Source: Frateuria edaphi (GTDB taxonomy: Bacteria; Pseudomonadota; Gammaproteobacteria; Xanthomonadales; Rhodanobacteraceae). Taken from it: a DNA stretch of 64,000 bases. The translations under genes and the position numbers were made by a program. This document shows, in pieces, positions 1 to 64,000 of this stretch (positions within the stretch are counted from its first letter, which is position 1; every line of letters starts with the position of its first letter). The stretch covers positions 1,426,001 through 1,490,000 of the forward strand of contig NZ_CP088251.1 of the NCBI RefSeq assembly GCF_021117405.1, written 5' to 3'. Under the pieces are notes generated by a model. That model searched no databases. It worked only from the letters and a program-made list of their open reading frames with translations, and was not told the origin of the DNA.

Positions 1-16
1 TGGGGAAGGGTGGGGC

Positions 17-499
17 ATGAGGCCACTCGGGCACATCTCCCACGGCACCCGCCGCATCGCCTCGCGCGCATTCAGCACGGTCAAGGATTACGGCCAGGTC
101 GCCGTCTTCCTGGGCTGCGAAACGGGACAGGCGGCCGCAGTTGAGGTCACCGATCCGGACTACAGGAGCGCCCTGCAACGGCACGCCAACCACCTGGTCG
201 GCGTCTACGTGGACGACCTCTCCGATGGCGAGGCTCTGCGCGAACAGATCAGCGGCGACCTCATCACCCACATGCGCGTGGCGCAGATCGACACGCCACA
301 GATGCCCATGCGCGAGCGGTTGCTGAAGGCGCTGGAGCAGGGGCCGCTGGCCACCAACGACATCGCTCAATGCCTGGGCGTGACCGCCTGCTATGTGCGC
401 CGCTTGCTCGCCGAGCTGCGCCGCGAGGGGCATGTTCGACCGACGGGGCACGCGCCAGGGCGCACGGCTCACAGCAACGTCTGGAGCGTGGCCGCATGA
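17..499 (+). CDS. Phage early protein with C-terminal helix-turn-helix, function unknown
   Basis: A 160-residue protein whose residues about 100-140 read as a winged-helix DNA-binding unit (PLATNDIAQCLGV followed by a basic recognition helix, RRLLAELRREGHV). The N-terminal 90 residues match nothing I recognise. The start ATG has a purine-rich GGAAGGG upstream, but the frame is still open to the left edge, so a start outside the window is possible. The stop overlaps the next ATG (ATGA), so it belongs to the early operon. A role in early transcription control or as a replication accessory is a guess from position. Confidence 0.6.
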   Translation: MRPLGHISHGTRRIASRAFSTVKDYGQVAVFLGCETGQAAAVEVTDPDYRSALQRHANHLVGVYVDDLSDGEALREQISGDLITHMRVAQIDTPQMPMRERLLKALEQGPLATNDIAQCLGVTACYVRRLLAELRREGHVRPTGHAPGRTAHSNVWSVAA

Positions 500-675
500 A
501 GCGCTCCGACGCCTGGTTCGATCGCCAACTTGCCCACGTCCGCGCGTGCCTCGCCGAGGCTGACCGGCGCCACACCCCCGAGGAGATCGCCGCGCACGAA
601 GCTGCGCTGGCGGTCCTTTCCACCCATCCACAGGCTCCGCTGCCGCTCAAGGCGGGGGAGAAAGCGCATGCGTGA
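496..675 (+). CDS. Small phage early protein, unknown
   Basis: 59 residues, translationally coupled on both sides: its ATG overlaps the upstream stop by 4 bases and its last 8 bases overlap the start of the replication protein. The sequence is mostly helical and charged (MKRSDAWFDRQLAHVRACL) with no motif I recognise. The tight coupling argues that it is real. Confidence 0.5.
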   Translation: MKRSDAWFDRQLAHVRACLAEADRRHTPEEIAAHEAALAVLSTHPQAPLPLKAGEKAHA

Positions 676-1525
676 CTACGGCAAGGTGAACCCGAAGTTC
701 TGGACGTCGGGCACCGGCAAAGAGATCCGCAAGAGGGGTCCGGAAGCCCTTGTGGTGGCCCTCTACCTGATGACGTCGCCGCACTCGAACATGCTCGGGC
801 TCTACATCCAGCCCGTGATGTACATGGCGTACGAGACGGGACTGGGCTTGGAAGGGGCTTCCAAGGGGCTTAGTGAGTGCATCGATACCGGTTTCTGCCG
901 GTACGACGACGAGACCGAAACGGTCTGGGTTGTCGAGATGGCCAAGTACCAGATCGCCAACGAACTTAAGGCTTCGGACAACCGTTGCGCCGGCATCCAG
1001 AAGGAATACGACGCCCTCCACGACAACCCGTTCCTGGTCGACTTCTTCACCCACTACCAGCGGGCTTTCCACCTGTCGAAGCCTCGTTCTGAGGAAGCCC
1101 CTTCCGAGCCCCTCCCAAGCCAAGAGCAGGAGCAAGAGCAGGAACAAGAACAGGAGCAGGAGCAGGAGCAGGAGGGTGCAGGGAGGAAAACGACCTCCGA
1201 TGCCGATGCCGTGCTGGCCGCCTACCACCGGATCCTGCCCAACTGCCAGCGGATCGCCGTGCTCAACGACAAGCGGCGCAAGCGCATCGCCGCCGCCGTG
1301 AAGCTCGCCAAGGCCGTCTGCCGCCAGCAGGGCTGGCCCTACGAGCCTGCGCAGTTCTGGGCCGCCTACTTCGGCGAGTGCGCGAAGGACCCGTGGATGC
1401 GGGGCGAGCGCACGAACCCCAACAACCCGACCTGGAAGCAGAACCTCGACGTGCTGCTCGCTGAGGACCGTTTCGCGGGCGTCATGGACCGCGCCATCGC
1501 CGCCATGCAGCAGGAGGCCGCATGA
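668..1525 (+). CDS. Phage replication protein (O-like / helicase-loader position)
   Basis: 285 residues lying directly before a DnaB-type helicase, the usual place of the origin-binding or helicase-loading protein. The N-terminal about 110 residues (KVNPKFWTSGTGKEIRK onward) resemble phage replisome-organiser N-termini. A (Gln-Glu)9 linker follows near residues 152-169. The C-terminal about 95 residues (AVLAAYHRILPNCQRI onward, with WAAYFGECAKDPWMRG and a WKQNLDVLL end) are typical of the helicase-interacting tail found next to phage DnaB genes. The start ATG overlaps the previous gene by 8 bases. The exact biochemical role is inferred from architecture and context. Confidence 0.7.
   Translation: MRDYGKVNPKFWTSGTGKEIRKRGPEALVVALYLMTSPHSNMLGLYIQPVMYMAYETGLGLEGASKGLSECIDTGFCRYDDETETVWVVEMAKYQIANELKASDNRCAGIQKEYDALHDNPFLVDFFTHYQRAFHLSKPRSEEAPSEPLPSQEQEQEQEQEQEQEQEQEGAGRKTTSDADAVLAAYHRILPNCQRIAVLNDKRRKRIAAAVKLAKAVCRQQGWPYEPAQFWAAYFGECAKDPWMRGERTNPNNPTWKQNLDVLLAEDRFAGVMDRAIAAMQQEAA
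1121..1174 (+). repeat. Nine in-frame hexamers encoding (Gln-Glu)9
   Basis: Nine consecutive CARGAR hexamers inside the replication protein gene. They encode an acidic, flexible linker between the N-terminal and C-terminal domains. The unit is six bases, so gain or loss of copies would change linker length without breaking the frame. Confidence 0.9.
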
Positions 1526-2868
1526 TCGTCCACGCCGAAACCGCCGTCCTCGGCGCATGCATGACCGACCCGAAGTGCTACTGGCGCGTCGCAGACCTGC
1601 TGGTGCCCGGTGACTTCGCCGATGGGCGACACGCGAAGCTCTTCGCGCTGATCACCGAGCAGGCCCGCCAGAGCGCGCCGTTCGACGCGATCACGCTCGC
1701 CGACCTCCAGCCCGCGCTCGGCTCGCTCGCCCTGGACATCCACAACACCGAGGGCTGGCGCACCGCCAACGTCCGCGCCTACGCCGAGCAGGTGGCGAGC
1801 CTTGCCATCACCCGCCGGGTGAAGTCCGCCGGCGCGCAAATCGCTCGCCTCGATGGGCCGGACGTGCTCGGCCAGGCCCAGCAGCTGCTCGGCTCTTGCC
1901 TTCCGCGGCACACCGGCGAGGTCAAGCACATCCGCGAGTACCTGCGCGCCTCGGTGGCCGAGCTGCAGCGACGGGTCGATGCCAAGGAATCCATGACCGG
2001 CCTGCCCACCGGCCTCCCGACGCTCGACGAGATGCTCTGCGGCTACCAGCCGGGAGACCTGATCGTCATCGCGGCCCGACCCTCCGTGGGTAAGACCGCC
2101 TTCACCGTGCAGTCGCTGGTCAATGCCGCCCGCCACGGCAAGCACGTGCTGTTCTTCTCGCTCGAGATGACCGGCGTGAAGATCGCCGACCGCATCCAAG
2201 CACACATCGCCCAGGTCAACGCCGCCGGCATGAAGCGCCCGGCCATGTTCGACAACGCCGACTTCGGCGCCCTCTACGCCGCTGGCGCCGAGATTGCCGA
2301 GCTGCCGCTGTTCATCGACGAGACGCCCGCGCTCACCGTCGAGGCCCTCTGCGCCCGTGCCCGTCAGCTGCACGCCACGCAAAAGCTCGACCTGATTGCA
2401 ATCGACTACCTCACGCAGATGACCCCGCCGAGCGGCCCGAAGCTCAGCACCGCCGACGCGCTGCAGATCATCACCCGCGCCCTCAAGCAACTGGCCAAGG
2501 AGCTCAACGTCCCAGTGCTGTTGCTCTCCCAGCTCAACCGCGAGGGCGACGGCCACCGCCCGACGTTGCGCGCGCTGCGGGACTCCGGCGCGATCGAGCA
2601 GGACGCCGACCTGGTGATCTTCCTGCACCGCCCGAACCCGGCCAAACGCGAGCACGTGATCCTGATCGTCGAGAAGCAGCGCGACGGCGAGACCGGCGAC
2701 ATCCACCTGTTCGCCAACATGCGCCACCAGCGCTTCACCGAGACCGATGAGCCCATCCCGGACGAGGCCTCCACGCCCACGTCCATGAGTGGCTATGCCC
2801 AGCGCAGCCGCAACCGTGCTGCACCGCGTCAACCCGCACCCGCCTGGCACGAAAGGAACGACCGATGA
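1522..2868 (+). CDS. Replicative DNA helicase, DnaB type (phage-encoded)
   Basis: 448 residues. A short DnaB N-terminal domain (start MIVHAETAVLGACM) is followed by the RecA-like motor. Walker A is ARPSVGKT near residue 184, Walker B is LIAIDYL, the sensor region is LLLSQLNREG, and the conserved LRALRDSGAIEQDADLVIFLHRP segment follows. The family unwinds DNA at the replication fork as a hexamer. The start overlaps the loader stop (ATGA), and the stop overlaps the RusA gene start. It probably lets the phage bypass host helicase recruitment. Confidence 0.95.
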   Translation: MIVHAETAVLGACMTDPKCYWRVADLLVPGDFADGRHAKLFALITEQARQSAPFDAITLADLQPALGSLALDIHNTEGWRTANVRAYAEQVASLAITRRVKSAGAQIARLDGPDVLGQAQQLLGSCLPRHTGEVKHIREYLRASVAELQRRVDAKESMTGLPTGLPTLDEMLCGYQPGDLIVIAARPSVGKTAFTVQSLVNAARHGKHVLFFSLEMTGVKIADRIQAHIAQVNAAGMKRPAMFDNADFGALYAAGAEIAELPLFIDETPALTVEALCARARQLHATQKLDLIAIDYLTQMTPPSGPKLSTADALQIITRALKQLAKELNVPVLLLSQLNREGDGHRPTLRALRDSGAIEQDADLVIFLHRPNPAKREHVILIVEKQRDGETGDIHLFANMRHQRFTETDEPIPDEASTPTSMSGYAQRSRNRAAPRQPAPAWHERNDR

Positions 2869-3374
2869 GCGCAAATCCCGCCAGCTTCGCGCACGCGCAA
2901 GCCGAGGCTCCGCCCATTCGCCTGGTGCTGCCGTACCCGATCAGCGCCAACGCCTACTGGTCCTCGCGTGCCGTCCCGAAGAAGGGCACGAAGAAGTCGA
3001 TCGTGATCACGTACGTGACCGACGAGGCGCGCGCCTACAAGCAGGACGTCGGCAAGCTGGCGCTGGTTGCTGGCGTTCGCCGACCGATCACCGGCCGCAT
3101 CTCGCTGACCGTGCGCCTGTACCCGGCACGGCCGCAGGACTGGGCCAAGCGCGCGCGCCAGAACCCGGATGGCTGGGACGACACCGTCCGCTCGATCGAC
3201 CTGGACAACGCCCTGAAGGTCCTGCTGGACGCGCTGAAGAACATCGCCTTCGACGATGACGCGTGGGTCCGGCGGATCGATGCCGAGCGCATGGAGCCCG
3301 ACGACCGCGGCGCCCGCGTCGAGGTCCATATCGCGCCGGTCATGCGGCAGGCGATCGCGCCGGGGCTGTTCTGA
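2865..3374 (+). CDS. rusA: RusA-family Holliday junction resolvase
   Basis: 169 residues with the RusA signature: N-terminal PYPISANAYW, then SIDLDNALKVLLDALKNIAF and DDDAWV, which supply the acidic residues that bind Mg2+. The family cleaves four-way junctions, here most likely to resolve recombination intermediates before packaging. It is coupled to the helicase gene by a 4-base overlap. The length is typical for the family plus a short N-terminal extension. Confidence 0.9.
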   Translation: MSANPASFAHAQAEAPPIRLVLPYPISANAYWSSRAVPKKGTKKSIVITYVTDEARAYKQDVGKLALVAGVRRPITGRISLTVRLYPARPQDWAKRARQNPDGWDDTVRSIDLDNALKVLLDALKNIAFDDDAWVRRIDAERMEPDDRGARVEVHIAPVMRQAIAPGLF

Positions 3375-3417
3375 CCACCACCTATCCGCCGGCCGCGCCG
3401 GCACACCAGGAGCACGC

Positions 3418-3669
3418 ATGTACCGTCGATCCCTAAGTCTCGCGCTCGGCATGCTGGCCGGCCTCGGCGTCATGGCCCAGCCACCCATGCACGTTGTCGC
3501 TGCGCCTTCGCCGCATGGCATCCCGCGCCGAAGCACGAGGCGAGTGGACACCCGCGCTGGGGCATGGCTCCCGGGGCGGAAAGGCGTGCCCCAGAAGCGG
3601 GGCGGCAAGGCCTGCCAACACCGCAAGACAGCGCGCAATCGCCGCCGCGCCGCGAGGCTGCACCGCTGA
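3418..3669 (+). CDS. Small basic protein with signal-peptide-like N-terminus, unknown
   Basis: 83 residues behind a good ribosome site (AGGAG, 7 bases before ATG). The N-terminus (MYRRSLSLALGMLAGLGVMA) looks like a secretion signal or membrane anchor; the rest is very rich in Arg and Lys. The stop overlaps the next start (TGATG). Codon-level support is weak in this GC-rich setting, so it may be non-coding leader. Confidence 0.4.
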   Translation: MYRRSLSLALGMLAGLGVMAQPPMHVVAAPSPHGIPRRSTRRVDTRAGAWLPGRKGVPQKRGGKACQHRKTARNRRRAARLHR

Positions 3670-3842
3670 TGCAAACCGGCAGCCCCACCCAAGGCCCCAT
3701 CCCGCCCGTCACGTGCGAGGGCTGCCGCTTCTTCCAGCCCGACAAGCACAACCGCATGGCGGGCATGGGCTTCTGCACGGTGTTCAAAGGGTGGAATTAC
3801 CCCATGGAGCCGCGCCGGTGCCGGGAGCGCGAGGCGGCATGA
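3669..3842 (+). CDS. Small Cys-rich protein, probable metal-binding
   Basis: 57 residues with four cysteines spaced as a possible zinc site (CEGC, then a later C and RRCRE). Coupled by TGATG to the upstream ORF and by a 4-base overlap to the next. Such small zinc-finger-like ORFs are common in phage early regions. Function unknown. Confidence 0.55.
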   Translation: MQTGSPTQGPIPPVTCEGCRFFQPDKHNRMAGMGFCTVFKGWNYPMEPRRCREREAA

Positions 3843-4045
3843 CCTGCGTGCACTTCCTGGACCTGGCGATCGCCATCCAGAACGAGCGCGACGTGGCAAA
3901 GCGCATGCAGCTGCTGCGTGCCCTGGAGGAGCCGGCGCGTAGCCCGGTGCTCGCCTGGCTCTGGGCCGACGCCAAAGGGCGGGATTCCACGCTGGGGGGA
4001 GAGGCAGCCTGTCCGCGTCGCCCCTTCGAAAGGAAGTCCGCATGA
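3839..4045 (+). CDS. Small phage early protein, unknown
   Basis: 68 residues, start MTCVHFLDLAIAIQ, predicted helical, with no recognised motif. Both ends overlap neighbours by 4 bases, which supports translation as part of the early operon. Confidence 0.5.
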   Translation: MTCVHFLDLAIAIQNERDVAKRMQLLRALEEPARSPVLAWLWADAKGRDSTLGGEAACPRRPFERKSA

Positions 4046-4296
4046 GCACCAGCACCCTGACCCGGCCCGAGCAGGCCACCGAGCGCGCCCTGGCCATGCG
4101 TCAGATGGCCAGGATCCTGCGCGAGGGCTCGATGTGCTCCGTCTGCATCCACCGCCAACAACCCAACCCGCTGAAAGTCGACGTTTGCCAGACCTTCGGC
4201 CGCTCCTACCCGCTGTGCGAGAAGTCGCCCGGCAAGAAGTTCGATCCAGATCACGCAGCACTCAAGGGGACCAAATCATGCACACCGGAAAGCTGA
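4042..4296 (+). CDS. Small phage early protein with CxxC, unknown
   Basis: 84 residues; cysteines at MCSVCIH, DVCQTF and PLCEK could hold a metal ion. It overlaps the previous gene by 4 bases, and the downstream zinc-finger gene by 19 bases. No family recognised. Confidence 0.5.
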   Translation: MSTSTLTRPEQATERALAMRQMARILREGSMCSVCIHRQQPNPLKVDVCQTFGRSYPLCEKSPGKKFDPDHAALKGTKSCTPES

Positions 4297-4937
4297 TGGC
4301 GCGTCTCAACGCCAAGAATGTCCGCTTCGATGCCGGCTCCGGTGGAACGCCGGAACTCACACCGGCCGACATCTCTGCGGCGCTGGCCATGGTGCCGCCC
4401 GGCCTGGGCCGCGAGCTGCTGTGCCGGGTCTGGTGGCCCGACGGTGCCGCGCTGACCTCCCATGAGCTGCGCATGCTGCTCGACGGCGCGCTGTTCGGCG
4501 AGTGGCGCGAGCGGGCCGATGCGATGGTCATTGCGCAGATCCGGGTCGCCACCGCAGGCGAGAGCACGACGCGGCAGCGGATGGCCCGCCACGCGCTGGA
4601 TGGCGCCAAGGCCCGCATGTGGCCGAGCATCGGCGAGACTTACGCGCGCCTGCGCGACACCGTCGTCGAGGAGTTGTGCGATCCGCGACTGTGCCCCGAC
4701 TGCAAGGGCCACGGCCACACCACGACCCGCGACATCGAGCGCGCCTGCACGCGTTGCGAGGGCAGCGGCCACGTAGCACGCGGGCCGACCTGGCGCGCCG
4801 AGCGGCTGGGCATGAAGCACCCGTCCTACCTCGCGCTGTGGGACGAGCCCTACCGCTGGCTGCTGGCGCGCTGCACCGACGAGCTGCAGGACGCGGACCG
4901 CGCGATGGTCAAGGCGCTCGGTCCTGTAGTCGCATGA
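4278..4937 (+). CDS. DnaJ-like zinc-finger protein, candidate late antiterminator (Q-like)
   Basis: 219 residues. The C-terminal half carries a paired zinc-binding motif, CPDCKGHG then CTRCEGSG about 19 residues later, as in DnaJ and in the zinc-finger type of phage Q proteins. It is the last early gene and is followed within 20 bases by a possible promoter and then a strong terminator, the arrangement of lambdoid Q genes. The assignment as Q rests on the zinc finger and position, not on clear sequence identity. An alternative is an unrelated early DNA-binding protein. Confidence 0.45.
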   Translation: MHTGKLMARLNAKNVRFDAGSGGTPELTPADISAALAMVPPGLGRELLCRVWWPDGAALTSHELRMLLDGALFGEWRERADAMVIAQIRVATAGESTTRQRMARHALDGAKARMWPSIGETYARLRDTVVEELCDPRLCPDCKGHGHTTTRDIERACTRCEGSGHVARGPTWRAERLGMKHPSYLALWDEPYRWLLARCTDELQDADRAMVKALGPVVA

Positions 4938-4958
4938 CTACGGTTTGATTCCTACAAT
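4926..4958 (+). promoter_or_regulatory. Candidate phage late promoter with inverted repeat in the -35 region
   Basis: A -10-like TACAAT lies at 4953-4958. A 6-base inverted repeat, GTAGTC (4926-4931) and GACTAC (4936-4941), overlaps the stop of the upstream gene and sits where the -35 would be. No good TTGACA is present, as expected for activator- or Q-dependent promoters. A terminator starts about 30 bases downstream. Confidence 0.4.
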
Positions 4959-4987
4959 GCCTCTGCCGCTACGTGCGGACCGACGAA

Positions 4988-5015
4988 GCCCACCCCTCCC
5001 CGGTGGGCTTTTTTT
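4988..5015 (+). terminator. Rho-independent terminator between early and late genes
   Basis: Seven-base stem GCCCACC/GGTGGGC with a 7-base loop and a run of seven T. It would stop transcripts from the promoter just upstream unless they are antiterminated, and it lies before the lysis and all structural genes. Confidence 0.85.
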
Positions 5016-5091
5016 GTGCCCGGTGGTGGCACACGGCCGGCTGCGCCAACCGTGGTCAAAGCCGGCCACTTCTTCACGACGAGAGACGCCC

Positions 5092-5592
5092 ATGCCTCCC
5101 ATCCAGACTGGCGCCGGCATCGTCGAGAAAACGATGTCGCACCTGCTGCCCGCGAAGTTCGACGGCATCACCGCGCGCGTGCAGCTGCTCGCGACCGGCC
5201 TGCAGGAATCGGACTTCGTCCATCGCTGCCAGATCGGCGGCCCGGCGCGGTCCTACTGGGGCTTCGAGCAGGGCGGCGGCATCGAGGGTGTGCTCAAGCA
5301 TCCCGCGAGCTCCGCCTACGCGCGCTCCGTCTGCGGACTGCGCGCAGTGGCCCCGGTTGCCAGCGACGTGTATGGCGCGTTCCTCACCGACGACCAGCTG
5401 GCGTGCGCTTTCGCCCGTCTGCTGCTGTGGACTGATCAGGCACCGCTGCCGGTGTTGGGCGATCGCGAGGGCGCCTGGCAGTACTACCTGCGCAACTGGC
5501 GCCCGGGCCGGCCGCGGCGCGAGCACTGGGACGAGCACTACGTCGACGCGACGAACCAGGTGCTGTCGACGTGCAGCGGGGTGCCGGCGTGA
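5092..5592 (+). CDS. Candidate endolysin, divergent lysozyme/transglycosylase-like
   Basis: 166 residues, first gene of the late region, directly before the membrane and holin genes. Residues 31-61 (LLATGLQESDFVHRC, then GPARSYWGFEQGGG) have the layout of the transglycosylase core, with a catalytic-type Glu at 39 in QES and a Gly/Gln-rich strand after it. WQYYLRNWRPG near residue 130 is also conserved in phage proteins at this position. I know this family only as a phage hypothetical next to holins. No other stand-alone lysozyme, amidase or peptidase gene is in the window, so it is the best endolysin candidate. No signal peptide, so export would need the holin. Confidence 0.45.
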   Translation: MPPIQTGAGIVEKTMSHLLPAKFDGITARVQLLATGLQESDFVHRCQIGGPARSYWGFEQGGGIEGVLKHPASSAYARSVCGLRAVAPVASDVYGAFLTDDQLACAFARLLLWTDQAPLPVLGDREGAWQYYLRNWRPGRPRREHWDEHYVDATNQVLSTCSGVPA

Positions 5593-5816
5593 CGATTGAT
5601 CCCACCACCCTGATCGTCATCGGCGCAGGCGCCATCGGCTGGCTGATCGTCTGGCTGCTCAAGCACGGCGCGCGGCTGACCGGTACCGAGGTCCGCATCC
5701 AGGCGCTCGCCGATGCCGCGGCTATCGATCGCCAGCGCGCCGATGCGAACTGGTCGGAAGTCCGCGCCTCGCTGACCCGGATCGAAGACAAGCTCGACCG
5801 CAAGGCCGACCGCTGA
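5589..5816 (+). CDS. Small membrane protein of the lysis cassette
   Basis: 75 residues from a GTG that overlaps the upstream stop. One N-terminal membrane segment (TLIVIGAGAIGWLIVWLL) is followed by a charged coiled-coil stretch ending in EDKLDRKADR. It could be a second holin, an antiholin or another lysis accessory. Which one cannot be told from sequence. Confidence 0.6.
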   Translation: MTIDPTTLIVIGAGAIGWLIVWLLKHGARLTGTEVRIQALADAAAIDRQRADANWSEVRASLTRIEDKLDRKADR

Positions 5817-5821
5817 GGAGC

Positions 5822-6076
5822 ATGGCCATGAACAAGGCGATCAAGGCGCGGCTCGCGCGCTTCTGGGCCGCGCTGTGGCCGTGGATCGCGCTGCGCCTGC
5901 GCCAGCCGTCGACCTACGCCGGCCTGGTGATGAAGGTCGCCGGCATCCTCGGCTTCGCGATCGAATCCGGCACGCTGGCTCACGTGTGTGACGCCATCGC
6001 CGTCGTGGCGGGTGCCTTGCTGATCGCTTGGGACCAGACGGCCAAGCCCGACGACACCGATCAGGCGGGCGCGTGA
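5822..6076 (+). CDS. Phage holin
   Basis: 84 residues with a basic N-terminus, a membrane segment near residues 31-48 and a second near 56-72, and a short acidic tail: the size and topology of small phage holins, which open the inner membrane at the end of infection. GAGGAG sits just before the ATG. The stop overlaps the start of the Rz-like gene. An in-frame ATG two codons later (MAMNK) could give a dual start; I see no further proof of one. Confidence 0.7.
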   Translation: MAMNKAIKARLARFWAALWPWIALRLRQPSTYAGLVMKVAGILGFAIESGTLAHVCDAIAVVAGALLIAWDQTAKPDDTDQAGA

Positions 6077-6375
6077 TGCTGGCCGCACTGTGGCTCCGCG
6101 CCAAGGGCTGGGCGCTGGGCCTGTCCCTCCTGATTGGTGGCCTCGTGGTCACCTGGGTGATGGGCCGACAGAGGGGCAAGAAGGTCGGCGAGGCCGATGC
6201 CCAGAACGCCCGCAACGATGCGGCCAACGCCAACGCGCGCGCCGACCAGCTGGAAGCCCGCCATGACACCGACGCCCACGTCGAGCAGCTTCCCGACGCG
6301 CCTCCTCAGCGCGTGGGGGATGCTGACCCTGCTACTGCTGCCGGCCAGCTGCGCGACCACTGGTCGCGTGACTAG
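6076..6375 (+). CDS. Inner-membrane spanin subunit (Rz-like)
   Basis: 99 residues: one N-terminal membrane anchor (ALGLSLLIGGLVVTWVMG) and a periplasmic helical region rich in Ala, Asn, Arg and Glu (residues about 35-70). Its second half overlaps the lipoprotein gene in another frame, the classic Rz/Rz1 nesting. Spanins fuse inner and outer membranes as the last step of lysis in Gram-negative hosts. Confidence 0.75.
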   Translation: MLAALWLRAKGWALGLSLLIGGLVVTWVMGRQRGKKVGEADAQNARNDAANANARADQLEARHDTDAHVEQLPDAPPQRVGDADPATAAGQLRDHWSRD

Positions 6376-6508
6376 GCCCGACTACTGCGCCGGCTGGGAG
6401 CCGATCCTGGTCAGCAAGAAGGACGTGCTGACCGATGGCACGTCGAAGCAAATCCTCGCGCACAACAACCACGGCGAAGCCACTGGCTGCTGGGGCAAGA
6501 AACCATGA
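6263..6508 (+). CDS. Outer-membrane lipoprotein spanin subunit (Rz1-like)
   Basis: 81 residues in the +1 frame relative to the Rz-like gene. The signal sequence ends in a lipobox, LLPASC, giving a mature lipoprotein that starts CATTG. The ATG at 6263 gives a 30-residue signal; an ATG at 6320 would give a short one. The mature part is longer than many Rz1 proteins and has two further cysteines. Start choice is uncertain, but the lipobox and nested position make the assignment firm. Confidence 0.7.
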   Translation: MTPTPTSSSFPTRLLSAWGMLTLLLLPASCATTGRVTRPDYCAGWEPILVSKKDVLTDGTSKQILAHNNHGEATGCWGKKP

Positions 6509-6693
6509 ACCCGATTCCCGGCCTGGAACGCGAGCGCGACCAGGCGCGCCGCCTCGTGCGCGGCAAGACCTTCGACCAGGCGCCCGAAGTCTTCAAGGAC
6601 ATCGAGAGCGCCAAGGCACGCATCCGCTACGCCAAGCGCATCTACCGCAAGGAGAAGCAGCATGCCGCCACGCAAGAACGCCACCGCGCCTGA
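6505..6693 (+). CDS. Small charged phage protein, unknown
   Basis: 62 residues, very rich in Arg, Lys and Glu, predicted helical throughout. Its ATG overlaps the spanin stop by 4 bases. No family recognised; small genes between lysis and terminase modules are common. Confidence 0.5.
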   Translation: MNPIPGLERERDQARRLVRGKTFDQAPEVFKDIESAKARIRYAKRIYRKEKQHAATQERHRA

Positions 6694-6832
6694 TCCGGCG
6701 CCGCGCGTCAAGCAACCGGCCCTGATCGTGATCGAGGAGATCGAGGCCAAGCTCAAGCCGCTGGGCGACCTCCACCGACACGACACCGCCTGGGTGAAAG
6801 CGAAGCTCGCCGAGGCCAAGGCCAAGCTCTGA
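6662..6832 (+). CDS. Small phage protein, unknown
   Basis: 56 residues beginning MPPRKNATAPDPAP, then a helix (PALIVIEEIEAKLKPLG) and a Lys/Ala tail. GGAGAAG lies just before the ATG, a strong ribosome site. It overlaps the end of the preceding ORF by 32 bases. Confidence 0.5.
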   Translation: MPPRKNATAPDPAPRVKQPALIVIEEIEAKLKPLGDLHRHDTAWVKAKLAEAKAKL

Positions 6833-6843
6833 GGGCTACGCCC

Positions 6844-6996
6844 ATGACCGCCGAGCACTTCTTCGCAGGGCTGGCCATCGCCAGCTTCAGCACGTTGGCG
6901 CTGCTGATCGTCCGTTGGAGCTGGCCACGCAGGCGACCGCCCGTCATCCACCCCACCGTCCCGGCCAGTCGCTGGCCGCCGTACAGCGAACCCTGA
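6844..6996 (+). CDS. Single-pass small membrane protein, unknown
   Basis: 50 residues, with one membrane segment (FFAGLAIASFSTLALLIV) followed by a basic, proline-rich tail. It sits 3 bases before the small terminase gene. It may belong with the lysis genes; nothing more specific can be said. Confidence 0.5.
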   Translation: MTAEHFFAGLAIASFSTLALLIVRWSWPRRRPPVIHPTVPASRWPPYSEP

Positions 6997-6999
6997 TCC

Positions 7000-7569
7000 A
7001 TGGCCGCCAAGCCGAAGAAACCTGCGAAGCGCAACGGCAAGCCGGCTGGGCTGCGTGGGGCGGACCGCAAGTACAACCGCGCGAAGCTGGTGCCGAAGAT
7101 CTGCGTGCGGCTGGCCACGGGCAAAGAGCCCATGGCGGTCATCTGCCGGGACCTGAAGGTGCCGGTGCGCACGGTGAACGACTGGCGCAAGGCGGAACCG
7201 GAAATTGCCGCGCAGTTCGATGAGGCGCGGGATCTCGGCTACGACGCCATCGCACACGACACGCTGCTGATCGCCGACACGCCACAGATCGGCGTGGTCG
7301 AGAAGCTGGAGCTGGTCAAGGCGAAGAACGGACGCTCCAAGCTCGTGGTCACCGAGCGCCGGAACGAGGACATGCTCGGCCACCGGAAGCTGCAGGTGGA
7401 GACACGCCTGAAGCTTTTGGCCAAGTGGGATCCGCGACGCTACGGCGAGAAGCAGCAGCTGGAGCACACGGGCCTCAACGGCGGGCCGATCACCAACGTG
7501 AACCTCAACACCGCGGACCCCGTGGAAGCGGCGGCGATTTACCAGAAGGTCATGGCCGGAGAGGGCTGA
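7000..7569 (+). CDS. Terminase small subunit
   Basis: 189 residues. A helix-turn-helix near residues 45-70 ([21 protein letters not shown]) would bind the packaging site, followed by a helical oligomerisation region and a C-terminal tail. Directly followed, with a 1-base overlap, by the large terminase gene. The N-terminus is very Lys-rich. The family recognises viral DNA and recruits the large subunit. Confidence 0.85.
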
Positions 7570-9164
7570 TGCCCATCCCGTTTCCCTTCGACTTCAAGCA
7601 GCCCGACTACGCGGCGATCTTCCAGTGGCGCCTGGAGCGCCTGCTGCGCATCCGCAAGGACCCCTCGGTCCTGCCGGCGCTGAAGGCGTTCTACCGGGAG
7701 CACCCGGCCCAGTTCATTATCGACTGGGGCGTCACCTTCGACCCGCGCAACCCTGAGCGCGGACTGCCTTCCACCATCCCGTTCCTGCTGTTTCCGAAGC
7801 AGGAGGCGTGGGTGGAGTGGTTCCTGGAGCGCTGGCGCAACCAGGAAGACGGCATCACCGAGAAGACCCGCGACATGGGCATGTCGTGGCTCACGATGGC
7901 GATGGCCTGCACGGTCTGCCTGTTCCGCCCGGAGATATCGGTCGGCTGCGGCTCGCGCAAGGAGGAATACGTCGACGTCATCGGCGACCCGGACTCGCTG
8001 TTCGAGAAGGGTCGTCTGTTCCTGCAAGGCCTGCCGCCGGAGTTCCGAGGCGGTTGGGATCGCAAGGCGCACGCGTCCTACATGCGCCTGTCCTTCCCGG
8101 AGACCGGCTCGATCATCACCGGAGAGGCGGGTGACGGCATCGGCCGCGGTGGCCGCGCCAGCTTCTACATCGTGGACGAGTCGGCGTTCTTGGCCCGGCC
8201 GCAGCTGGTGGATGCATCGCTTTCGGCCACCACCAACTGCCGGCAGGACATCTCGACGCCGAACGGCCGCGCCAACTCGTTCGCGACGCGGCGCTTCAGC
8301 GGCAAGGTCAAGGTTTTCACGTTCCACTGGCGCGACGACCCGCGCAAGGACGATGCCTGGTACGAGCTGCAGAAGGCCAAGCGCGACCCCGTCACGCTGG
8401 CGCAGGAGGTCGACATCGATTACTCGGCGTCGGTCGAGGGCGTGCTGATCCCCTCCGCCTGGGTGCAGGCGGCGATCGATGCGCACACGAAGCTGGGCAT
8501 CTCCCCGACCGGGCTCAAGCAGGCCGGCCAAGACGTGGCGGACGAGGGCGTCGACCTCAACGCCTACGCCGGGCGCCACGGGATCCTGCTCAACGTACTG
8601 GACCAGTGGTCGGGCAAGGGCTCGGACATCTACGGCACGGTGGTCCGAGCGTTCGGACTGTGCGACGAGCACGGCATCGAGCAGTTCGACTACGACGCCG
8701 ACGGTCTGGGTGCGGGCGTGCGCGGCGACGCGCGCGTGCTGAACGAGACGCGCCGCAACGAAGGCCGGTCGATGCTGCGCGTGGAGCCCTTCCGCGGCTC
8801 CGGCGGCGTGTACGACCCCGAAGGGGAGATGGTCAAGGGACGCAAGAACAAGGACTTCTTCGCCAACGCCAAGGCGCAGGCCTGGTGGGCACTGCGGCTG
8901 CGCTTCCAGGCCACCTACCGGGCCGTGGTCGAGGGCATGCCGTTCAACCCGGACGAGCTGATCGCGATCGCCGGCGACATCAAACACCGCGAGGCGCTGG
9001 TGGCCGAGCTTTCGCAGCCGACGTACACGATCAACGGGGTGGGCAAGGTCGTCGTGGACAAGACGCCAGAGGGGGCCAAATCGCCCAACCTGGCGGACGC
9101 CGTGATGATCGCCTACCAGCCAGCCAACCGCGCACTGTCGACATGGGCCGCACTGGCCGGATGA
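7569..9164 (+). CDS. Terminase large subunit (packaging ATPase/nuclease)
   Basis: 531 residues. An ATPase with a Walker-A-like [10 protein letters not shown] near residue 98 and Walker [10 protein letters not shown] near 200; the C-terminal nuclease half has acidic residues, for example [10 protein letters not shown]. This is the motor that cuts and pumps DNA into the prohead. The ATG overlaps the small-subunit stop, so the two are made together. Intact, normal length. Confidence 0.92.
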
Positions 9165-9171
9165 GGAACGC

Positions 9172-10644
9172 ATGAGCCGCAAGCACCGCAAAGGCCTCGC
9201 GCCAGCGATCAAGCAGGCGCCGATGGCACGCGCGTCGGCCCAGGCCAAGCGCTTCACCGCCGACAGCTTCCAGAACGTGCTGGCGCGCGTGGGCATCGGC
9301 ACCGACAACCAGAGTTCGGGCGGCAGCTACAGCTTCGACTTCATCAGCCGCAACCGCGTGCAGATGGAGGCGATGTACCGCTCCAGCTGGATCGTCGGTG
9401 CCGTGGTGGACAGCGTCGCGGAGGACATGACCCGCGCCGGCGTCACCATCAGCTGCGACATGGCGCCGGACGAGTTGCAGGCGCTCGAGCAGGAGATCGA
9501 ACGGCTGCAGGCCTGGAATGCCCTGTGCGACACGATCAAATGGGGCCGGCTCTACGGCGGCGCGCTGGCGGTCATGCTGGTCGACGGCCAGAAGATGGAA
9601 ACGCCGCTGAACGTCGATTCCATCGGCGAGGGCCAGTTCAAGGGCCTGCTGGTGCTGGACCGGTGGCTGGTGCAGCCCTCGCTCGACAACCTGGTGGACG
9701 AGCTGGGCCCGGACCTGGGCAAGCCGAAGTACTACGACGTCGTCGCGGACTCGATGGCGCTCAAGCGTCAGCGGATTCACTACAGCCGCGTCCTGCGCGT
9801 CGACGGTGTCGACCTGCCGTACTGGCAGCGCATCAGCGAGAACCTCTGGGGCCAGTCGGTGATCGAGCGGCTGTTCGATCGCCTGCTGGCGTTCGACAGC
9901 ACGACCCAGGGCGTGGCGCAGCTGGTCTACAAGGCGCACCTGCGCACGCTCAAGGTCGAGAAACTCCGCGAGATCATCGCGACCGGCGGCCCGATGCTGG
10001 AGGGGCTGGTCAAGCAGATCGACTTCATCCGCCGCTTCCAGACCAACGAAGGCCTCACGCTGCTCGATGCCTCGGACGAGTTCCAGGTCGACCAGTACAC
10101 CTTCGCCGGCCTCGACGACGTGTTGCTGCAGATGGCCCAGCAGCTCTCCGGAGCCTCGGAGATTCCGCTCACCCGCCTGTTCGGCCAGTCCCCCGCGGGG
10201 CTGAACGCCACCGGCGACGGCGAGATGAAGCAGTACCACGAGGGCATCAACACCAAGCAGGAGCGCCGGCTGCGCATGCCGCTAACGCGGCTGCTGGACG
10301 TCATGGCGCGCTCGGTGTTCGGCAAGCCGCTGCCCAAGGGCTGGAGCTTCACCTTCAACAGCCTGCAGCGGATGTCCGACACGGAGAAGTCGACCGTCGG
10401 CACGCAGACCACCACGGCCATCCTGGAGGCGTTCGAATCCAGTGTGATCGACCTGGCCACCTGCCTGAAGGAGCTGAAGCAGGCCAGCGCTGTCACCGGC
10501 CTGTTCACCAACATCACCGACGAGATGATCACGGAGGCCGAGAACGCGCCGCCGCCGATCGAGGGCGAAGCGGATGTTCCAGGCAAGGGCCCCAACCCGG
10601 GACAAGAAGAAGATCCGGAACCCGGTAAGGGCGCGGCGGGCTGA
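9172..10644 (+). CDS. Portal protein, DUF1073-type
   Basis: 490 residues matching the DUF1073 portal family: RNRVQMEAMYRSSWIVGAVVDSVAEDMTR near the N-terminus, the WGRLYGGALAVMLVDG segment, and a C-terminal stem region with SGASEIPLTRLFGQSPAGLN. It forms the dodecameric ring at the capsid vertex. The last 40 residues are a disordered Pro/Gly/Glu tail. From memory, Pfam links this N-terminal family to proteins that carry an Acb1 anti-CBASS 2H domain; no HxT pair is present in this protein. Confidence 0.88.
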   Translation: MSRKHRKGLAPAIKQAPMARASAQAKRFTADSFQNVLARVGIGTDNQSSGGSYSFDFISRNRVQMEAMYRSSWIVGAVVDSVAEDMTRAGVTISCDMAPDELQALEQEIERLQAWNALCDTIKWGRLYGGALAVMLVDGQKMETPLNVDSIGEGQFKGLLVLDRWLVQPSLDNLVDELGPDLGKPKYYDVVADSMALKRQRIHYSRVLRVDGVDLPYWQRISENLWGQSVIERLFDRLLAFDSTTQGVAQLVYKAHLRTLKVEKLREIIATGGPMLEGLVKQIDFIRRFQTNEGLTLLDASDEFQVDQYTFAGLDDVLLQMAQQLSGASEIPLTRLFGQSPAGLNATGDGEMKQYHEGINTKQERRLRMPLTRLLDVMARSVFGKPLPKGWSFTFNSLQRMSDTEKSTVGTQTTTAILEAFESSVIDLATCLKELKQASAVTGLFTNITDEMITEAENAPPPIEGEADVPGKGPNPGQEEDPEPGKGAAG

Positions 10645-11332
10645 GACCCAGTTCGCCGCCCAACTGCGCAAGGTCGCGCGGCAGGTCGGAAACCTGATCA
10701 ACGGCTTCGACGTGATCGCCAACCCCGAGACGGTGCCGACCGTCCGCACCATGCTGGACAAGTACGCCGAGGCGCTGGAACCGTGGGCGCGGGCGACCGT
10801 CACCCGCATGCTGGCTGAGGTCAACCAGCGCGACGCGCGCCAGTGGGCCGAGCAGGCCCAGGCGATGGGCCTGGCGTTGCGCAAGGAGCTGCACCAGGCG
10901 CCCACCGGCCTGGCCATGCGGCGGCTGATGGAGGAGCAGGTCACCCTGATCACCTCGCTGCCGCGCGAGGCCGGTGAGCGGGTGCACGACCTGGTCATCA
11001 AGGGCCTGGAGGACTCGGTCCGCGCCGACGAGATCGCGCGCGAGATCAAGCGCTCCGGCCAGGTGACCGAGAGCCGCGCCAACCTGATCGCCCGCACCGA
11101 GGTGGCGCGCTCGGCCTCCACGCTAACCCAGGCGCGGGCAGAGCACATCGGGAGCGAGGGCTACATCTGGCGCACCTCCGGGGACTCGGACGTCCGGCAC
11201 AGCCACAAGCAGATGGAAGGCAAGTTCGTGCGGTGGGACAGCCCGCCGACGCTGAGCGATGGCACAACCACCCACGCCGGCCAGATCTACAACTGCCGGT
11301 GCTACCCGGAGCCGGTCATCCCGGACCTGTGA
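10574..11332 (+). CDS. Head morphogenesis protein (SPP1 gp7 / MuF-like)
   Basis: 252 residues. The C-terminal half has the family's signature: NLIARTEVARSAS, then YIWRTSGDSDVRHSHKQMEGK, and the end IYNCRCYPEPV. It is a minor head protein thought to enter the capsid with the portal. It overlaps the portal gene by 71 bases in another frame, longer than usual, so the true start could lie a little downstream. Confidence 0.82.
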   Translation: MFQARAPTRDKKKIRNPVRARRAETQFAAQLRKVARQVGNLINGFDVIANPETVPTVRTMLDKYAEALEPWARATVTRMLAEVNQRDARQWAEQAQAMGLALRKELHQAPTGLAMRRLMEEQVTLITSLPREAGERVHDLVIKGLEDSVRADEIAREIKRSGQVTESRANLIARTEVARSASTLTQARAEHIGSEGYIWRTSGDSDVRHSHKQMEGKFVRWDSPPTLSDGTTTHAGQIYNCRCYPEPVIPDL

Positions 11333-11338
11333 GGGACG

Positions 11339-12673
11339 ATGAAGACGACTGATTTCGACGCGACCGGCGGTTCGCGCTACTACACCGTGGCCAAGCTCGG
11401 GCCCAACCGTTCGCTCACCCCCGAGGGCTACCTGCTGTGCCTGGCGGTGCCGGTGGCGCGCACGGGAGAGATGCTCTACGCCGAGGGCGAGATCCTTGGC
11501 GGCGATGGCGAGGCCATCAAGGGCGACAACGACGGCCTGATCCGCGTCTCGCGCGGCCCGGAGGACCTGTTCCGGCCGGAGACCATCGCGAGCTTCGAAG
11601 GCAAGCCGGTGACGCTCAGCCACCCGGACGAGTTTGTCGGGCCGAGCAACATCCGCCAGTTTTCGGTGGGCACGATGTTCAACGTCCGCCGCGGCACCGG
11701 CATCGAGGACGACCTGATGCTGGCCGACCTGCTGATCACCGATCAGCGGGCGATTACGGCCGTCCAGAAAGACGGCATCGAAGAGGTCAGCAACGGCTAC
11801 GAGGCCGACTACGACCAGGCAGAACCGGGGCGCGCGGTACAGCGCAACATCATTGGCAACCACGTGGCGCTCGTCGAGCGGGGCCGGTGCGGCCCGCGGT
11901 GCGCAATCGGAGACGAAGACATGGCAAACAAGGGCAAGAAGGTGTCGTTCGCGGATCGCATCCGTGCGGCGTTCAAGGCGAAGGACGCCGACGAGGTCGA
12001 GAAGCTGGCCAGCGAGGCCGAATCCATGGACGAGGAGTCCGAGGAAGAGAAGGCTGCGCGCGAGGCCGAAGAGAAGGAGAAGGGCACGCAGGACGCGCTG
12101 TCCCAGATCCTCAACCGCCTCGGCGCCATGGACGCCGACATCCAGGAGCTGAAGAAGGCCAAAGCCGACGACAGCGACGAGGACGACGAGGGCAAGAAGA
12201 AGGAAACCGAGGACGACGGCGACCTGACCGACCCCGAGACCGCGGCCAAGCTCGACGACGCGGGCGTCAAGCTCTACACCGGCGACGCGGCGAAGACGAT
12301 CCTGCCGCTGGCCGAGATCCTCGCCCCGGGTATCAAGCTGCCGACCATGGACGCCAAGACCACCGACGCCCAGCGCGCGGCGGCCCTGTGCGCGTGCCAG
12401 CGCCGCGCACTGGACACCGCCTATAAGACCGACGACGGCAAGGCCGCGATCGACACCTTCCTCGCCGGCCAGACGGCCGACTTCGGGAAGTTGCCGGTGC
12501 CGCTGCTGCACGCCGCGTTCATCGGCGCCGCGAATCTGATGAAGGCGCGCAACAACGACCAGCACACCCGCGTCTCGGTGAACGTCACCGACTTCGGCAA
12601 GACCACCGACGTGGCCAGCATCAACACCAAGAACCGGGATTTCTGGGCCTCGCGCTCGGGCGCCCGCCACTAA
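11339..12673 (+). CDS. DUF2213 protein: prohead protease joined to scaffold
   Basis: 444 residues. Residues 1-190 are the DUF2213 domain (RTGEMLYAEGEI, then KPVTLSHPDEFV, then VSNGYEADYD and NHVALVERGRCG), a probable capsid-maturation protease with the His-Ser pattern of such enzymes. Residues about 210-310 are strongly charged, coiled-coil-like, as in scaffolds. The C-terminal 130 residues form a further globular part. The gene precedes the cement and capsid genes. An in-frame ATG at 11921 with its own ribosome site may start a separate scaffold. Confidence 0.78.
   Translation: MKTTDFDATGGSRYYTVAKLGPNRSLTPEGYLLCLAVPVARTGEMLYAEGEILGGDGEAIKGDNDGLIRVSRGPEDLFRPETIASFEGKPVTLSHPDEFVGPSNIRQFSVGTMFNVRRGTGIEDDLMLADLLITDQRAITAVQKDGIEEVSNGYEADYDQAEPGRAVQRNIIGNHVALVERGRCGPRCAIGDEDMANKGKKVSFADRIRAAFKAKDADEVEKLASEAESMDEESEEEKAAREAEEKEKGTQDALSQILNRLGAMDADIQELKKAKADDSDEDDEGKKKETEDDGDLTDPETAAKLDDAGVKLYTGDAAKTILPLAEILAPGIKLPTMDAKTTDAQRAAALCACQRRALDTAYKTDDGKAAIDTFLAGQTADFGKLPVPLLHAAFIGAANLMKARNNDQHTRVSVNVTDFGKTTDVASINTKNRDFWASRSGARH
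11921..12673 (+). CDS. Possible nested scaffold protein (internal start)
   Basis: In-frame internal ATG (MANKGKKVSFADRI) preceded by GGAGA 6 bases upstream. It falls at the junction between the protease domain and the charged scaffold domain. The product would have 250 residues. This mirrors lambda C/Nu3, where the scaffold is made from an internal start of the protease gene. Sequence support only. Confidence 0.35.
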   Translation: MANKGKKVSFADRIRAAFKAKDADEVEKLASEAESMDEESEEEKAAREAEEKEKGTQDALSQILNRLGAMDADIQELKKAKADDSDEDDEGKKKETEDDGDLTDPETAAKLDDAGVKLYTGDAAKTILPLAEILAPGIKLPTMDAKTTDAQRAAALCACQRRALDTAYKTDDGKAAIDTFLAGQTADFGKLPVPLLHAAFIGAANLMKARNNDQHTRVSVNVTDFGKTTDVASINTKNRDFWASRSGARH

Positions 12674-12685
12674 AGGAGAGGACCC

Positions 12686-13174
12686 ATGTCCAACGCAATC
12701 CTGTACCGCATGCCGTCCGGTATCCCGGGTGACGTGAGCCGCAAGAGCCAGTCCACCATCACCAGCGAGATCCTCAACGCCTCGCTGCCGTTCGCGAGCT
12801 ACGGCATCCCCGCCAAGAAGGCCAGCGGCAAGGTCGTGCCCTTCGCCGGTGGCGAGACCGCGGCCGACCTGTACGGCTTCCTGGTCCGCCCGTACCCGAC
12901 CCAGAGCGCCCAGGAAGGGCTCGGCACCGCGACCCCGCCGACCAGCGGCGTGGGCAACATCCTGCGCCGCGGCTGGATGACCGTGAAGTGCAATGCCGGC
13001 ACCCCGGCCGATGGCGGAACCGTCTACGTGCGCATCGCCGCGGCCTCGGGCGCGAAGGTGATCGGCGGCATCGAGGCGGCGGCCGACAGCACGAACACGG
13101 TGGCCCTCACCGGCGTGAAGTTCACCAACGCCGGCGACGCCAACGGCAACGTCGAGATCGAATACAACATCTGA
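12686..13174 (+). CDS. Head decoration / structural cement protein
   Basis: 162 residues, Gly/Ala/Thr-rich beta protein beginning MSNAILYRMPSGIPGDVSR, located directly before the major capsid gene, as for cement proteins (gp24-like) of related phages. They bind the mature capsid surface and stabilise it. AGGAG ribosome site upstream. A terminator follows. Confidence 0.65.
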   Translation: MSNAILYRMPSGIPGDVSRKSQSTITSEILNASLPFASYGIPAKKASGKVVPFAGGETAADLYGFLVRPYPTQSAQEGLGTATPPTSGVGNILRRGWMTVKCNAGTPADGGTVYVRIAAASGAKVIGGIEAAADSTNTVALTGVKFTNAGDANGNVEIEYNI

Positions 13175-13200
13175 TCCCACCCACAAGCTGCCACGCAGAG

Positions 13201-13225
13201 AGCCGCCCGCTGAGGCGGCTTTTTT
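13201..13225 (+). terminator. Rho-independent terminator between cement and capsid genes
   Basis: Stem AGCCGCC/GGCGGCT (7 bp), loop of 6, then TTTTT. It lies inside the head operon, so it must be partly read through, or the capsid gene must have its own promoter. Confidence 0.8.
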
Positions 13226-13254
13226 GTGGGCGCGCGATCCGGAGAACCCTAGCA

Positions 13255-14268
13255 ATGAGCAAACTGATCCTCCCGCGCTCCATCCGGGGCGCATTCACCC
13301 GCGACAGCGGGATGCTGACGTTCGACCAGGCCACGCGCGACAGCGCCGGCGCCTTCCTCGTCGGCGAGCTGGAGCGCCTGGACCAGCGCCTGCACGAGCC
13401 GCTGGCCTCGGTCACCTGGTCGCGCGACATCGACCTGCGCGAGGACGTCTCGATCGCCGACGAAGTGTCGAGCTTCACCAACTCGAGCTTCGCCGCCGCT
13501 GGCGGTGCCTCGCCCAACGGCAAGAGCTGGATCGGCAAGGACGCGACCGCCATCCAGGGCATCTCGCTGGACATCGGCAAGACCGCGAACCCGCTGACCC
13601 TGTGGGGCATGGAGCTGGGCTGGACCCTGCCGGAGCTCGCCTCGGCGCAGCGCCTGGGCCGCCCGGTCGACCAGCAGAAGTTCGCTGGCCTGCAGCTCAA
13701 GTACAACATGGACATCGATGAGCAGGTCTACATCGGTGACGGCGTGCTGGGGCTCTACGGCCTGACCAACTCGCCGCTGGTGACCGCGACCAACGTGGTC
13801 AATGGCGCGGGCGGCACGCCGGGCTGGTCGACGAAGACCCCGGACGAGATCCTCGCGGACGTCAACACGCTGCTGTCGAACGTGTGGGCGGCCTCCGCCT
13901 ACGCGGCGGTGCCGGGCAAGCTGCTGCTGCCCCCGGCGAAGTTCTCCTACATCAACAGCCAGAAGGTGAGCTCGGCTGGCAACATCTCGATCCTTCAGTA
14001 CCTGAAGGACAACAGCTTGAGCAACGCGGTCAACGGCCGTCCGCTGGATATCCATCCCTGCAAGTGGTGCACCGGCCGCGGCGCGGGCAGCACGGACCGC
14101 ATGGTGGCCTACTCGCAGGAGCAGGACCGCGTCCGCTTCCCGCTGGTGCCGCTGCAGCGCACCCCGCTGGAGTACCGCGGTATCACCCAGTTGACCTACT
14201 ACTATGGCCGCCTGGGCGCGGTCGAGTGGGTCTACCCCGAAACCGCCGGCTACGCGGACGGGCTGTGA
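13255..14268 (+). CDS. Major capsid protein, DUF2184-type
   Basis: 337 residues, start MSKLILPRSIRGAFTRDSG, with the DUF2184 pattern: LDQRLHEPLASVTWSRDIDL, DEQVYIGDGVLGLYGLTN, then the KLLLPPAKFSYIN and QRTPLEYRGITQLTYYYGRLG segments. HK97-fold shell protein. A GGAGA ribosome site lies upstream. Encoded after the protease/scaffold and cement genes, the expected order. Confidence 0.88.
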   Translation: MSKLILPRSIRGAFTRDSGMLTFDQATRDSAGAFLVGELERLDQRLHEPLASVTWSRDIDLREDVSIADEVSSFTNSSFAAAGGASPNGKSWIGKDATAIQGISLDIGKTANPLTLWGMELGWTLPELASAQRLGRPVDQQKFAGLQLKYNMDIDEQVYIGDGVLGLYGLTNSPLVTATNVVNGAGGTPGWSTKTPDEILADVNTLLSNVWAASAYAAVPGKLLLPPAKFSYINSQKVSSAGNISILQYLKDNSLSNAVNGRPLDIHPCKWCTGRGAGSTDRMVAYSQEQDRVRFPLVPLQRTPLEYRGITQLTYYYGRLGAVEWVYPETAGYADGL

Positions 14269-14270
14269 TC

Positions 14271-14570
14271 ATGACGACCACCAAGCTCGTCAACATCACC
14301 AAGGCGTTCACCCTCACGCTGCTGCGTGGGGGTGAACAGGTGGCCGTGAAGATCGCGGCCGGGGTGCAGCGCCTGGAGGCCGATTTGGCCGACCACTGGT
14401 ACACCAAGGCGCATAGCGCCGAGGTGCCCGCGGGGGTCAGCCAGACCGATGCCGATGCGGAGGCCGAGGAAGCCGCCAAGGCGGCGGCCGAAGCCGAGGC
14501 TGCCGAGAAGGCCAAGCGCGAGGCCGAGGAAGCCGCCAAGAGCGGCGGCAAGGGCAAGCAGAAGGGCTGA
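14271..14570 (+). CDS. Small phage head protein with Ala/Glu/Lys tail
   Basis: 99 residues: an N-terminal beta-rich half (TKAFTLTLLRGGEQVAVKIAAG, then DHWYTKAH) often seen just after the capsid gene in such phages, and a low-complexity tail of repeated AEEAAKAAAEAEAAEKAK type. Probably a minor virion or assembly protein. Role unknown. Confidence 0.6.
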   Translation: MTTTKLVNITKAFTLTLLRGGEQVAVKIAAGVQRLEADLADHWYTKAHSAEVPAGVSQTDADAEAEEAAKAAAEAEAAEKAKREAEEAAKSGGKGKQKG

Positions 14571-14572
14571 CG

Positions 14573-14956
14573 ATGGACGCCGCACAGTTCCGTACCGATT
14601 TCCCCGAGTTCACCAGCGAGTCCACGTACCCGAACGCGACCATCGCGCTTTGGCTCAACGTGGCCAGCCTGTCCCTGCCGGCCGACCGGTGGGGCACGTT
14701 GCTCGACATCGGCACGGAGCTGTTCGTCGCCCACCACCTGGCCACGGGTGCCCGTGACCAGGCTACGGCGGCCAACGGAGGCGTACCGGGTTCCGTCCAG
14801 GGCCCGGTCGCCTCCAAGTCCGTCGACAAGGTCTCGGTGTCCTACGACACCGGGGCCATGGCGATCGAGGGCGGCGACTTCTGGAACGGCTCGCGCTACG
14901 GCATCGAGTTCCTGCGCATGGCGCGCATGGCCGGTGCTGGCGGTATCCAGCTGTGA
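14573..14956 (+). CDS. Head-tail connector, DUF4054-type
   Basis: 127 residues: FRTDFPEFTS near the start, TELFVAHHLATGARD, and VSVSYDTGAMAIEGGDFWNGSRYGIEFLRMAR near the end, the usual DUF4054 landmarks. It forms the adaptor ring below the portal. The stop overlaps the next GTG start. Confidence 0.8.
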   Translation: MDAAQFRTDFPEFTSESTYPNATIALWLNVASLSLPADRWGTLLDIGTELFVAHHLATGARDQATAANGGVPGSVQGPVASKSVDKVSVSYDTGAMAIEGGDFWNGSRYGIEFLRMARMAGAGGIQL

Positions 14957-15447
14957 AGGATGGCATCGAGATCACCGCCGACCACCTGCAGGACGTCGTC
15001 AAGGCCATCCACCGGCTGACCGGGCAGGAGATCCTCGTCGGAGTACCGCAGGCCAACACGCTGCGGCGAAACGACGACCAGACGTCGATCACCAACGCGG
15101 AGATCGGGTACCTGCAGGAGACTGGCTCGCCAGCGATGAACATCCCCGCGCGCCCGTTCCTGGTGCCGGGCGTCGAGGCGGTGCAGAAGCAGGTCACGCA
15201 ACAGCTGGAAAAGGGCGCCCATGCGGCGCTGGATGGCACGCAGGAGCAGGTCGACAAGGCTTTCCACGCGGCCGGCCTGGTCGCTCAGAACGGCGTGCGC
15301 CATCAGATCAACGACGGCGACTTCCAGCCGCTGGCGGAGGCCACCCTGGCCGCGCGCCGACGGCGTGGGCGCACCGGCACCAAGCCGCTGATCGACACCG
15401 GCCAGCTGCGCAACAGCATCACCTACGTCATCCGCAACAAGGACTGA
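14953..15447 (+). CDS. Phage neck/tail completion protein (HK97 gp10-like)
   Basis: 164 residues from a GTG coupled to the upstream stop. It contains ILVGVPQANTLRRND, ETGSPAMNIPARPFLVPGVEA and a C-terminal DTGQLRNSITYVI, the pattern of small virion-morphogenesis proteins that complete tails or necks. Confidence 0.7.
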   Translation: MKDGIEITADHLQDVVKAIHRLTGQEILVGVPQANTLRRNDDQTSITNAEIGYLQETGSPAMNIPARPFLVPGVEAVQKQVTQQLEKGAHAALDGTQEQVDKAFHAAGLVAQNGVRHQINDGDFQPLAEATLAARRRRGRTGTKPLIDTGQLRNSITYVIRNKD

Positions 15448-15450
15448 CCC

Positions 15451-15822
15451 ATGCCCCTGCTCGACGTTTCCGAGGTCCTGCTCGATCCGGACTTCGCGGA
15501 TTCGCTCGTCTGCACGCGGCAGAGCCAGACAGTCGGGGAGGACGGTCTGGCAACCAACGCCACGGCTGACACGCCCTTTACCGGCGTGGTCACTGCGGCC
15601 AGCGGCAACAACCTGGTGCGCACGCCCGAGGGCGCGTACACCACCGGCGACATTTGCATCAGCACGCCGTTCCGACTGCGCACGAGCGCCACCGGGGGCG
15701 GCATGGCCGACGTGGTGACCTGGAACGGCACCCGCTACACCGTCACGCAAGTCAACGATTACTCCCGCTACGGCACAGGCTTTGTCTGGGCAGTGGCGGA
15801 CATCATCCCGCTCGGGGGCTGA
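15451..15822 (+). CDS. Head-tail joining protein
   Basis: 123 residues, beta-rich, beginning [19 protein letters not shown] and including [14 protein letters not shown], a pattern common to small joining proteins between connector and tail terminator. Assigned by this and by position. Confidence 0.6.
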
Positions 15823-15824
15823 GC

Positions 15825-16397
15825 ATGGCAAACACGTCCGCAACCGGCGGCTACCTGTCGCCGGGCGGCGCCGTGCCCGCCGAAGACGCCGCGCTCGACG
15901 CGATCCTGCAGCAGGCGATCGCGGGCATCACCGGCCTGCCGGGCGGCATGGTGCGGCCGCGCTGGCAGCCCACAGTGCCAAAACAACCGGAGCCGACCGC
16001 GAACTGGTGCGCCTTGGGCGTGCCACGCACCGGACCGGCCGACTTCCCGGCGATCGAGCACGACGGCACCGGCGACGGCCAGAGCACGCTGCACCGACAC
16101 GAGGAGTTCGACGTGCTGGCCAGTTTCTACGGGCCGGCCGCCAGCGGCTACGCCAAGACCCTGCGCGACGGCCTGTACCTCGCACAGAACCGTGCGGCAC
16201 TGCAGGCCGCCGGCATCGACCTGATCGGCACCAGCGACCTCACGTCGGCGCCCGACCTGATCAACCAGCAGTGGGTGCGTCGGTACGACGTGACCCTGTC
16301 ATTCCGGCGCCATGCGGCGCGCACCTTCGCCGTCCTCAACCTGCTGTCTGCCGATGCGGTGCTCGTCACCGACGTGCATCTCAGCGTCAACCCTTGA
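15825..16397 (+). CDS. Tail terminator / neck protein (gp12-like)
   Basis: 190 residues. [24 protein letters not shown] and [30 protein letters not shown] are typical of the neck-terminator family encoded just before the sheath in myoviruses of this type. It would cap the tail tube and join it to the neck. Confidence 0.7.
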
Positions 16398-16411
16398 TTG
16401 GAGAACCACCC

Positions 16412-17899
16412 ATGTCCCAGGGTCTTTCCGTAAGCGATGTCGTCAACGTCCAGGTGGTGATGTCGCCCCTGGCAGCGGCCGTGCGCAACTTCGGCGCGCT
16501 GCTGATCCTCGGCGACGCCAGCGTCATCGATACCGACGAGCGCCTGCGCCAGTACAGCACGCTCGATGCCGTCGCCGCCGACTTCGGCAGCTCGGCGCCG
16601 GAGTACAAGGCCGCCGACCTGTTCTTCAGCCAGTCGCCGCAGCCCTCGATCGTCTACGTCGGTAAGTGGGCGCGCGCGGCCACCTCTGGCCGGCTGCTGG
16701 GCGGTGCGCTCAGCGCGTCGGAGCAGGCGCTCAGCAACTTCACCGCGATCGCCGATGGCGCGATGGACATCAGCGTCGACGGCACGTCCAACAACCTCAC
16801 TACGCTTGACTTCAGCGGTGCGACCAACCTCAACGGCGTGGCATCGATCATCACGACCGCGCTTGCCGGCGCGGCTGCCGTGGTCTGGGACAGCGTCTAC
16901 AGCCGCTTCGTGGTCACCAGCATCACCACGGGTGCGACATCGGCGGTCAGCTTTGCCGACGCCCCGGCGACCGGCACCGACATCTCCGGTCTGCTGGGGC
17001 TCACCAGCACGGACGGCGGTCGTCGGGTGACGGGCGTGTCGGCTGAAGCGCTGGTCGACGCCGTGCAGGCGCTCGCCAACAAGTCGAACGACTGGTACGG
17101 GCTGTACGTGGCTGCCTCGGCTGTGCCCGAATCCAGCGATGTGCTGGCGGTGGCCGCGTTCGTGGAAGGCGCCAGTCCCTCGCGGATCTTCGGCGTGACC
17201 ACGCAGGACGCGGCGGCGCTCGATGGCACCCTGGACACCGACATCGCCAGCCAGCTCAAGGCGCTCCTCTACAAGCGCACCTTCGTGCAGTACAGCTCCT
17301 CGAGCGCTTACGCGACCGCGTCGCTGTTCGGTCGGGCTTTCACCGTCGACTTCACCGGCAACAACACGGTGATCACGCTGAAGTTCAAGCAGGAGCCGGG
17401 AGTGGCTGCCGAGACCCTGTCCGAGAGCCAGGCCGCCGCGCTCGCGGGCAAGAACTGCAACGTCTTCGTGGCCTACAACAACGCCACTGCGATCGTGCAG
17501 CAGGGTGTCATGGCCAATGGCTACTTCTTCGACGAAGTGCACGGCACCGACTGGCTGCAGAACAGCATCCAGACGGCGATCTACAACTTGCTCTACACCA
17601 GCCCGACGAAGATCCCGCAGACCGATGCGGGCGTGAACCAGGTGGTGGCCACCATCGACCAGCAGCTCGAGCAGGCGGTCGCCAATGGCCTCGTGGCGCC
17701 GGGGGTCTGGAATGCCCCGGGCTTCGGCGCGCTGGCGCAGGGGCAGACCCTGGCCAAGGGCTACTACGTCTACGCCCCGCCGGTGGCGGACCAGGCGCAG
17801 GCCGACCGCGAGGCCCGCAAGGCACCGACCCTGCAGGTCGCGATCAAGCTGGCCGGTGCGGTGCACTTCGCCAACGTGATCGTCAACGTCAACCGCTGA
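16412..17899 (+). CDS. Tail sheath protein, DUF3383-type
   Basis: 495 residues, start [19 protein letters not shown]. It has the DUF3383 pattern: [42 protein letters not shown], a central beta domain, and the C-terminal part [27 protein letters not shown]. It forms the contractile sleeve around the tube. GGAG precedes the ATG. Its presence establishes a contractile tail. Confidence 0.9.
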
Positions 17900-17914
17900 T
17901 CCGAGGAATAACCG

Positions 17915-18364
17915 ATGAGCACCGGGAAGACCTATTCGTTCCTCAACATCCAGGCCACGATCGCCGGCCCGGGTGGCAACTTCAACCTCGGCAACGGCGC
18001 GGGCGCGGCGGAAGAGGGCATCACCATCGAGCCGGCCGGCGACAAGAGCACCATGACGATCGGCGCCGACGGCGCAGGCATGCACAGCCTGCACGCGGAC
18101 AAGTCCGGCACGGTCACGGTGCGCCTGCTCAAGACCTCGCCGCAGAACGCCAAGCTGCAGGCGATGTACGACCTGCAGACGGCCGATTCCCGCCTGCACG
18201 GCCAGAACGTCATCGCGATCACCAACACCGGCAGCAACGACAACATCGGCTGCCGTGGCGTGGCCTTCAAGAAGGCCCCCACGATCACGTACGCCAAGGA
18301 CGGCGCGATGATGGAGTGGACGTTCGACGCGATCGCGATCGACCGCCTGCTCGGCACGTACTGA
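17915..18364 (+). CDS. Tail tube protein, DUF3277-type
   Basis: 149 residues: KTYSFLNIQATIAGPGGNFNLG at the start, then DKSTMTIGADGAGMHSLHADKSGTVTVRLLKTSP, typical of the tube protein that follows the DUF3383 sheath. GAGGAA ribosome site. Stacked hexamers form the inner tube. Confidence 0.88.
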   Translation: MSTGKTYSFLNIQATIAGPGGNFNLGNGAGAAEEGITIEPAGDKSTMTIGADGAGMHSLHADKSGTVTVRLLKTSPQNAKLQAMYDLQTADSRLHGQNVIAITNTGSNDNIGCRGVAFKKAPTITYAKDGAMMEWTFDAIAIDRLLGTY

Positions 18365-18374
18365 GGCCCGCCCG

Positions 18375-18782
18375 ATGACTGAGTTCGAGATCAACGGGCA
18401 GACCTACCAGGCGGCCAAGCTGGACGCCTTCAAGCAGTTCCACATCGCGCGCCGGCTTGCGCCGCTGCATGCCGGGCTGAGCAAGGCCATGGGGGGCGGC
18501 ACGCTGGGCGAGGATGCCTTCAGCCCGGCCATCGCCGAGGCGGTCGCGGGCATGCCGGACGCCGACTGCGACTACATCCTGCAGTCCTGTCTGGCGGTAG
18601 TGAAGCGCCGCCAGGGCGATCGCTGGGTGTCGATCATGGCGGTGGGCGCCAAGGCGCTCACCTTCGATGACATCGACATGGGCGCGATGCTCCAGGTCGC
18701 CGGCCAGGTGATCACGGAGAACATCGGCGGTTTTTTCGGCGCGAGTGCCGATCCGTCCGGAGCGGCGATCCCGCCGGCGTGA
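18375..18782 (+). CDS. Tail assembly chaperone, G-like
   Basis: 135 residues between tube and tape-measure genes, the fixed place of tail chaperones. The N-terminal FEINGQTYQAAKLDAFKQFHIARRL fits the family. Near the 3' end, codons for GGFFG contain a T TTT TTC heptamer at 18731-18737; a -1 slip there leads into the frame of the following ORF. The chaperones coat the tape measure during tube assembly. Confidence 0.75.
   Translation: MTEFEINGQTYQAAKLDAFKQFHIARRLAPLHAGLSKAMGGGTLGEDAFSPAIAEAVAGMPDADCDYILQSCLAVVKRRQGDRWVSIMAVGAKALTFDDIDMGAMLQVAGQVITENIGGFFGASADPSGAAIPPA
18731..18737 (+). promoter_or_regulatory. Slippery heptamer for -1 programmed frameshifting (G/GT)
   Basis: TTTTTTC in the X XXY YYZ register of the G-like frame. 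After a -1 shift the frame is open, without a stop, through to the end of the next ORF at 18958. The fusion would have about 194 residues: 121 before the site and 73 after. Confidence 0.7.
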
Positions 18783-18958
18783 CCTGGGCCAGCCTCCCTG
18801 GCGGGGAGGACTGGCTGCTGCGGCCAGTCGTGCGCCGCATGTGCCTCTACGAAAGCCTCAAGGACGGGTCGCTCGACCTGGCCGACATCGCCCTGATGAA
18901 TGACGCCCTCGACGTGGTCGCCGAGAACGAACGCATCGCCGCAGGATTGAAGCCATGA
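18779..18958 (+). CDS. Second tail chaperone segment (T-like), probably made by frameshift
   Basis: 59 residues if read from GTG at 18779, which overlaps the G-like stop. It is the -1 frame relative to the upstream gene and ends 4 bases inside the tape-measure start. Segment DWLLRPVVRRMCLYESLKDGSLDLADIALMNDAL is typical of the short ORF at this place. I think its main product is the frameshift fusion rather than a free peptide. Confidence 0.7.
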   Translation: MTWASLPGGEDWLLRPVVRRMCLYESLKDGSLDLADIALMNDALDVVAENERIAAGLKP

Positions 18959-20817
18959 GCACCAGCACCATCAAGGAATTCCTGGTCCGCCTGGGCTACA
19001 AGGTCGACGCCACCGGCGAGCGCAAGTTCGTGGACGGCGTGAACAACGCTACGAAGGTGGTCAACGGCCTTGGCACGGCGCTCAAGGTGCTCGCCGCCGG
19101 CGGTGCGGCGGCCGGTGCGATGGCTTGGTTTGGCAAGATGGCCAACTCGCTGGAGGGTCTCTACTACTCCAGCCAGCGTGCCGGCGCGTCGGCGAAGAAC
19201 CTGCAGGCGTTCGGCTACGCCGCGGCGCAGATGGGGTCCTCCGTCGAGGAGGCGCAGAGCACGGTGCAGGGCTTCCGGCAGTGGATGCTCAACAACCCGG
19301 GCAGCGAAATGTGGTTGCGGGGCCTGGGCGTCGGTACCCGCGACGCGCGCGGCAAGCTTCGGGACACCACCGAGCTGCTGCAGGACCTGGGCCAGAAGTT
19401 CGCCCAGATGCCGACGTACCGGGCAAACCAATACGCACAGCTCCTCGGCATCCCGCTGAAGCTGCGCCTGGCGCTGCAGGAGGGCATGGGCGGCTACATC
19501 GCCGACTACCGCAAGATGCTCGCGGAGGCCGGGCTCGACTCGGACAAGGCGGCGAAGCGATCGCACGAGTTCCTCACGCAGGTGCGCGGGCTGGGCGGTG
19601 CCTTCCAGGTGCTCGGCCTGAAGATCGCCTCGGCCCTGATGGGTAGCGGCGGGGGCGGTGGGGCGCTCAACCGCTTCCGGCACCTGCTGCTCACGCACTC
19701 CGAACAGATCACGCGCGTGGTCGGCCGGCTTGCAGACTTCCTGCTGACGCTGTTCGAACGCCTGCTCAATTGGCTGGACCGGATCGACTGGGACAAGCTC
19801 GATCGGGGGATGGGCAAGTTGTTCGGCCGCGCCGGGCAGATCGCCGGCAGCTTCGACCAGTGGAAGACGGCGGCCCTCGCTCTAGGTGCGGTGCTGGCGG
19901 CCAGTGTGCTCGCTCCTGTCCTGTCGATCGTGGCGGGCGTGGGCCGGCTGATCCCGCTGCTAGGCACGGCCGCCGGCGGACTGCAGGCGCTGGGCGTGGC
20001 GGGCGCTGCAGTCGGCGGCTGGAAGCTCGGGCAACTGATTGATCAGCACACCGGCTTCAGCCAGAGCGGCGCGGGCCATGCCACCGGGCGCGCGATTGCT
20101 TCCGTGCTGGCCATGTTCGGCAACAGTGACGCGCAGGCAGCGATCGATCTGGAGGACTACAACTCGCACGATCCGACATGGCGCAAGAACTGGCTGGCGG
20201 CCTACCGCAAGTGGTCCGATGCGGACAAGGCGAACTTCGGGAAGGAACATCCGGAGTTTCTGCGTCTGATGCAGCAAGCCATGCCGCTTGGCGTGCGCAA
20301 CAACAACCCCGGCAACCTGCGCACGGGGGCGGGCGGTACGTTTGGACGGTACGGCAGCGCGCAGCAGGGCCTCAACGCCCTGGGCCGACAGCTTCGCAGC
20401 TACTACAACGGCACGTCGGCGGCCGCGGGGCATAAACGCCTGCGCACCCTGCACGACATCATCAGCACGTACGCGCCCAGCAGCGAGAACAACACCGGCG
20501 CGTACATCGGCGCACTGGCCAAGCAGCTCGGTGTCGGCGCTGACACACCGCTCAACCGCAACGACCCGGCGCAGCTGTCGGCCCTCATGCGCGGCATCGT
20601 CCAGCACGAGAACGGCGTGAACCCGTACAGCGCCGAGATGTTCCGCGCCGCGGCATCGAGCGTGGGCCAGGCCAGCAAGGGCGCCAGCGTGCACGCCGAG
20701 ACCAACATCTACGTGCAGGGTGGCAGTAGCCCGGAATCCACTGCGCAGGCTGTAGCCGGCAAGCAGAACAGCGTGAATCAGCGCCTTTATCGTGACTTCG
20801 GAGCCGCGGTTTCATGA
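18955..20817 (+). CDS. Tape measure protein with C-terminal muramidase-like domain
   Basis: 620 residues. The N-terminus (TIKEFLVRLGYKVDATGERKF) and the following helical region with hydrophobic segments (for example residues 305-335) are typical of tape measures, which set tail length. From about residue 443, GVRNNNPGNLRTG and the next 110 residues form a peptidoglycan-hydrolase domain (structural lysozyme P5 type, with GAYIGALAKQLGV and MRGIVQHENG). This would cut the wall locally during DNA injection. The start is coupled to the chaperone stop. Confidence 0.85.
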   Translation: MSTSTIKEFLVRLGYKVDATGERKFVDGVNNATKVVNGLGTALKVLAAGGAAAGAMAWFGKMANSLEGLYYSSQRAGASAKNLQAFGYAAAQMGSSVEEAQSTVQGFRQWMLNNPGSEMWLRGLGVGTRDARGKLRDTTELLQDLGQKFAQMPTYRANQYAQLLGIPLKLRLALQEGMGGYIADYRKMLAEAGLDSDKAAKRSHEFLTQVRGLGGAFQVLGLKIASALMGSGGGGGALNRFRHLLLTHSEQITRVVGRLADFLLTLFERLLNWLDRIDWDKLDRGMGKLFGRAGQIAGSFDQWKTAALALGAVLAASVLAPVLSIVAGVGRLIPLLGTAAGGLQALGVAGAAVGGWKLGQLIDQHTGFSQSGAGHATGRAIASVLAMFGNSDAQAAIDLEDYNSHDPTWRKNWLAAYRKWSDADKANFGKEHPEFLRLMQQAMPLGVRNNNPGNLRTGAGGTFGRYGSAQQGLNALGRQLRSYYNGTSAAAGHKRLRTLHDIISTYAPSSENNTGAYIGALAKQLGVGADTPLNRNDPAQLSALMRGIVQHENGVNPYSAEMFRAAASSVGQASKGASVHAETNIYVQGGSSPESTAQAVAGKQNSVNQRLYRDFGAAVS

Positions 20818-21443
20818 GCATCCTCTCTGCCCTCGGACTGGCCACCCTCGGCCAGGTGGTCGACGTGTTGCTTCGGCATCGGCGCGCGATCGGCACCATC
20901 GTCCCGCAGGTGGTGCTCGAGGAGCAGGCGATCGATGACCTGTTCATTTCCAGCCATCCGGTCGAGCGCGGCGCGAATATCACCGACCACGCGGTCAAGC
21001 AGCCCGTCCAGCTGCTGATGCGCTGCGGCTGGAGCTATTCCGGCACGCTGACCAACATCACCGCCTCAGGCCTGGCGCCCGGGCCGCGTGAGGCCTACCA
21101 GGCGCTCAGGGATCTGCAGGAGAGCCGGCAGCCGTTCGACGTGGTGACCCCGAAACGGGCCTACAAGAACATGCTGATCAAGCGCCTGACGCAGACCACC
21201 GCGGTGGACACGGAGAACGCGCTGATCGTCCAGGTCGAGATGCAGGAGGTGATCCTGGTTGACGCGATCCTCGGCCCGGCCAACGGAAGCATCGGGCAAG
21301 CCCAAAGCGTGGGCCCGACCGACAACACCACCGACAACGGGGCCTTTCAGGCGCCAGTGAACCTCGGTGCCAAGCAGCTCACCGATGTCACCGGCAACCT
21401 GTCGGCATCGGACAACGCCACACTGGACGGAGTCCTGCCATGA
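20814..21443 (+). CDS. Tail/baseplate protein (Dit-like position)
   Basis: 209 residues beginning MSILSALGLATLGQVVDVLL. Motifs EEQAIDDLFISSHPVERGANITDHAV and YQALRDLQESRQPFDVVTPKRAYKNMLI are standard for the baseplate protein that follows the tape measure and connects tube and hub. The start overlaps the tape-measure stop. Confidence 0.7.
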   Translation: MSILSALGLATLGQVVDVLLRHRRAIGTIVPQVVLEEQAIDDLFISSHPVERGANITDHAVKQPVQLLMRCGWSYSGTLTNITASGLAPGPREAYQALRDLQESRQPFDVVTPKRAYKNMLIKRLTQTTAVDTENALIVQVEMQEVILVDAILGPANGSIGQAQSVGPTDNTTDNGAFQAPVNLGAKQLTDVTGNLSASDNATLDGVLP

Positions 21444-21757
21444 CCCGTCAGGTATTCGAGATCCCGCTGTCGGCGCGCAGCCAGCGATGCTCGGTCACGC
21501 TGCTCAACGTCAACTACCAGCTGGCGGTGCAGTGGCGCGCGGCGGCTGGCCAGTGGGTGCTGGACCTGCTCGACGCGTCAGGCAACCCGGTTGTGCAGGG
21601 ACTGCCGCTGGTGACCGGCTCGGATCTGCTCGGCCAATTCGGTCATCTGGGTATCGGCGGCGCGCTGGTGGTGATGCTCGACAGCGGCGCCGGCGATGCC
21701 GTGACCTTCGACAACCTTGGAACAAACGCGCACCTGCGCTTCGTGGTGGAGCGATGA
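21440..21757 (+). CDS. Baseplate plug-like protein
   Basis: 105 residues, all-beta, MTRQVFEIPLSARSQRCSVTLLN then WVLDLLDASGNPVVQGLPLVTGSDLL. This small family is always found between Dit-like and hub genes and is described as a baseplate plug. It overlaps both neighbours by 4 bases. Confidence 0.65.
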   Translation: MTRQVFEIPLSARSQRCSVTLLNVNYQLAVQWRAAAGQWVLDLLDASGNPVVQGLPLVTGSDLLGQFGHLGIGGALVVMLDSGAGDAVTFDNLGTNAHLRFVVER

Positions 21758-22719
21758 CGAAGCAATACCTGCGCAAGATCGAGCTGTCGGTCAGCGGCAT
21801 CGCAGACGCCTATGACCTGTCCGACCTCCACGTCGAGTTCCAGGTCAACAACGCGATCGTCGGTACGCCGAAGTGGGCAACGCTGCGGATCTGGAACCTG
21901 GGCCCGGACAAGGCCACCCAGATCATCCGCGAGTTCACCGGCGTGACGTTGGCGGTGGGCTATGCCGACCTGGACGCACAGCGCATCATCGCCGGCGAGA
22001 TCGCGCAGGTGGCCTACGGGCGGGAGAACGCGGTCGACACCTACCTGGACCTGATGGTGCAGGACGCCGACCGGGCGCTTTTGTGGGGGACCATCTCCAA
22101 GTCGCTCGACATTGGTTGGACCGACGACCAGGTCCTCGATGCAGTACTGGCCGAGTGGGGTAAGGGCCCCAGTCCGATCACCCTGGGCCACAAGCCCGCG
22201 TTCAAGGGACAACCGGCCGGAGACGCAATTGTTCTGCACGGCGCGCTGTTCGACGTCATGGAAGAGCTGGCGCATAGGCAGGACTGCAACTGGTTCGTGG
22301 AGGACCAGCAGCTCTACGTGGTGCCGAAAGCTGAGGTCATGGCAGATGATGGCGCGCCGGTGCTGACGCCGGAAAGCGGACTGCTGGGCACGCCAGTGCT
22401 CACCTACCAGGGCATCCAGGGCCGCTGCCTGATGAACCCTGCCATCAAGGTCGGGCGGACCGTACGCTTGCGGAACGCCGACATCACCCAGCTGGCGCTC
22501 AAGTCTTCGATTATCGGCATCACCGACCCGGCAAGCATCGTTCCTACCCTCAACAACCCGATCGAGACCTACGGCACCTACAAGGTGCTGGCCGTCACGC
22601 ACGAAGGGAACTCGCGCGAGAACCAGTGGGAGACGCGGTTCGTCTGCTGCGACGTCGACAACACAGCTTTCACCGGCGGCCCAGGCCTGGTCAGCGTGCC
22701 CTCCGGAGGCGCCCTTTGA
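21754..22719 (+). CDS. Baseplate hub protein
   Basis: 321 residues: YLRKIELSVSGIADAYDLSDLHVEFQV, then WATLRIWNLGPDKATQI, and a second half with ELAHRQDCNWFVEDQQLYVVPK, as in hub proteins (gp44/gp27 type) that hold the spike. It overlaps the plug gene and the spike gene. Confidence 0.72.
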   Translation: MTKQYLRKIELSVSGIADAYDLSDLHVEFQVNNAIVGTPKWATLRIWNLGPDKATQIIREFTGVTLAVGYADLDAQRIIAGEIAQVAYGRENAVDTYLDLMVQDADRALLWGTISKSLDIGWTDDQVLDAVLAEWGKGPSPITLGHKPAFKGQPAGDAIVLHGALFDVMEELAHRQDCNWFVEDQQLYVVPKAEVMADDGAPVLTPESGLLGTPVLTYQGIQGRCLMNPAIKVGRTVRLRNADITQLALKSSIIGITDPASIVPTLNNPIETYGTYKVLAVTHEGNSRENQWETRFVCCDVDNTAFTGGPGLVSVPSGGAL

Positions 22720-23402
22720 ACAACGAACAGCGGTTCGACGATCCGCAGACGACCATGCGGCGCGCGGTGCGGCGTTTCTTGGCAAACCTGTGGACAGCTA
22801 TGCCGGGGTACATCGTCGACTTCGACGCGGCGACGTGCACGGCGACCGTACAGCTGGGGGTGCAGGCAGTCGTCAGCCAGCCGGACGGATCGACGAGCAA
22901 CCAGAACATCACGGTGCTGCCCAGGGTTCCGGTAGTGTTCCCGCGCGGCGGAGGGTGCTCGCTAACCTTCCCGGTCCAGCCGGGCGATGAGTGTCTGGTG
23001 GTGTTCGCAGCGCGCTCCTGTGGCGCATGGAAACAATCTGGCGGATCGCAGGTTCAGTCGGCGCCGGGACGCCTGCACAGCTTGAGCGACGGCTTCGCGC
23101 TTCTGGGTACCAGCTCCCAGCCCAACGTGATTCAGAACCTAAGCACATCGACCACCCAGCTGCGCAGCGACGATGGCAGCACCTACGTGGAGCTCGACGC
23201 CGCCGGCCAAGTGCTCAACTTCGTCGCGCCAGGCGGATGCCACTTCACCACGCCCGAGGCGACCTTCAGCGGCAAGGTGACTGCATCCCAGGACATTGCT
23301 AGCACCGGCGGCGATGTGAAGGCCGGCACCGTCAGCCTGAAGAACCACCTGACCACGAACGTCACTGCGGGCAGCGGGCTGAGCGGCAAGCCGCAGCAGT
23401 AG
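22716..23402 (+). CDS. Baseplate spike protein (gpV / Gp138-like)
   Basis: 228 residues from a TTG coupled to the hub stop, with a strong GGAGG 7 bases before it. An N-terminal OB-like domain (MPGYIVDFDAATCTATVQLGV, then PVQPGDECLVVFAARSCGAW) is followed by a beta-helical C-terminus ending in KNHLTTNVTAGSGLSGKPQQ. It pierces the outer membrane on sheath contraction. Confidence 0.8.
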   Translation: MNNEQRFDDPQTTMRRAVRRFLANLWTAMPGYIVDFDAATCTATVQLGVQAVVSQPDGSTSNQNITVLPRVPVVFPRGGGCSLTFPVQPGDECLVVFAARSCGAWKQSGGSQVQSAPGRLHSLSDGFALLGTSSQPNVIQNLSTSTTQLRSDDGSTYVELDAAGQVLNFVAPGGCHFTTPEATFSGKVTASQDIASTGGDVKAGTVSLKNHLTTNVTAGSGLSGKPQQ

Positions 23403-23435
23403 TACGATGCCCCCGTTCAACGGACTGGAGGGGGC

Positions 23436-23852
23436 ATGAAATACCTGATCCTGATCGCGACCTTGCTGCCGGCGATGGCATTCGCGCAGCAGTTTCAACC
23501 GAACCAGCACTCGACGGTGACCGTTACCGCATCCAACGGCGCGAAGTGCACGATGGAGGTGGCGGGGAGCAGCAAGCCCAGCCCGTCAGCTGTCGCGGCT
23601 ATCCAGAAGGACTGCGAGCGCCAGCAACGTGGCAAGGCCATTCTGGCGATCACCGGACCCACCGAGGCCGACCTGATGGCCATGTCGCCCACCGATCGCG
23701 CGAAGGCGGTCAAGGCGCTGCGCTGCAAGGACGTGCGCGACAAGCTGGACATGCAGCGCGATCTTGAGGCTGCCGGCAGCACCGGCTACTACAACAAGAC
23801 GACGCTGCTAGAGCTAGAACGCAAGGAGTGCGGATCGAACGCCGCCCACTAA
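23436..23852 (+). CDS. Exported protein of unknown function inside the tail region
   Basis: 138 residues with a clear signal peptide (MKYLILIATLLPAMAFA, cut before QQFQP). The mature part has four cysteines and no motif I know. It has its own strong GGAGGGGG ribosome site and ends at a terminator, so it may be an independent cargo gene rather than a virion component. A periplasmic role is inferred from the signal peptide. Confidence 0.65.
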   Translation: MKYLILIATLLPAMAFAQQFQPNQHSTVTVTASNGAKCTMEVAGSSKPSPSAVAAIQKDCERQQRGKAILAITGPTEADLMAMSPTDRAKAVKALRCKDVRDKLDMQRDLEAAGSTGYYNKTTLLELERKECGSNAAH

Positions 23853-23857
23853 AAGAA

Positions 23858-23880
23858 GCCCGCCTAACGGCGGGCTTTTT
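23858..23880. terminator. Bidirectional terminator between convergent cargo genes
   Basis: Perfect stem GCCCGCC/GGCGGGC with loop TAAC. TTTTT follows on the plus strand and a T-rich stretch on the minus strand. It serves the exported protein gene and the convergent membrane-protein gene. Confidence 0.85.
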
Positions 23881-23882
23881 CG

Positions 23883-24440
23883 TTATAGGGAATCAAGGTT
23901 GTGTTTTATTTCCGCCATCGTGCTGTCGATGCTCGACTGCATTAGCCACGCCGACCCGGCGAAGACCACAACGGTAACGATCGCGAGAAAAAGATAGCTG
24001 CGCGCGCCGTATTTGCGGCGATGGAATAGATAGGCGGGGTAAGCGACCGCCCAGATAATGATCATGAGCAAGAACCAGCCCACGGGACCGTAGCCGCCCA
24101 ACTTCGGGTCACGCTCCATCCCGAACTGCGAAGCTTCAGCGGCTCCGAGTATCGCTGTTCCTGCAATGGTCACCACGACTATCAGCTGCAAATGGCTGCC
24201 TGGGCCCTGCAGCATGATCATGTTTCCGACCCAGAAGAAAATCAGCAGGACCGAAACCCAAGGCATCGCGAGCATCAGCATCGCGAGCGTTTCGGATCGC
24301 TTGACAGGAACAGCCTGCCGACGGGGCGGCGGAGGCGACGGCGGCGGCGCATTGCTGGCGAGTGGCCGTCCGCAGTGGATGCAAGAAGGCGCCGAGTCGC
24401 TGACGTTCGCGCCGCAGTCTGGGCATGCAATTAAGCCCAT
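23883..24440 (-). CDS. Zinc-ribbon membrane protein, phage cargo gene (moron)
   Basis: 185 residues on the strand opposite to all surrounding tail genes. The N-terminus is a zinc ribbon (CPDCGANVSDSAPSCIHCGRP), then a proline-rich spacer and four membrane segments (about residues 53-75, 82-100, 117-137 and 145-165). Base composition is visibly lower in GC than its neighbours. It interrupts the baseplate cluster and has its own terminator, the signs of a gene expressed from the prophage in the lysogen. Superinfection exclusion is possible but unproven. Confidence 0.75.
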   Translation of the reverse strand: MGLIACPDCGANVSDSAPSCIHCGRPLASNAPPPSPPPPRRQAVPVKRSETLAMLMLAMPWVSVLLIFFWVGNMIMLQGPGSHLQLIVVVTIAGTAILGAAEASQFGMERDPKLGGYGPVGWFLLMIIIWAVAYPAYLFHRRKYGARSYLFLAIVTVVVFAGSAWLMQSSIDSTMAEIKHNLDSL

Positions 24441-24486
24441 GAGATTCCCCTCCCTGTTGATTTAACAAAATAGTACAGGAACGCCG

Positions 24487-24840
24487 ATGCGCTACCGAAA
24501 GCTAACGGCCGACGGGGACTACTCCTTCGGCCACCAGCAGGCCGACGTCTACCGGGATCAGCCCGAAGCGGTCGCGCAGGCGATCCAGACGCGGCTGGGC
24601 CTGTATGCCGGCGACTGGTTCCTCGACACCACCGAGGGCACGCCGTGGCGGCAGGACGTACTCGGCAAGGGCACCGGCGGCATCTACGACCTGGTCATCC
24701 GCGAGCGGATCCTCGACACCCCGGGTGTCCTCTCGCTGGACGCCTACAGCAGCACCCTCGACCGTGACCGGCGCGCGCTCAGCGTGCAAGCCACCGTCAC
24801 GACCCTCTACGGCACCACCCAGGTACAGGCGACCCTCTGA
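24487..24840 (+). CDS. Baseplate wedge protein (gp46-like)
   Basis: 117 residues: MRYRKLTADGDYSFGHQQADVYRDQPEAV, then GDWFLDTTEGTPWRQDVLGKG, the standard small wedge protein before baseplate J. Its stop overlaps the J gene start. Confidence 0.75.
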   Translation: MRYRKLTADGDYSFGHQQADVYRDQPEAVAQAIQTRLGLYAGDWFLDTTEGTPWRQDVLGKGTGGIYDLVIRERILDTPGVLSLDAYSSTLDRDRRALSVQATVTTLYGTTQVQATL

Positions 24841-26021
24841 TGGCGATCTCCACGACCGCACCGACGATCAGCGCGACCGGCATCAGCGCGCCGAGCTATG
24901 CCGAGGTGCTGGACTTCCTGCAGACGAAGTTCCGCGGCATCTACGGCGCGGACCTCTACCTGGGCGCCGACAGCCAGGACGGGCAGTGGCTCGCGATCCT
25001 GGCCAAGGCCATCGACGACGCCAACGCGGTCGCGATCCAGGTCTACAACAGCTTCTCGCCGGCGACAGCCACCGCCGCGGCGCTGTCGTCGAACGTCAAG
25101 ATCAACGGCATCGCGCGCGCCTCCGCGAGTTACTCGACCGCCGACCTAGTGCTGGTGGGGCAGGCGGGCACGACGATCACCGACGGCGTGGTCACCGACA
25201 CCAACAACAACCGCTGGGACCTGCCGGCGTCGGTGGTCATCCCTTCGGTCGGCGAGGTCACGGCAACGGCAACCTGCGAAACCGAGGGCGCGATCGCTGC
25301 GCCAGCCGGCACGATCACCCGCATCACCACGCCGGCGCTGGGTTGGCAGAGCGTCAGCAATCCGACCGACGCCACGCCGGGAGCGCCCGTGGAGACCGAT
25401 GCCGCGCTGCGCAAGCGTCAGGCCACCTCGGTGGCGGTGCCCTCCCTGACGGTGCTGGAAGGCATCATGGGCGCGGTGGCCGCCGTGCCAGCCGTCACCC
25501 GCTACCGCGGCTTCGAGAACGACACCAACGCGACCGACGCCAACGGTATCCCGGCGCACACCATCGCGCTGGTCGTAGACGGCGGCGACGCCACCGCGAT
25601 CGCGCAGGCCATCGCGTCGAAGAAGACGCCCGGTGGCGGCACGGCGGGCACCACCGAGATCGACATCGTCGACGCCTACGGCATCACTCATCCGATCCGT
25701 TTCTACCGGCCCACCGATGCGCCCATCACGGTGGCGATCGCGCTGAAGGCGCTGGCCGGTTACAGCTCGGCCGTCGGCGCCCTGGTCCAGCAGGCGGTGG
25801 CCGATTACGTCAACGGCGTCGTGATTGGCGGAGGCCCGGCGGCGGGCGTGGAATGGGATGCGGCCATCGCCGCGGCGAAGTCAGTCGGCGGCAGCGGCAC
25901 CTTCAAGATCACCGCGCTGACCTTGTCCGGGCCAGGCGGCGCGGGCAGTCCTGACGTGCCGCTGGCGTTCAACGAAGCGGCGACCTGCAGCGTCGGCGAC
26001 GTGACCCTGACGGTGACCTGA
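24840..26021 (+). CDS. Baseplate J-like protein
   Basis: 393 residues. ISAPSYAEVLDFLQTKFRGIYGADLYLGADSQDGQWLAILAKAI at the N-terminus and PVETDAALRKRQATSVAVPSLTVLEGIMGAVAAVPAV in the middle are clear J/gp47 hallmarks. It forms the wedge that links hub to fibres. Overlaps the gp46-like gene by one base. Confidence 0.88.
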   Translation: MAISTTAPTISATGISAPSYAEVLDFLQTKFRGIYGADLYLGADSQDGQWLAILAKAIDDANAVAIQVYNSFSPATATAAALSSNVKINGIARASASYSTADLVLVGQAGTTITDGVVTDTNNNRWDLPASVVIPSVGEVTATATCETEGAIAAPAGTITRITTPALGWQSVSNPTDATPGAPVETDAALRKRQATSVAVPSLTVLEGIMGAVAAVPAVTRYRGFENDTNATDANGIPAHTIALVVDGGDATAIAQAIASKKTPGGGTAGTTEIDIVDAYGITHPIRFYRPTDAPITVAIALKALAGYSSAVGALVQQAVADYVNGVVIGGGPAAGVEWDAAIAAAKSVGGSGTFKITALTLSGPGGAGSPDVPLAFNEAATCSVGDVTLTVT

Positions 26022-26022
26022 G

Positions 26023-26685
26023 ATGGCTTACGTCGCGACCTACACCCGGCTGGTCACGCCGCAGCACGCGGACAAGCCCAAATACATGGCGATGCTCGCG
26101 GCCGTGTTCGGCTGCTTCGTCGACCAGCAGAACCTCCTGGCCAGCCTCCCAGCGACGTTCGACGTGGACACCGCGGTTGGTGCCCAGTTGGACGTAGTCG
26201 GGCAATGGGTGGGCGTCTCGCGCGAGGTGTCCGTTCCGATCACCGGCGCCTACTTCGCGTGGGATACCGCCGGCCTCGGCTGGGACCAGGGCAACTGGCA
26301 GGGGCCCTTCGATCCGACCAGTGGCATCACCGCCCTCGACGATGGCACGTACCGAGTGCTGATCAAGGCGAAGATCGGCGCCAACCACTGGGACGGCACG
26401 CTGCCATCGGCCAAGGCCATCCTGGACGGCGTTTTCACTGGCGGATCCAAGACGATCATCCAGGACAACGGCAACATGACCATCACCTTCGGCGTCGCTG
26501 GCACCCAACCCTCCGTACTGCTGCGCGCGATCCTGTCCCAAGGGCTGCTTCCCCTGAAGCCGGAGGCGGTCCACGTCGACGGCTATGTGATGACCTCCCA
26601 GGACGGCACGCCGCTGTTCGGCCTCGACGTGGAAAACGGCTACATCGCGGGCCTGGACGTGGGCGCGCTGGCAATCGACCTCTAA
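26023..26685 (+). CDS. Baseplate protein, DUF2612-type
   Basis: 220 residues: YTRLVTPQHADKPKYMAML, DVDTAVGAQLDVVGQWVGVSREV and DGTYRVLIKAKIGANHWDGT define DUF2612, the third wedge component (gp48/I-like role) and probable attachment site for the fibres encoded next. Confidence 0.82.
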   Translation: MAYVATYTRLVTPQHADKPKYMAMLAAVFGCFVDQQNLLASLPATFDVDTAVGAQLDVVGQWVGVSREVSVPITGAYFAWDTAGLGWDQGNWQGPFDPTSGITALDDGTYRVLIKAKIGANHWDGTLPSAKAILDGVFTGGSKTIIQDNGNMTITFGVAGTQPSVLLRAILSQGLLPLKPEAVHVDGYVMTSQDGTPLFGLDVENGYIAGLDVGALAIDL

Positions 26686-26697
26686 CCCGGAGACTCC

Positions 26698-27273
26698 ATG
26701 GCTACCAACGACTTCCTGCCATTCGCGGGAGGCGCGGGCGCTAACGTGCTCACGCAAGCCGATTACGCCGCGCTGGCTGCGCTGGGCCCTGGCTTCGGCT
26801 CGGGCATCCTGCTGTCGGACCAGCTCAACAAGGTGCTGCGCCAGGGCACAGTGATGGCCGCCGCGCTGGCGCAGTTCATCGCCGACAACTCCGGCAACAA
26901 CGTGGTCGATGACGGCACGACCGCCACGATCGAGAGTTCATTGGTTGCCGCCATCGCGGCACTGCGTACGGCGGCGTTCTCCGGATCGAATCAGTCGCTG
27001 GGAGCTAATGGCTATCAGAAGTTCCCCGGCGGGCTGATTTTGCAATGGGGCGGTGCAGTGACGGCCGCCGATGGGTCCGCCGTGATCACCTTTCCGATTG
27101 CCTTTCCGAATGGACCGCTTGTTTATTTTGGCACCGTCAAGGGCAACACCTCCCTCGCGACAACCTACGTCGATGCCGCTAGCGGGACGAATTGGACCGC
27201 TACCGCGGGCAAATTCTGGTGCAACTCCGCGATATCGGGCGTCGGCTTCAACTGGTGGGTAATCGGCAAGTGA
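26698..27273 (+). CDS. Tail fibre 1 with gp53-like C-terminal receptor domain
   Basis: 191 residues. The N-terminal 65 residues (MATNDFLPFAGGAGANVLTQADYAAL) are shared with the second fibre downstream and presumably bind the baseplate. The C-terminal part, from GYQKFPGGLILQWG to GFNWWVIGK, is a gp53-like knob that would bind the receptor. The knob-coding part looks less GC-rich than the N-terminal part, which suggests a swapped domain. Confidence 0.8.
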   Translation: MATNDFLPFAGGAGANVLTQADYAALAALGPGFGSGILLSDQLNKVLRQGTVMAAALAQFIADNSGNNVVDDGTTATIESSLVAAIAALRTAAFSGSNQSLGANGYQKFPGGLILQWGGAVTAADGSAVITFPIAFPNGPLVYFGTVKGNTSLATTYVDAASGTNWTATAGKFWCNSAISGVGFNWWVIGK

Positions 27274-27281
27274 GGACAGTC

Positions 27282-27785
27282 ATGGACAGCATCTACTACA
27301 GCGCAAGCACCGGCGGCTTCTACGACAGCGCCATCCACGGCGTTGCCATGCCTGCCGACGCGGTCGAGATCACCGCCGCCGAGCGCGACGCGCTTCTCGA
27401 CGCGCAGGCGCAGGGCAGCACGATCCAGGCCGACACCGATGGCCGGCCGGTCGCCATCGCGCCGCCAGCGCCGACCCTGGCCGACGTGGCCGCGTCGTTG
27501 TCGGTCTCCGTACAGACATGGCTGGACGGTGTCGCTAAGGCCAACGGCTACGATTCGCTGGCCTCCTGCATCTCCTACCGGGGAAGTTCAGTCGCCCAGT
27601 GGGATGCCGACGCCATCGCCGGCATGGCATGGCGCGACGCCGTCTGGCAGGCCGCCTTCCAGTGGCAACAGGACGCGCAGGCCTCCCCGCCGACGCCGTT
27701 GCCCACGGCGGCCGATGTGATCGCGGGCCTGCCGCAGCCGGCAGCGTATGGCTGGACCACACACGCCCCTGGAGCTGAGGCATGA
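27282..27785 (+). CDS. Tail fibre assembly / fibre-associated protein
   Basis: 167 residues. The N-terminus (YYSASTGGFYDSAIHG) and the middle (FSVQTW-type helix: SVSVQTWLDGVAKANGYDSLASC, then WDADAIAGMAWRDAVWQAA) are typical of fibre-assembly proteins with a DUF4376-like part. It lies between the two fibre genes and overlaps the second by 4 bases. Confidence 0.7.
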   Translation: MDSIYYSASTGGFYDSAIHGVAMPADAVEITAAERDALLDAQAQGSTIQADTDGRPVAIAPPAPTLADVAASLSVSVQTWLDGVAKANGYDSLASCISYRGSSVAQWDADAIAGMAWRDAVWQAAFQWQQDAQASPPTPLPTAADVIAGLPQPAAYGWTTHAPGAEA

Positions 27786-28501
27786 GCACGAACGACTTCA
27801 AGGTCTTCGCCGGTGCAACCGGCGCGAACGTGGTGTCCCAAGCCGACTGGCCGACGGACCCCGACATCACCCTCGGCTTCCAGACCGGCACCGCACGTGC
27901 CGCCGCGGCCAACAAGGCGATCCGCCAGAGCAGCATCATCGCGTCGATGGTGGCGCAGTTCATCGTCGACAATGCTGCGGTCGACGCACTCGACAATGGC
28001 ACGATCACTGCCCTCAAGACCGGCTTTGCAACCGCGATCAACGCGTTCATCTCGACCGCCGTGAGCGGACTGGCACCGAAGGCGAGCCCAGCGTTCACGG
28101 GCGTTCCGACCGCGGCTACCGCAACCAAGGGGACGAACACCGCACAACTGGCCACCTGCGCCTTCGTGCAATCGGCCGTCGGCGACTATGCGCCCAAGGC
28201 GAGCCCCGCGCTTACCGGCACGCCCACGGCGCCGACGGCGACCGCTGGTGACAACACCACGAAGCTCGCCACGACCGCGTTCGTCCAGTCTGCCGTGACG
28301 GGTCTCGCCCCGAAGGCAAGCCCGGCTTTGACGGGCATTCCCACGGCGCCTACGGCAGGTGCCTCCACCAACTCCGGCCAGATTGCGACATGTGCTTTCG
28401 TGCAAGCAGCTATTGACGCGGCGCTGGTCAGCTACCTGCCGAAGTCCAACCCAACCTTCACCGGCACGATGACTGGCCCTTCGTACGACAAGGAGCCCTA
28501 G
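27782..28501 (+). CDS. Tail fibre 2 with repeat shaft
   Basis: 239 residues. The N-terminus (MSTNDFKVFAGATGANVVSQADW) is homologous to fibre 1. Residues about 98-218 are three repeats of a roughly 39-residue unit (PKASPALTGTPTAPTA, then LATTAFVQSAV), the shaft repeat of many phage fibres. The protein ends after a fourth partial unit (PKSNPTFTGTMTGP) without a knob, so tip function may be given by the next gene. Confidence 0.8.
   Translation: MSTNDFKVFAGATGANVVSQADWPTDPDITLGFQTGTARAAAANKAIRQSSIIASMVAQFIVDNAAVDALDNGTITALKTGFATAINAFISTAVSGLAPKASPAFTGVPTAATATKGTNTAQLATCAFVQSAVGDYAPKASPALTGTPTAPTATAGDNTTKLATTAFVQSAVTGLAPKASPALTGIPTAPTAGASTNSGQIATCAFVQAAIDAALVSYLPKSNPTFTGTMTGPSYDKEP
28073..28435 (+). 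repeat. Three tandem shaft repeats in tail fibre 2
   Basis: Units start at 28073, 28190 and 28307 (117 bases each) and the third runs 129 bases to 28435, before a partial fourth. Each encodes PKASPA(F/L)TG plus (L/I)AT(C/T)AFVQ. DNA identity between units is only partial, so they are old coding repeats. Confidence 0.85.
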
Positions 28502-28504
28502 CCT

Positions 28505-29152
28505 ATGGCCGGATACAAGAAGGCCGGGATGGACCTGGACGCGCTGCTCGAGCCGTGGCAGAGCGGCGACGGCAATGCCGCAGCGACGGGTTACAAGATC
28601 AACGGCGCCGACCTCAACACGAAGTACGCGCCGGCCTCCGTGGGCACGGCGTACTTGGGCGGCACCGGATACAAGCAGGGCGGGGCGGACATTGGCCCCC
28701 GCTTTGCGGCCAAAGGCAGCCGGTCGACGGTGTTGCCCTTCGACGGCGATACCTTCATCGCTGACAACCCCAGCCGCGGGCCCGCCAGCCTGACCCTCAC
28801 GTTGAACAGTGACGGCACGTACACGATCGTCCGGATGATCGGTAGCGCGGCGACGACCATCGGCTCCGGCACCTGGCTGCCCTCGGGCGAGGCTGCCTCC
28901 AACTGGTCGTGTCAGTACTCCTACAGCACCTCGCTGGTCACGGTGGTCGGAGACGCCTCCAACAGCAACACCAACGGCGCGGCTTCGATCAGTGCGCTTA
29001 CGTCCGACCGTGCCTTCCAGAGCAACTCCACCGCCAACTTCACCGGTGGCCAAGCCGGCCAGACCGTCGCCGTGACCCTGAAGCTGTACCGCAGCGGCGT
29101 GCTTCGCTCCACCACGGGCTTCACCTTTAAGACCAGCGCCGACGGCAACTGA
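28505..29152 (+). CDS. Tail tip / receptor-binding candidate
   Basis: 215 residues, no family recognised. The N-terminal 75 residues contain two similar units (TGYKINGADLNTKYAP and TGYKQGGADIGPRFAA); the rest is a Ser/Thr/Gly-rich beta domain with hallmarks of virion adhesins. Last gene of the tail operon, 3 bases after fibre 2, so most likely the tip of that fibre. Confidence 0.6.
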   Translation: MAGYKKAGMDLDALLEPWQSGDGNAAATGYKINGADLNTKYAPASVGTAYLGGTGYKQGGADIGPRFAAKGSRSTVLPFDGDTFIADNPSRGPASLTLTLNSDGTYTIVRMIGSAATTIGSGTWLPSGEAASNWSCQYSYSTSLVTVVGDASNSNTNGAASISALTSDRAFQSNSTANFTGGQAGQTVAVTLKLYRSGVLRSTTGFTFKTSADGN

Positions 29153-29208
29153 CCAGGCCGACGCGACCTGAGGGCATGCGCCTACAGCGCCGGCAACTGT
29201 TCGGCTTT

Positions 29209-29306
29209 ACCGTTGAGTTGCCCCGGGCCCGGTCGACGCCGACCGTGCCTTGGCTGCCCCGCCGGCTGGAATGTCTGGCTGCCGGGCCCGGGGTGCCTTC
29301 AACGGT
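29209..29306. repeat. Large compound inverted repeat after the tail operon
   Basis: Outer arms ACCGTTGA (29209-29216) and TCAACGGT (29299-29306); inner arms CCCCGGGCCCGG (29221-29232) and CCGGGCCCGGGG (29282-29293). Spacers of 4 and 5 bases separate the arms. Each inner arm contains a 10-base perfect palindrome. It fills the gap between convergent genes and covers the stop of the minus-strand gene. No T run, so it is not a classic terminator. Confidence 0.8.
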
Positions 29307-29556
29307 CTCGCGGATAGGTCGGCTTGAAGTCCAGCACGATTTCGCCGGTGTCGGCCATCACGTCTGGCTCGCGGCGTTCCCGGCGTTGCCAGTTCGCGAG
29401 CCGCAGCACTCGACCGCAGAGGCTGTCGAGGTCCGGGTCGCACGCCAGGTAGAGGTCGCCTTCAGGGTCGCGCAGGATCAGACCGCTCGCGCCGGATTGT
29501 TTCAGGTGTTCGCGTAGCAGGCGGAACAGCTCACGCGCGTCAGGTGCTTCGGGCAT
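29299..29556 (-). CDS. Small cargo protein A1, paralogue of its neighbour
   Basis: 85 residues. Segment ELFRLLREHLKQSGASGLILRDPEGDLYLACDPD matches in layout the neighbouring A2 protein (helix, then a beta pair). No known family recognised. Oriented against the tail operon, so transcribed separately, probably from the gap before the SRAP gene. Confidence 0.6.
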   Translation of the reverse strand: MPEAPDARELFRLLREHLKQSGASGLILRDPEGDLYLACDPDLDSLCGRVLRLANWQRRERREPDVMADTGEIVLDFKPTYPRDR

Positions 29557-29567
29557 GGTCCTTCTAC

Positions 29568-29768
29568 TCAGTCGTTGCCCGTATACGGGGTCAATTGATC
29601 AGGTCGCGTGGTCACCATGTGGGCGATCATCTCCCTGCTCTCGTCCACGGCGACGTAGTAGCCACCGGCTTCATCGTGCAAAACGAAGCCAGTCGCCCGC
29701 GACCGTTTCAGGTGATCGCGGATCGCCTCAAACATGGGCTCAGGATCAGGGGTCGGATCGTTGCTCAT
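29568..29768 (-). CDS. Small cargo protein A2, paralogue of A1
   Basis: 66 residues: MFEAIRDHLKRSRATGFVLHDEAGGYYVAVDES aligns with A1 over its first half (HLKxSxAxGxxLxD). It lies 11 bases upstream of A1 on the same strand, so the two form an operon born by tandem duplication. Function unknown. Confidence 0.6.
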   Translation of the reverse strand: MSNDPTPDPEPMFEAIRDHLKRSRATGFVLHDEAGGYYVAVDESREMIAHMVTTRPDQLTPYTGND

Positions 29769-29872
29769 CGGCCCCTTTATCGCGCGCTGGCGGTGATCGG
29801 CTCGTCACGGCCTCACACGACGCCAACCGCTCCCCATGGCACGATCAAGCTCCCTCCCGTGGAGCCTTTCCC

Positions 29873-30565
29873 ATGTGCGGACGCTACGCCGTGTTCGGTC
29901 CCGTCTCGATCCCACGGGACGCGGTGCCGATCCTCAACGAGATGAACATGGAGTTGGACCGCATCCTCAACATGCGGGCGGCAGACTTCAATGCTGCGCC
30001 GACGGATCTGCTGCCGGTGGTCGCTCAAGGGCAAGAGGGCGGTTTCGAGTGTAAGGACGTGCGCTGGGGGTTGGTACCGCACTGGGCCAAGGACACGAAG
30101 ATCGGCGCGAAGATGATCAACGCCCGGGCCGAGACGGTGCAGGAGAAGCCCTCGTTCCGAACGGCGTTCAAGAAGCGGCGCTGCCTGGTGCCGGCCAATG
30201 GCTACTTCGAGTGGAAGGGCGAGCCCAAGCACAAGCAGCCGTACTTCATTCACGATCCGGACGGCGACCTGCTCATGTTCGCCGGGCTGTGGGAGGTGTG
30301 GCGCCCGAGCGAGGATGCGGACTGGTTGCGTACCTTCACTATCGTGACGGGGCCGCCTGGGCTGGTGTCTGGCGACATCCACGACCGAATGCCGGTGATC
30401 CTGCCGCCCGCCGACTGGCTTGATTGGCTCACCGAGGGACCCGATGTAGCGGCTGACATCCTGGCCAAAGTCACGGAGCCGAAGCTGACGTACCATCCGG
30501 TCACTAAGGCTGTCGGCAGCGTGAAGAACGACGGCCCTGAGCTTGTGGAGCCCATCGAGCTATGA
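29873..30565 (+). CDS. SRAP-domain protein (HMCES/YedK family), abasic-site shield
   Basis: 230 residues with every catalytic landmark of the family: Cys2 right after the start Met (MCGRY), Asn83 (INARAET), Glu113 (YFEWK) and His170 (IHDRMPV). The family makes a stable covalent thiazolidine link to abasic sites in single-stranded DNA and so protects them from strand breakage. The Cys2 requirement fixes the start at 29873. Position at the prophage end, divergent from A1/A2, marks it as cargo. It may guard phage DNA or help the lysogen. Confidence 0.9.
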   Translation: MCGRYAVFGPVSIPRDAVPILNEMNMELDRILNMRAADFNAAPTDLLPVVAQGQEGGFECKDVRWGLVPHWAKDTKIGAKMINARAETVQEKPSFRTAFKKRRCLVPANGYFEWKGEPKHKQPYFIHDPDGDLLMFAGLWEVWRPSEDADWLRTFTIVTGPPGLVSGDIHDRMPVILPPADWLDWLTEGPDVAADILAKVTEPKLTYHPVTKAVGSVKNDGPELVEPIEL

Positions 30566-30867
30566 ATCATCCCGAACCAACCTCTGAAGGCCTGCGGCGC
30601 TACCCGGAGACGCAGGGCTATTTCCCCGACCGCTCACAGGAAGGTGCGCATCCGGACTTTGATCTGCCGTGCACCTGCGAGAAGACGTGCGCCTCTCGCT
30701 GCGCCGGCGAGTGCGGCTGCAGCGCCTGTGAGATGCAGTTCCAGGAGTTCGCCGACGAGGCCGGGTTCTTCCATCATCCGGACGATGGCGCGCTCGATGA
30801 GGAAGGGGCGCTCAAGGCCTACCGGGAGGTGACCTTTGTCGGCGTTCCTGGCGGTACTGGCGACTGA
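30562..30867 (+). CDS. Small Cys-rich protein in the SRAP operon
   Basis: 101 residues, start overlapping the SRAP stop (ATGA). The centre has a dense cysteine cluster, CTCEKTCASRCAGECGCSAC, likely to bind metal or form disulfides; the C-terminus is acidic. No family recognised. Coupling on both sides (the next gene starts within it) suggests joint function. Confidence 0.6.
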   Translation: MNHPEPTSEGLRRYPETQGYFPDRSQEGAHPDFDLPCTCEKTCASRCAGECGCSACEMQFQEFADEAGFFHHPDDGALDEEGALKAYREVTFVGVPGGTGD

Positions 30868-31348
30868 GGCTGACGCGGTCGTTGGGCCTGTACGCGAGCG
30901 GTGGGATCCATCCGCGCGGCGAGGGCTGGGCGCCCACATCACGATCCGCTATCCCTTCCTCCCGTTGGAACACCTCAGCCCGCGCGACCTTGACCAACTC
31001 GCCGCGGCCATCAGCACGGTGCCAGGTTTCCGGTACACGCTGGCGCGTGTGTCTCGATTTCCTACAACGATCTTCCTTGACCCGGAACCCTTGGCCCCAT
31101 TCGCTGCCCTGCGCACCGCCATCGAAGGCACCTTCGGCGCGCGCCTGCCGCTCGACACTTTCCCGCGCTACGTTCCGCACCTTTCGGTCGCTCGCAACGT
31201 GAAGGAAAAGGCGCTGGACGTACTCGTGGAACTGGATGCCGCGCTGGTCGCCGGTCCCATCACCTGCCGTTGCTCTGAAGTGGTGCTGCTGGAGCGGGCG
31301 AGCGGTCCGTGGATTGCGCGCGCCCGGCTGCCGCTCGGCCAGCCCTAG
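30836..31348 (+). CDS. 2H phosphoesterase superfamily protein (LigT/ThpR-like)
   Basis: 170 residues from a TTG inside the end of the Cys-rich gene. It has the two defining motifs of the superfamily: His34-x-Thr36 (AHITIRYPF) and His115-x-Ser117 (PHLSVAR), about 80 residues apart. Members cut cyclic or 2'-5' phosphodiester bonds in RNA or nucleotides; phage members include Acb1, which destroys CBASS signals. The substrate here cannot be read from sequence. Third gene of the SRAP operon. Confidence 0.78.
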   Translation: MSAFLAVLATEADAVVGPVRERWDPSARRGLGAHITIRYPFLPLEHLSPRDLDQLAAAISTVPGFRYTLARVSRFPTTIFLDPEPLAPFAALRTAIEGTFGARLPLDTFPRYVPHLSVARNVKEKALDVLVELDAALVAGPITCRCSEVVLLERASGPWIARARLPLGQP

Positions 31349-31704
31349 ACCAAGTGGCTGGCCCAACGAAGGCGCTCGCCGATGGGGCCCGGCACTTCGT
31401 AGCGTTGCGACTGGTACCGCTCCGCCAGCTTGGCGTATTCCTCCCGCATGTCCTCCGTCGTAACCTCCTCGCGCGGCGTGGCGATCACGCCGGCCGACAC
31501 ACACGAGGAACAGAAGGCGCGAGTCGCCGGACCGCAGTCAGGGCAGGGCGTATATGTCCAGAACTGCCGGTGCATGAATACTCCCACCTGGCAGCGGTGG
31601 CAGATCAGGCCTGCCGAGGCACAGTCCCACGCGGGCGTCCCGCAGGTATCGCAGATGGAAACCGGGCCCATGAATCGGGTGTTGCGGGGAGCGTGGCGAG
31701 GCAT
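31345..31704 (-). CDS. Zinc-ribbon-type cargo protein, unknown
   Basis: 119 residues from the ATG at 31704. Four CxxC pairs (CDTCGTPAWDC, CHRCQ, CPDCG, CSSC) imply two zinc ribbons, followed by a charged helix. It converges on the 2H gene with overlapping stops. An upstream in-frame ATG at 31794 would add 30 residues that look non-coding. It is the last gene before the attachment site. Confidence 0.6.
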   Translation of the reverse strand: MPRHAPRNTRFMGPVSICDTCGTPAWDCASAGLICHRCQVGVFMHRQFWTYTPCPDCGPATRAFCSSCVSAGVIATPREEVTTEDMREEYAKLAERYQSQRYEVPGPIGERLRWASHLV

Positions 31705-31745
31705 TCCGGCAGGGTAGGCCGCCGCTGTCTCACTCCTCTGGATTC

Positions 31746-31818
31746 CGGTCCGCAATCGATCAAGCCTCTGCGTGGGGCTTGGGCTGCGCGGCATGGAAAT
31801 AAGAGCGATTGCGGACCG
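31746..31818. repeat. 13-bp inverted repeat beside the attachment site
   Basis: CGGTCCGCAATCG (31746-31758) and its exact complement CGATTGCGGACCG (31806-31818). The loop contains a smaller hairpin (AAGCC/GGCTT). Two further short palindromes lie between it and the tRNA fragment. May be a recombination arm site or an operator of the minus-strand gene. Confidence 0.75.
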
Positions 31819-31857
31819 CCCGTTGGGCTAAGTCGCAGATTCTGCGAGAATCGTTTG

Positions 31858-31916
31858 TGGACTTAAAATCCCTCACCCTCACGGGTATGCGGGTTCGACC
31901 CCCGCTCCGGGCACCA
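31858..31916 (+). tRNA. 3' fragment of tRNA-Leu(UAA): prophage attR
   Basis: Contains the anticodon loop CTTAAAA, a variable arm, the T arm GGGTTCGACCC and the acceptor end TCCGGGCACCA. The matching 5' half (GCCCGGA and D arm) is absent upstream; pairing fails from the second base pair of the anticodon stem outward. So only the 3' part, carried as the crossover core, is here. The intact tRNA-Leu should be at the left end of the prophage. Confidence 0.88.
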
Positions 31917-31930
31917 TCGACGATCACGCC

Positions 31931-32374
31931 ATGTCCAATCCGCACATTTCCGATGTCCCGGGCGACCACGATGCTGTCTCCTCGGCGGCGCGCAAGTCCG
32001 CACCTACGGCTGATTCGCGGATGCTGACGGTCTTGCTGGTGGAGGATGACGCGCTCATCCGCATGGACGCGGCCGAGATGCTGCGCGAACTGGGACACGA
32101 GGTTGTGGAGGCCGACTACGGCCCCGATGCGTTGGCAGTGCTTCAGGCGCGTCACGTCGACGTGCTGGTCACCGACGTGGGGTTGCCCGGGATGTCGGGT
32201 ACCGAGCTGGCCGAGCTCGCCCGCCAGCTGCACCCGGGCATTGGCCTTGTGTTCGCTACCGGCGATACGGAACTGGCAAACCGGGAAGGGCGGCCGCGCG
32301 CCGCGATCCTGTGCAAGCCCTACGATGGCGCCAGCCTCGCCGAAAGCCTGCGCCGCGCGTTTGCGCGGCCATAG
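31931..32374 (+). CDS. Stand-alone response-regulator receiver protein
   Basis: 147 residues; a 30-residue variable N-terminus and one receiver domain: acidic pocket VEDD, phospho-acceptor Asp in VTDVGLPGMSGTE, and Lys in LCKPYDG. No output domain, as in CheY-like or phosphorelay proteins. It starts 14 bases after the attR tRNA fragment, so integration has replaced whatever lay upstream and may have altered its transcription. Confidence 0.85.
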   Translation: MSNPHISDVPGDHDAVSSAARKSAPTADSRMLTVLLVEDDALIRMDAAEMLRELGHEVVEADYGPDALAVLQARHVDVLVTDVGLPGMSGTELAELARQLHPGIGLVFATGDTELANREGRPRAAILCKPYDGASLAESLRRAFARP

Positions 32375-32390
32375 TCAGGGCATCGGTTGG

Positions 32391-32432
32391 CCAAAAGAAA
32401 AGCCGGCACCTGCTTGCGCTGGGATGCCGGCT
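32391..32432 (-). terminator. Terminator of the tmRNA gene
   Basis: On the minus strand, stem AGCCGGCA/TGCCGGCT is followed by TTTCTTTT. It starts 27 bases after the mature tmRNA 3' end. Confidence 0.8.
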
Positions 32433-32458
32433 GTTCGGGCATCGCGGGGATGCCGTAT

Positions 32459-32813
<355 letters not shown>

Positions 32814-32843
32814 GGGGAAAAACCTGAGCTGGTCAGTCAAGCA

Positions 32844-32873
32844 AGTATATGGGGGTCGGCGAGTGCACTTCAA
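32844..32873 (-). promoter_or_regulatory. Probable sigma-70 promoter of ssrA
   Basis: On the minus strand: -35 TTGAAG (32873-32868), 18-base spacer, -10 TATACT (32849-32844). The mature 5' end is about 31 bases further, so a leader would be removed by RNase P. Confidence 0.65.
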
Positions 32874-32888
32874 TGGCACGCCGCGACG

Positions 32889-33380
32889 TCAGGCCTCGCG
32901 GTTGTGGGCGCGCATGGTGCGCTGCTTCTCGCGCTGCCAGTCGCGTTCCTTCTCCGCGTCGCGCTTGTCGTGCGCCTGCTTGCCGCGGGCCAGACCGATC
33001 TCGACCTTGACCTTGTTGCCTTTCCAGTACATGGCGATCGGCACCAGGGTATAGCCCTTGCGCTCGACTGCGCCGATCAACTGGTCGATCTCCTGCTTGT
33101 GCAATAGCAGTTTTCGCGTGCGGCGGTCCTCGGCGATGACGTGCGTGGAGGCGCTGATCAGTGGCGGGATCGAGGTGCCCACCAGGAAGATCTCGCCCTT
33201 GAGCACGACCGCGTAGCCATCGCCGAAATTGATGCGCCCGGCACGCAGTGCCTTCAGTTCCCAACCCTGCAGCGCGATGCCGGCTTCGTAGCGCTGGTCG
33301 ATGTGGTACTCGTGGCGGGCGCGCTTGTTGAGCGCGATGGTCCCGCCGGCGTGCTTGTCCTTGTCCTTCGCTTTTGCCAT
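32889..33380 (-). CDS. smpB: SsrA-binding protein
   Basis: 163 residues: IALNKRARHEYHIDQRYEAGIALQGWE, then the RGKQAHDKRDAEKERDWQREKQR tail. SmpB binds tmRNA and places it in the stalled ribosome. The start at 33380 (MAKAKDKDKHAGG) is preferred over longer in-frame extensions because it matches the family. It is separated from ssrA by only 75 bases. Confidence 0.97.
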   Translation of the reverse strand: MAKAKDKDKHAGGTIALNKRARHEYHIDQRYEAGIALQGWELKALRAGRINFGDGYAVVLKGEIFLVGTSIPPLISASTHVIAEDRRTRKLLLHKQEIDQLIGAVERKGYTLVPIAMYWKGNKVKVEIGLARGKQAHDKRDAEKERDWQREKQRTMRAHNREA

Positions 33381-33446
33381 GTCCGCTAGACTTGCGCCTT
33401 TGCGGTGCGCCGGAAGCCGTCGCACCGAATGATGGAAGAGGTAGCC

Positions 33447-33875
33447 GTGATCGAAATCCGACGAAGCGCCCTGGTCAATTACACGCCGGCGCAAATGTTC
33501 GATCTGGTCAACGACGTCGAAGCATACCCAAAGCGCTTCTCCTGGTGTGCCGGCGCGCGGGTGCTCGAGCGCGAGGGCGACGTGCTGGTGGCGCGGCTGG
33601 ATCTGAAATACGCCGGCCTCAAACAGGGTTTCACGACTCGCAACACCACCGAACCACCGAAGCGCCTGCGCATGCAACTGGTGGAAGGGCCGTTCCGCAG
33701 CCTGGACGGTCTGTGGGAATTCATTCCGCTAGGCGAGCATGGGTGCAAGATCGCCTTCGCGCTGGATTTCGACTATGTGGGCCTGGGAGCCACCGCAATC
33801 AAGCTCGGTTTCCAGGCGCTGGCGAGCAAGATGGTCGAGGACTTCGGTCGCGAGGCCCAGCGCGCGTATGGCTGA
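33447..33875 (+). CDS. ratA: Ribosome-association toxin/coenzyme Q-binding START-domain protein RatA
   Basis: 142 residues: IRRSALVNYTPAQMFDLVNDVEAYPKRFSWCAGARV, a clear polyketide-cyclase/START fold of the RatA/Coq10 type. The GTG at 33447 is chosen because GGAAGAGG precedes it and homologues start here; in-frame ATGs at 33429 and 33432 are alternatives. Divergent from smpB and overlapping rnfH, the usual gammaproteobacterial order. Confidence 0.88.
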   Translation: MIEIRRSALVNYTPAQMFDLVNDVEAYPKRFSWCAGARVLEREGDVLVARLDLKYAGLKQGFTTRNTTEPPKRLRMQLVEGPFRSLDGLWEFIPLGEHGCKIAFALDFDYVGLGATAIKLGFQALASKMVEDFGREAQRAYG

Positions 33876-34134
33876 GATCACGGTGGAAGTGGTGCTGGCG
33901 CTGCCCGAGCGCACGTTGCTCAAGCGGCTGGTGCTTGGCGCAGACGCGACGGTGGCCGACGCGATCGCGGCGACTGGCCTGGGCCAGGACAGCGCGCTGG
34001 TCGATATGCAGCGACTGGGCATCTTCGGCCGCCGCGTTCCACCCGAACATCCGCTACGCGATGGCGATCGGGTGGAACTGTATCGGACGCTGGTGCTCGA
34101 TCCGAAGGAGGCGCGGCGGCGCCGCGCCCGCTGA
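33868..34134 (+). CDS. rnfH: RnfH family (UPF0125) protein
   Basis: 88 residues: VEVVLALPERTLLKRLVLGADATVADAI, then VPPEHPLRDGDRVELYRTLVLDPKEARRRRA. A ubiquitin-like (beta-grasp) fold protein that almost always follows ratA. Overlaps the ratA stop by 8 bases. Molecular function not established. Confidence 0.9.
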   Translation: MAEITVEVVLALPERTLLKRLVLGADATVADAIAATGLGQDSALVDMQRLGIFGRRVPPEHPLRDGDRVELYRTLVLDPKEARRRRAR

Positions 34135-34136
34135 AA

Positions 34137-34586
34137 TCAGGGATTGCCGTTGTCCGGCGGCGTCGAGCCGCTATCGTCGGTGCCGCTGGTGTTCTTGTCG
34201 CCCTGGTTTTCGTCCACGGGGTAGGTGACGTGGTATTTCTTGCTTTCCTCGAGCATCTTCTCGGGATCCTGCGCGAAGAAGTCGCCGTCGGTGCGCACCA
34301 GCGTGTCGTTGTTGAAAGTGAGCGTGAAGGTGCGGATCTTGATCTTGCCGCCACGGTGTTGCTGGGTGGACACATAGTCCCAGCGGTTCTGGTTGAACGG
34401 CGTATGCACGGACGGCGAGCCCAGCAGCACCAGTACCTGGTGCTTGGTCATGCCCGGCTTGAGCTGATCGACGTCCTTCTTGTCCAGGAAGTTGCCCTGC
34501 TGCACGTTGGGAACGTAGACGAGTCCGCAACCCACCAGCGTAAGCGCCAGCATGGCGGAACCGAGCGTGCGAATCAGCTTGTGCAT
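34137..34586 (-). CDS. bamE: Outer-membrane assembly lipoprotein BamE
   Basis: 149 residues. Signal peptide with lipobox LTLVGC, then the SmpA/OmlA domain: VQQGNFLDKKDVDQLKPGMTKHQVLVLLGSPSV and NRWDYVSTQQ. It stabilises the BAM complex that inserts outer-membrane proteins. The C-terminal 30 residues are low-complexity and disordered. Divergent from fur, a conserved arrangement. Confidence 0.95.
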   Translation of the reverse strand: MHKLIRTLGSAMLALTLVGCGLVYVPNVQQGNFLDKKDVDQLKPGMTKHQVLVLLGSPSVHTPFNQNRWDYVSTQQHRGGKIKIRTFTLTFNNDTLVRTDGDFFAQDPEKMLEESKKYHVTYPVDENQGDKNTSGTDDSGSTPPDNGNP

Positions 34587-34619
34587 GCGTGTTTTGCGTC
34601 CGGATCGTGAGGGGGGCGA

Positions 34620-34628
34620 TGATACACT
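34620..34628 (+). promoter_or_regulatory. Candidate extended -10 promoter of fur
   Basis: TGA followed by TACACT, 33 bases before the fur start codon, in the 75-base gap shared with bamE. No strong -35 seen. Confidence 0.4.
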
Positions 34629-34661
34629 AACGGCCTTGATACGCCGTGCGTGGAGCGAGCC

Positions 34662-35069
34662 ATGGAACAGGAAACCAGAGAGCTGCGCCGGGTCGGCCTG
34701 AAGGTCACCCACCCGCGCATGCGGATCCTGCAGATCTTCGAGGAGGAGGGCGTCCAACACCTCACCGCCGAAGACGTCTACAAGAAGCTGCTGGCCGAAC
34801 AGGAAGACATCGGCCTGGCAACGGTGTACCGCGTGCTAACCCAGTTCGAGGCCGCGGGCATCGTGGTCAAGCACAACTTCGAAGGCGGCCAGGCCGTCTA
34901 TGAGCTCGACCGTGGCAAGCACCACGACCACATGATCGATGTAGACAGCGGGAAGGTCATCGAGTTCGTCAGCGAAGAGATCGAGCGGCTGCAGAAGGAA
35001 ATCGCCGCCAAGCACGGTTACGTGCTGGAGGATCACAGCCTGGTGCTGTACGTGCGGCCCAAAAACTAA
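34662..35069 (+). CDS. fur: Ferric uptake regulator
   Basis: 135 residues. An N-terminal winged helix (LKVTHPRMRILQIFEEEGVQHLTAEDVYKKLL, DIGLATVYRVLTQFEAAGIV) and a C-terminal dimer/metal domain with GKHHDHMIDVDSGKVIEF. It represses iron-uptake genes when Fe2+ is plentiful. The C-terminal CxxC zinc pair of some Fur proteins is missing, as in Xanthomonas-type Fur. Confidence 0.97.
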   Translation: MEQETRELRRVGLKVTHPRMRILQIFEEEGVQHLTAEDVYKKLLAEQEDIGLATVYRVLTQFEAAGIVVKHNFEGGQAVYELDRGKHHDHMIDVDSGKVIEFVSEEIERLQKEIAAKHGYVLEDHSLVLYVRPKN

Positions 35070-35189
35070 GGCCCGCTGATCCGCACTGCACGAGCGCGTT
35101 TGCGGCGAGGTGCTCTGCCGTTCCAAGGGTGTAGGCGTCGCCGCGCAAGCTGGCTCCCGCCATTTGAAATGCGGCGTATGCGAGGGGCA

Positions 35190-35395
35190 TAAAAAAAGCC
35201 GCGGGAGGACTCCTGTCCACCCACGGCTGATCCGTTACCACATAGCGCCTCGGCAGTGCGAATTGCTCGCTGGCCGGGTGGCGCCGTTGGTACCGGCGGA
35301 ACGGCATCCTGCCGTTCTTCGTGGCCACCGTCCCCACGGTGATCACGGCACGCCATCTTGCGATGGCGGCTCCCCCACATCGATGGACTGATGCT
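35190..35395 (-). ncRNA. Candidate structured small RNA or 3' UTR with terminator
   Basis: In the 362-base gap between fur and a histidine-kinase gene, the minus strand carries a row of hairpins: a 7-bp stem with a GCAA tetraloop (35368-35351), CACCGT/ACGGTG (35341-35326), an 8-bp stem GAACGGCA/TGCCGTTC with a 3-base loop (35317-35299), and CGCCG/CGGCG (35298-35282). It ends in a 9-bp terminator stem plus seven U (35228-35190). No convincing protein frame. It may be a free sRNA or the tail of the kinase mRNA. Confidence 0.5.
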
Positions 35396-35431
35396 AACGA
35401 GCTGTTCACGACTCCGGTATTGGAAAAATTC

Positions 35432-37027
35432 CTATGCCAGCCGACCGGGTTCACGGCCGGGCGTGCTGCTCCGCAGCAAAATCCGCAAGTGGACGCCCTG
35501 ACGGTCGGGCCTCAGCCGGAACAGGCCGCCCAGCGAGGTGACGCGGTCGCGCATGCCTTGCAGACCGCGGCCGCCGCGGGGCAAGCGGCTGGGCAAGCCC
35601 ACACCGTCGTCGCGGATGTCGAGCAGGGCCAGCACCACCCCATGGCGCTCGCCGATGCGCAGGCGCAGGCGGAATTCGCTTGCCTGGGCGTGCTTGACCG
35701 CATTGGTGGCGCTTTCCTGTACCAGGCGGTACACCGCGATGCGGGTGTCTTCGTCCAGCAACCGCGGGTCGCCGCGCATGTCGGTGTGGAAGACGATGCC
35801 GGCAGTGGTCAGCAGGTCGCGGATCGGGCCCTCGTCCAGCGCCCGCAGCAGGCCGAACTCGTCCAGCACCGCGGGGCGCAGGTCGTCCAGCAGGCGATGC
35901 AGGGCGCGGCGCATGTAGCCGAGGATGGTGTTGATCGAGACGCTGATGTCTTCCAGCCCTGCATGGCGCAGGCGTACCTGCGCGAGTTTCATGTGGGTCT
36001 GGATGGCCGTGATGTTCTGGCCGAGCTCGTCGTGCAGTTCGGCGGCCATGTGCCGGCGCTGGTTTTCCTCGGCCTGCAGGTTGCCACGGGCCGCGTCGCG
36101 CAGCTGGCGGGCGAGCTGGTCCAGTCGACGGTTGACCGCGCCCAGGTAGACGTTCTGTTCGGCCACCCGTTCGCTGCTGCGGCGCAAGGCATCGGTGGCC
36201 GCGCCAAGCATGAGCGCTCCGGTGCCGGCGACGGCCAGAAACAGGTAACCGGCTGCGCTCTGCGCGTGTCCAGGCTGATGGTCGACCGCCGTCATGCCCA
36301 AGCACGAGATCAACATCGCCAGCGTGGCGCCGCGCCAGCCGTGGCGGAAGGCGAAGAACAACACCGGTGCCAGCGACAACACGCGGGCGAATTCCGGCTG
36401 GGGCGCGGCGTGCTCCGATAGCATCAGCAACAGCGCCATCGCTGGCAGCATCACCAGCAGCCCATCCATTACCAGGCTGGCCACCATTTTTCGGTTCGGT
36501 CGCGCACGCAACAGCATGATCGACAGCGGCGCCACCAGCAGTACGCCCAGGTAGTTGCCCAGCAGTTCCCGGCCGAGCGCGCGCACCATCGCCGCAGGGG
36601 CTGCGCTTTCATGGAGAAGCGCCAGCAGCACCGCGTCGGCGGCCGCCACCGCACCGACCACCAGCACGGCCGAAAGCAGCAGGCGGGTGGCTTCCTCCGG
36701 GTCGCGCAGGCTGGCGTGCAGGTTTACCCGGCGCAACAGCCACAGGCCTACCGCCATGATCAACGGCTCGGGCAGGTCGCCGATCACGAAGGTCTGCCAG
36801 CCCATGGGCAGGCCCGAACGCAGGTCCAGGATGATGGTCACGGCCAATTCGAGCCCCAACAGCCAGAACCACTGCCGCACCGGCACGATCAGCAGCGCGG
36901 CGAAGCGCAGACCGAAGGGCAGCATCCAGTACGGCTGTTGCGTAGGCAGCAGCGCCAGCCACAGCAGCGCGTAGACCACGCCGAGCAGAGGACCGGATTC
37001 GGGCAGGGAAAAAGGCTTCGATCGCAT
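35432..37027 (-). CDS. Membrane histidine kinase, MASE1-like sensor with HisKA_3 domain
   Basis: 531 residues. The first about 270 residues hold eight or so membrane segments like a MASE1 sensor. A coiled coil follows, then the HisKA_3 box (RRHMAAELHDELGQNITAIQTHMK, His phospho-acceptor), and the ATPase with N box (ESATNAVKHA) and G1 box (DDGVGLP). The signal is unknown. It is divergent from a NarL-type regulator gene 169 bases away, its probable partner. Confidence 0.9.
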   Translation of the reverse strand: MRSKPFSLPESGPLLGVVYALLWLALLPTQQPYWMLPFGLRFAALLIVPVRQWFWLLGLELAVTIILDLRSGLPMGWQTFVIGDLPEPLIMAVGLWLLRRVNLHASLRDPEEATRLLLSAVLVVGAVAAADAVLLALLHESAAPAAMVRALGRELLGNYLGVLLVAPLSIMLLRARPNRKMVASLVMDGLLVMLPAMALLLMLSEHAAPQPEFARVLSLAPVLFFAFRHGWRGATLAMLISCLGMTAVDHQPGHAQSAAGYLFLAVAGTGALMLGAATDALRRSSERVAEQNVYLGAVNRRLDQLARQLRDAARGNLQAEENQRRHMAAELHDELGQNITAIQTHMKLAQVRLRHAGLEDISVSINTILGYMRRALHRLLDDLRPAVLDEFGLLRALDEGPIRDLLTTAGIVFHTDMRGDPRLLDEDTRIAVYRLVQESATNAVKHAQASEFRLRLRIGERHGVVLALLDIRDDGVGLPSRLPRGGRGLQGMRDRVTSLGGLFRLRPDRQGVHLRILLRSSTPGREPGRLA

Positions 37028-37195
37028 GCTGGCGATGTTACATGCGACTGTCGCCTGCCCAGCGGGTGGTGGATGTTTGGGCAGGGGCGGCCGGTCTCTT
37101 ATAGACTCGGGTGGCAGGGCCGGACGCGGGGGCGTCCGAAGCGGTCGAGCCGCATGCCGGCGTACCGCCCGAAACCAGCAAGTCAGCGGGGCATC

Positions 37196-37834
37196 ATGTA
37201 CAGCATCGTTCTGGTCGACGACCACGCCATCGTCCGCGAGGGTTTCAAGCGGCTCATCGAACTGGAGCCGGATCTGGAAGTGATCGCCGAATGCCGTTGT
37301 GCCGACGATGCGGTGGACGCGATCAACCAGCGTCGCCCCGATCTCGTCGCGCTGGACCTGTCGCTTCCGGATGGCAGTGGCCTGCCATTGATCGAGCACC
37401 TGCATAGCCTGGCGCCGGACACGCATATCGTCGTGCTGAGCATGCACGACGGCGAGCCCTACGTATCCGAGGCGCTACGCCGTGGCGCCAGCGGCTATGT
37501 CACCAAGGGCGCCGCGCCGGAAGAACTGGTGGCGGGCCTGCGCCAGGTGATGCAGGGCGAGACGTTCCTGAGTTCGGATTTGCGTCAGCGTCGTGCCGAG
37601 CGGCCCAGCGAGGCACTCGATCCGGTCAACCGGCTGACCGCGCGCGAGCGCGAGGTGTTCCTGCTGCTGGCGGCAGGCAAGGCGCCCAAGCAGGTCGCGG
37701 CAGTGCTCGGGGTGGGCCAGAAGACCATCTATATCCATCGCGCCAGCCTGATGGGCAAACTGGGCGCGGGGTCGGAACTGGACCTGTACCGGATGGCGAG
37801 CGAGCGCGGGCTGTTGTCCGAGCGCAAGAACTGA
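37196..37834 (+). CDS. NarL/FixJ-family response regulator
   Basis: 212 residues: a receiver domain (VLVDDHAIVREGF, phospho-acceptor in VALDLSLPDGSG, Lys in GYVTKGAAPEE) and a LuxR-type helix-turn-helix (LTAREREVFLLLAAGKAPKQVAAVLGVGQKTIYIHRASLMGKL). It probably acts with the divergent kinase, resembling UhpA-type pairs. Target genes unknown. Only a weak ribosome site is visible. Confidence 0.9.
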   Translation: MYSIVLVDDHAIVREGFKRLIELEPDLEVIAECRCADDAVDAINQRRPDLVALDLSLPDGSGLPLIEHLHSLAPDTHIVVLSMHDGEPYVSEALRRGASGYVTKGAAPEELVAGLRQVMQGETFLSSDLRQRRAERPSEALDPVNRLTAREREVFLLLAAGKAPKQVAAVLGVGQKTIYIHRASLMGKLGAGSELDLYRMASERGLLSERKN

Positions 37835-37851
37835 CGGACCGGGTGACGTAG

Positions 37852-37869
37852 GGTGGGCTTGAACCCACC
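37852..37869. repeat. Small hairpin of a dispersed GGTGGGC-type repeat
   Basis: GGTGGG/CCCACC with loop CTTGAA, between convergent genes. A related hairpin lies at 52687-52705. It lacks a T run; probably a REP-like intergenic element common in this group of bacteria. Confidence 0.55.
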
Positions 37870-37917
37870 GTGTCGCCACGCGATGGTGGGCTGAGGTCCA
37901 TCCTCCCGGGGCTCGCG

Positions 37918-39591
37918 TCAGGCGCTTTGCGCGCGCTCGAGCATCTGCCTGGCGTGGGCGCGCGTTTCGCGGGAGATCTCGACGCCGCCCAGCATGCGCG
38001 CCAGTTCGTCTCGGCGGCCGGCTGCGTCCAGCTTCTCGATCTGCGTGCGAGTGGTATCCCCGTCGCTGTGCTTGCTGACGCGCAGGTGTGCGTGGCCCTG
38101 CGCGGCGACCTGGGGCAGGTGGGTGACGCACAGAACCTGGCGCTCGCCGCCGAGCGCGCGCAGCTTCTGCCCGACCACCTCGGCCACGGCGCCGCCGATG
38201 CCGGTGTCGACCTCGTCGAACACCATGCAGCCGATCGTGTCCTTGCCCAGCGTGGCGACCTCGATGGCGAGACTGATGCGTGCCAGTTCGCCGCCCGAGG
38301 CGACCTTGCGCAGCGCGCGCGGTGGCTGGCCGGGATTGGCGCTGACAAGCAGTTCGCAGCGCTCGCGGCCTTGCGCATCCGGCTCGCCGCCGTCGACCGG
38401 TTCGAGGTCGACGACCAGCCGGCCGCCGGCCATGCCCAGTTCGCCCATCAGCGCGCTGACCTCCTCGCCCAGGCGCGCGGCGGCCGTGCGGCGTGCCCTG
38501 CTTAGGTCATCGGCCGCTTTCGCATAGCCGCGTTCCAGCCGTGCGCGATCGCCGGCGAGCCGCTCCAGCGCGTCGCCGGCGCCTTCCAGTTCGAGCAGCT
38601 CGGCCTGCAATGCGCCCAGCCGATCGTGCAATTCGGCGACGGGAAGGCGGTGGCGGCGCGCCAGTTCGTGAAGGCGGGTGAGGTGGGTATCGACGTCGGC
38701 ATAGCGCTCCGGATCGAGGTCGACGTCCTGTGCGTAGCGCGAGAGGCCGTCGGAAGCTTCGCCCAGCTGTATCTCTGCGTTGTCCAGCAGTTCCAGCAGG
38801 GGCGCGAGGCGCGGGTCCAGGGCAGCCAGCTTGCCCAACTCCCCGTGCGCGCGGCCGAGCGCACGGCGCAACGCGAATTCGCTGTCGCCGTCGAGCAGTT
38901 CCACCACGCCGGAGGCGCCTTCGGCCAGCCGGCCGGCATTGGCCAGGCGCTTGTGGCTGGCCTCGAGTTCGGACAATTCCGCAGCCGGCAACACCCAGCG
39001 TTCGAGCTCGCCGACCTCGTGGCGCAGCAGTTCGAGCCGTTGCTCGCGGTCATCGCCACCACTGAGCTTGCGGATGCGCGCGCCCAGCTCGCGCCACTGC
39101 GCGGCCAGCGTGCGCAACTGTCCCACCAGTTCCTCATTGCCGGCGTACGCATCAAGCAGATCGAGCTGGTGGCCGCGCGAGAGCAGCGCCTGGTGCTCAT
39201 GCTGGCCATGGATTTCCACCAGCAGCGTGGCCAGTTCACCGAGTTGGCTGGCATTGGCCGGGCGGCCGTTGATCCACGCGCGCGAGCTGCCCTCGGCGCG
39301 GATCACGCGGCGAAGCTGGCAGGCACCTTCATCGTCCAGCTCCTCCCGTTCCAGCCAGGCGCGTGCTTCGGGCAGCGCGGCCAGGTCGAATTCGGCGATG
39401 AGTTCGGCGCGGTCGCAGCCCTCGCGCACCATGCCGCTGTCGGCGCGCGCGCCGGCCAGCAACATCAGCGCGTCGACCAGCAGCGACTTGCCGGCGCCCG
39501 TTTCGCCGCTGACCACGGTGAGGCCCGGGCCGAAGGCGACTTCGGCTTCTTCGACGACGGCGAAATGGCGGACGTACAGGGAAGTGAGCAT
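37918..39591 (-). CDS. recN: DNA repair protein RecN
   Basis: 557 residues of SMC type: N-terminal VSGETGAGKSLLVDAL Walker A, long central coiled coil, C-terminal ABC signature KVASGGELARISLAIEV and Walker B MVFDEVDTGIGG. It acts early in double-strand-break repair. Full length. Confidence 0.96.
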   Translation of the reverse strand: MLTSLYVRHFAVVEEAEVAFGPGLTVVSGETGAGKSLLVDALMLLAGARADSGMVREGCDRAELIAEFDLAALPEARAWLEREELDDEGACQLRRVIRAEGSSRAWINGRPANASQLGELATLLVEIHGQHEHQALLSRGHQLDLLDAYAGNEELVGQLRTLAAQWRELGARIRKLSGGDDREQRLELLRHEVGELERWVLPAAELSELEASHKRLANAGRLAEGASGVVELLDGDSEFALRRALGRAHGELGKLAALDPRLAPLLELLDNAEIQLGEASDGLSRYAQDVDLDPERYADVDTHLTRLHELARRHRLPVAELHDRLGALQAELLELEGAGDALERLAGDRARLERGYAKAADDLSRARRTAAARLGEEVSALMGELGMAGGRLVVDLEPVDGGEPDAQGRERCELLVSANPGQPPRALRKVASGGELARISLAIEVATLGKDTIGCMVFDEVDTGIGGAVAEVVGQKLRALGGERQVLCVTHLPQVAAQGHAHLRVSKHSDGDTTRTQIEKLDAAGRRDELARMLGGVEISRETRAHARQMLERAQSA

Positions 39592-39650
39592 GGCGTGGAA
39601 TTGTACGGGCAGAAGTGGCGCGCGGCGCGGCTACCGTCGCGACCGGCGTT

Positions 39651-39679
39651 CTTGCAAACTCGGCGGCGACACCTTATTT
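39651..39679 (+). promoter_or_regulatory. Sigma-32 (heat-shock) promoter of the hrcA operon
   Basis: CTTGCAA (39651-39657), 14-base spacer, CCTTATTT (39672-39679), close to the sigma-32 consensus CTTGAAA and CCCCATNT, with the hrcA start 29 bases later. No CIRCE element (GCACTC with inverted copy) is visible here. Confidence 0.65.
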
Positions 39680-39707
39680 CTGTCCCGTCTCACCGTTTGT
39701 TACAGCG

Positions 39708-40763
39708 ATGACCCGACCCCACGACCTCGATGCCCGCGCCCGCCGCCTGCTGCGCACCCTGATCGCGCAGTACCTGGCCGATGGCGAGCCCGTCGGGTCG
39801 CGCACGCTGTCCCGATCGTCGGGGCTGGACGTCAGCCCGGCGACGATCCGCAACATCATGGCGGACCTCGAAGACGCAGGCCTGGTCGCCTCGCCGCACA
39901 CGTCCGCCGGACGCATACCCACGCCACGTGGCCTGCGCCTGTTCGTCGACAGCCTGATCGAGCTGCAGCCGCTGCCGCGCGAGGACATGGCGCGGCTCAA
40001 GCGTGAGTTGCCACCCGGACCCACGACCACCCGCGACCTGCTGGGCAACGTGTCCACGCTGCTTTCGGCGATGACCCACTTCGCCGGCGTGGTGACGGTG
40101 CCGCGCCAAGGTGACTTTCCCCTGCGCCATATCGATTTCGTGCCGCTGCCGGACGCACGCGTGCTGGTGATCCTGGTGTTCTCCGACAACCAGGTGCAGA
40201 ACCGCATCGTGCAGCTGGCCAGGCCGCTGGACAGCCGCGAACTGGAACAGGCCGCCAACTACCTCAACACCCATTTTGCCGGTTTGCGCGTGGACGACAT
40301 CCGCGCCCATCTCCTGCGCGAGCTGCGCGAGGCCGGCAGCGAGCTCAACCGCCTTGTCGCCAGCGCGACGGAACTCGCGGCGGCCTCCTTCGCGCCGCAA
40401 GGTGGCGGAGACGACGTGCTGGTGAGCGGCCAGACCAACCTGATGGGTTACGCCGAGCTCGCTGACCTGGACCGTCTGCGCGAGCTCTTCGAGGCCTTCC
40501 AGAAAAAAAACGAATTGTTGCAACTGATGGAGGTGTGCGCCCGGGCCCCGGGCGTGCGCCTGTTCATCGGCGAGGAATCGGGCTTTGCCGCGCTGGACGG
40601 CTGCAGCGTGGTGACCGCCAGTTACGGCGTGCAGGGGCGGGTCCTGGGTGCGGTCGGCGTGATCGGGCCCACCCGCATGGCCTACGACCGGGTGATCCCG
40701 GTGGTGCAGGCGACTGCCGGATTGCTCAGCGACGCCTTGAATCGCGCCGCGACGTCCCTATAA
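39708..40763 (+). CDS. hrcA: Heat-inducible transcription repressor HrcA
   Basis: 351 residues. An N-terminal winged helix (RTLIAQYLADGEPVGSRTLSRSSGLDVSPATIRNIMADLEDAGLV) and C-terminal FIGEESGF and GVIGPTRMAYDRVIPVV. It represses chaperone genes through CIRCE sites. First gene of the hrcA-grpE-dnaK-dnaJ operon, behind a sigma-32-like promoter. Confidence 0.96.
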   Translation: MTRPHDLDARARRLLRTLIAQYLADGEPVGSRTLSRSSGLDVSPATIRNIMADLEDAGLVASPHTSAGRIPTPRGLRLFVDSLIELQPLPREDMARLKRELPPGPTTTRDLLGNVSTLLSAMTHFAGVVTVPRQGDFPLRHIDFVPLPDARVLVILVFSDNQVQNRIVQLARPLDSRELEQAANYLNTHFAGLRVDDIRAHLLRELREAGSELNRLVASATELAAASFAPQGGGDDVLVSGQTNLMGYAELADLDRLRELFEAFQKKNELLQLMEVCARAPGVRLFIGEESGFAALDGCSVVTASYGVQGRVLGAVGVIGPTRMAYDRVIPVVQATAGLLSDALNRAATSL

Positions 40764-40819
40764 CCGCCCCCGGAGGGCGGGTTTCCCGCAGTTATCGGTG
40801 GCCGGCACGGAGGTGCCGG
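40764..40819 (+). terminator. Two hairpins in the hrcA-grpE gap, possible attenuator
   Basis: CCGCCC/GGGCGG (40764-40780) followed by GTTT, and CCGGCAC/GTGCCGG (40802-40819) with a GGAG loop. They may lower read-through or mark an mRNA-processing site between the repressor and chaperone genes. The T run is short, so full termination is unlikely. Confidence 0.4.
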
Positions 40820-40845
40820 TCCGGACCTTTGTTTGGGAGTAATGC

Positions 40846-41367
40846 ATGCAGAACAACGAGCAGACGCCGGACCAGGTGCAGGAATCCGGTTCGCCGGGAA
40901 CGCAAGGATCCGATGCCCTGCAGGCGCGGGTCGCCGAGCTGGAGGCGAGCAACGCCGAGTTGCGCGAGTCCGTGCTGCGCGAGCACGCGGAGCTGGAAAA
41001 CCAGCGCAGGCGCCTGCATCGCGACCTGGAACAGGCCCGCCGCTTCGCCAACGAAAAGCTGTTGAACGAGTTGCTCCCGGTCTACGACAGCCTGGAACGC
41101 GGGCTGGCCATCGAGAGCAGTGACGCGGCCGCCGTGCGCGAAGGCCTGGCGCTGACCCTGAAGGCGTTGCTGAAGGTCGCCGAGACCCACGGACTGGTGC
41201 AGGTTGATCCGGTCGACCAACCCCTCGACCCGGAGCGCCACCATGCCGTGAGCATGGTCGAAGCGCCCGGCAAGGCGCCCGGCACCGTAGTCAACGTGTT
41301 GCAGAAGGGCTACGTGCTGAACGACCGGTTGCTGCGTCCCGCACTGGTCGCCGTGGCCAAGGACTGA
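40846..41367 (+). CDS. grpE: Nucleotide exchange factor GrpE
   Basis: 173 residues: an N-terminal coiled coil (LQARVAELEASNAELRESVLREHAELENQRRR) and a C-terminal beta domain (HHAVSMVEAPGKAPGTVVNVLQKGYVLNDRLLRPALVAVAK). It releases ADP from DnaK. GGGAG ribosome site before the ATG. Confidence 0.96.
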   Translation: MQNNEQTPDQVQESGSPGTQGSDALQARVAELEASNAELRESVLREHAELENQRRRLHRDLEQARRFANEKLLNELLPVYDSLERGLAIESSDAAAVREGLALTLKALLKVAETHGLVQVDPVDQPLDPERHHAVSMVEAPGKAPGTVVNVLQKGYVLNDRLLRPALVAVAKD

Positions 41368-41482
41368 CGCATCGCTCGCTGAACACACAGGCGGCCCCGC
41401 GGCATTGAATCGCCGGGCGTGGGCCACCATCTGGAAAACCATCGCGGCCGCGGGGGCCGCCTAGAAAGCATTGGAGCTGAAC

Positions 41483-43402
<1,920 letters not shown>

Positions 43403-43429
43403 TCGAAGGAAGTCGACGCCGCCGATCAG

Positions 43430-43466
43430 GCAGCCCGCGCCGGCTATCATGGCTGACGCGGGCTGC
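43430..43466 (+). terminator. 10-bp hairpin between dnaK and dnaJ
   Basis: Perfect stem GCAGCCCGCG/CGCGGGCTGC with a 17-base loop and only TTGTT after it. Possible partial terminator or RNA-stability element that keeps DnaK above DnaJ. Confidence 0.55.
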
Positions 43467-43525
43467 TTGTTGATCGGGCAGCCCCGCGGATCGGGGCAGG
43501 ACAGAGCAGGGGTTTGGTTCAAGTC

Positions 43526-44662
43526 ATGAATGCAGCAACGGGCAAGCGCGATTACTACGAGGTGCTCGGCGTCGAGCGCACCGTCACCGAAGTCGAGCTG
43601 AAGAAATCCTTCCGCCGCCTGGCGATGAAATACCACCCGGACCGCTGCCCGGACGATCCCTCCGCGCAGGAGAAATTCAAGGAGGCCAAGGAGGCCTACG
43701 AAGTCCTGTCCGACGCCCAGAAGCGCGCCATGTACGACCAGCACGGCCACGCCGCCTTCGAAGGCGGCATGGGCGGCCGTGGCGGCGGTTTCGGCGACAT
43801 GGGCGACATCTTCGGAGACATCTTCGGCGACATCTTTGGAATGGGTGGCGGCGGTCGCGGCCGGCAACGTCGGGGCGCGGACCTGCGCTACGTGATGGAG
43901 CTGGACCTCGAGGAGGCGGTGTTCGGCGTCGGGAAGACAATCGAGATCCCGACCCAGGTCAACTGCCACCACTGCAACGGCTCGGGCTCGGCCGACGGCA
44001 AGACGACCCAGTGCAAGACCTGCCACGGCCACGGCCGCGTGCGCATGCAGAATGGCATCTTCTCGATCCAGCAGGCATGCCCGCATTGCGGTGGCAGCGG
44101 TCAGGCCATCGAAAAGCCCTGCAAGGCCTGCCGCGGCGAAGGGCTGCTTGAAGAAAAGCGTACGTTGTCGGTGCAGATCCCCGCCGGCGTGGACAACGGC
44201 GACCGCATCCGCCTCTCGGGGCAGGGCGAGGCCGGCCCGGCCGGTGCCGAAGCGGGTGACCTGTACGTGGATGTGCGCGTGCGCGAACACGCGATCTTCC
44301 AGCGCGAAGGCAACGACCTGCACTGCGAGGTGCCGATCCGGTTTGCCCAGGCCGCGCTGGGCGCCGAGCTCAAGGTGCCGACGCTGGAAGGCGAAGTGGC
44401 GGTGTCGATCCCGCCGGAGACCCAGACTGGCCAGACCTTCCGCCTGCGCGGGCGAGGCGTGAAGTCCGTTCGTTCCGGCCGCGTCGGCGACCTGATCTGC
44501 CGCGTCATGGTGGAAACCCCGGTGCGCCTGACCCGCGAGCAACGTGAGTTGCTGGAGAAGCTCGAGGCGACCTTCAGCGAAGGCGAGCCTGACGCACACA
44601 CCCCGCGCGCCAAGAGCTGGGTCGATGGGGTCAAGGAATTCCTCTCCCGCGTCACTTCGTAA
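43526..44662 (+). CDS. dnaJ: Co-chaperone DnaJ (Hsp40)
   Basis: 378 residues: a J domain with [10 protein letters not shown] (HPD motif), a Gly/Phe-rich region with repeated GDIFGD, four zinc motifs ([32 protein letters not shown]) and the C-terminal peptide-binding domain. It stimulates DnaK ATPase. Last gene of the heat-shock operon. Confidence 0.98.
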
Positions 44663-44698
44663 ACCGGATCTTGTTGGGGCGCTACTCGAATCCGATCC

Positions 44699-44719
44699 CT
44701 CTCCCTGGGTAAGGGAGAG
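44699..44719. repeat. CTCTCCC hairpin, dispersed intergenic repeat
   Basis: CTCTCCCT/AGGGAGAG with loop GGGTA in the dnaJ-dapB gap. It resembles widespread small palindromes of GC-rich gammaproteobacteria. It could act as a weak terminator for dnaJ, but no T run follows. Confidence 0.45.
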
Positions 44720-44792
44720 AGCAAAACAGTACGCATGCGCGCCCTAGCTCTCCCGGGTACGCTACGCGCTCCAGCATGCACGGACCCAAGCG

Positions 44793-45587
44793 ATGACCCG
44801 ACCGCTACGCCTCGCCATCAACGGCGCCAACGGCCGTATGGGACGGGCGTTGCTTGATCTGTTGCGTGACGACGCACGATTCGAGATCGCCGCGGCACTC
44901 ATCGCACCGGGCATGCCGCAAGTGGGCGAGCGTGCCTGGCATGACCGCGCCACGCCCTGTTTCCGCGCGGACTGGCCACCGGAAGCGCTCGACGCGGTGA
45001 TCGACTTCAGCGGCCCGGGCGGGCTCGCCTCCGCGCTCGACTACTGCACCGGCCACGGGGTGGCGCTGGTCAGCGGCACCACCGGCATCGATGCCGCGCT
45101 GAAGGCCCGGCTGGCGAACGCGTCCTCGCAGATACCGCTGATGCACGCGAGCAACTTCAGCCTCGGCGTGGCGGTACTCACGCGTCTCCTTCGCCAGGCC
45201 GCCTCCGCACTGCCGGAGTGGGACCTGGAGATCGTCGAGGCACACCACAAGCGCAAGACGGACGCGCCCTCGGGCACCGCGATCTCGCTTGGAGAGGCGG
45301 CCGCCGCGGCGCGCGGTACCACGCTCGCGCGAGATGGCGTCACCGGCTCGCGCGAGGGGGCGCGGCGCGCCGGCAGCATCGGCTTCGCTGTGGTGCGTGG
45401 TGGCGACATCGTGGGGGAGCACACGGCGATGCTGATCGGCGCCGGTGAGCGTGTCGAACTGGGCCACCGTGCCACCGATCGCAGCATCTTCGCCCGCGGT
45501 GCGATCGAGGCGGCGCACTGGCTGCATGCCCAACCGCCGGCCGCCTACGATCTCCAGGCGATGCTGGCCGCGCGACTCGATGCGTAG
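44793..45587 (+). CDS. dapB: 4-hydroxy-tetrahydrodipicolinate reductase
   Basis: 264 residues: NAD(P)H-binding INGANGRMGRAL, SGTTGIDA, catalytic EIVEAHHKRKTDAPSGTA, and C-terminal GERVELGHRATDRSIFARGAIEAAHWL. It makes tetrahydrodipicolinate in lysine and peptidoglycan synthesis. Located after dnaJ as in Xanthomonadales. Confidence 0.96.
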   Translation: MTRPLRLAINGANGRMGRALLDLLRDDARFEIAAALIAPGMPQVGERAWHDRATPCFRADWPPEALDAVIDFSGPGGLASALDYCTGHGVALVSGTTGIDAALKARLANASSQIPLMHASNFSLGVAVLTRLLRQAASALPEWDLEIVEAHHKRKTDAPSGTAISLGEAAAAARGTTLARDGVTGSREGARRAGSIGFAVVRGGDIVGEHTAMLIGAGERVELGHRATDRSIFARGAIEAAHWLHAQPPAAYDLQAMLAARLDA

Positions 45588-45689
45588 GTGGCAGGCCGGG
45601 CCCGACCTGTCGCCGTGTATACGACTGTGTCCATCGGCCGGATGCCCACACGGGACGGGCGATGCTTGTCGCGTTCGCACCTTGCCCGT

Positions 45690-45860
45690 TACCATGGTCT
45701 TTATTGTCATTGGGGAGTAGCCATCCTCACCCGCGAAGGCCGTCCGCCTTCGTTCCCCGAGGAACCCGCGTCAACAGACTTGGAGCCAACGCTCCATGGC
45801 GTGGGTGGCAGCGCTGCCGTACACCGGCCAGGCGCGTGCCCGGCGAGACCTTTGGCCACG
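45690..45860 (+). promoter_or_regulatory. yybP-ykoY manganese riboswitch with its promoter
   Basis: Conserved blocks of the family in order: TTGGGGAGTAGCC (from 45710), GCGTCAACA (ending 45776) and GGCGAGACCTTTGG (45842-45855), with a GC-rich variable hairpin between the first two. The same landmarks occur in the E. coli mntP leader. A possible promoter is TTGTCG (45666-45671) with TACCAT (45690-45695). It lies in the 349-base leader of the exchanger gene and should raise expression when Mn2+ is high. Confidence 0.9.
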
Positions 45861-45936
45861 ATGTGCTCGAACCCTTGCCGGGCGGGCCGCATCGTCGTGC
45901 CATTGGTTTTCCGCTCGCCCGGCCGGATTCGCGTTG

Positions 45937-46935
45937 ATGCTCACTGCCTTGTGGTTCCTGCTTTCCGCCGGGGCGATCTATGCCGCCTGCGAGTACTTCG
46001 TCAACGGTATCGAATGGCTGGGCCGTAAGTTCAGGCTGGATGCCACCGCCACCGGGACCGTGCTTGCCGCCTTCGGCACCGCGCTGCCCGAGAGCGCGGT
46101 CACCTTCATCGCCGTGGTGTTCGGGCACACCCCCGAGCAGCGCGGCATCGGCGTCGGTGCGGCCCTGGGTGGACCGCTGGTGCTGGGCACCATCGCCTAT
46201 GCGGTGGTTGGCATCGCCCTGTGGAGCAACCGGCACCGGTTGCGACGCCCCGACGCGGTGGTGAAGGTCGACCACGCGCGGCTTGCACGCGACCAGCGGT
46301 GGTTCCTTTCGATCTTCGTGGTCAAGTGCACGCTGGGTCTGGTCGCGTTCGCATTGAAGCCCTGGCTGGGCGTGTTGTTCATCGGTGCCTACGGCTTGTA
46401 CGTATGGCGCGAGCTGAAAACCGGCGACATGGCGGCGGACGAGGAGGAACTCGAACCGCTGAAATTCCAGCCGCACGCCGACGACCCGGCGATGTGGCGG
46501 GTGGTCGCCCAGAGTGGACTTGCGCTGGTGGTGATCGCCATCGCCTCGCGCATATTCGTCACGCAGATCGAGGTGATCGGTCTGGCCTTTGGCTTGTCGG
46601 CGCACGTGGTGGCGCTGGTCCTGAGCCCGGTCGCGACCGAACTGCCCGAAACCGTCAACGCGCTGATCTGGGTCCGCCAGGGCAAGGAGCGGCTGGCGTT
46701 GGCGAACATTTCCGGGGCCATGATGATCCAGGCGACGATTCCAAGTTCGCTGGCCCTGTTCTTCACGCCATGGCTGTTCGACCTGCCACTGATCGTGGCC
46801 GGGGCGCTGACCACGGTGGCGGTGGGTTACCTGTGGTGGCTGTTCCAGCGCGGGCACGTCAACGCGCGCTGGCTGATGCCGGTGGGCCTGCTATACGGAG
46901 TGTTCGCCGCGTTCGTGGCCTGGCACCTGGCCTGA
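45937..46935 (+). CDS. CaxA-type cation exchanger, probable Mn2+ exporter
   Basis: 332 residues, about ten membrane segments, with the two inverted alpha repeats of the Ca2+/cation antiporter family: GTALPESAVTF near residue 47 and ATELPETVNALIW in the second half, and an acidic central loop (DMAADEEELEPL). Annotation by family would be sodium/calcium exchanger; the Mn2+ riboswitch in its leader points instead to manganese efflux. No strong ribosome site precedes the ATG, in line with RNA-level control. Confidence 0.8.
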   Translation: MLTALWFLLSAGAIYAACEYFVNGIEWLGRKFRLDATATGTVLAAFGTALPESAVTFIAVVFGHTPEQRGIGVGAALGGPLVLGTIAYAVVGIALWSNRHRLRRPDAVVKVDHARLARDQRWFLSIFVVKCTLGLVAFALKPWLGVLFIGAYGLYVWRELKTGDMAADEEELEPLKFQPHADDPAMWRVVAQSGLALVVIAIASRIFVTQIEVIGLAFGLSAHVVALVLSPVATELPETVNALIWVRQGKERLALANISGAMMIQATIPSSLALFFTPWLFDLPLIVAGALTTVAVGYLWWLFQRGHVNARWLMPVGLLYGVFAAFVAWHLA

Positions 46936-46938
46936 CGA

Positions 46939-47634
46939 TCAGTCCCGGTGCGCGGCGTTGCGGGCGCGTCGCGCGCCGAAGCGGCGATCCAGCGCGCCGA
47001 CCAGTTTCTTGAATCCACGCGAGAACTTGCCGCGCCGTGTCTTGCGCAGCTTTTCTTCCTCGCTGGTCAGCCAGGCGACCTGGATGACCCGGCGCTCGCC
47101 CTCGAAGGGGAGGTGGCCGTGAAAAGAATTGTCGCAACGCTTGAATACGGCGAACTCACCGTACAGGGGCGTCAATTCCGGCGCAACCAGATCGTCGATG
47201 TCGTCGATGCGGCGAAGGAAGCGCAGGCAGCCCTCGCTAGTGTCCGGCCACTGGTGGTTCAGATAGAGCAGGGCGGTGGCGACCTTCGACTTGCTGTCGG
47301 TATGGATGGTGCCGTGGCGCTTGTTGAGGTGGCGGCACAGCGTCACCAGCGTGGGGTATTGGGCCAGGTCCGCGATGCCCAGCCGTTCGCCGATCACGCT
47401 GGCGAAAGCCGGTGCGGTCAGGTCGGCCACCAGCGCGTTGATCGACGGGCCGCAATCGACCGGATCGTATGGAAAGAAGCCCGCGCTGGTGTAGCGCGGG
47501 AAATCGCGTTCCAGATCGTTGCGGGCATCGTCCGGCAACTGGCCGTGGGCGATCAGGAACGGGAACGGGTCCTGCCGCACGTCGGTGTCGGGACGATCGA
47601 GGCGGGCGGGATCGAGCAGGACGGTGGCTTTCAT
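46939..47634 (-). CDS. 2-oxoglutarate/Fe(II) oxygenase family protein
   Basis: 231 residues with the facial triad: His-x-Asp in TIHTDSKSK and the distal His in NSFHGHLPFEGERRVIQV, with the Arg that binds 2-oxoglutarate. Substrate unknown; it resembles prolyl-hydroxylase-like proteins. The C-terminus is very basic. Convergent with the exchanger gene, 3 bases apart. Confidence 0.8.
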   Translation of the reverse strand: MKATVLLDPARLDRPDTDVRQDPFPFLIAHGQLPDDARNDLERDFPRYTSAGFFPYDPVDCGPSINALVADLTAPAFASVIGERLGIADLAQYPTLVTLCRHLNKRHGTIHTDSKSKVATALLYLNHQWPDTSEGCLRFLRRIDDIDDLVAPELTPLYGEFAVFKRCDNSFHGHLPFEGERRVIQVAWLTSEEEKLRKTRRGKFSRGFKKLVGALDRRFGARRARNAAHRD

Positions 47635-47844
47635 GGACTGCTTCGTGGACCGGATAACAGCCAGTTTAGCGCGCGTCGACCACGCACAGAGGCCCGGTTG
47701 GATGCCTCGTTCACGCACCGCGCGGTGGACAGAATCGCCCCTCGCACCTATCATTGCGTCCCGCCCGAGACTTCTTCCGACCCAAGGTCCACAAGCCTGC
47801 TTGCAGCGGCTTGCGGACTTTGCTGCACCTAAAGGCGGCCCCCA

Positions 47845-48971
47845 ATGCCCACTCCCGCTCTGCTTGCCCTCGAAGATGGCAGCGTGTTCCACGGCCACGC
47901 CGTGGGCGCGACTGGCGAAACCGTCGGCGAGGTGGTTTTCAATACGGCGATGACGGGCTACCAGGAGATCCTTACCGATCCCTCCTATGCCCGCCAGATC
48001 GTCACCCTCACGTACCCGCACGTCGGCAACACCGGCGTGAATCCCGCCGATGCCGAGTCCACCCGCGTGCAGGCTGCCGGCCTGATCGTGCGCGACGTGC
48101 CGCGCCGGCCGAGCAACTGGCGCAGCACCGAAAGCCTGCCCGACTACCTGGCGCGCCAGAACATCGTGGCGATCGCCGGGATCGACACCCGTCGCCTGAC
48201 CCGCATCCTGCGCGACAAGGGCGCGCTGAACGGCTGCATCCTGGCTGGCGAAGGCGTCGACGCCGAGACCGCGCTGGCAAAGGCACGCGCCTTCCCGGGC
48301 CTGAATGGCATGGACCTGGCCAAGGTGGTCAGCGTGCGCGAGCCCTACCGCTGGACCGAGGGCGTGTACGACCTTGACCGCGCGACGTTCACCGCGCCGG
48401 GCACCCGTTACAAGGTCGTCGCCTACGACTACGGCACCAAGCTCAACATCCTGAGGCTGCTGGCCAGCCACGGCTGCGACATCACGGTCGTGCCGGCGCA
48501 GACGCCCGCCGCCGAGGTGCTCGCGATGAAGCCCGATGGTGTTTTCCTGTCCAACGGACCAGGCGACCCGGCCGCGTGCGACTACGCCATCGCGGCGACG
48601 AAGGCTTTCCTGGACGCGAAGATTCCGCTGTTCGGCATCTGCCTGGGCCACCAGTTGATGGGCCTGGCGCTCGGCGCGAAGACCATCAAGATGAAGTTCG
48701 GCCACCACGGCGCCAACCATCCGGTGAAGGACCATGACGACGGTCGCGTGCTGATCACCAGCCAGAACCACGGTTTCGCGGTGGATCCGGCGACGCTGCC
48801 GGCCAACGTCCGCGTCACCCACACTTCGTTGTTCGACGGCTCGCTGCAGGGCTTCGCGCTCACCGACCGCCCGGCGTTCTGCTTCCAGGGCCACCCCGAA
48901 GCCGCGCCCGGCCCGCATGACGTCGGCTATCTCTTTGCGCGCTTCGCGCAGCTCATGCAGGAGGCCCGCTA

Positions 48972-48972
<1 letters not shown>
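47845..48972 (+). CDS. carA: Carbamoyl-phosphate synthase small subunit
   Basis: 375 residues. N-terminal CPSase domain ([21 protein letters not shown]) and a class-I glutaminase with Cys in GICLGHQ, and the His/Glu pair in GHPEAAPGP. It supplies ammonia for arginine and pyrimidine synthesis. The stop overlaps the carB start by one base. Its 210-base leader shows no clear known regulatory element. Confidence 0.98.
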
Positions 48973-52195
<3,223 letters not shown>

Positions 52196-52199
<4 letters not shown>

Positions 52200-52672
52200 G
52201 TCGCGCCCCCATGACCAAGGCCGGTTCGGAGCGCCTGCGCGGCGAGCTGGATCGCCTCAAGTCGGTCGAGCGCCCGCGGATCATCGCGGCAATCGCCGAG
52301 GCCCGCGCCCACGGCGACCTGAAGGAAAACGCCGAATACCACGCTGCACGCGAGCAGCAGAGTTTCGTCGAGGGAAGGATCGGCGAGCTGGAAGCGGCGC
52401 TGTCGACCGCCGATGTCATCGACGTGTCCAGGCTGGGCGCCGGCAGCAAGGTGGTGTTCGGTGCAACCGTGGATCTGGAGGACGAGGACTCCGGCGAGCC
52501 GGTGACCTACCAGATCGTGGGCGACCTGGAAGCGGACATCAAACAGCGGCTGATCGCCGTGTCCTCGCCGATCGCTCGCGCGCTGATCGGCAAGAGCGAA
52601 GGCGACAGCTTCGAGTTCAAGGCGCCCAACGGCGTCAAGCACTACGAAATCACCGGCGTGCGCTACGAGTAA
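52196..52672 (+). CDS. greA: Transcription elongation factor GreA
   Basis: 158 residues: an N-terminal coiled coil with the catalytic acidic tip ([17 protein letters not shown]) and a C-terminal FKBP-like domain ([12 protein letters not shown] type: [20 protein letters not shown]). It rescues backtracked RNA polymerase. It overlaps carB by 4 bases, as in related genomes. Confidence 0.97.
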
Positions 52673-52686
52673 CCGCCGTCGAGGGC

Positions 52687-52705
52687 AGGTGGGCTTTGCC
52701 CACCT
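52687..52705. repeat. GGTGGGC-type intergenic hairpin, second copy
   Basis: AGGTGGGC/GCCCACCT with loop TTT, 14 bases after greA. Same core as the hairpin at 37852-37869. Confidence 0.55.
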
Positions 52706-52753
52706 TGCCGTGCGGGTCCGGTGGGGCGAGCCGGAAACGCAGGCAACAAAAAA

Positions 52754-52776
52754 GGCCGCATGGAGCGGCCTTTTTT
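52754..52776. terminator. Bidirectional terminator between greA and rpmJ
   Basis: GGCCGC/GCGGCC with loop ATGGA, flanked by six or more A on the left and six T on the right. Serves the carAB-greA operon and the convergent rpmJ gene. Confidence 0.9.
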
Positions 52777-52793
52777 CGTCCAACCCGGAAAGC

Positions 52794-52919
52794 TTAGCGC
52801 TGGCGCGCCTTGAAACGCGGGTTGCTCTTGCAGATCACGAAGACCTTGCCACGACGGCGCACGACCTTGCAGTCACGATGCCGCTGCTTGGCGGACTTCA
52901 AAGAGGAAAGCACCTTCAC
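52794..52919 (-). CDS. rpmJ: Ribosomal protein L36
   Basis: 41 residues from a GTG with AGGAG 7 bases upstream: [19 protein letters not shown], then the basic [17 protein letters not shown] end. It is the longer L36 type typical of Xanthomonadales; only two of the four zinc-ribbon Cys/His positions are cysteines. A monocistronic gene apart from the main ribosomal operon. Confidence 0.95.
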
Positions 52920-52984
52920 GGCAGGCTCCTGGAAACCAAATCGGGGAAATTCAAGCCGCCAAGTTTAGCCGGTTCCATTGGCGC

Positions 52985-53893
52985 TCACAAGTCCGCATCT
53001 TCAACACCCTTGACGATCTGCAGGAACTTGGCCAGCACCGGGGAAGGGTTGTCCTTGCGGCTGGCGACGGCCAACAGCAGGTAGGCGTCCGGATCCTCCA
53101 GCGAAACGTAGCTGACGCCACCCAACTGCACTGCGCGCATGCTGGCCGGAACCAGCGCCAGCCCGATGCCAGCTGCGACCAGGGCCAGCAAGCCATTGAT
53201 CTGCTGCGCCTGCTGGCCGATCAGCGGATGAAAGCCCGCCTTGCCCGCCAGCTGTACCAACCGGTCATACAGCGTCGCGGCCAGTTCACGGGGCTGGCTG
53301 ACGAACACTTCGTTTGACAGCGCGCCAAACTGCACGCTGTCCTGTCCGGACAGCGGGTGGCCGCTGGGCACGGCCAGCACCAGCGCTTCGTAGTCGATCA
53401 CGTCGATCCGCAGCATGCGGGCATCGGACTCGTGGCGGGGTTCATCGCGCACGAAACCCACGTCGATCTGGCCGGCGCGCAGCGCGGTGAACTGCGGTTC
53501 GCTGTACATCTCCTGCAACTGCATCCGCACTTTCGGCACGTGCTGGCGAAAGCGCAGCAGGGTCTGCGGGAGCGCGCGATGAAAGGTGACCGAGATCGTA
53601 TAGGCCAGGCGCAGAACGCCGCTGAAGCCGGCCGCCGCATCGCTGACGTTGGCACGCGCCTGCTCAGCCTGGATGAGGATCTGCCGCGCCTGCTCCAACA
53701 AGATGCGCCCGGGCTCGGTCAGCGCCACGTTGCGCTTGTCGCGATCGAACAGGCGCGTGCCCAGATCCTGCTCCAGTGCCTGGATCTGCTGCGACAGCGG
53801 CGGTTGGGAAATGTGCAGGCGTTGGGCGGCCCGGGTGAAGCTCAGCTCCTCGGCCACGGCGACGAAATAGCGGAGCTGGCGGAAGTCGAACAT
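52985..53893 (-). CDS. LysR-family transcriptional regulator
   Basis: 302 residues. The N-terminal helix-turn-helix FRQLRYFVAVAEELSFTRAAQRLHISQPPLSQQIQALEQDLG is classic LysR; the effector domain begins near residue 91. Resembles the CatM/BenM-like subgroup in the length and style of its linker, but the effector is not known. No obvious divergent target gene is adjacent. Confidence 0.93.
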   Translation of the reverse strand: MFDFRQLRYFVAVAEELSFTRAAQRLHISQPPLSQQIQALEQDLGTRLFDRDKRNVALTEPGRILLEQARQILIQAEQARANVSDAAAGFSGVLRLAYTISVTFHRALPQTLLRFRQHVPKVRMQLQEMYSEPQFTALRAGQIDVGFVRDEPRHESDARMLRIDVIDYEALVLAVPSGHPLSGQDSVQFGALSNEVFVSQPRELAATLYDRLVQLAGKAGFHPLIGQQAQQINGLLALVAAGIGLALVPASMRAVQLGGVSYVSLEDPDAYLLLAVASRKDNPSPVLAKFLQIVKGVEDADL

Positions 53894-54211
53894 AGTCGAT
53901 TCGCGAATAAATCGGGCTGCAAATATATATTGGATGGGCGTTTGTGACGAGGGTATCGTTTGCCTCGTCCCGCCACCTTCCCCCTCCCCCCAGGTGGCGG
54001 TGACCCTCGCTCCGCAGCGACGCTATCCCCGCGGTACCGGCCTCCTCCCCCAGAGCCGCTACCGACGCGTCGTTCGCGGAGCGCTTTCTTTTTGGTTCCC
54101 GCGAAACCTCGCGGAACCTCCCTTGCCCCCGACGTCCGCCTGCCCATGCAGGAGCCCGCTTGCCAGTAACGTTTCTGCTCTAGCCCGCAGGCAACGCGCA
54201 GTGAGCCGCTC
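53894..54211. other. 318-base intergenic region with hairpin
   Basis: No convincing gene. It contains a 9-bp hairpin CCGCCACCT/AGGTGGCGG (53970-54000) around a C-rich loop, and a T-rich patch near 54087. Probably the LysR promoter region plus repeat-derived sequence; the fadH-like gene ends into it from the right. Confidence 0.5.
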
Positions 54212-56236
<2,025 letters not shown>

Positions 56237-56403
56237 TCAAACGATCGTATGAATGTGCCGGGTGGGCGTAATGAAAGCAAGCTGTCTCACGCTGTGCGTG
56301 AGGAAATGGGAAAGTTTCAGCACACCATTTCGTACCTCGGGGGCGAGGTTGGAATGGATGGGGAACCCGATGCGACCTGAGATGGCCTCGAGCGACGACA
56401 GGC

Positions 56404-56661
56404 TCAGGCGAGGAGCTGGCGCACCAGCGCGACGTAGCGGCGCATCGCTTCTTCCTGCGGCATGCCGGACAGTTGTGCCCATGCCTCGTGCTTGGCCGTG
56501 CCGACGAAATCGAAAAAGCCGGGGGGGTGGGCCTGGATGTCGCCCAGGGAGCCTTGCTTGTACAGGGCGTACAACCTGAGCAGAGTGTCGTTGTCGGGTC
56601 GGGCGCCGAGTCGTTTGACGTCCTCGGCGGCTTGTTCGAACTCGCGGCGAAGATTGGTCAT
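56404..56661 (-). CDS. Acyl-CoA-binding protein
   Basis: 85 residues with the eukaryote-like ACBP pattern: [34 protein letters not shown], then [24 protein letters not shown]. It binds and buffers long-chain acyl-CoA. Same strand as and upstream of the dienoyl-CoA reductase gene (167 bases), so possibly co-expressed. Confidence 0.93.
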
Positions 56662-56760
56662 GGCAGAGGGCGCTGCAACGGCGGTGCGCGGCTAGATAGC
56701 ACGCGCCTCGGGGGTGGTCAACGCGCTACCATCGCGTTTTTGCAGATCCCAGGGAGCCCC

Positions 56761-57444
56761 ATGAGCCGCACGCAGCCGGTCCCAGTCCTCACCATCGACG
56801 GGCCGTCCGGGTCGGGCAAGGGCACCATCAGTCGGCTGGTCGCCGAGCAACTGGGCTGGCGCCTGCTCGACTCGGGCGCGCTCTACCGGGCGGTCGGCTA
56901 CGCGGCGGGAGCCGAGGGGCTGGACCTGTCCGACGCCGATGCGGTGACCCGCTGTGCCCAGACGACCAAGATCCGTTTCCAAGCAGCCGCCGATGGCGGC
57001 GATACGCGGGTGATCGTCAATGGTCACGACGCCACCGACGAACTGCGTACGGAAACCGCGGGCGCTGCAGCCTCGGCGATCGCCTCGATCCCATCGGTAC
57101 GGCAAGCCCTGGTCGACCTGCAGCTGGGTTTCCGCAAGAGCCCGGGCCTGGTCGCCGACGGACGCGACATGGGCACGGTGATCTTCCCGGACGCGTCCTT
57201 CAAGGTCTTCCTCACTGCCAGCGCCGCCGAACGGGCGAAAAGGCGCTATAAGCAGTTGAAGGAAAAGGGACTGAACGTTACACTTGCATCCCTTCAGCGC
57301 GAGATCGAGGCGCGTGACGAACGCGATGCGTCGCGTACGGTCGCCCCGCTTCGCCCGGCCGAGGATGCGGTTCTGGTGGATACCACCGGCATGCCCATCG
57401 AGGTCGTCGTCGCGAAAGTTTTTGCCGTGGTGCAGCCCCGATAA
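56761..57444 (+). CDS. cmk: Cytidylate kinase
   Basis: 227 residues: P-loop [52 protein letters not shown]. It phosphorylates CMP and dCMP. It precedes rpsA, the conserved gammaproteobacterial order. Confidence 0.97.
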
Positions 57445-57465
57445 GGCTGCACGCGGCTTTAGGCG

Positions 57466-57487
57466 CCTCCGCCGCGGCGGGGGTTTT
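57466..57487 (+). terminator. Hairpin in the cmk-rpsA leader
   Basis: CCTCCGC/GCGGGGG (one G-U pair) with loop CGCG, followed by TTTT. It may partly end the cmk transcript; the other 140 bases before rpsA hold its leader, which in E. coli is bound by S1 itself. Confidence 0.5.
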
Positions 57488-57628
57488 GGTCAACGGTGCC
57501 GACAGGGCGGTCCGTCACAGGGCGCGTTTTCTGCGACACCCACAACCGGTGGGCCGGTTAGCCCGTGCGCAATTGATCCGACGGCGCGCACAAGGGGCTT
57601 TGGGCCTTTTCCCATTTCTGGAATCAAC

Positions 57629-59302
57629 ATGACTGAAAGTTTTGCCGAGCTGTTTGAACAGAGCCAGCAGGCCATCGCCAAGCTGAAGCCGGGTGCCATC
57701 GTCACCGGCATCGTTGTGGAAATCCGCAACGACGTCGTCGTGATCAACGCCGGCCTCAAGAGCGAAGGCATCGTCCCGATCGAGCAGTTCCGCGACGAAG
57801 AGGGCACGCTGGAAGTGCAGGTAGGCGACGAGGTGAAGGTTGCCCTCGACGCCCTGGAAGACGGCTTCGGCGAGACCAAGCTCTCCCGCGAGAAGGCCAA
57901 GCGTTCGATGGTGTGGGACGACCTCGAGCAGGCTTTCGACAAGGAAGAGACCATCACCGGCAAGATTTCCGGCAAGGTCAAGGGCGGCTTCACCGTCGAC
58001 ATCAAGGACGTCCGCGCGTTCCTGCCGGGCTCGCTGGTCGACGTGCGTCCGGTCCGTGACCCGGTGTACCTCGAGGGCAAGGACCTCGAGTTCAAGATCA
58101 TCAAGCTGGATCGCAAGCGCAACAACGTGGTCGTCAGCCGCCGCGCCGTCGTCGAGACCGAGTTCTCCGAGGAGCGCGAGAAGCTGCTGGAGCGCCTGAC
58201 CGAAGGCGCGGTGGTCAAGGGTACGGTCAAGAACCTCACCGACTACGGCGCGTTCGTGGACCTGGGCGGCATCGACGGCCTGCTGCACATCACCGACATG
58301 GCGTGGAAGCGCGTGCGCCATCCGTCCGAAGTGGTCAACGTCGGCGACGAGCTCGACGTGCGCGTGCTCAAGTACGACCGCGAGCGCAACCGCGTCTCGC
58401 TGGGCCTCAAGCAGCTGGGCGACGATCCGTGGGTCGCGATTTCGCGTCGCTACCCGGTCGGCAGCCGCATCTTCGGCAAGGTCTCCAACGTCACCGATTA
58501 CGGTTGCTTCGTCGAGATCGAGCCGGGCGTCGAGGGTCTGGTCCACGTGTCCGAGATGGACTGGACCAACAAGAACGTCAACCCGGCCAAGGTCGTGCAG
58601 GTCGGTGACGAGACCGAAGTGATGGTGCTGGACGTGGATGAAGAGCGTCGCCGCATCTCGCTGGGCATCAAGCAGACCCGCTCCAACCCGTGGGAAGCCT
58701 TTGCCGCCATGCACAAGAAGGGCGACAAGGTGTCCGGCCAGATCAAGTCGATCACCGACTTCGGCATCTTCATCGGCCTGGACGGCGGCATCGATGGCCT
58801 GGTCCACCTGTCGGACATCTCCTGGCAGGCGTCGGGCGAGGACCTCGTGCGCAACTTCAAGAAGGGCGACGAGATCGAGGCGGTGGTGCTGGCGGTCGAT
58901 CCGGAGCGCGAGCGCATCTCTCTCGGCATCAAGCAGATGGAGCAGGATCCGTTCGGCCAGTTCATGGCCAACAATCCGCGCGGCACGATCGTCAACGGCA
59001 CCGTCAAGGAAGTGGACGCCAAGGGTGCGGTGATCGACCTGGGCGAGGGCGTGGAGGGTTACCTGCGCGCCAACGACATCGCCAAGGAGCGCATCGACGA
59101 CGCCACCCAGCATCTGAAGGTGGGCGACAAGGTCGAAGCCAAGTTCACCGGCATGGACCGCAAGGGCCGCCAGCTGGCGCTCTCGATCCGCGCCAAGGAC
59201 GAGGAAGACCTGCACGATGCGATGGCCGAGTACGGCTCCGCGGCCGGCGGCACCACCAAGCTGGGCGCGCTGCTCAAGGAGCAGCTCAACAAGTCCGAGT
59301 AA
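57629..59302 (+). CDS. rpsA: Ribosomal protein S1
   Basis: 557 residues with six S1 RNA-binding repeats (for example [58 protein letters not shown]). It binds mRNA on the 30S subunit. No good Shine-Dalgarno before the ATG, a known feature of rpsA leaders. Confidence 0.97.
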
Positions 59303-59334
59303 TTCCTTTAGGATTACAATGACTTGAGTACGAA

Positions 59335-59362
59335 GCGGGGCGGCACCTAGCCGCCCCGCCGT
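59335..59362 (+). terminator. Terminator after rpsA
   Basis: 10-bp stem GCGGGGCGGC/GCCGCCCCGC, loop ACCTA, then CGTTT. Confidence 0.75.
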
Positions 59363-59387
59363 TTAACGTCACGGACATTGGGGACCC

Positions 59388-59693
59388 ATGACCAAATCCG
59401 AACTGATCGAGGCGCTGGCCAGGCGCCAGACCCATCTCGCGTTCAGCGACGTGGAGCTTGCGGTCAAGAGCGTGATCGAGCAGATGAGCCACGCCCTGGC
59501 ACAGGGCGAGCGCATCGAGGTCCGCGGCTTTGGCAGCTTCGCGCTGCATTACCGGCCGCCACGGATGGGGCGCAACCCCAAGACCGGCGACGCGGTGGCC
59601 CTGCCGGGCAAGCACGTGCCGCATTTCAAGCCGGGCAAGGAACTGCGTGAACGCGTGAATCTGTCGCTGCAGGCCGAAGCCGAACTGGCCTGA
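59388..59693 (+). CDS. ihfB: Integration host factor beta subunit
   Basis: 101 residues, HU/IHF fold: [48 protein letters not shown]. It bends DNA with IhfA. The position after rpsA is conserved. IHF is commonly required for phage integration. Confidence 0.96.
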
Positions 59694-59717
59694 TTCGACA
59701 AGCGGACATCGTCTGGA

Positions 59718-59749
59718 GGCAGGCGGCGCAAGCCGATCCTGCCTTTTTT
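59718..59749 (+). terminator. Terminator after ihfB
   Basis: Compound stem GGCAGG, CGGC with GCAA tetraloop, GCCG, AT bulge, CCTGCC, then TTTTTT. Confidence 0.88.
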
Positions 59750-59898
59750 GTTCTCATGCGCGGCTGCTCGATTCTTTTCACAGGTGGCGGACCGAGGGCG
59801 GGTTACCCCATTCCGCATTACGGGCCCGATCCCCACCCCACGCCTCTCTGAAGGGGATGATCCGTGCCAGTTCAAGCGGATTCCGGTAAAGTCGCGCG

Positions 59899-60156
59899 AT
59901 GCGATTGATTGCCTTGCTCATCCTGGCGCTTTTCGTCGTCATCGGCGTGGTCGTCGGCGCGCTCAACGCCGATCCGGTGAGCTACGACCTGGCCTTTTTC
60001 AGGGTGACCCTGCCCAAGGGAGCCGGATTGCTGGTCGCATTGCTGATCGGCTGGCTGCTGGGCGGTCTTACCGCCTGGCTGGGCATGAGCCTGCGCCATC
60101 GGCGCGTGCTGCGTCGCGCGCGGCCGTCCAGCGGGAAGACGCCGGCCCGCGCATGA
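59899..60156 (+). CDS. lapA: LapA family lipopolysaccharide assembly protein
   Basis: 85 residues, two membrane segments with the DUF1049 pattern (ALNADPVSYDLAFFRVTLPKGAGLLVALLIGWLLGG) and a basic tail. It works with LapB in the envelope. Stop overlaps the lapB start. Confidence 0.92.
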   Translation: MRLIALLILALFVVIGVVVGALNADPVSYDLAFFRVTLPKGAGLLVALLIGWLLGGLTAWLGMSLRHRRVLRRARPSSGKTPARA

Positions 60157-61325
60157 ACGTCCTCTACGTGCTGGTTTTGCTGGTGCCTGCCGCGTTCGCC
60201 AGCGGCTGGTTTGCGGCCCGCCGGGCAGCGGTCCATCGCTCGGGCATGCGGGTCAGCGAGCTTTCGTCCGATTACTTCCGCGGCCTCAACTACCTGCTCA
60301 ACGAAGAGCAGGACAAGGCAATCGAGGTCTTCCTCAAGCTCGCCGAATACAACCGCGACACCGTGGAAACCCATCTTGCGTTGGGCAACCTGTTCCGTCG
60401 GCGCGGCGAAGTCGATCGCGCCATCCGCCTGCACCAGCACCTGGTTTCGCGACCGGGCCTGACCGAGGCGATGAAGACGGTCGCGCTGCTGGAGCTGGGC
60501 GAGGACTATATGCGAGCCGGCCTGCTCGATCGCGCCGAGGCGCTGTTCTCCGATCTGGTCGCCATGAACGCCCACGCACCGTCGGCGCTGCGGCATCTCG
60601 TGGCCATCTATCAGCACGAGCGCGACTGGCACAAGGCGATCGACCACGCGCGCCGGCTCGAGACGATGACCGGTGATGACGAATCGCCCATGATCGCCCA
60701 GTTCTATTGCGAACTGGCCGAGCAGGCCCGCCAGCATGGCGCACGGTCGGAAGCGCGCGACTACCTGCGCCAGGCGTTCGGGTGCCAGGCCGATTGCGTG
60801 CGCGCCTTCATGCTTACCGGCCGTCTGCATGCCGAAGCTGGTGAGCACGCCGAAGCCGTGGAGGCCTACGAGGCCGCCGTCGGCGCGGACATCGCGTTCG
60901 TGCCGGAAATCCTGCCGCCGCTGCTCAACAGCTACGCACGCACCGGGCAGATGGAGCGTGCCGAGCATTTCCTGCGTGACATCCTCGCCCGCTACAACGG
61001 CATCTCGCCGGTGCTGGCCTTGACCAAGCTCTATAACCAGCGCGATGGCGAACGTGCCGGCATCGAGTTCCTGACGTCGCAGCTGCGCCAGCGCCCCTCG
61101 GTGCGCGGGTTGATGGCGTTGATCGATGCGACCATGGACAAGATCGAAGGCGAGGCGCGCGAGAATTTCCTGATCCTGCGCGACCTCACGCGCAAGCTGC
61201 TCGAGGGCCAGGCGATGTATCGCTGCAGCCGGTGCGGCTTCGGCGCCAAGGCCCATCACTGGCAATGTCCCAGTTGCAAGGGATGGAGCACCATCCGCCC
61301 GATCCACGGCGTCGCCAACGAGTGA
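60153..61325 (+). CDS. lapB: LapB (YciM), LPS assembly regulator
   Basis: 390 residues: an N-terminal membrane anchor, TPR repeats (SDYFRGLNYLLNEEQDKAIEVFLKLAE onward) and a C-terminal rubredoxin-like metal site (YRCSRCGFGAKAHHWQCPSCKGWSTI). In E. coli it adapts LpxC for FtsH proteolysis and so sets LPS synthesis. Full length. Confidence 0.95.
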   Translation: MNVLYVLVLLVPAAFASGWFAARRAAVHRSGMRVSELSSDYFRGLNYLLNEEQDKAIEVFLKLAEYNRDTVETHLALGNLFRRRGEVDRAIRLHQHLVSRPGLTEAMKTVALLELGEDYMRAGLLDRAEALFSDLVAMNAHAPSALRHLVAIYQHERDWHKAIDHARRLETMTGDDESPMIAQFYCELAEQARQHGARSEARDYLRQAFGCQADCVRAFMLTGRLHAEAGEHAEAVEAYEAAVGADIAFVPEILPPLLNSYARTGQMERAEHFLRDILARYNGISPVLALTKLYNQRDGERAGIEFLTSQLRQRPSVRGLMALIDATMDKIEGEARENFLILRDLTRKLLEGQAMYRCSRCGFGAKAHHWQCPSCKGWSTIRPIHGVANE

Positions 61326-62362
61326 TCCGTCCCGAATTCACCATCGTGCTGGGATGGAGCCTGGTCGCGCTGGTCATCGCGACGGTGTCGGTCCGTGGCG
61401 CAATCGCTTATGCGCACCGGCGTGGAATGCTGGACCAGCCCGGCCAGCGCCGCTCGCACACGCTGCCGACACCGCGCGGCGGCGGCATCGGCATCGTGCT
61501 GGCCTGCCTGGTCGCGATGCCCGGTGCGTTGCTGAGCTTGGCCGGTGCCTGGTCGGCGTTGACGATCGCCAGTCTGGCGCTGGCCTTGTTGTTGGTCGCA
61601 GCGATTGGATGGTGGGACGACCATCGGCCGCTGCGGCAATGGCCGAGACTGGGCGTTCAGCTACTGGCGACCTCGCTTTTCAGCGCGGCACTGATCGCGA
61701 GCGCAGGTCTTGCCTGGGTCTGGTTGCCGCTGCTGGTGCTCGCTGGCGGCTGGAGTATCAACCTGCACAACTTCATGGACGGCATCGACGCGTTGCTGGC
61801 GCAGCAGGGCATCTTCGTGGCGGCAGGGCTTGGCTGCCTCGCCGCGAGCGTGGCCCAGCCTGCACTGATGGGGGCAAGCTTCGTCGTGGCGTTGGCCTGC
61901 CTCGGCTTCTGGCTCTACAACCGGCCGCCGGCCCGGATCTTCATGGGCGACGTGGGAAGTGGCAGCGTGGGCCTGCTGCTGTTCGCACTGGCGGCCATGC
62001 TCTGGCGGGTTGAACCGGCGCTGCTTTGGCCGGCACTCATCCTCGTGTCCGGTTTCGTTGCCGATGCCAGCTTGACGTTGCTGAACCGCTTCCTACGCGG
62101 CAGGCGCTGGTATGCTCCGCATCGCGAGCATCTTTACCAGTGGCTGGTACGATCCGGCCGCACGCATGCGCGCGCCGCCGCGTGGTACCTGGGTTGGAAC
62201 CTGCTCGTCGCCGCACCCGCGGCGATTGTCGCGAGGCAACTCCCGGCCATGGCATTGCCCGCCTGTGCCGCCGTCTATACGGTGGCCGGCGCAACATGGA
62301 TCGTTACCAAGCGCCGCTGTCTGCGACGTGCACCATTGAAGGACCGTCATGTCGCCACGTAA
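61322..62362 (+). CDS. Polyprenyl-phosphate sugar-1-phosphate transferase (WecA/WbpL family)
   Basis: 346 residues from a GTG coupled to the lapB stop. About ten membrane segments, with PTPRGGGIGIV, the WWDD motif (AIGWWDDHRPL), INLHNFMDGIDALLA and FMGDVGSGSVG: metal and substrate sites of the family. It starts O-antigen or other surface glycan assembly on undecaprenyl phosphate. Close to WbpL in layout; the sugar is unknown. Confidence 0.9.
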   Translation: MIRPEFTIVLGWSLVALVIATVSVRGAIAYAHRRGMLDQPGQRRSHTLPTPRGGGIGIVLACLVAMPGALLSLAGAWSALTIASLALALLLVAAIGWWDDHRPLRQWPRLGVQLLATSLFSAALIASAGLAWVWLPLLVLAGGWSINLHNFMDGIDALLAQQGIFVAAGLGCLAASVAQPALMGASFVVALACLGFWLYNRPPARIFMGDVGSGSVGLLLFALAAMLWRVEPALLWPALILVSGFVADASLTLLNRFLRGRRWYAPHREHLYQWLVRSGRTHARAAAWYLGWNLLVAAPAAIVARQLPAMALPACAAVYTVAGATWIVTKRRCLRRAPLKDRHVAT

Positions 62363-64000
62363 ATGGATCGCTCTCATCCACCCGCGGATCGCCGTCGTCG
62401 CGCACGACCTGGCGATGGCCGGATTCGCCTGGTGGATCGCCAAGGCACTGCGCTATGCCACGGTGCAGGGCCAGGATGGCAGCTTCGACGCCCTCGAATT
62501 TCCCATCGTGCTGGCGATGCAGGGATTGATGTTCACCTGGACCGGCCTCTACAAGGGCGTCTGGCGCTTCGCCAGCCTGCCGGATCTCTGGAACATCCTG
62601 AAGGCGGCGATCTTCGGCACGCTGGCCATCGGCCTGGCGCTGTTCCTCTATGAGCGCATGGAGGGCGTACCCCGCTCGGTCCTACTGCTGTACCCGGTCG
62701 CCTTGACCCTGCTGCTGGGCCTGCCGCGCTTGGCTTACCGATTCTGGAAGGACAGCCGGCTGGACCTTTTCAGCACGCGCTCCTCCAAGCGGGTGCTCAT
62801 CGTGGGCGCCGATCGCGCGGGCGAGGCGCTCTCGCGCGACCTGCGCCATGACGGTCGCTTCAGCGTGATCGGCTTCGTCGACGACAAGGCCAGCTTGCGC
62901 GGCGCCTCGATCAATGGCCATCCGGTGCTGGGGTGCATCGACCAGCTGCCGGAACTGGCCCGCGAGGCGGCGGTGGAGATGCTGCTCATCGCGCTGCCGG
63001 GCGCCACGACCGGCCAGATGCGCCGGGTGGTGGAATTGTGCGACCAGACCGGCTTGCCGTACCGCACCGTACCGCGGCTCGAGGATGTGGTTGCCGGCCG
63101 CGCGCAATTCAACGAAATCAAGGAAGTGGCGATCGAGGACCTGTTGGGCCGCGACGCGGTCGAGCTGGACTGGACCGCCATCCGCGAGACGCTGACAGGC
63201 CGCCGGGTACTGATCACCGGCGGCGGCGGTTCGATCGGTTCGGAACTTTGCCGCCAGGTCGCGCGGCTCGGTGCACAGTCGCTGATCATCGTCGAGCAGA
63301 GCGAATACAACCTCTATCGCATCGGCAAGGAACTGCGCAGCGACTATCCCGAACTGCTGCTCGAATGCGTGCTGTGCGACTGCGGCGACCGCATCGCCTT
63401 GCAGAAGACTTTCGCCGAGACCAAGCCGCAGGTGGTATTCCATGCGGCCGCCTACAAGCATGTTCCGATGCTGCAGAAGCAACTGCGGGCGGCCTTCCGC
63501 AACAACGTGCTGGGTACCCGCACGGTGGCGGACCTGGCCAACGAGTTCCAGGTCGAGTGCTTCGTGCTGATCTCGACCGACAAGGCGGTCAACCCCACCA
63601 GTGTCATGGGCGCCTGCAAGCGCGTGGCGGAGATCTATTGCCAGAACCTCAACGCCCATTCGGCCACGCATTACATCACGGTGCGCTTCGGCAACGTGCT
63701 CGATTCGGCAGGTTCCGTGGTGCCGCTATTCCGCCAGCAGATCCGCGACGGCGGTCCGGTGACCATCACCCATCCGGAGATCACCCGCTACTTCATGACG
63801 ATCCCGGAAGCCTGCCAGCTGATCCTGCAGGCCGCCTGCCTGGGGCAGGGCGGCGAGATCTTCGCGCTGGACATGGGCGAACCGGTGAAGATCCGCGATC
63901 TCGCCGAGCAGATGATCCGGCTCGCCGGCAAGAAGCCGGGTACCGAGGTGCCCATCGTCTACACCGGCCTGCGCGCAGGCGAGAAGTTGTTCGAGGAACT
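62349..64000 (+). CDS. Membrane nucleotide-sugar 4,6-dehydratase (WbpM/CapD family), partial
   Basis: 550 residues visible, running off the right edge. Four N-terminal membrane segments, a first Rossmann domain (KRVLIVGADRAGEALSRDL), then the catalytic one with RRVLITGGGGSIGSELCRQVAR and STDKAVNPTSVMGACKRVAE, where Met replaces the usual Tyr as in WbpM-type enzymes. It makes UDP-sugar precursors. It overlaps the transferase gene by 14 bases, so the two form a surface-polysaccharide operon. Confidence 0.93.
   Translation, partial: MSPRKWIALIHPRIAVVAHDLAMAGFAWWIAKALRYATVQGQDGSFDALEFPIVLAMQGLMFTWTGLYKGVWRFASLPDLWNILKAAIFGTLAIGLALFLYERMEGVPRSVLLLYPVALTLLLGLPRLAYRFWKDSRLDLFSTRSSKRVLIVGADRAGEALSRDLRHDGRFSVIGFVDDKASLRGASINGHPVLGCIDQLPELAREAAVEMLLIALPGATTGQMRRVVELCDQTGLPYRTVPRLEDVVAGRAQFNEIKEVAIEDLLGRDAVELDWTAIRETLTGRRVLITGGGGSIGSELCRQVARLGAQSLIIVEQSEYNLYRIGKELRSDYPELLLECVLCDCGDRIALQKTFAETKPQVVFHAAAYKHVPMLQKQLRAAFRNNVLGTRTVADLANEFQVECFVLISTDKAVNPTSVMGACKRVAEIYCQNLNAHSATHYITVRFGNVLDSAGSVVPLFRQQIRDGGPVTITHPEITRYFMTIPEACQLILQAACLGQGGEIFALDMGEPVKIRDLAEQMIRLAGKKPGTEVPIVYTGLRAGEKLFEE

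Follow-up and report, generated by a model that had tools for sequence, protein, structure and literature searches.

The gene that directly follows a yybP-ykoY riboswitch in the 64-kb stretch of DNA analysed here (the window) encodes a transporter of the CaCA superfamily which, judged from its sequence and genomic setting, is most probably the riboswitch-controlled Mn2+ exporter of this genome. Export of Mn2+ rather than Ca2+ had been suggested in the initial annotation of this DNA; its facts are confirmed, and its reading of the function is very probably correct. The proposal is supported by the linkage of exchanger and riboswitch in related loci, by the substitution of MntP or UPF0016 for the exchanger in relatives, by an altered ion pocket in which the divalent-ion pair is kept, and by the precedent of BP3410 from Bordetella pertussis.

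Table 1. Leader elements and exchanger gene in the window
Feature	Positions	Strand	Basis or remark
Likely promoter: -35-like TTGTCG, 18 nt spacer, -10-like TACCAT	45666-45671 and 45690-45695	+	by eye
Mn2+ riboswitch aptamer, yybP-ykoY, RF00080	45700-45818	+	cmscan, 63.6 bits (cut-off 45)
First landmark block, GGGGAGTAG	45712-45720		
Second landmark block, GTCAACA	45770-45776		
Third landmark block, GGCGAGACC	45842-45850		3' of the end of the Rfam match
Conserved 3' block, GGCGAGACCUUUGGC	45842-45856	+	outside the Rfam match
Helix D	45853-45856 with 45899-45902 and 45859-45864 with 45889-45894	+	expression platform, predicted
Helix B:C	45877-45887 with 45913-45923	+	expression platform, predicted; ends 13 nt 5' of the ATG
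CaCA-superfamily transporter, 332 aa, proposed Mn2+ exporter	45937-46935	+	PF01699, 102.6 bits

The riboswitch and the gene behind it

When the 64-kb window was scanned with Rfam 15 (cmscan), RF00080 was matched over model positions 1-177 with an E-value of 2.3e-14, and the only other match above the gathering level was a tmRNA gene (32459-32813, minus strand, 191.9 bits). This is the single RF00080 copy listed in the whole genome (3.77 Mb, one contig). The leader had initially been assigned to the yybP-ykoY class from three landmark blocks, with an Infernal search against the Rfam model proposed as the check; all three blocks were located in the window and the search found the family above its cut-off (Table 1). 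The description of the class as an established Mn2+ sensor holds in that the riboswitch belongs to a Mn2+ class. It has to be widened, as Ca2+ is reported to be a further ligand of a Streptococcus aptamer of this class, which reportedly regulates Ca2+ efflux through a Mn2+/Ca2+ ATPase, so that the class would bind more than Mn2+ alone (PMC9495176).

The coding sequence is taken to start at the ATG at 45937 because most orthologue matches begin at that residue and because this ATG is aligned in 55 of 55 leaders, the latter partly by construction as the ends of the aligned stretches were set by the analyst. For these reasons a longer ORF from 45796 was rejected as the gene start. The upstream neighbour, which we take to be dapB, ends at 45587. 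Downstream, a minus-strand ORF from 46939 is read by eye as the next gene, and a plus-strand ORF (46948-47832) is also present in the mechanical ORF list; the riboswitch gene is probably a single-gene unit.

The Pfam profile PF01699 (Na_Ca_ex, cut-off 24.9 bits) matches the protein in two separate stretches, so that the two alpha repeats are real. An AlphaFold2 model built from 49 sequences (pLDDT 89.3, pTM 0.86) is predicted to have the CaCA fold: with Foldseek, the TM-scores by query for the best chain were 0.75 for CAX (4kpp), 0.75 for VCX1 (4k1c) and 0.70 for YfkE (4kjs), and 0.61-0.64 by query and 0.68-0.70 by target for the NCX_Mj entries. The repeats together with the predicted fold place the protein in the CaCA superfamily. 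By sequence, the nearest solved protein is NCX_Mj, with an E-value of about 8e-6. The label 'CaxA/NCX-type' given initially is too narrow, since the serines of NCX are absent (see below) and the NCBI calcium/sodium antiporter model TIGR00367 scores 75.9 bits, below its cut-off of 179.65. A match to NapE, below its own cut-off, was set aside, a membrane helix being taken to resemble that family by chance. Among orthologue contigs with a name, the nearest are four from Frateuria (98, 93, 91 and 89% identical; L031-L034), and a Pfam profile search of the own genome found no second PF01699 protein.

Linkage of the exchanger gene to the riboswitch

The best 80 of 319 relatives, i.e. the closest loci, were scanned with all Rfam families. 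RF00080 was found above the cut-off just upstream of the exchanger in 20/20, 20/20, 19/20 and 18/20 of them, that is in 77 of the 80 closest loci, and the three misses (L083, L099 and L107) showed no RF00080 even at E 0.1. A Chromobacterium locus (L102) contains, 3.5 kb away from its exchanger and Mn riboswitch, an M-box Mg2+ riboswitch as well (6424-6591, 143.9 bits). When 61 genomes (our own and 60 relatives) were compared, 24 exchanger places at an identity of at least 57% were present in 23 genomes, and 23 of the 24 had an RF00080 match over the cut-off directly upstream; the exception, in G021 (L125), had none, also at E 0.1. One genome of the same genus, G005, carries two exchangers (C1:320201-321431 and C8:149198-150379; 93% and 59% identical to that of the window), both of them preceded by a separate Mn riboswitch, and an extra MntP for which no riboswitch is listed nearby.

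Further from the window, a phylum-wide sample of 398 genomes contains at least 12 adjacent riboswitch-exchanger pairs (listings compared by eye, the riboswitch listing being based on stricter filters). Nine places in this sample, among the matches listed, have an identity of at least 56%, and six of these are riboswitch-adjacent, four above the RF00080 cut-off (G000, G002, G433 and G226) and two below it (G210, 40 bits; G217, 34.1 bits); at the remaining three (L149, L150 and L152, in G202, G219 and G148) no RF00080 was seen at E 0.1. Pairs also occur at 30-32% identity, in G203, G304, G379, G121 and G117 (RF00080 at 22.7 bits in the last), and at 28% in G199. In the family of G304, 200 genomes were searched and 30 loci taken. 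Of the 20 loci scanned with the RF00080 cut-off, 15 were riboswitch-positive (10 of the 11 close orthologues and 5 of the 9 distant ones), as were five of five further distant loci (L206 and L210-L213), while L214-L218 lay outside the Rfam scan.

From a plasmid collection, nine of 15 matches were examined (H1, H3, H4, H8, H9, H10, H12, H13 and H14). RF00080 exceeded its cut-off in five of the nine loci (L135, 101 bits; L136, 76.7; L142, 66.6; L139, 64.9; L137, 51.5), L138 had a match of 23.4 bits, and L140, L141 and L143 had no match at E 0.1. On the Massilia putida plasmid NZ_CP019036.1 (L135), typed as mobilizable, riboswitch and exchanger are flanked by two IS5 transposase genes and lie near dmeF; another M. 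putida plasmid among the matches listed also bears an exchanger gene.

Replacement by MntP and UPF0016

In the 61 genomes, 46 RF00080 rows precede an exchanger (23), UPF0016 (16, from Pfam places and motif), MntP (5, from Pfam places, in G001, G009, G037, G048 and G057) or ORFs that by motif look presumably TerC-like (2, both rows weak at 30.6 and 22.4 bits). Mn exporters of other families had initially been named among the known targets of yybP-ykoY riboswitches. For UPF0016 genes the association is usual, with 328 of 333 strains reported (PMC7380456).

The bacterial family to which our genome belongs was represented by 37 genomes, our own included. Above the cut-off, the exchanger is present in 23, UPF0016 in 13 and MntP in four of them, with one further UPF0016 (G026) and one further MntP (G019) under the cut-off. 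All 37 genomes have at least one of the three kinds over the cut-off and only three have two kinds, exchanger and MntP in G005 and G023 and exchanger and UPF0016 in G035. The mutual replacement gives a Fisher p of 1e-7, which is not to be taken literally as the genomes are related. Within this bacterial family, the three transporters take each other's place downstream of the riboswitch, and they do so once within the genus, where G001 has MntP behind the riboswitch and no exchanger. In our own genome, Pfam finds no match to MntP (PF02659) or UPF0016 (PF01169); it finds four CDF places, one TerC above and one below the cut-off, and one Nramp.

Ion pocket and residue signature

Twelve residues coordinate the ions in NCX_Mj (PMC4753433, PMC8366772). 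These ligands, ATSESNATSESD in NCX_Mj, correspond to ATAEGLPTEEAQ in the window protein (A T A E G L P T E E A Q against A T S E S N A T S E S D). Seven of the twelve differ, all four serines among them (S51A, S77G, N81L, A206P, S210E, S236A and D240Q), and N237, which is not one of the twelve, is replaced by methionine; A47, T50, E54, T209 and E213 are kept. Ca2+ is bound in the ground state of NCX_Mj by E54, E213, T50 and T209 (PMC4753433). In the numbering of the window protein the pocket residues include E52, E235, E238, M262 and Q265. With A, G, E and A at the positions of S51, S77, S210 and S236, the protein does not group with NCX proper, and the GTSLPE motif found in both NCX repeats is replaced by GTALPE and ATELPE.

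At 13 positions the clade of the window protein reads AEA(G/A)PLPAEE(A/S)(M/L)Q and the eight canonical exchangers examined read SENSNN(A/G)GSESNN. This signature is present, with small variation, in 155 of 164 aligned rows (window protein and NCX_Mj included), and the nine rows without it are NCX_Mj and the eight canonical homologues, a control set hand-picked from weak matches. As the bearers were mostly gathered for their likeness to the window protein, the proportion of 155 in 163 should not be read as a natural frequency. L152, whose ORF is incomplete, was excluded from the signature table and the tree. In a FastTree tree built from 67 sequences, all 58 rows with the signature fall into a single clade (support 0.994). 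It divides into a G77 clade with the window protein (0.79) and an A77 clade (0.75), to which L140 and L141 from haloarchaea belong. The 12-ligand pattern, with position 77 being G or A, is common to all 30 homologues examined from the family of G304.

In NCX_Mj itself, alanine at S210, S236, T50 or N81 has no appreciable effect, and mutants at S51, S77, T209 and D240 retain 10-25% of kcat/Km (PMC4753433). NCLX, in which nine of the twelve ligands are different, still exchanges Na+ or Li+ for Ca2+ (PMC8366772). In view of these mild mutants and of NCLX, the altered pocket separates the clade and is by itself no proof that Na+ or Ca2+ transport has been lost; likewise, the missing serines argue against NCX membership and, given the NCLX case, not against every Ca2+ function.

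Leader and expression platform

A TANNAT element is found 19-24 nt upstream of GGGGAGTAG at 69 of 76 places, against 0.28 expected from its rate in the loci, these leaders being related and the places hence not independent; a strict sigma-70 scan found no promoter. Leaders were aligned from the window and 54 of the 77 riboswitch-positive loci (55 in total), and the core GCGAGACCTTTGGC of the 3' block is identical in all 55. GAGACC occurs upstream in 77 of the 80 loci and is missing from the same three that have no riboswitch.

Two predicted helices follow. In the 55 leaders, helix D is paired in 96.4% of cells (0 of 500 shuffles equally high) and five of its pairs, all in the inner part, are changed on both sides (a number reached in 6 of 500 shuffles); its further pair types do not exceed those of the shuffles (189 of 500) and its outer four pairs are invariant. 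Helix B:C is paired in 98.8% of cells and also has five pairs changed on both sides, and its values were reached by none of 500 shuffles on four measures and by 10 of 500 on pair types. The two helices cross within 45853-45923 and could be either alternatives or parts of one H-type pseudoknot of 10 bp and 11 bp just 5' of the start codon, with joining stretches that would be 12, 1 and 10 nt long in the window. No mention of a pseudoknot before the start codon was found in the accessible parts of the riboswitch literature consulted.

Three other structures were considered and dropped: an aptamer-closing helix GGUCU/AGACC, seen in the window alone, as its 5' half varies among 14 relatives; helix D as an intrinsic terminator, as the scan finds none and the following stretch has no steady U-run; and a GGCGAG/CUCGCC helix from RNAalifold, which has one-sided changes only, while B:C has both-sided ones. 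That B:C ends so close to the ATG and no U-run follows it speaks for translational control or a Rho-type effect rather than for a simple intrinsic terminator. For B. pertussis, a halt of RNA polymerase within the riboswitch when Mn is absent has been reported (PMC8546581). The direction of the switch assumed here, with Mn turning expression on, is borrowed from the riboswitch class.

Proposed function

We propose that a rise in cytosolic Mn2+ would lead to binding of Mn2+ by the yybP-ykoY aptamer, whereupon the 3' part of the leader would refold and the downstream gene would be expressed. Its product would be an inner-membrane antiporter of the CaCA fold that carries Mn2+ out of the cell, a riboswitch-controlled Mn efflux step that would fill the place taken by MntP or UPF0016 (MneA/Mnx) in relatives. 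Transport would probably proceed via the alpha-repeat glutamates E52 and E238, the counterparts of the divalent-ion holders in NCX_Mj, together with the third carboxylate E235 and the methionine M262, neither of which occurs in the canonical exchangers that were examined. H+ may serve as the counter-ion, proton coupling being the weakest step of the proposal.

Several observations count against Mn2+ export. Four CDF places and TerC are present in the same genome, and the mild NCX_Mj mutants, NCLX and the Ca2+-binding Streptococcus riboswitch have been described above. In addition, 21 loci bearing the signature (L153-L173) show no adjacent riboswitch among the matches listed, under stricter filters, and an exchanger with canonical residues (L179, 409-1743, in G199) follows, at a distance of 205 nt, a sub-cut-off RF00080 match (37.9 bits), which marks either a second riboswitch-linked exchanger type or a chance match. 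From L179 it follows that the riboswitch does not imply the signature, and from both sets that the two are associated and not equivalent.

The most serious alternative, which we nevertheless consider unlikely, is a Ca2+ or mixed Ca2+/Mn2+ exchanger induced under Mn stress, for which the riboswitch would tell when it is made and not what it carries. The superfamily is known for Ca2+ transport (PMC8366772), the Foldseek matches of the predicted model are Ca2+ exchangers, and both the Streptococcus riboswitch with its Mn2+/Ca2+ ATPase (PMC9495176) and L179 would fit this reading. It agrees less well with MntP or UPF0016 filling the same slot in relatives, with a pocket that has gained a carboxylate and a methionine, and with BP3410, which lowers cell Mn without being induced by Ca and for which Ca transport is not among the results reported in the accessible text (PMC8546581). 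That another divalent metal (Co2+, Ni2+, Fe2+ or Cd2+) is moved, with the Mn riboswitch as a general metal-stress cue, is very improbable, as the exchangers that lie near dmeF, annotated for Co/Ni efflux, in M. putida (L135) and Azospirillum (L136) keep strong RF00080 matches of their own and the close set is tied to the Mn riboswitch in nearly all loci.

Beyond Mn2+ export by this one protein, the signature bearers, from Bacteria and haloarchaea, might form a CaCA subfamily of their own whose task is Mn2+/H+ export, with the NCX serines lost and S210E and N237M added, a tentative extension to which we give slightly less than an even chance. Within such a subfamily, a methionine by the divalent site would perhaps confer selectivity against Ca2+, by analogy with the methionine of Nramp transporters. 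If this is true, the 13-residue signature would allow database entries to be sorted into Mn exporters and true Ca2+ exchangers.

That a riboswitch-linked CaCA protein exports Mn is not a new idea, as it was demonstrated for BP3410 in 2021 (PMC8546581). We found neither another bacterial CaCA Mn exporter nor the signature or the three-way swap in the accessible literature, which is weak evidence as subscription papers are poorly covered; searches with the motif letters returned only unrelated words among the matches listed. It is the residue signature and the three-way swap that merit further work. Among the homologues, L135, L136 and L141 are annotated as 'sodium:calcium antiporter', L140 as 'sodium/hydrogen exchanger' and L143 as 'membrane protein'; for riboswitch-linked homologues the first of these names is probably wrong. 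The signature makes this question of naming testable, with E235 and M262 set against the canonical Ser and Asn for Mn/Ca selectivity. As the exchanger mostly replaces both MntP and UPF0016 in the family, surveys of Mn homeostasis that seek only these two would miss the proposed exporter.

Comparison with known systems

The closest precedent is BP3410 of B. pertussis, a CaCA protein annotated as a calcium:cation antiporter whose gene lies behind a yybP-ykoY riboswitch and is induced by Mn (Capek et al. 2021, PMC8546581) and, on data the authors do not show, not by Ca. The Mn content of cells is about 5-fold lower when their copy is functional (PMC8546581). BP3410 and the window gene have in common a CaCA protein directly behind a Mn riboswitch and NCX_Mj as the nearest solved structure, BP3410 being from another bacterial family and likened here by its published description. 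In almost 98% of the strains with a full sequence, the BP3410 gene is reported to be inactivated by a duplication (PMC8546581), whereas the window ORF is uninterrupted; this tandem duplication is also absent from the 30 loci of the family of G304. With NCX_Mj, an archaeal Na+/Ca2+ exchanger, the window protein shares the fold and differs at seven of the twelve ligands and at N237. The H+/Ca2+ exchangers of the CAX type (4kpp, VCX1 4k1c and YfkE 4kjs) have the same fold, with 17, 19 and 15% identity in the Foldseek alignments. The Mn exporters MntP and UPF0016/MneA/Mnx share riboswitch and slot in relatives and belong to other Pfam families than the exchanger. Finally, the canonical bacterial CaCA exchangers, which we take to be YrbG-like, have the fold family in common with the window protein and differ from it at the 13 signature positions in the eight examined.
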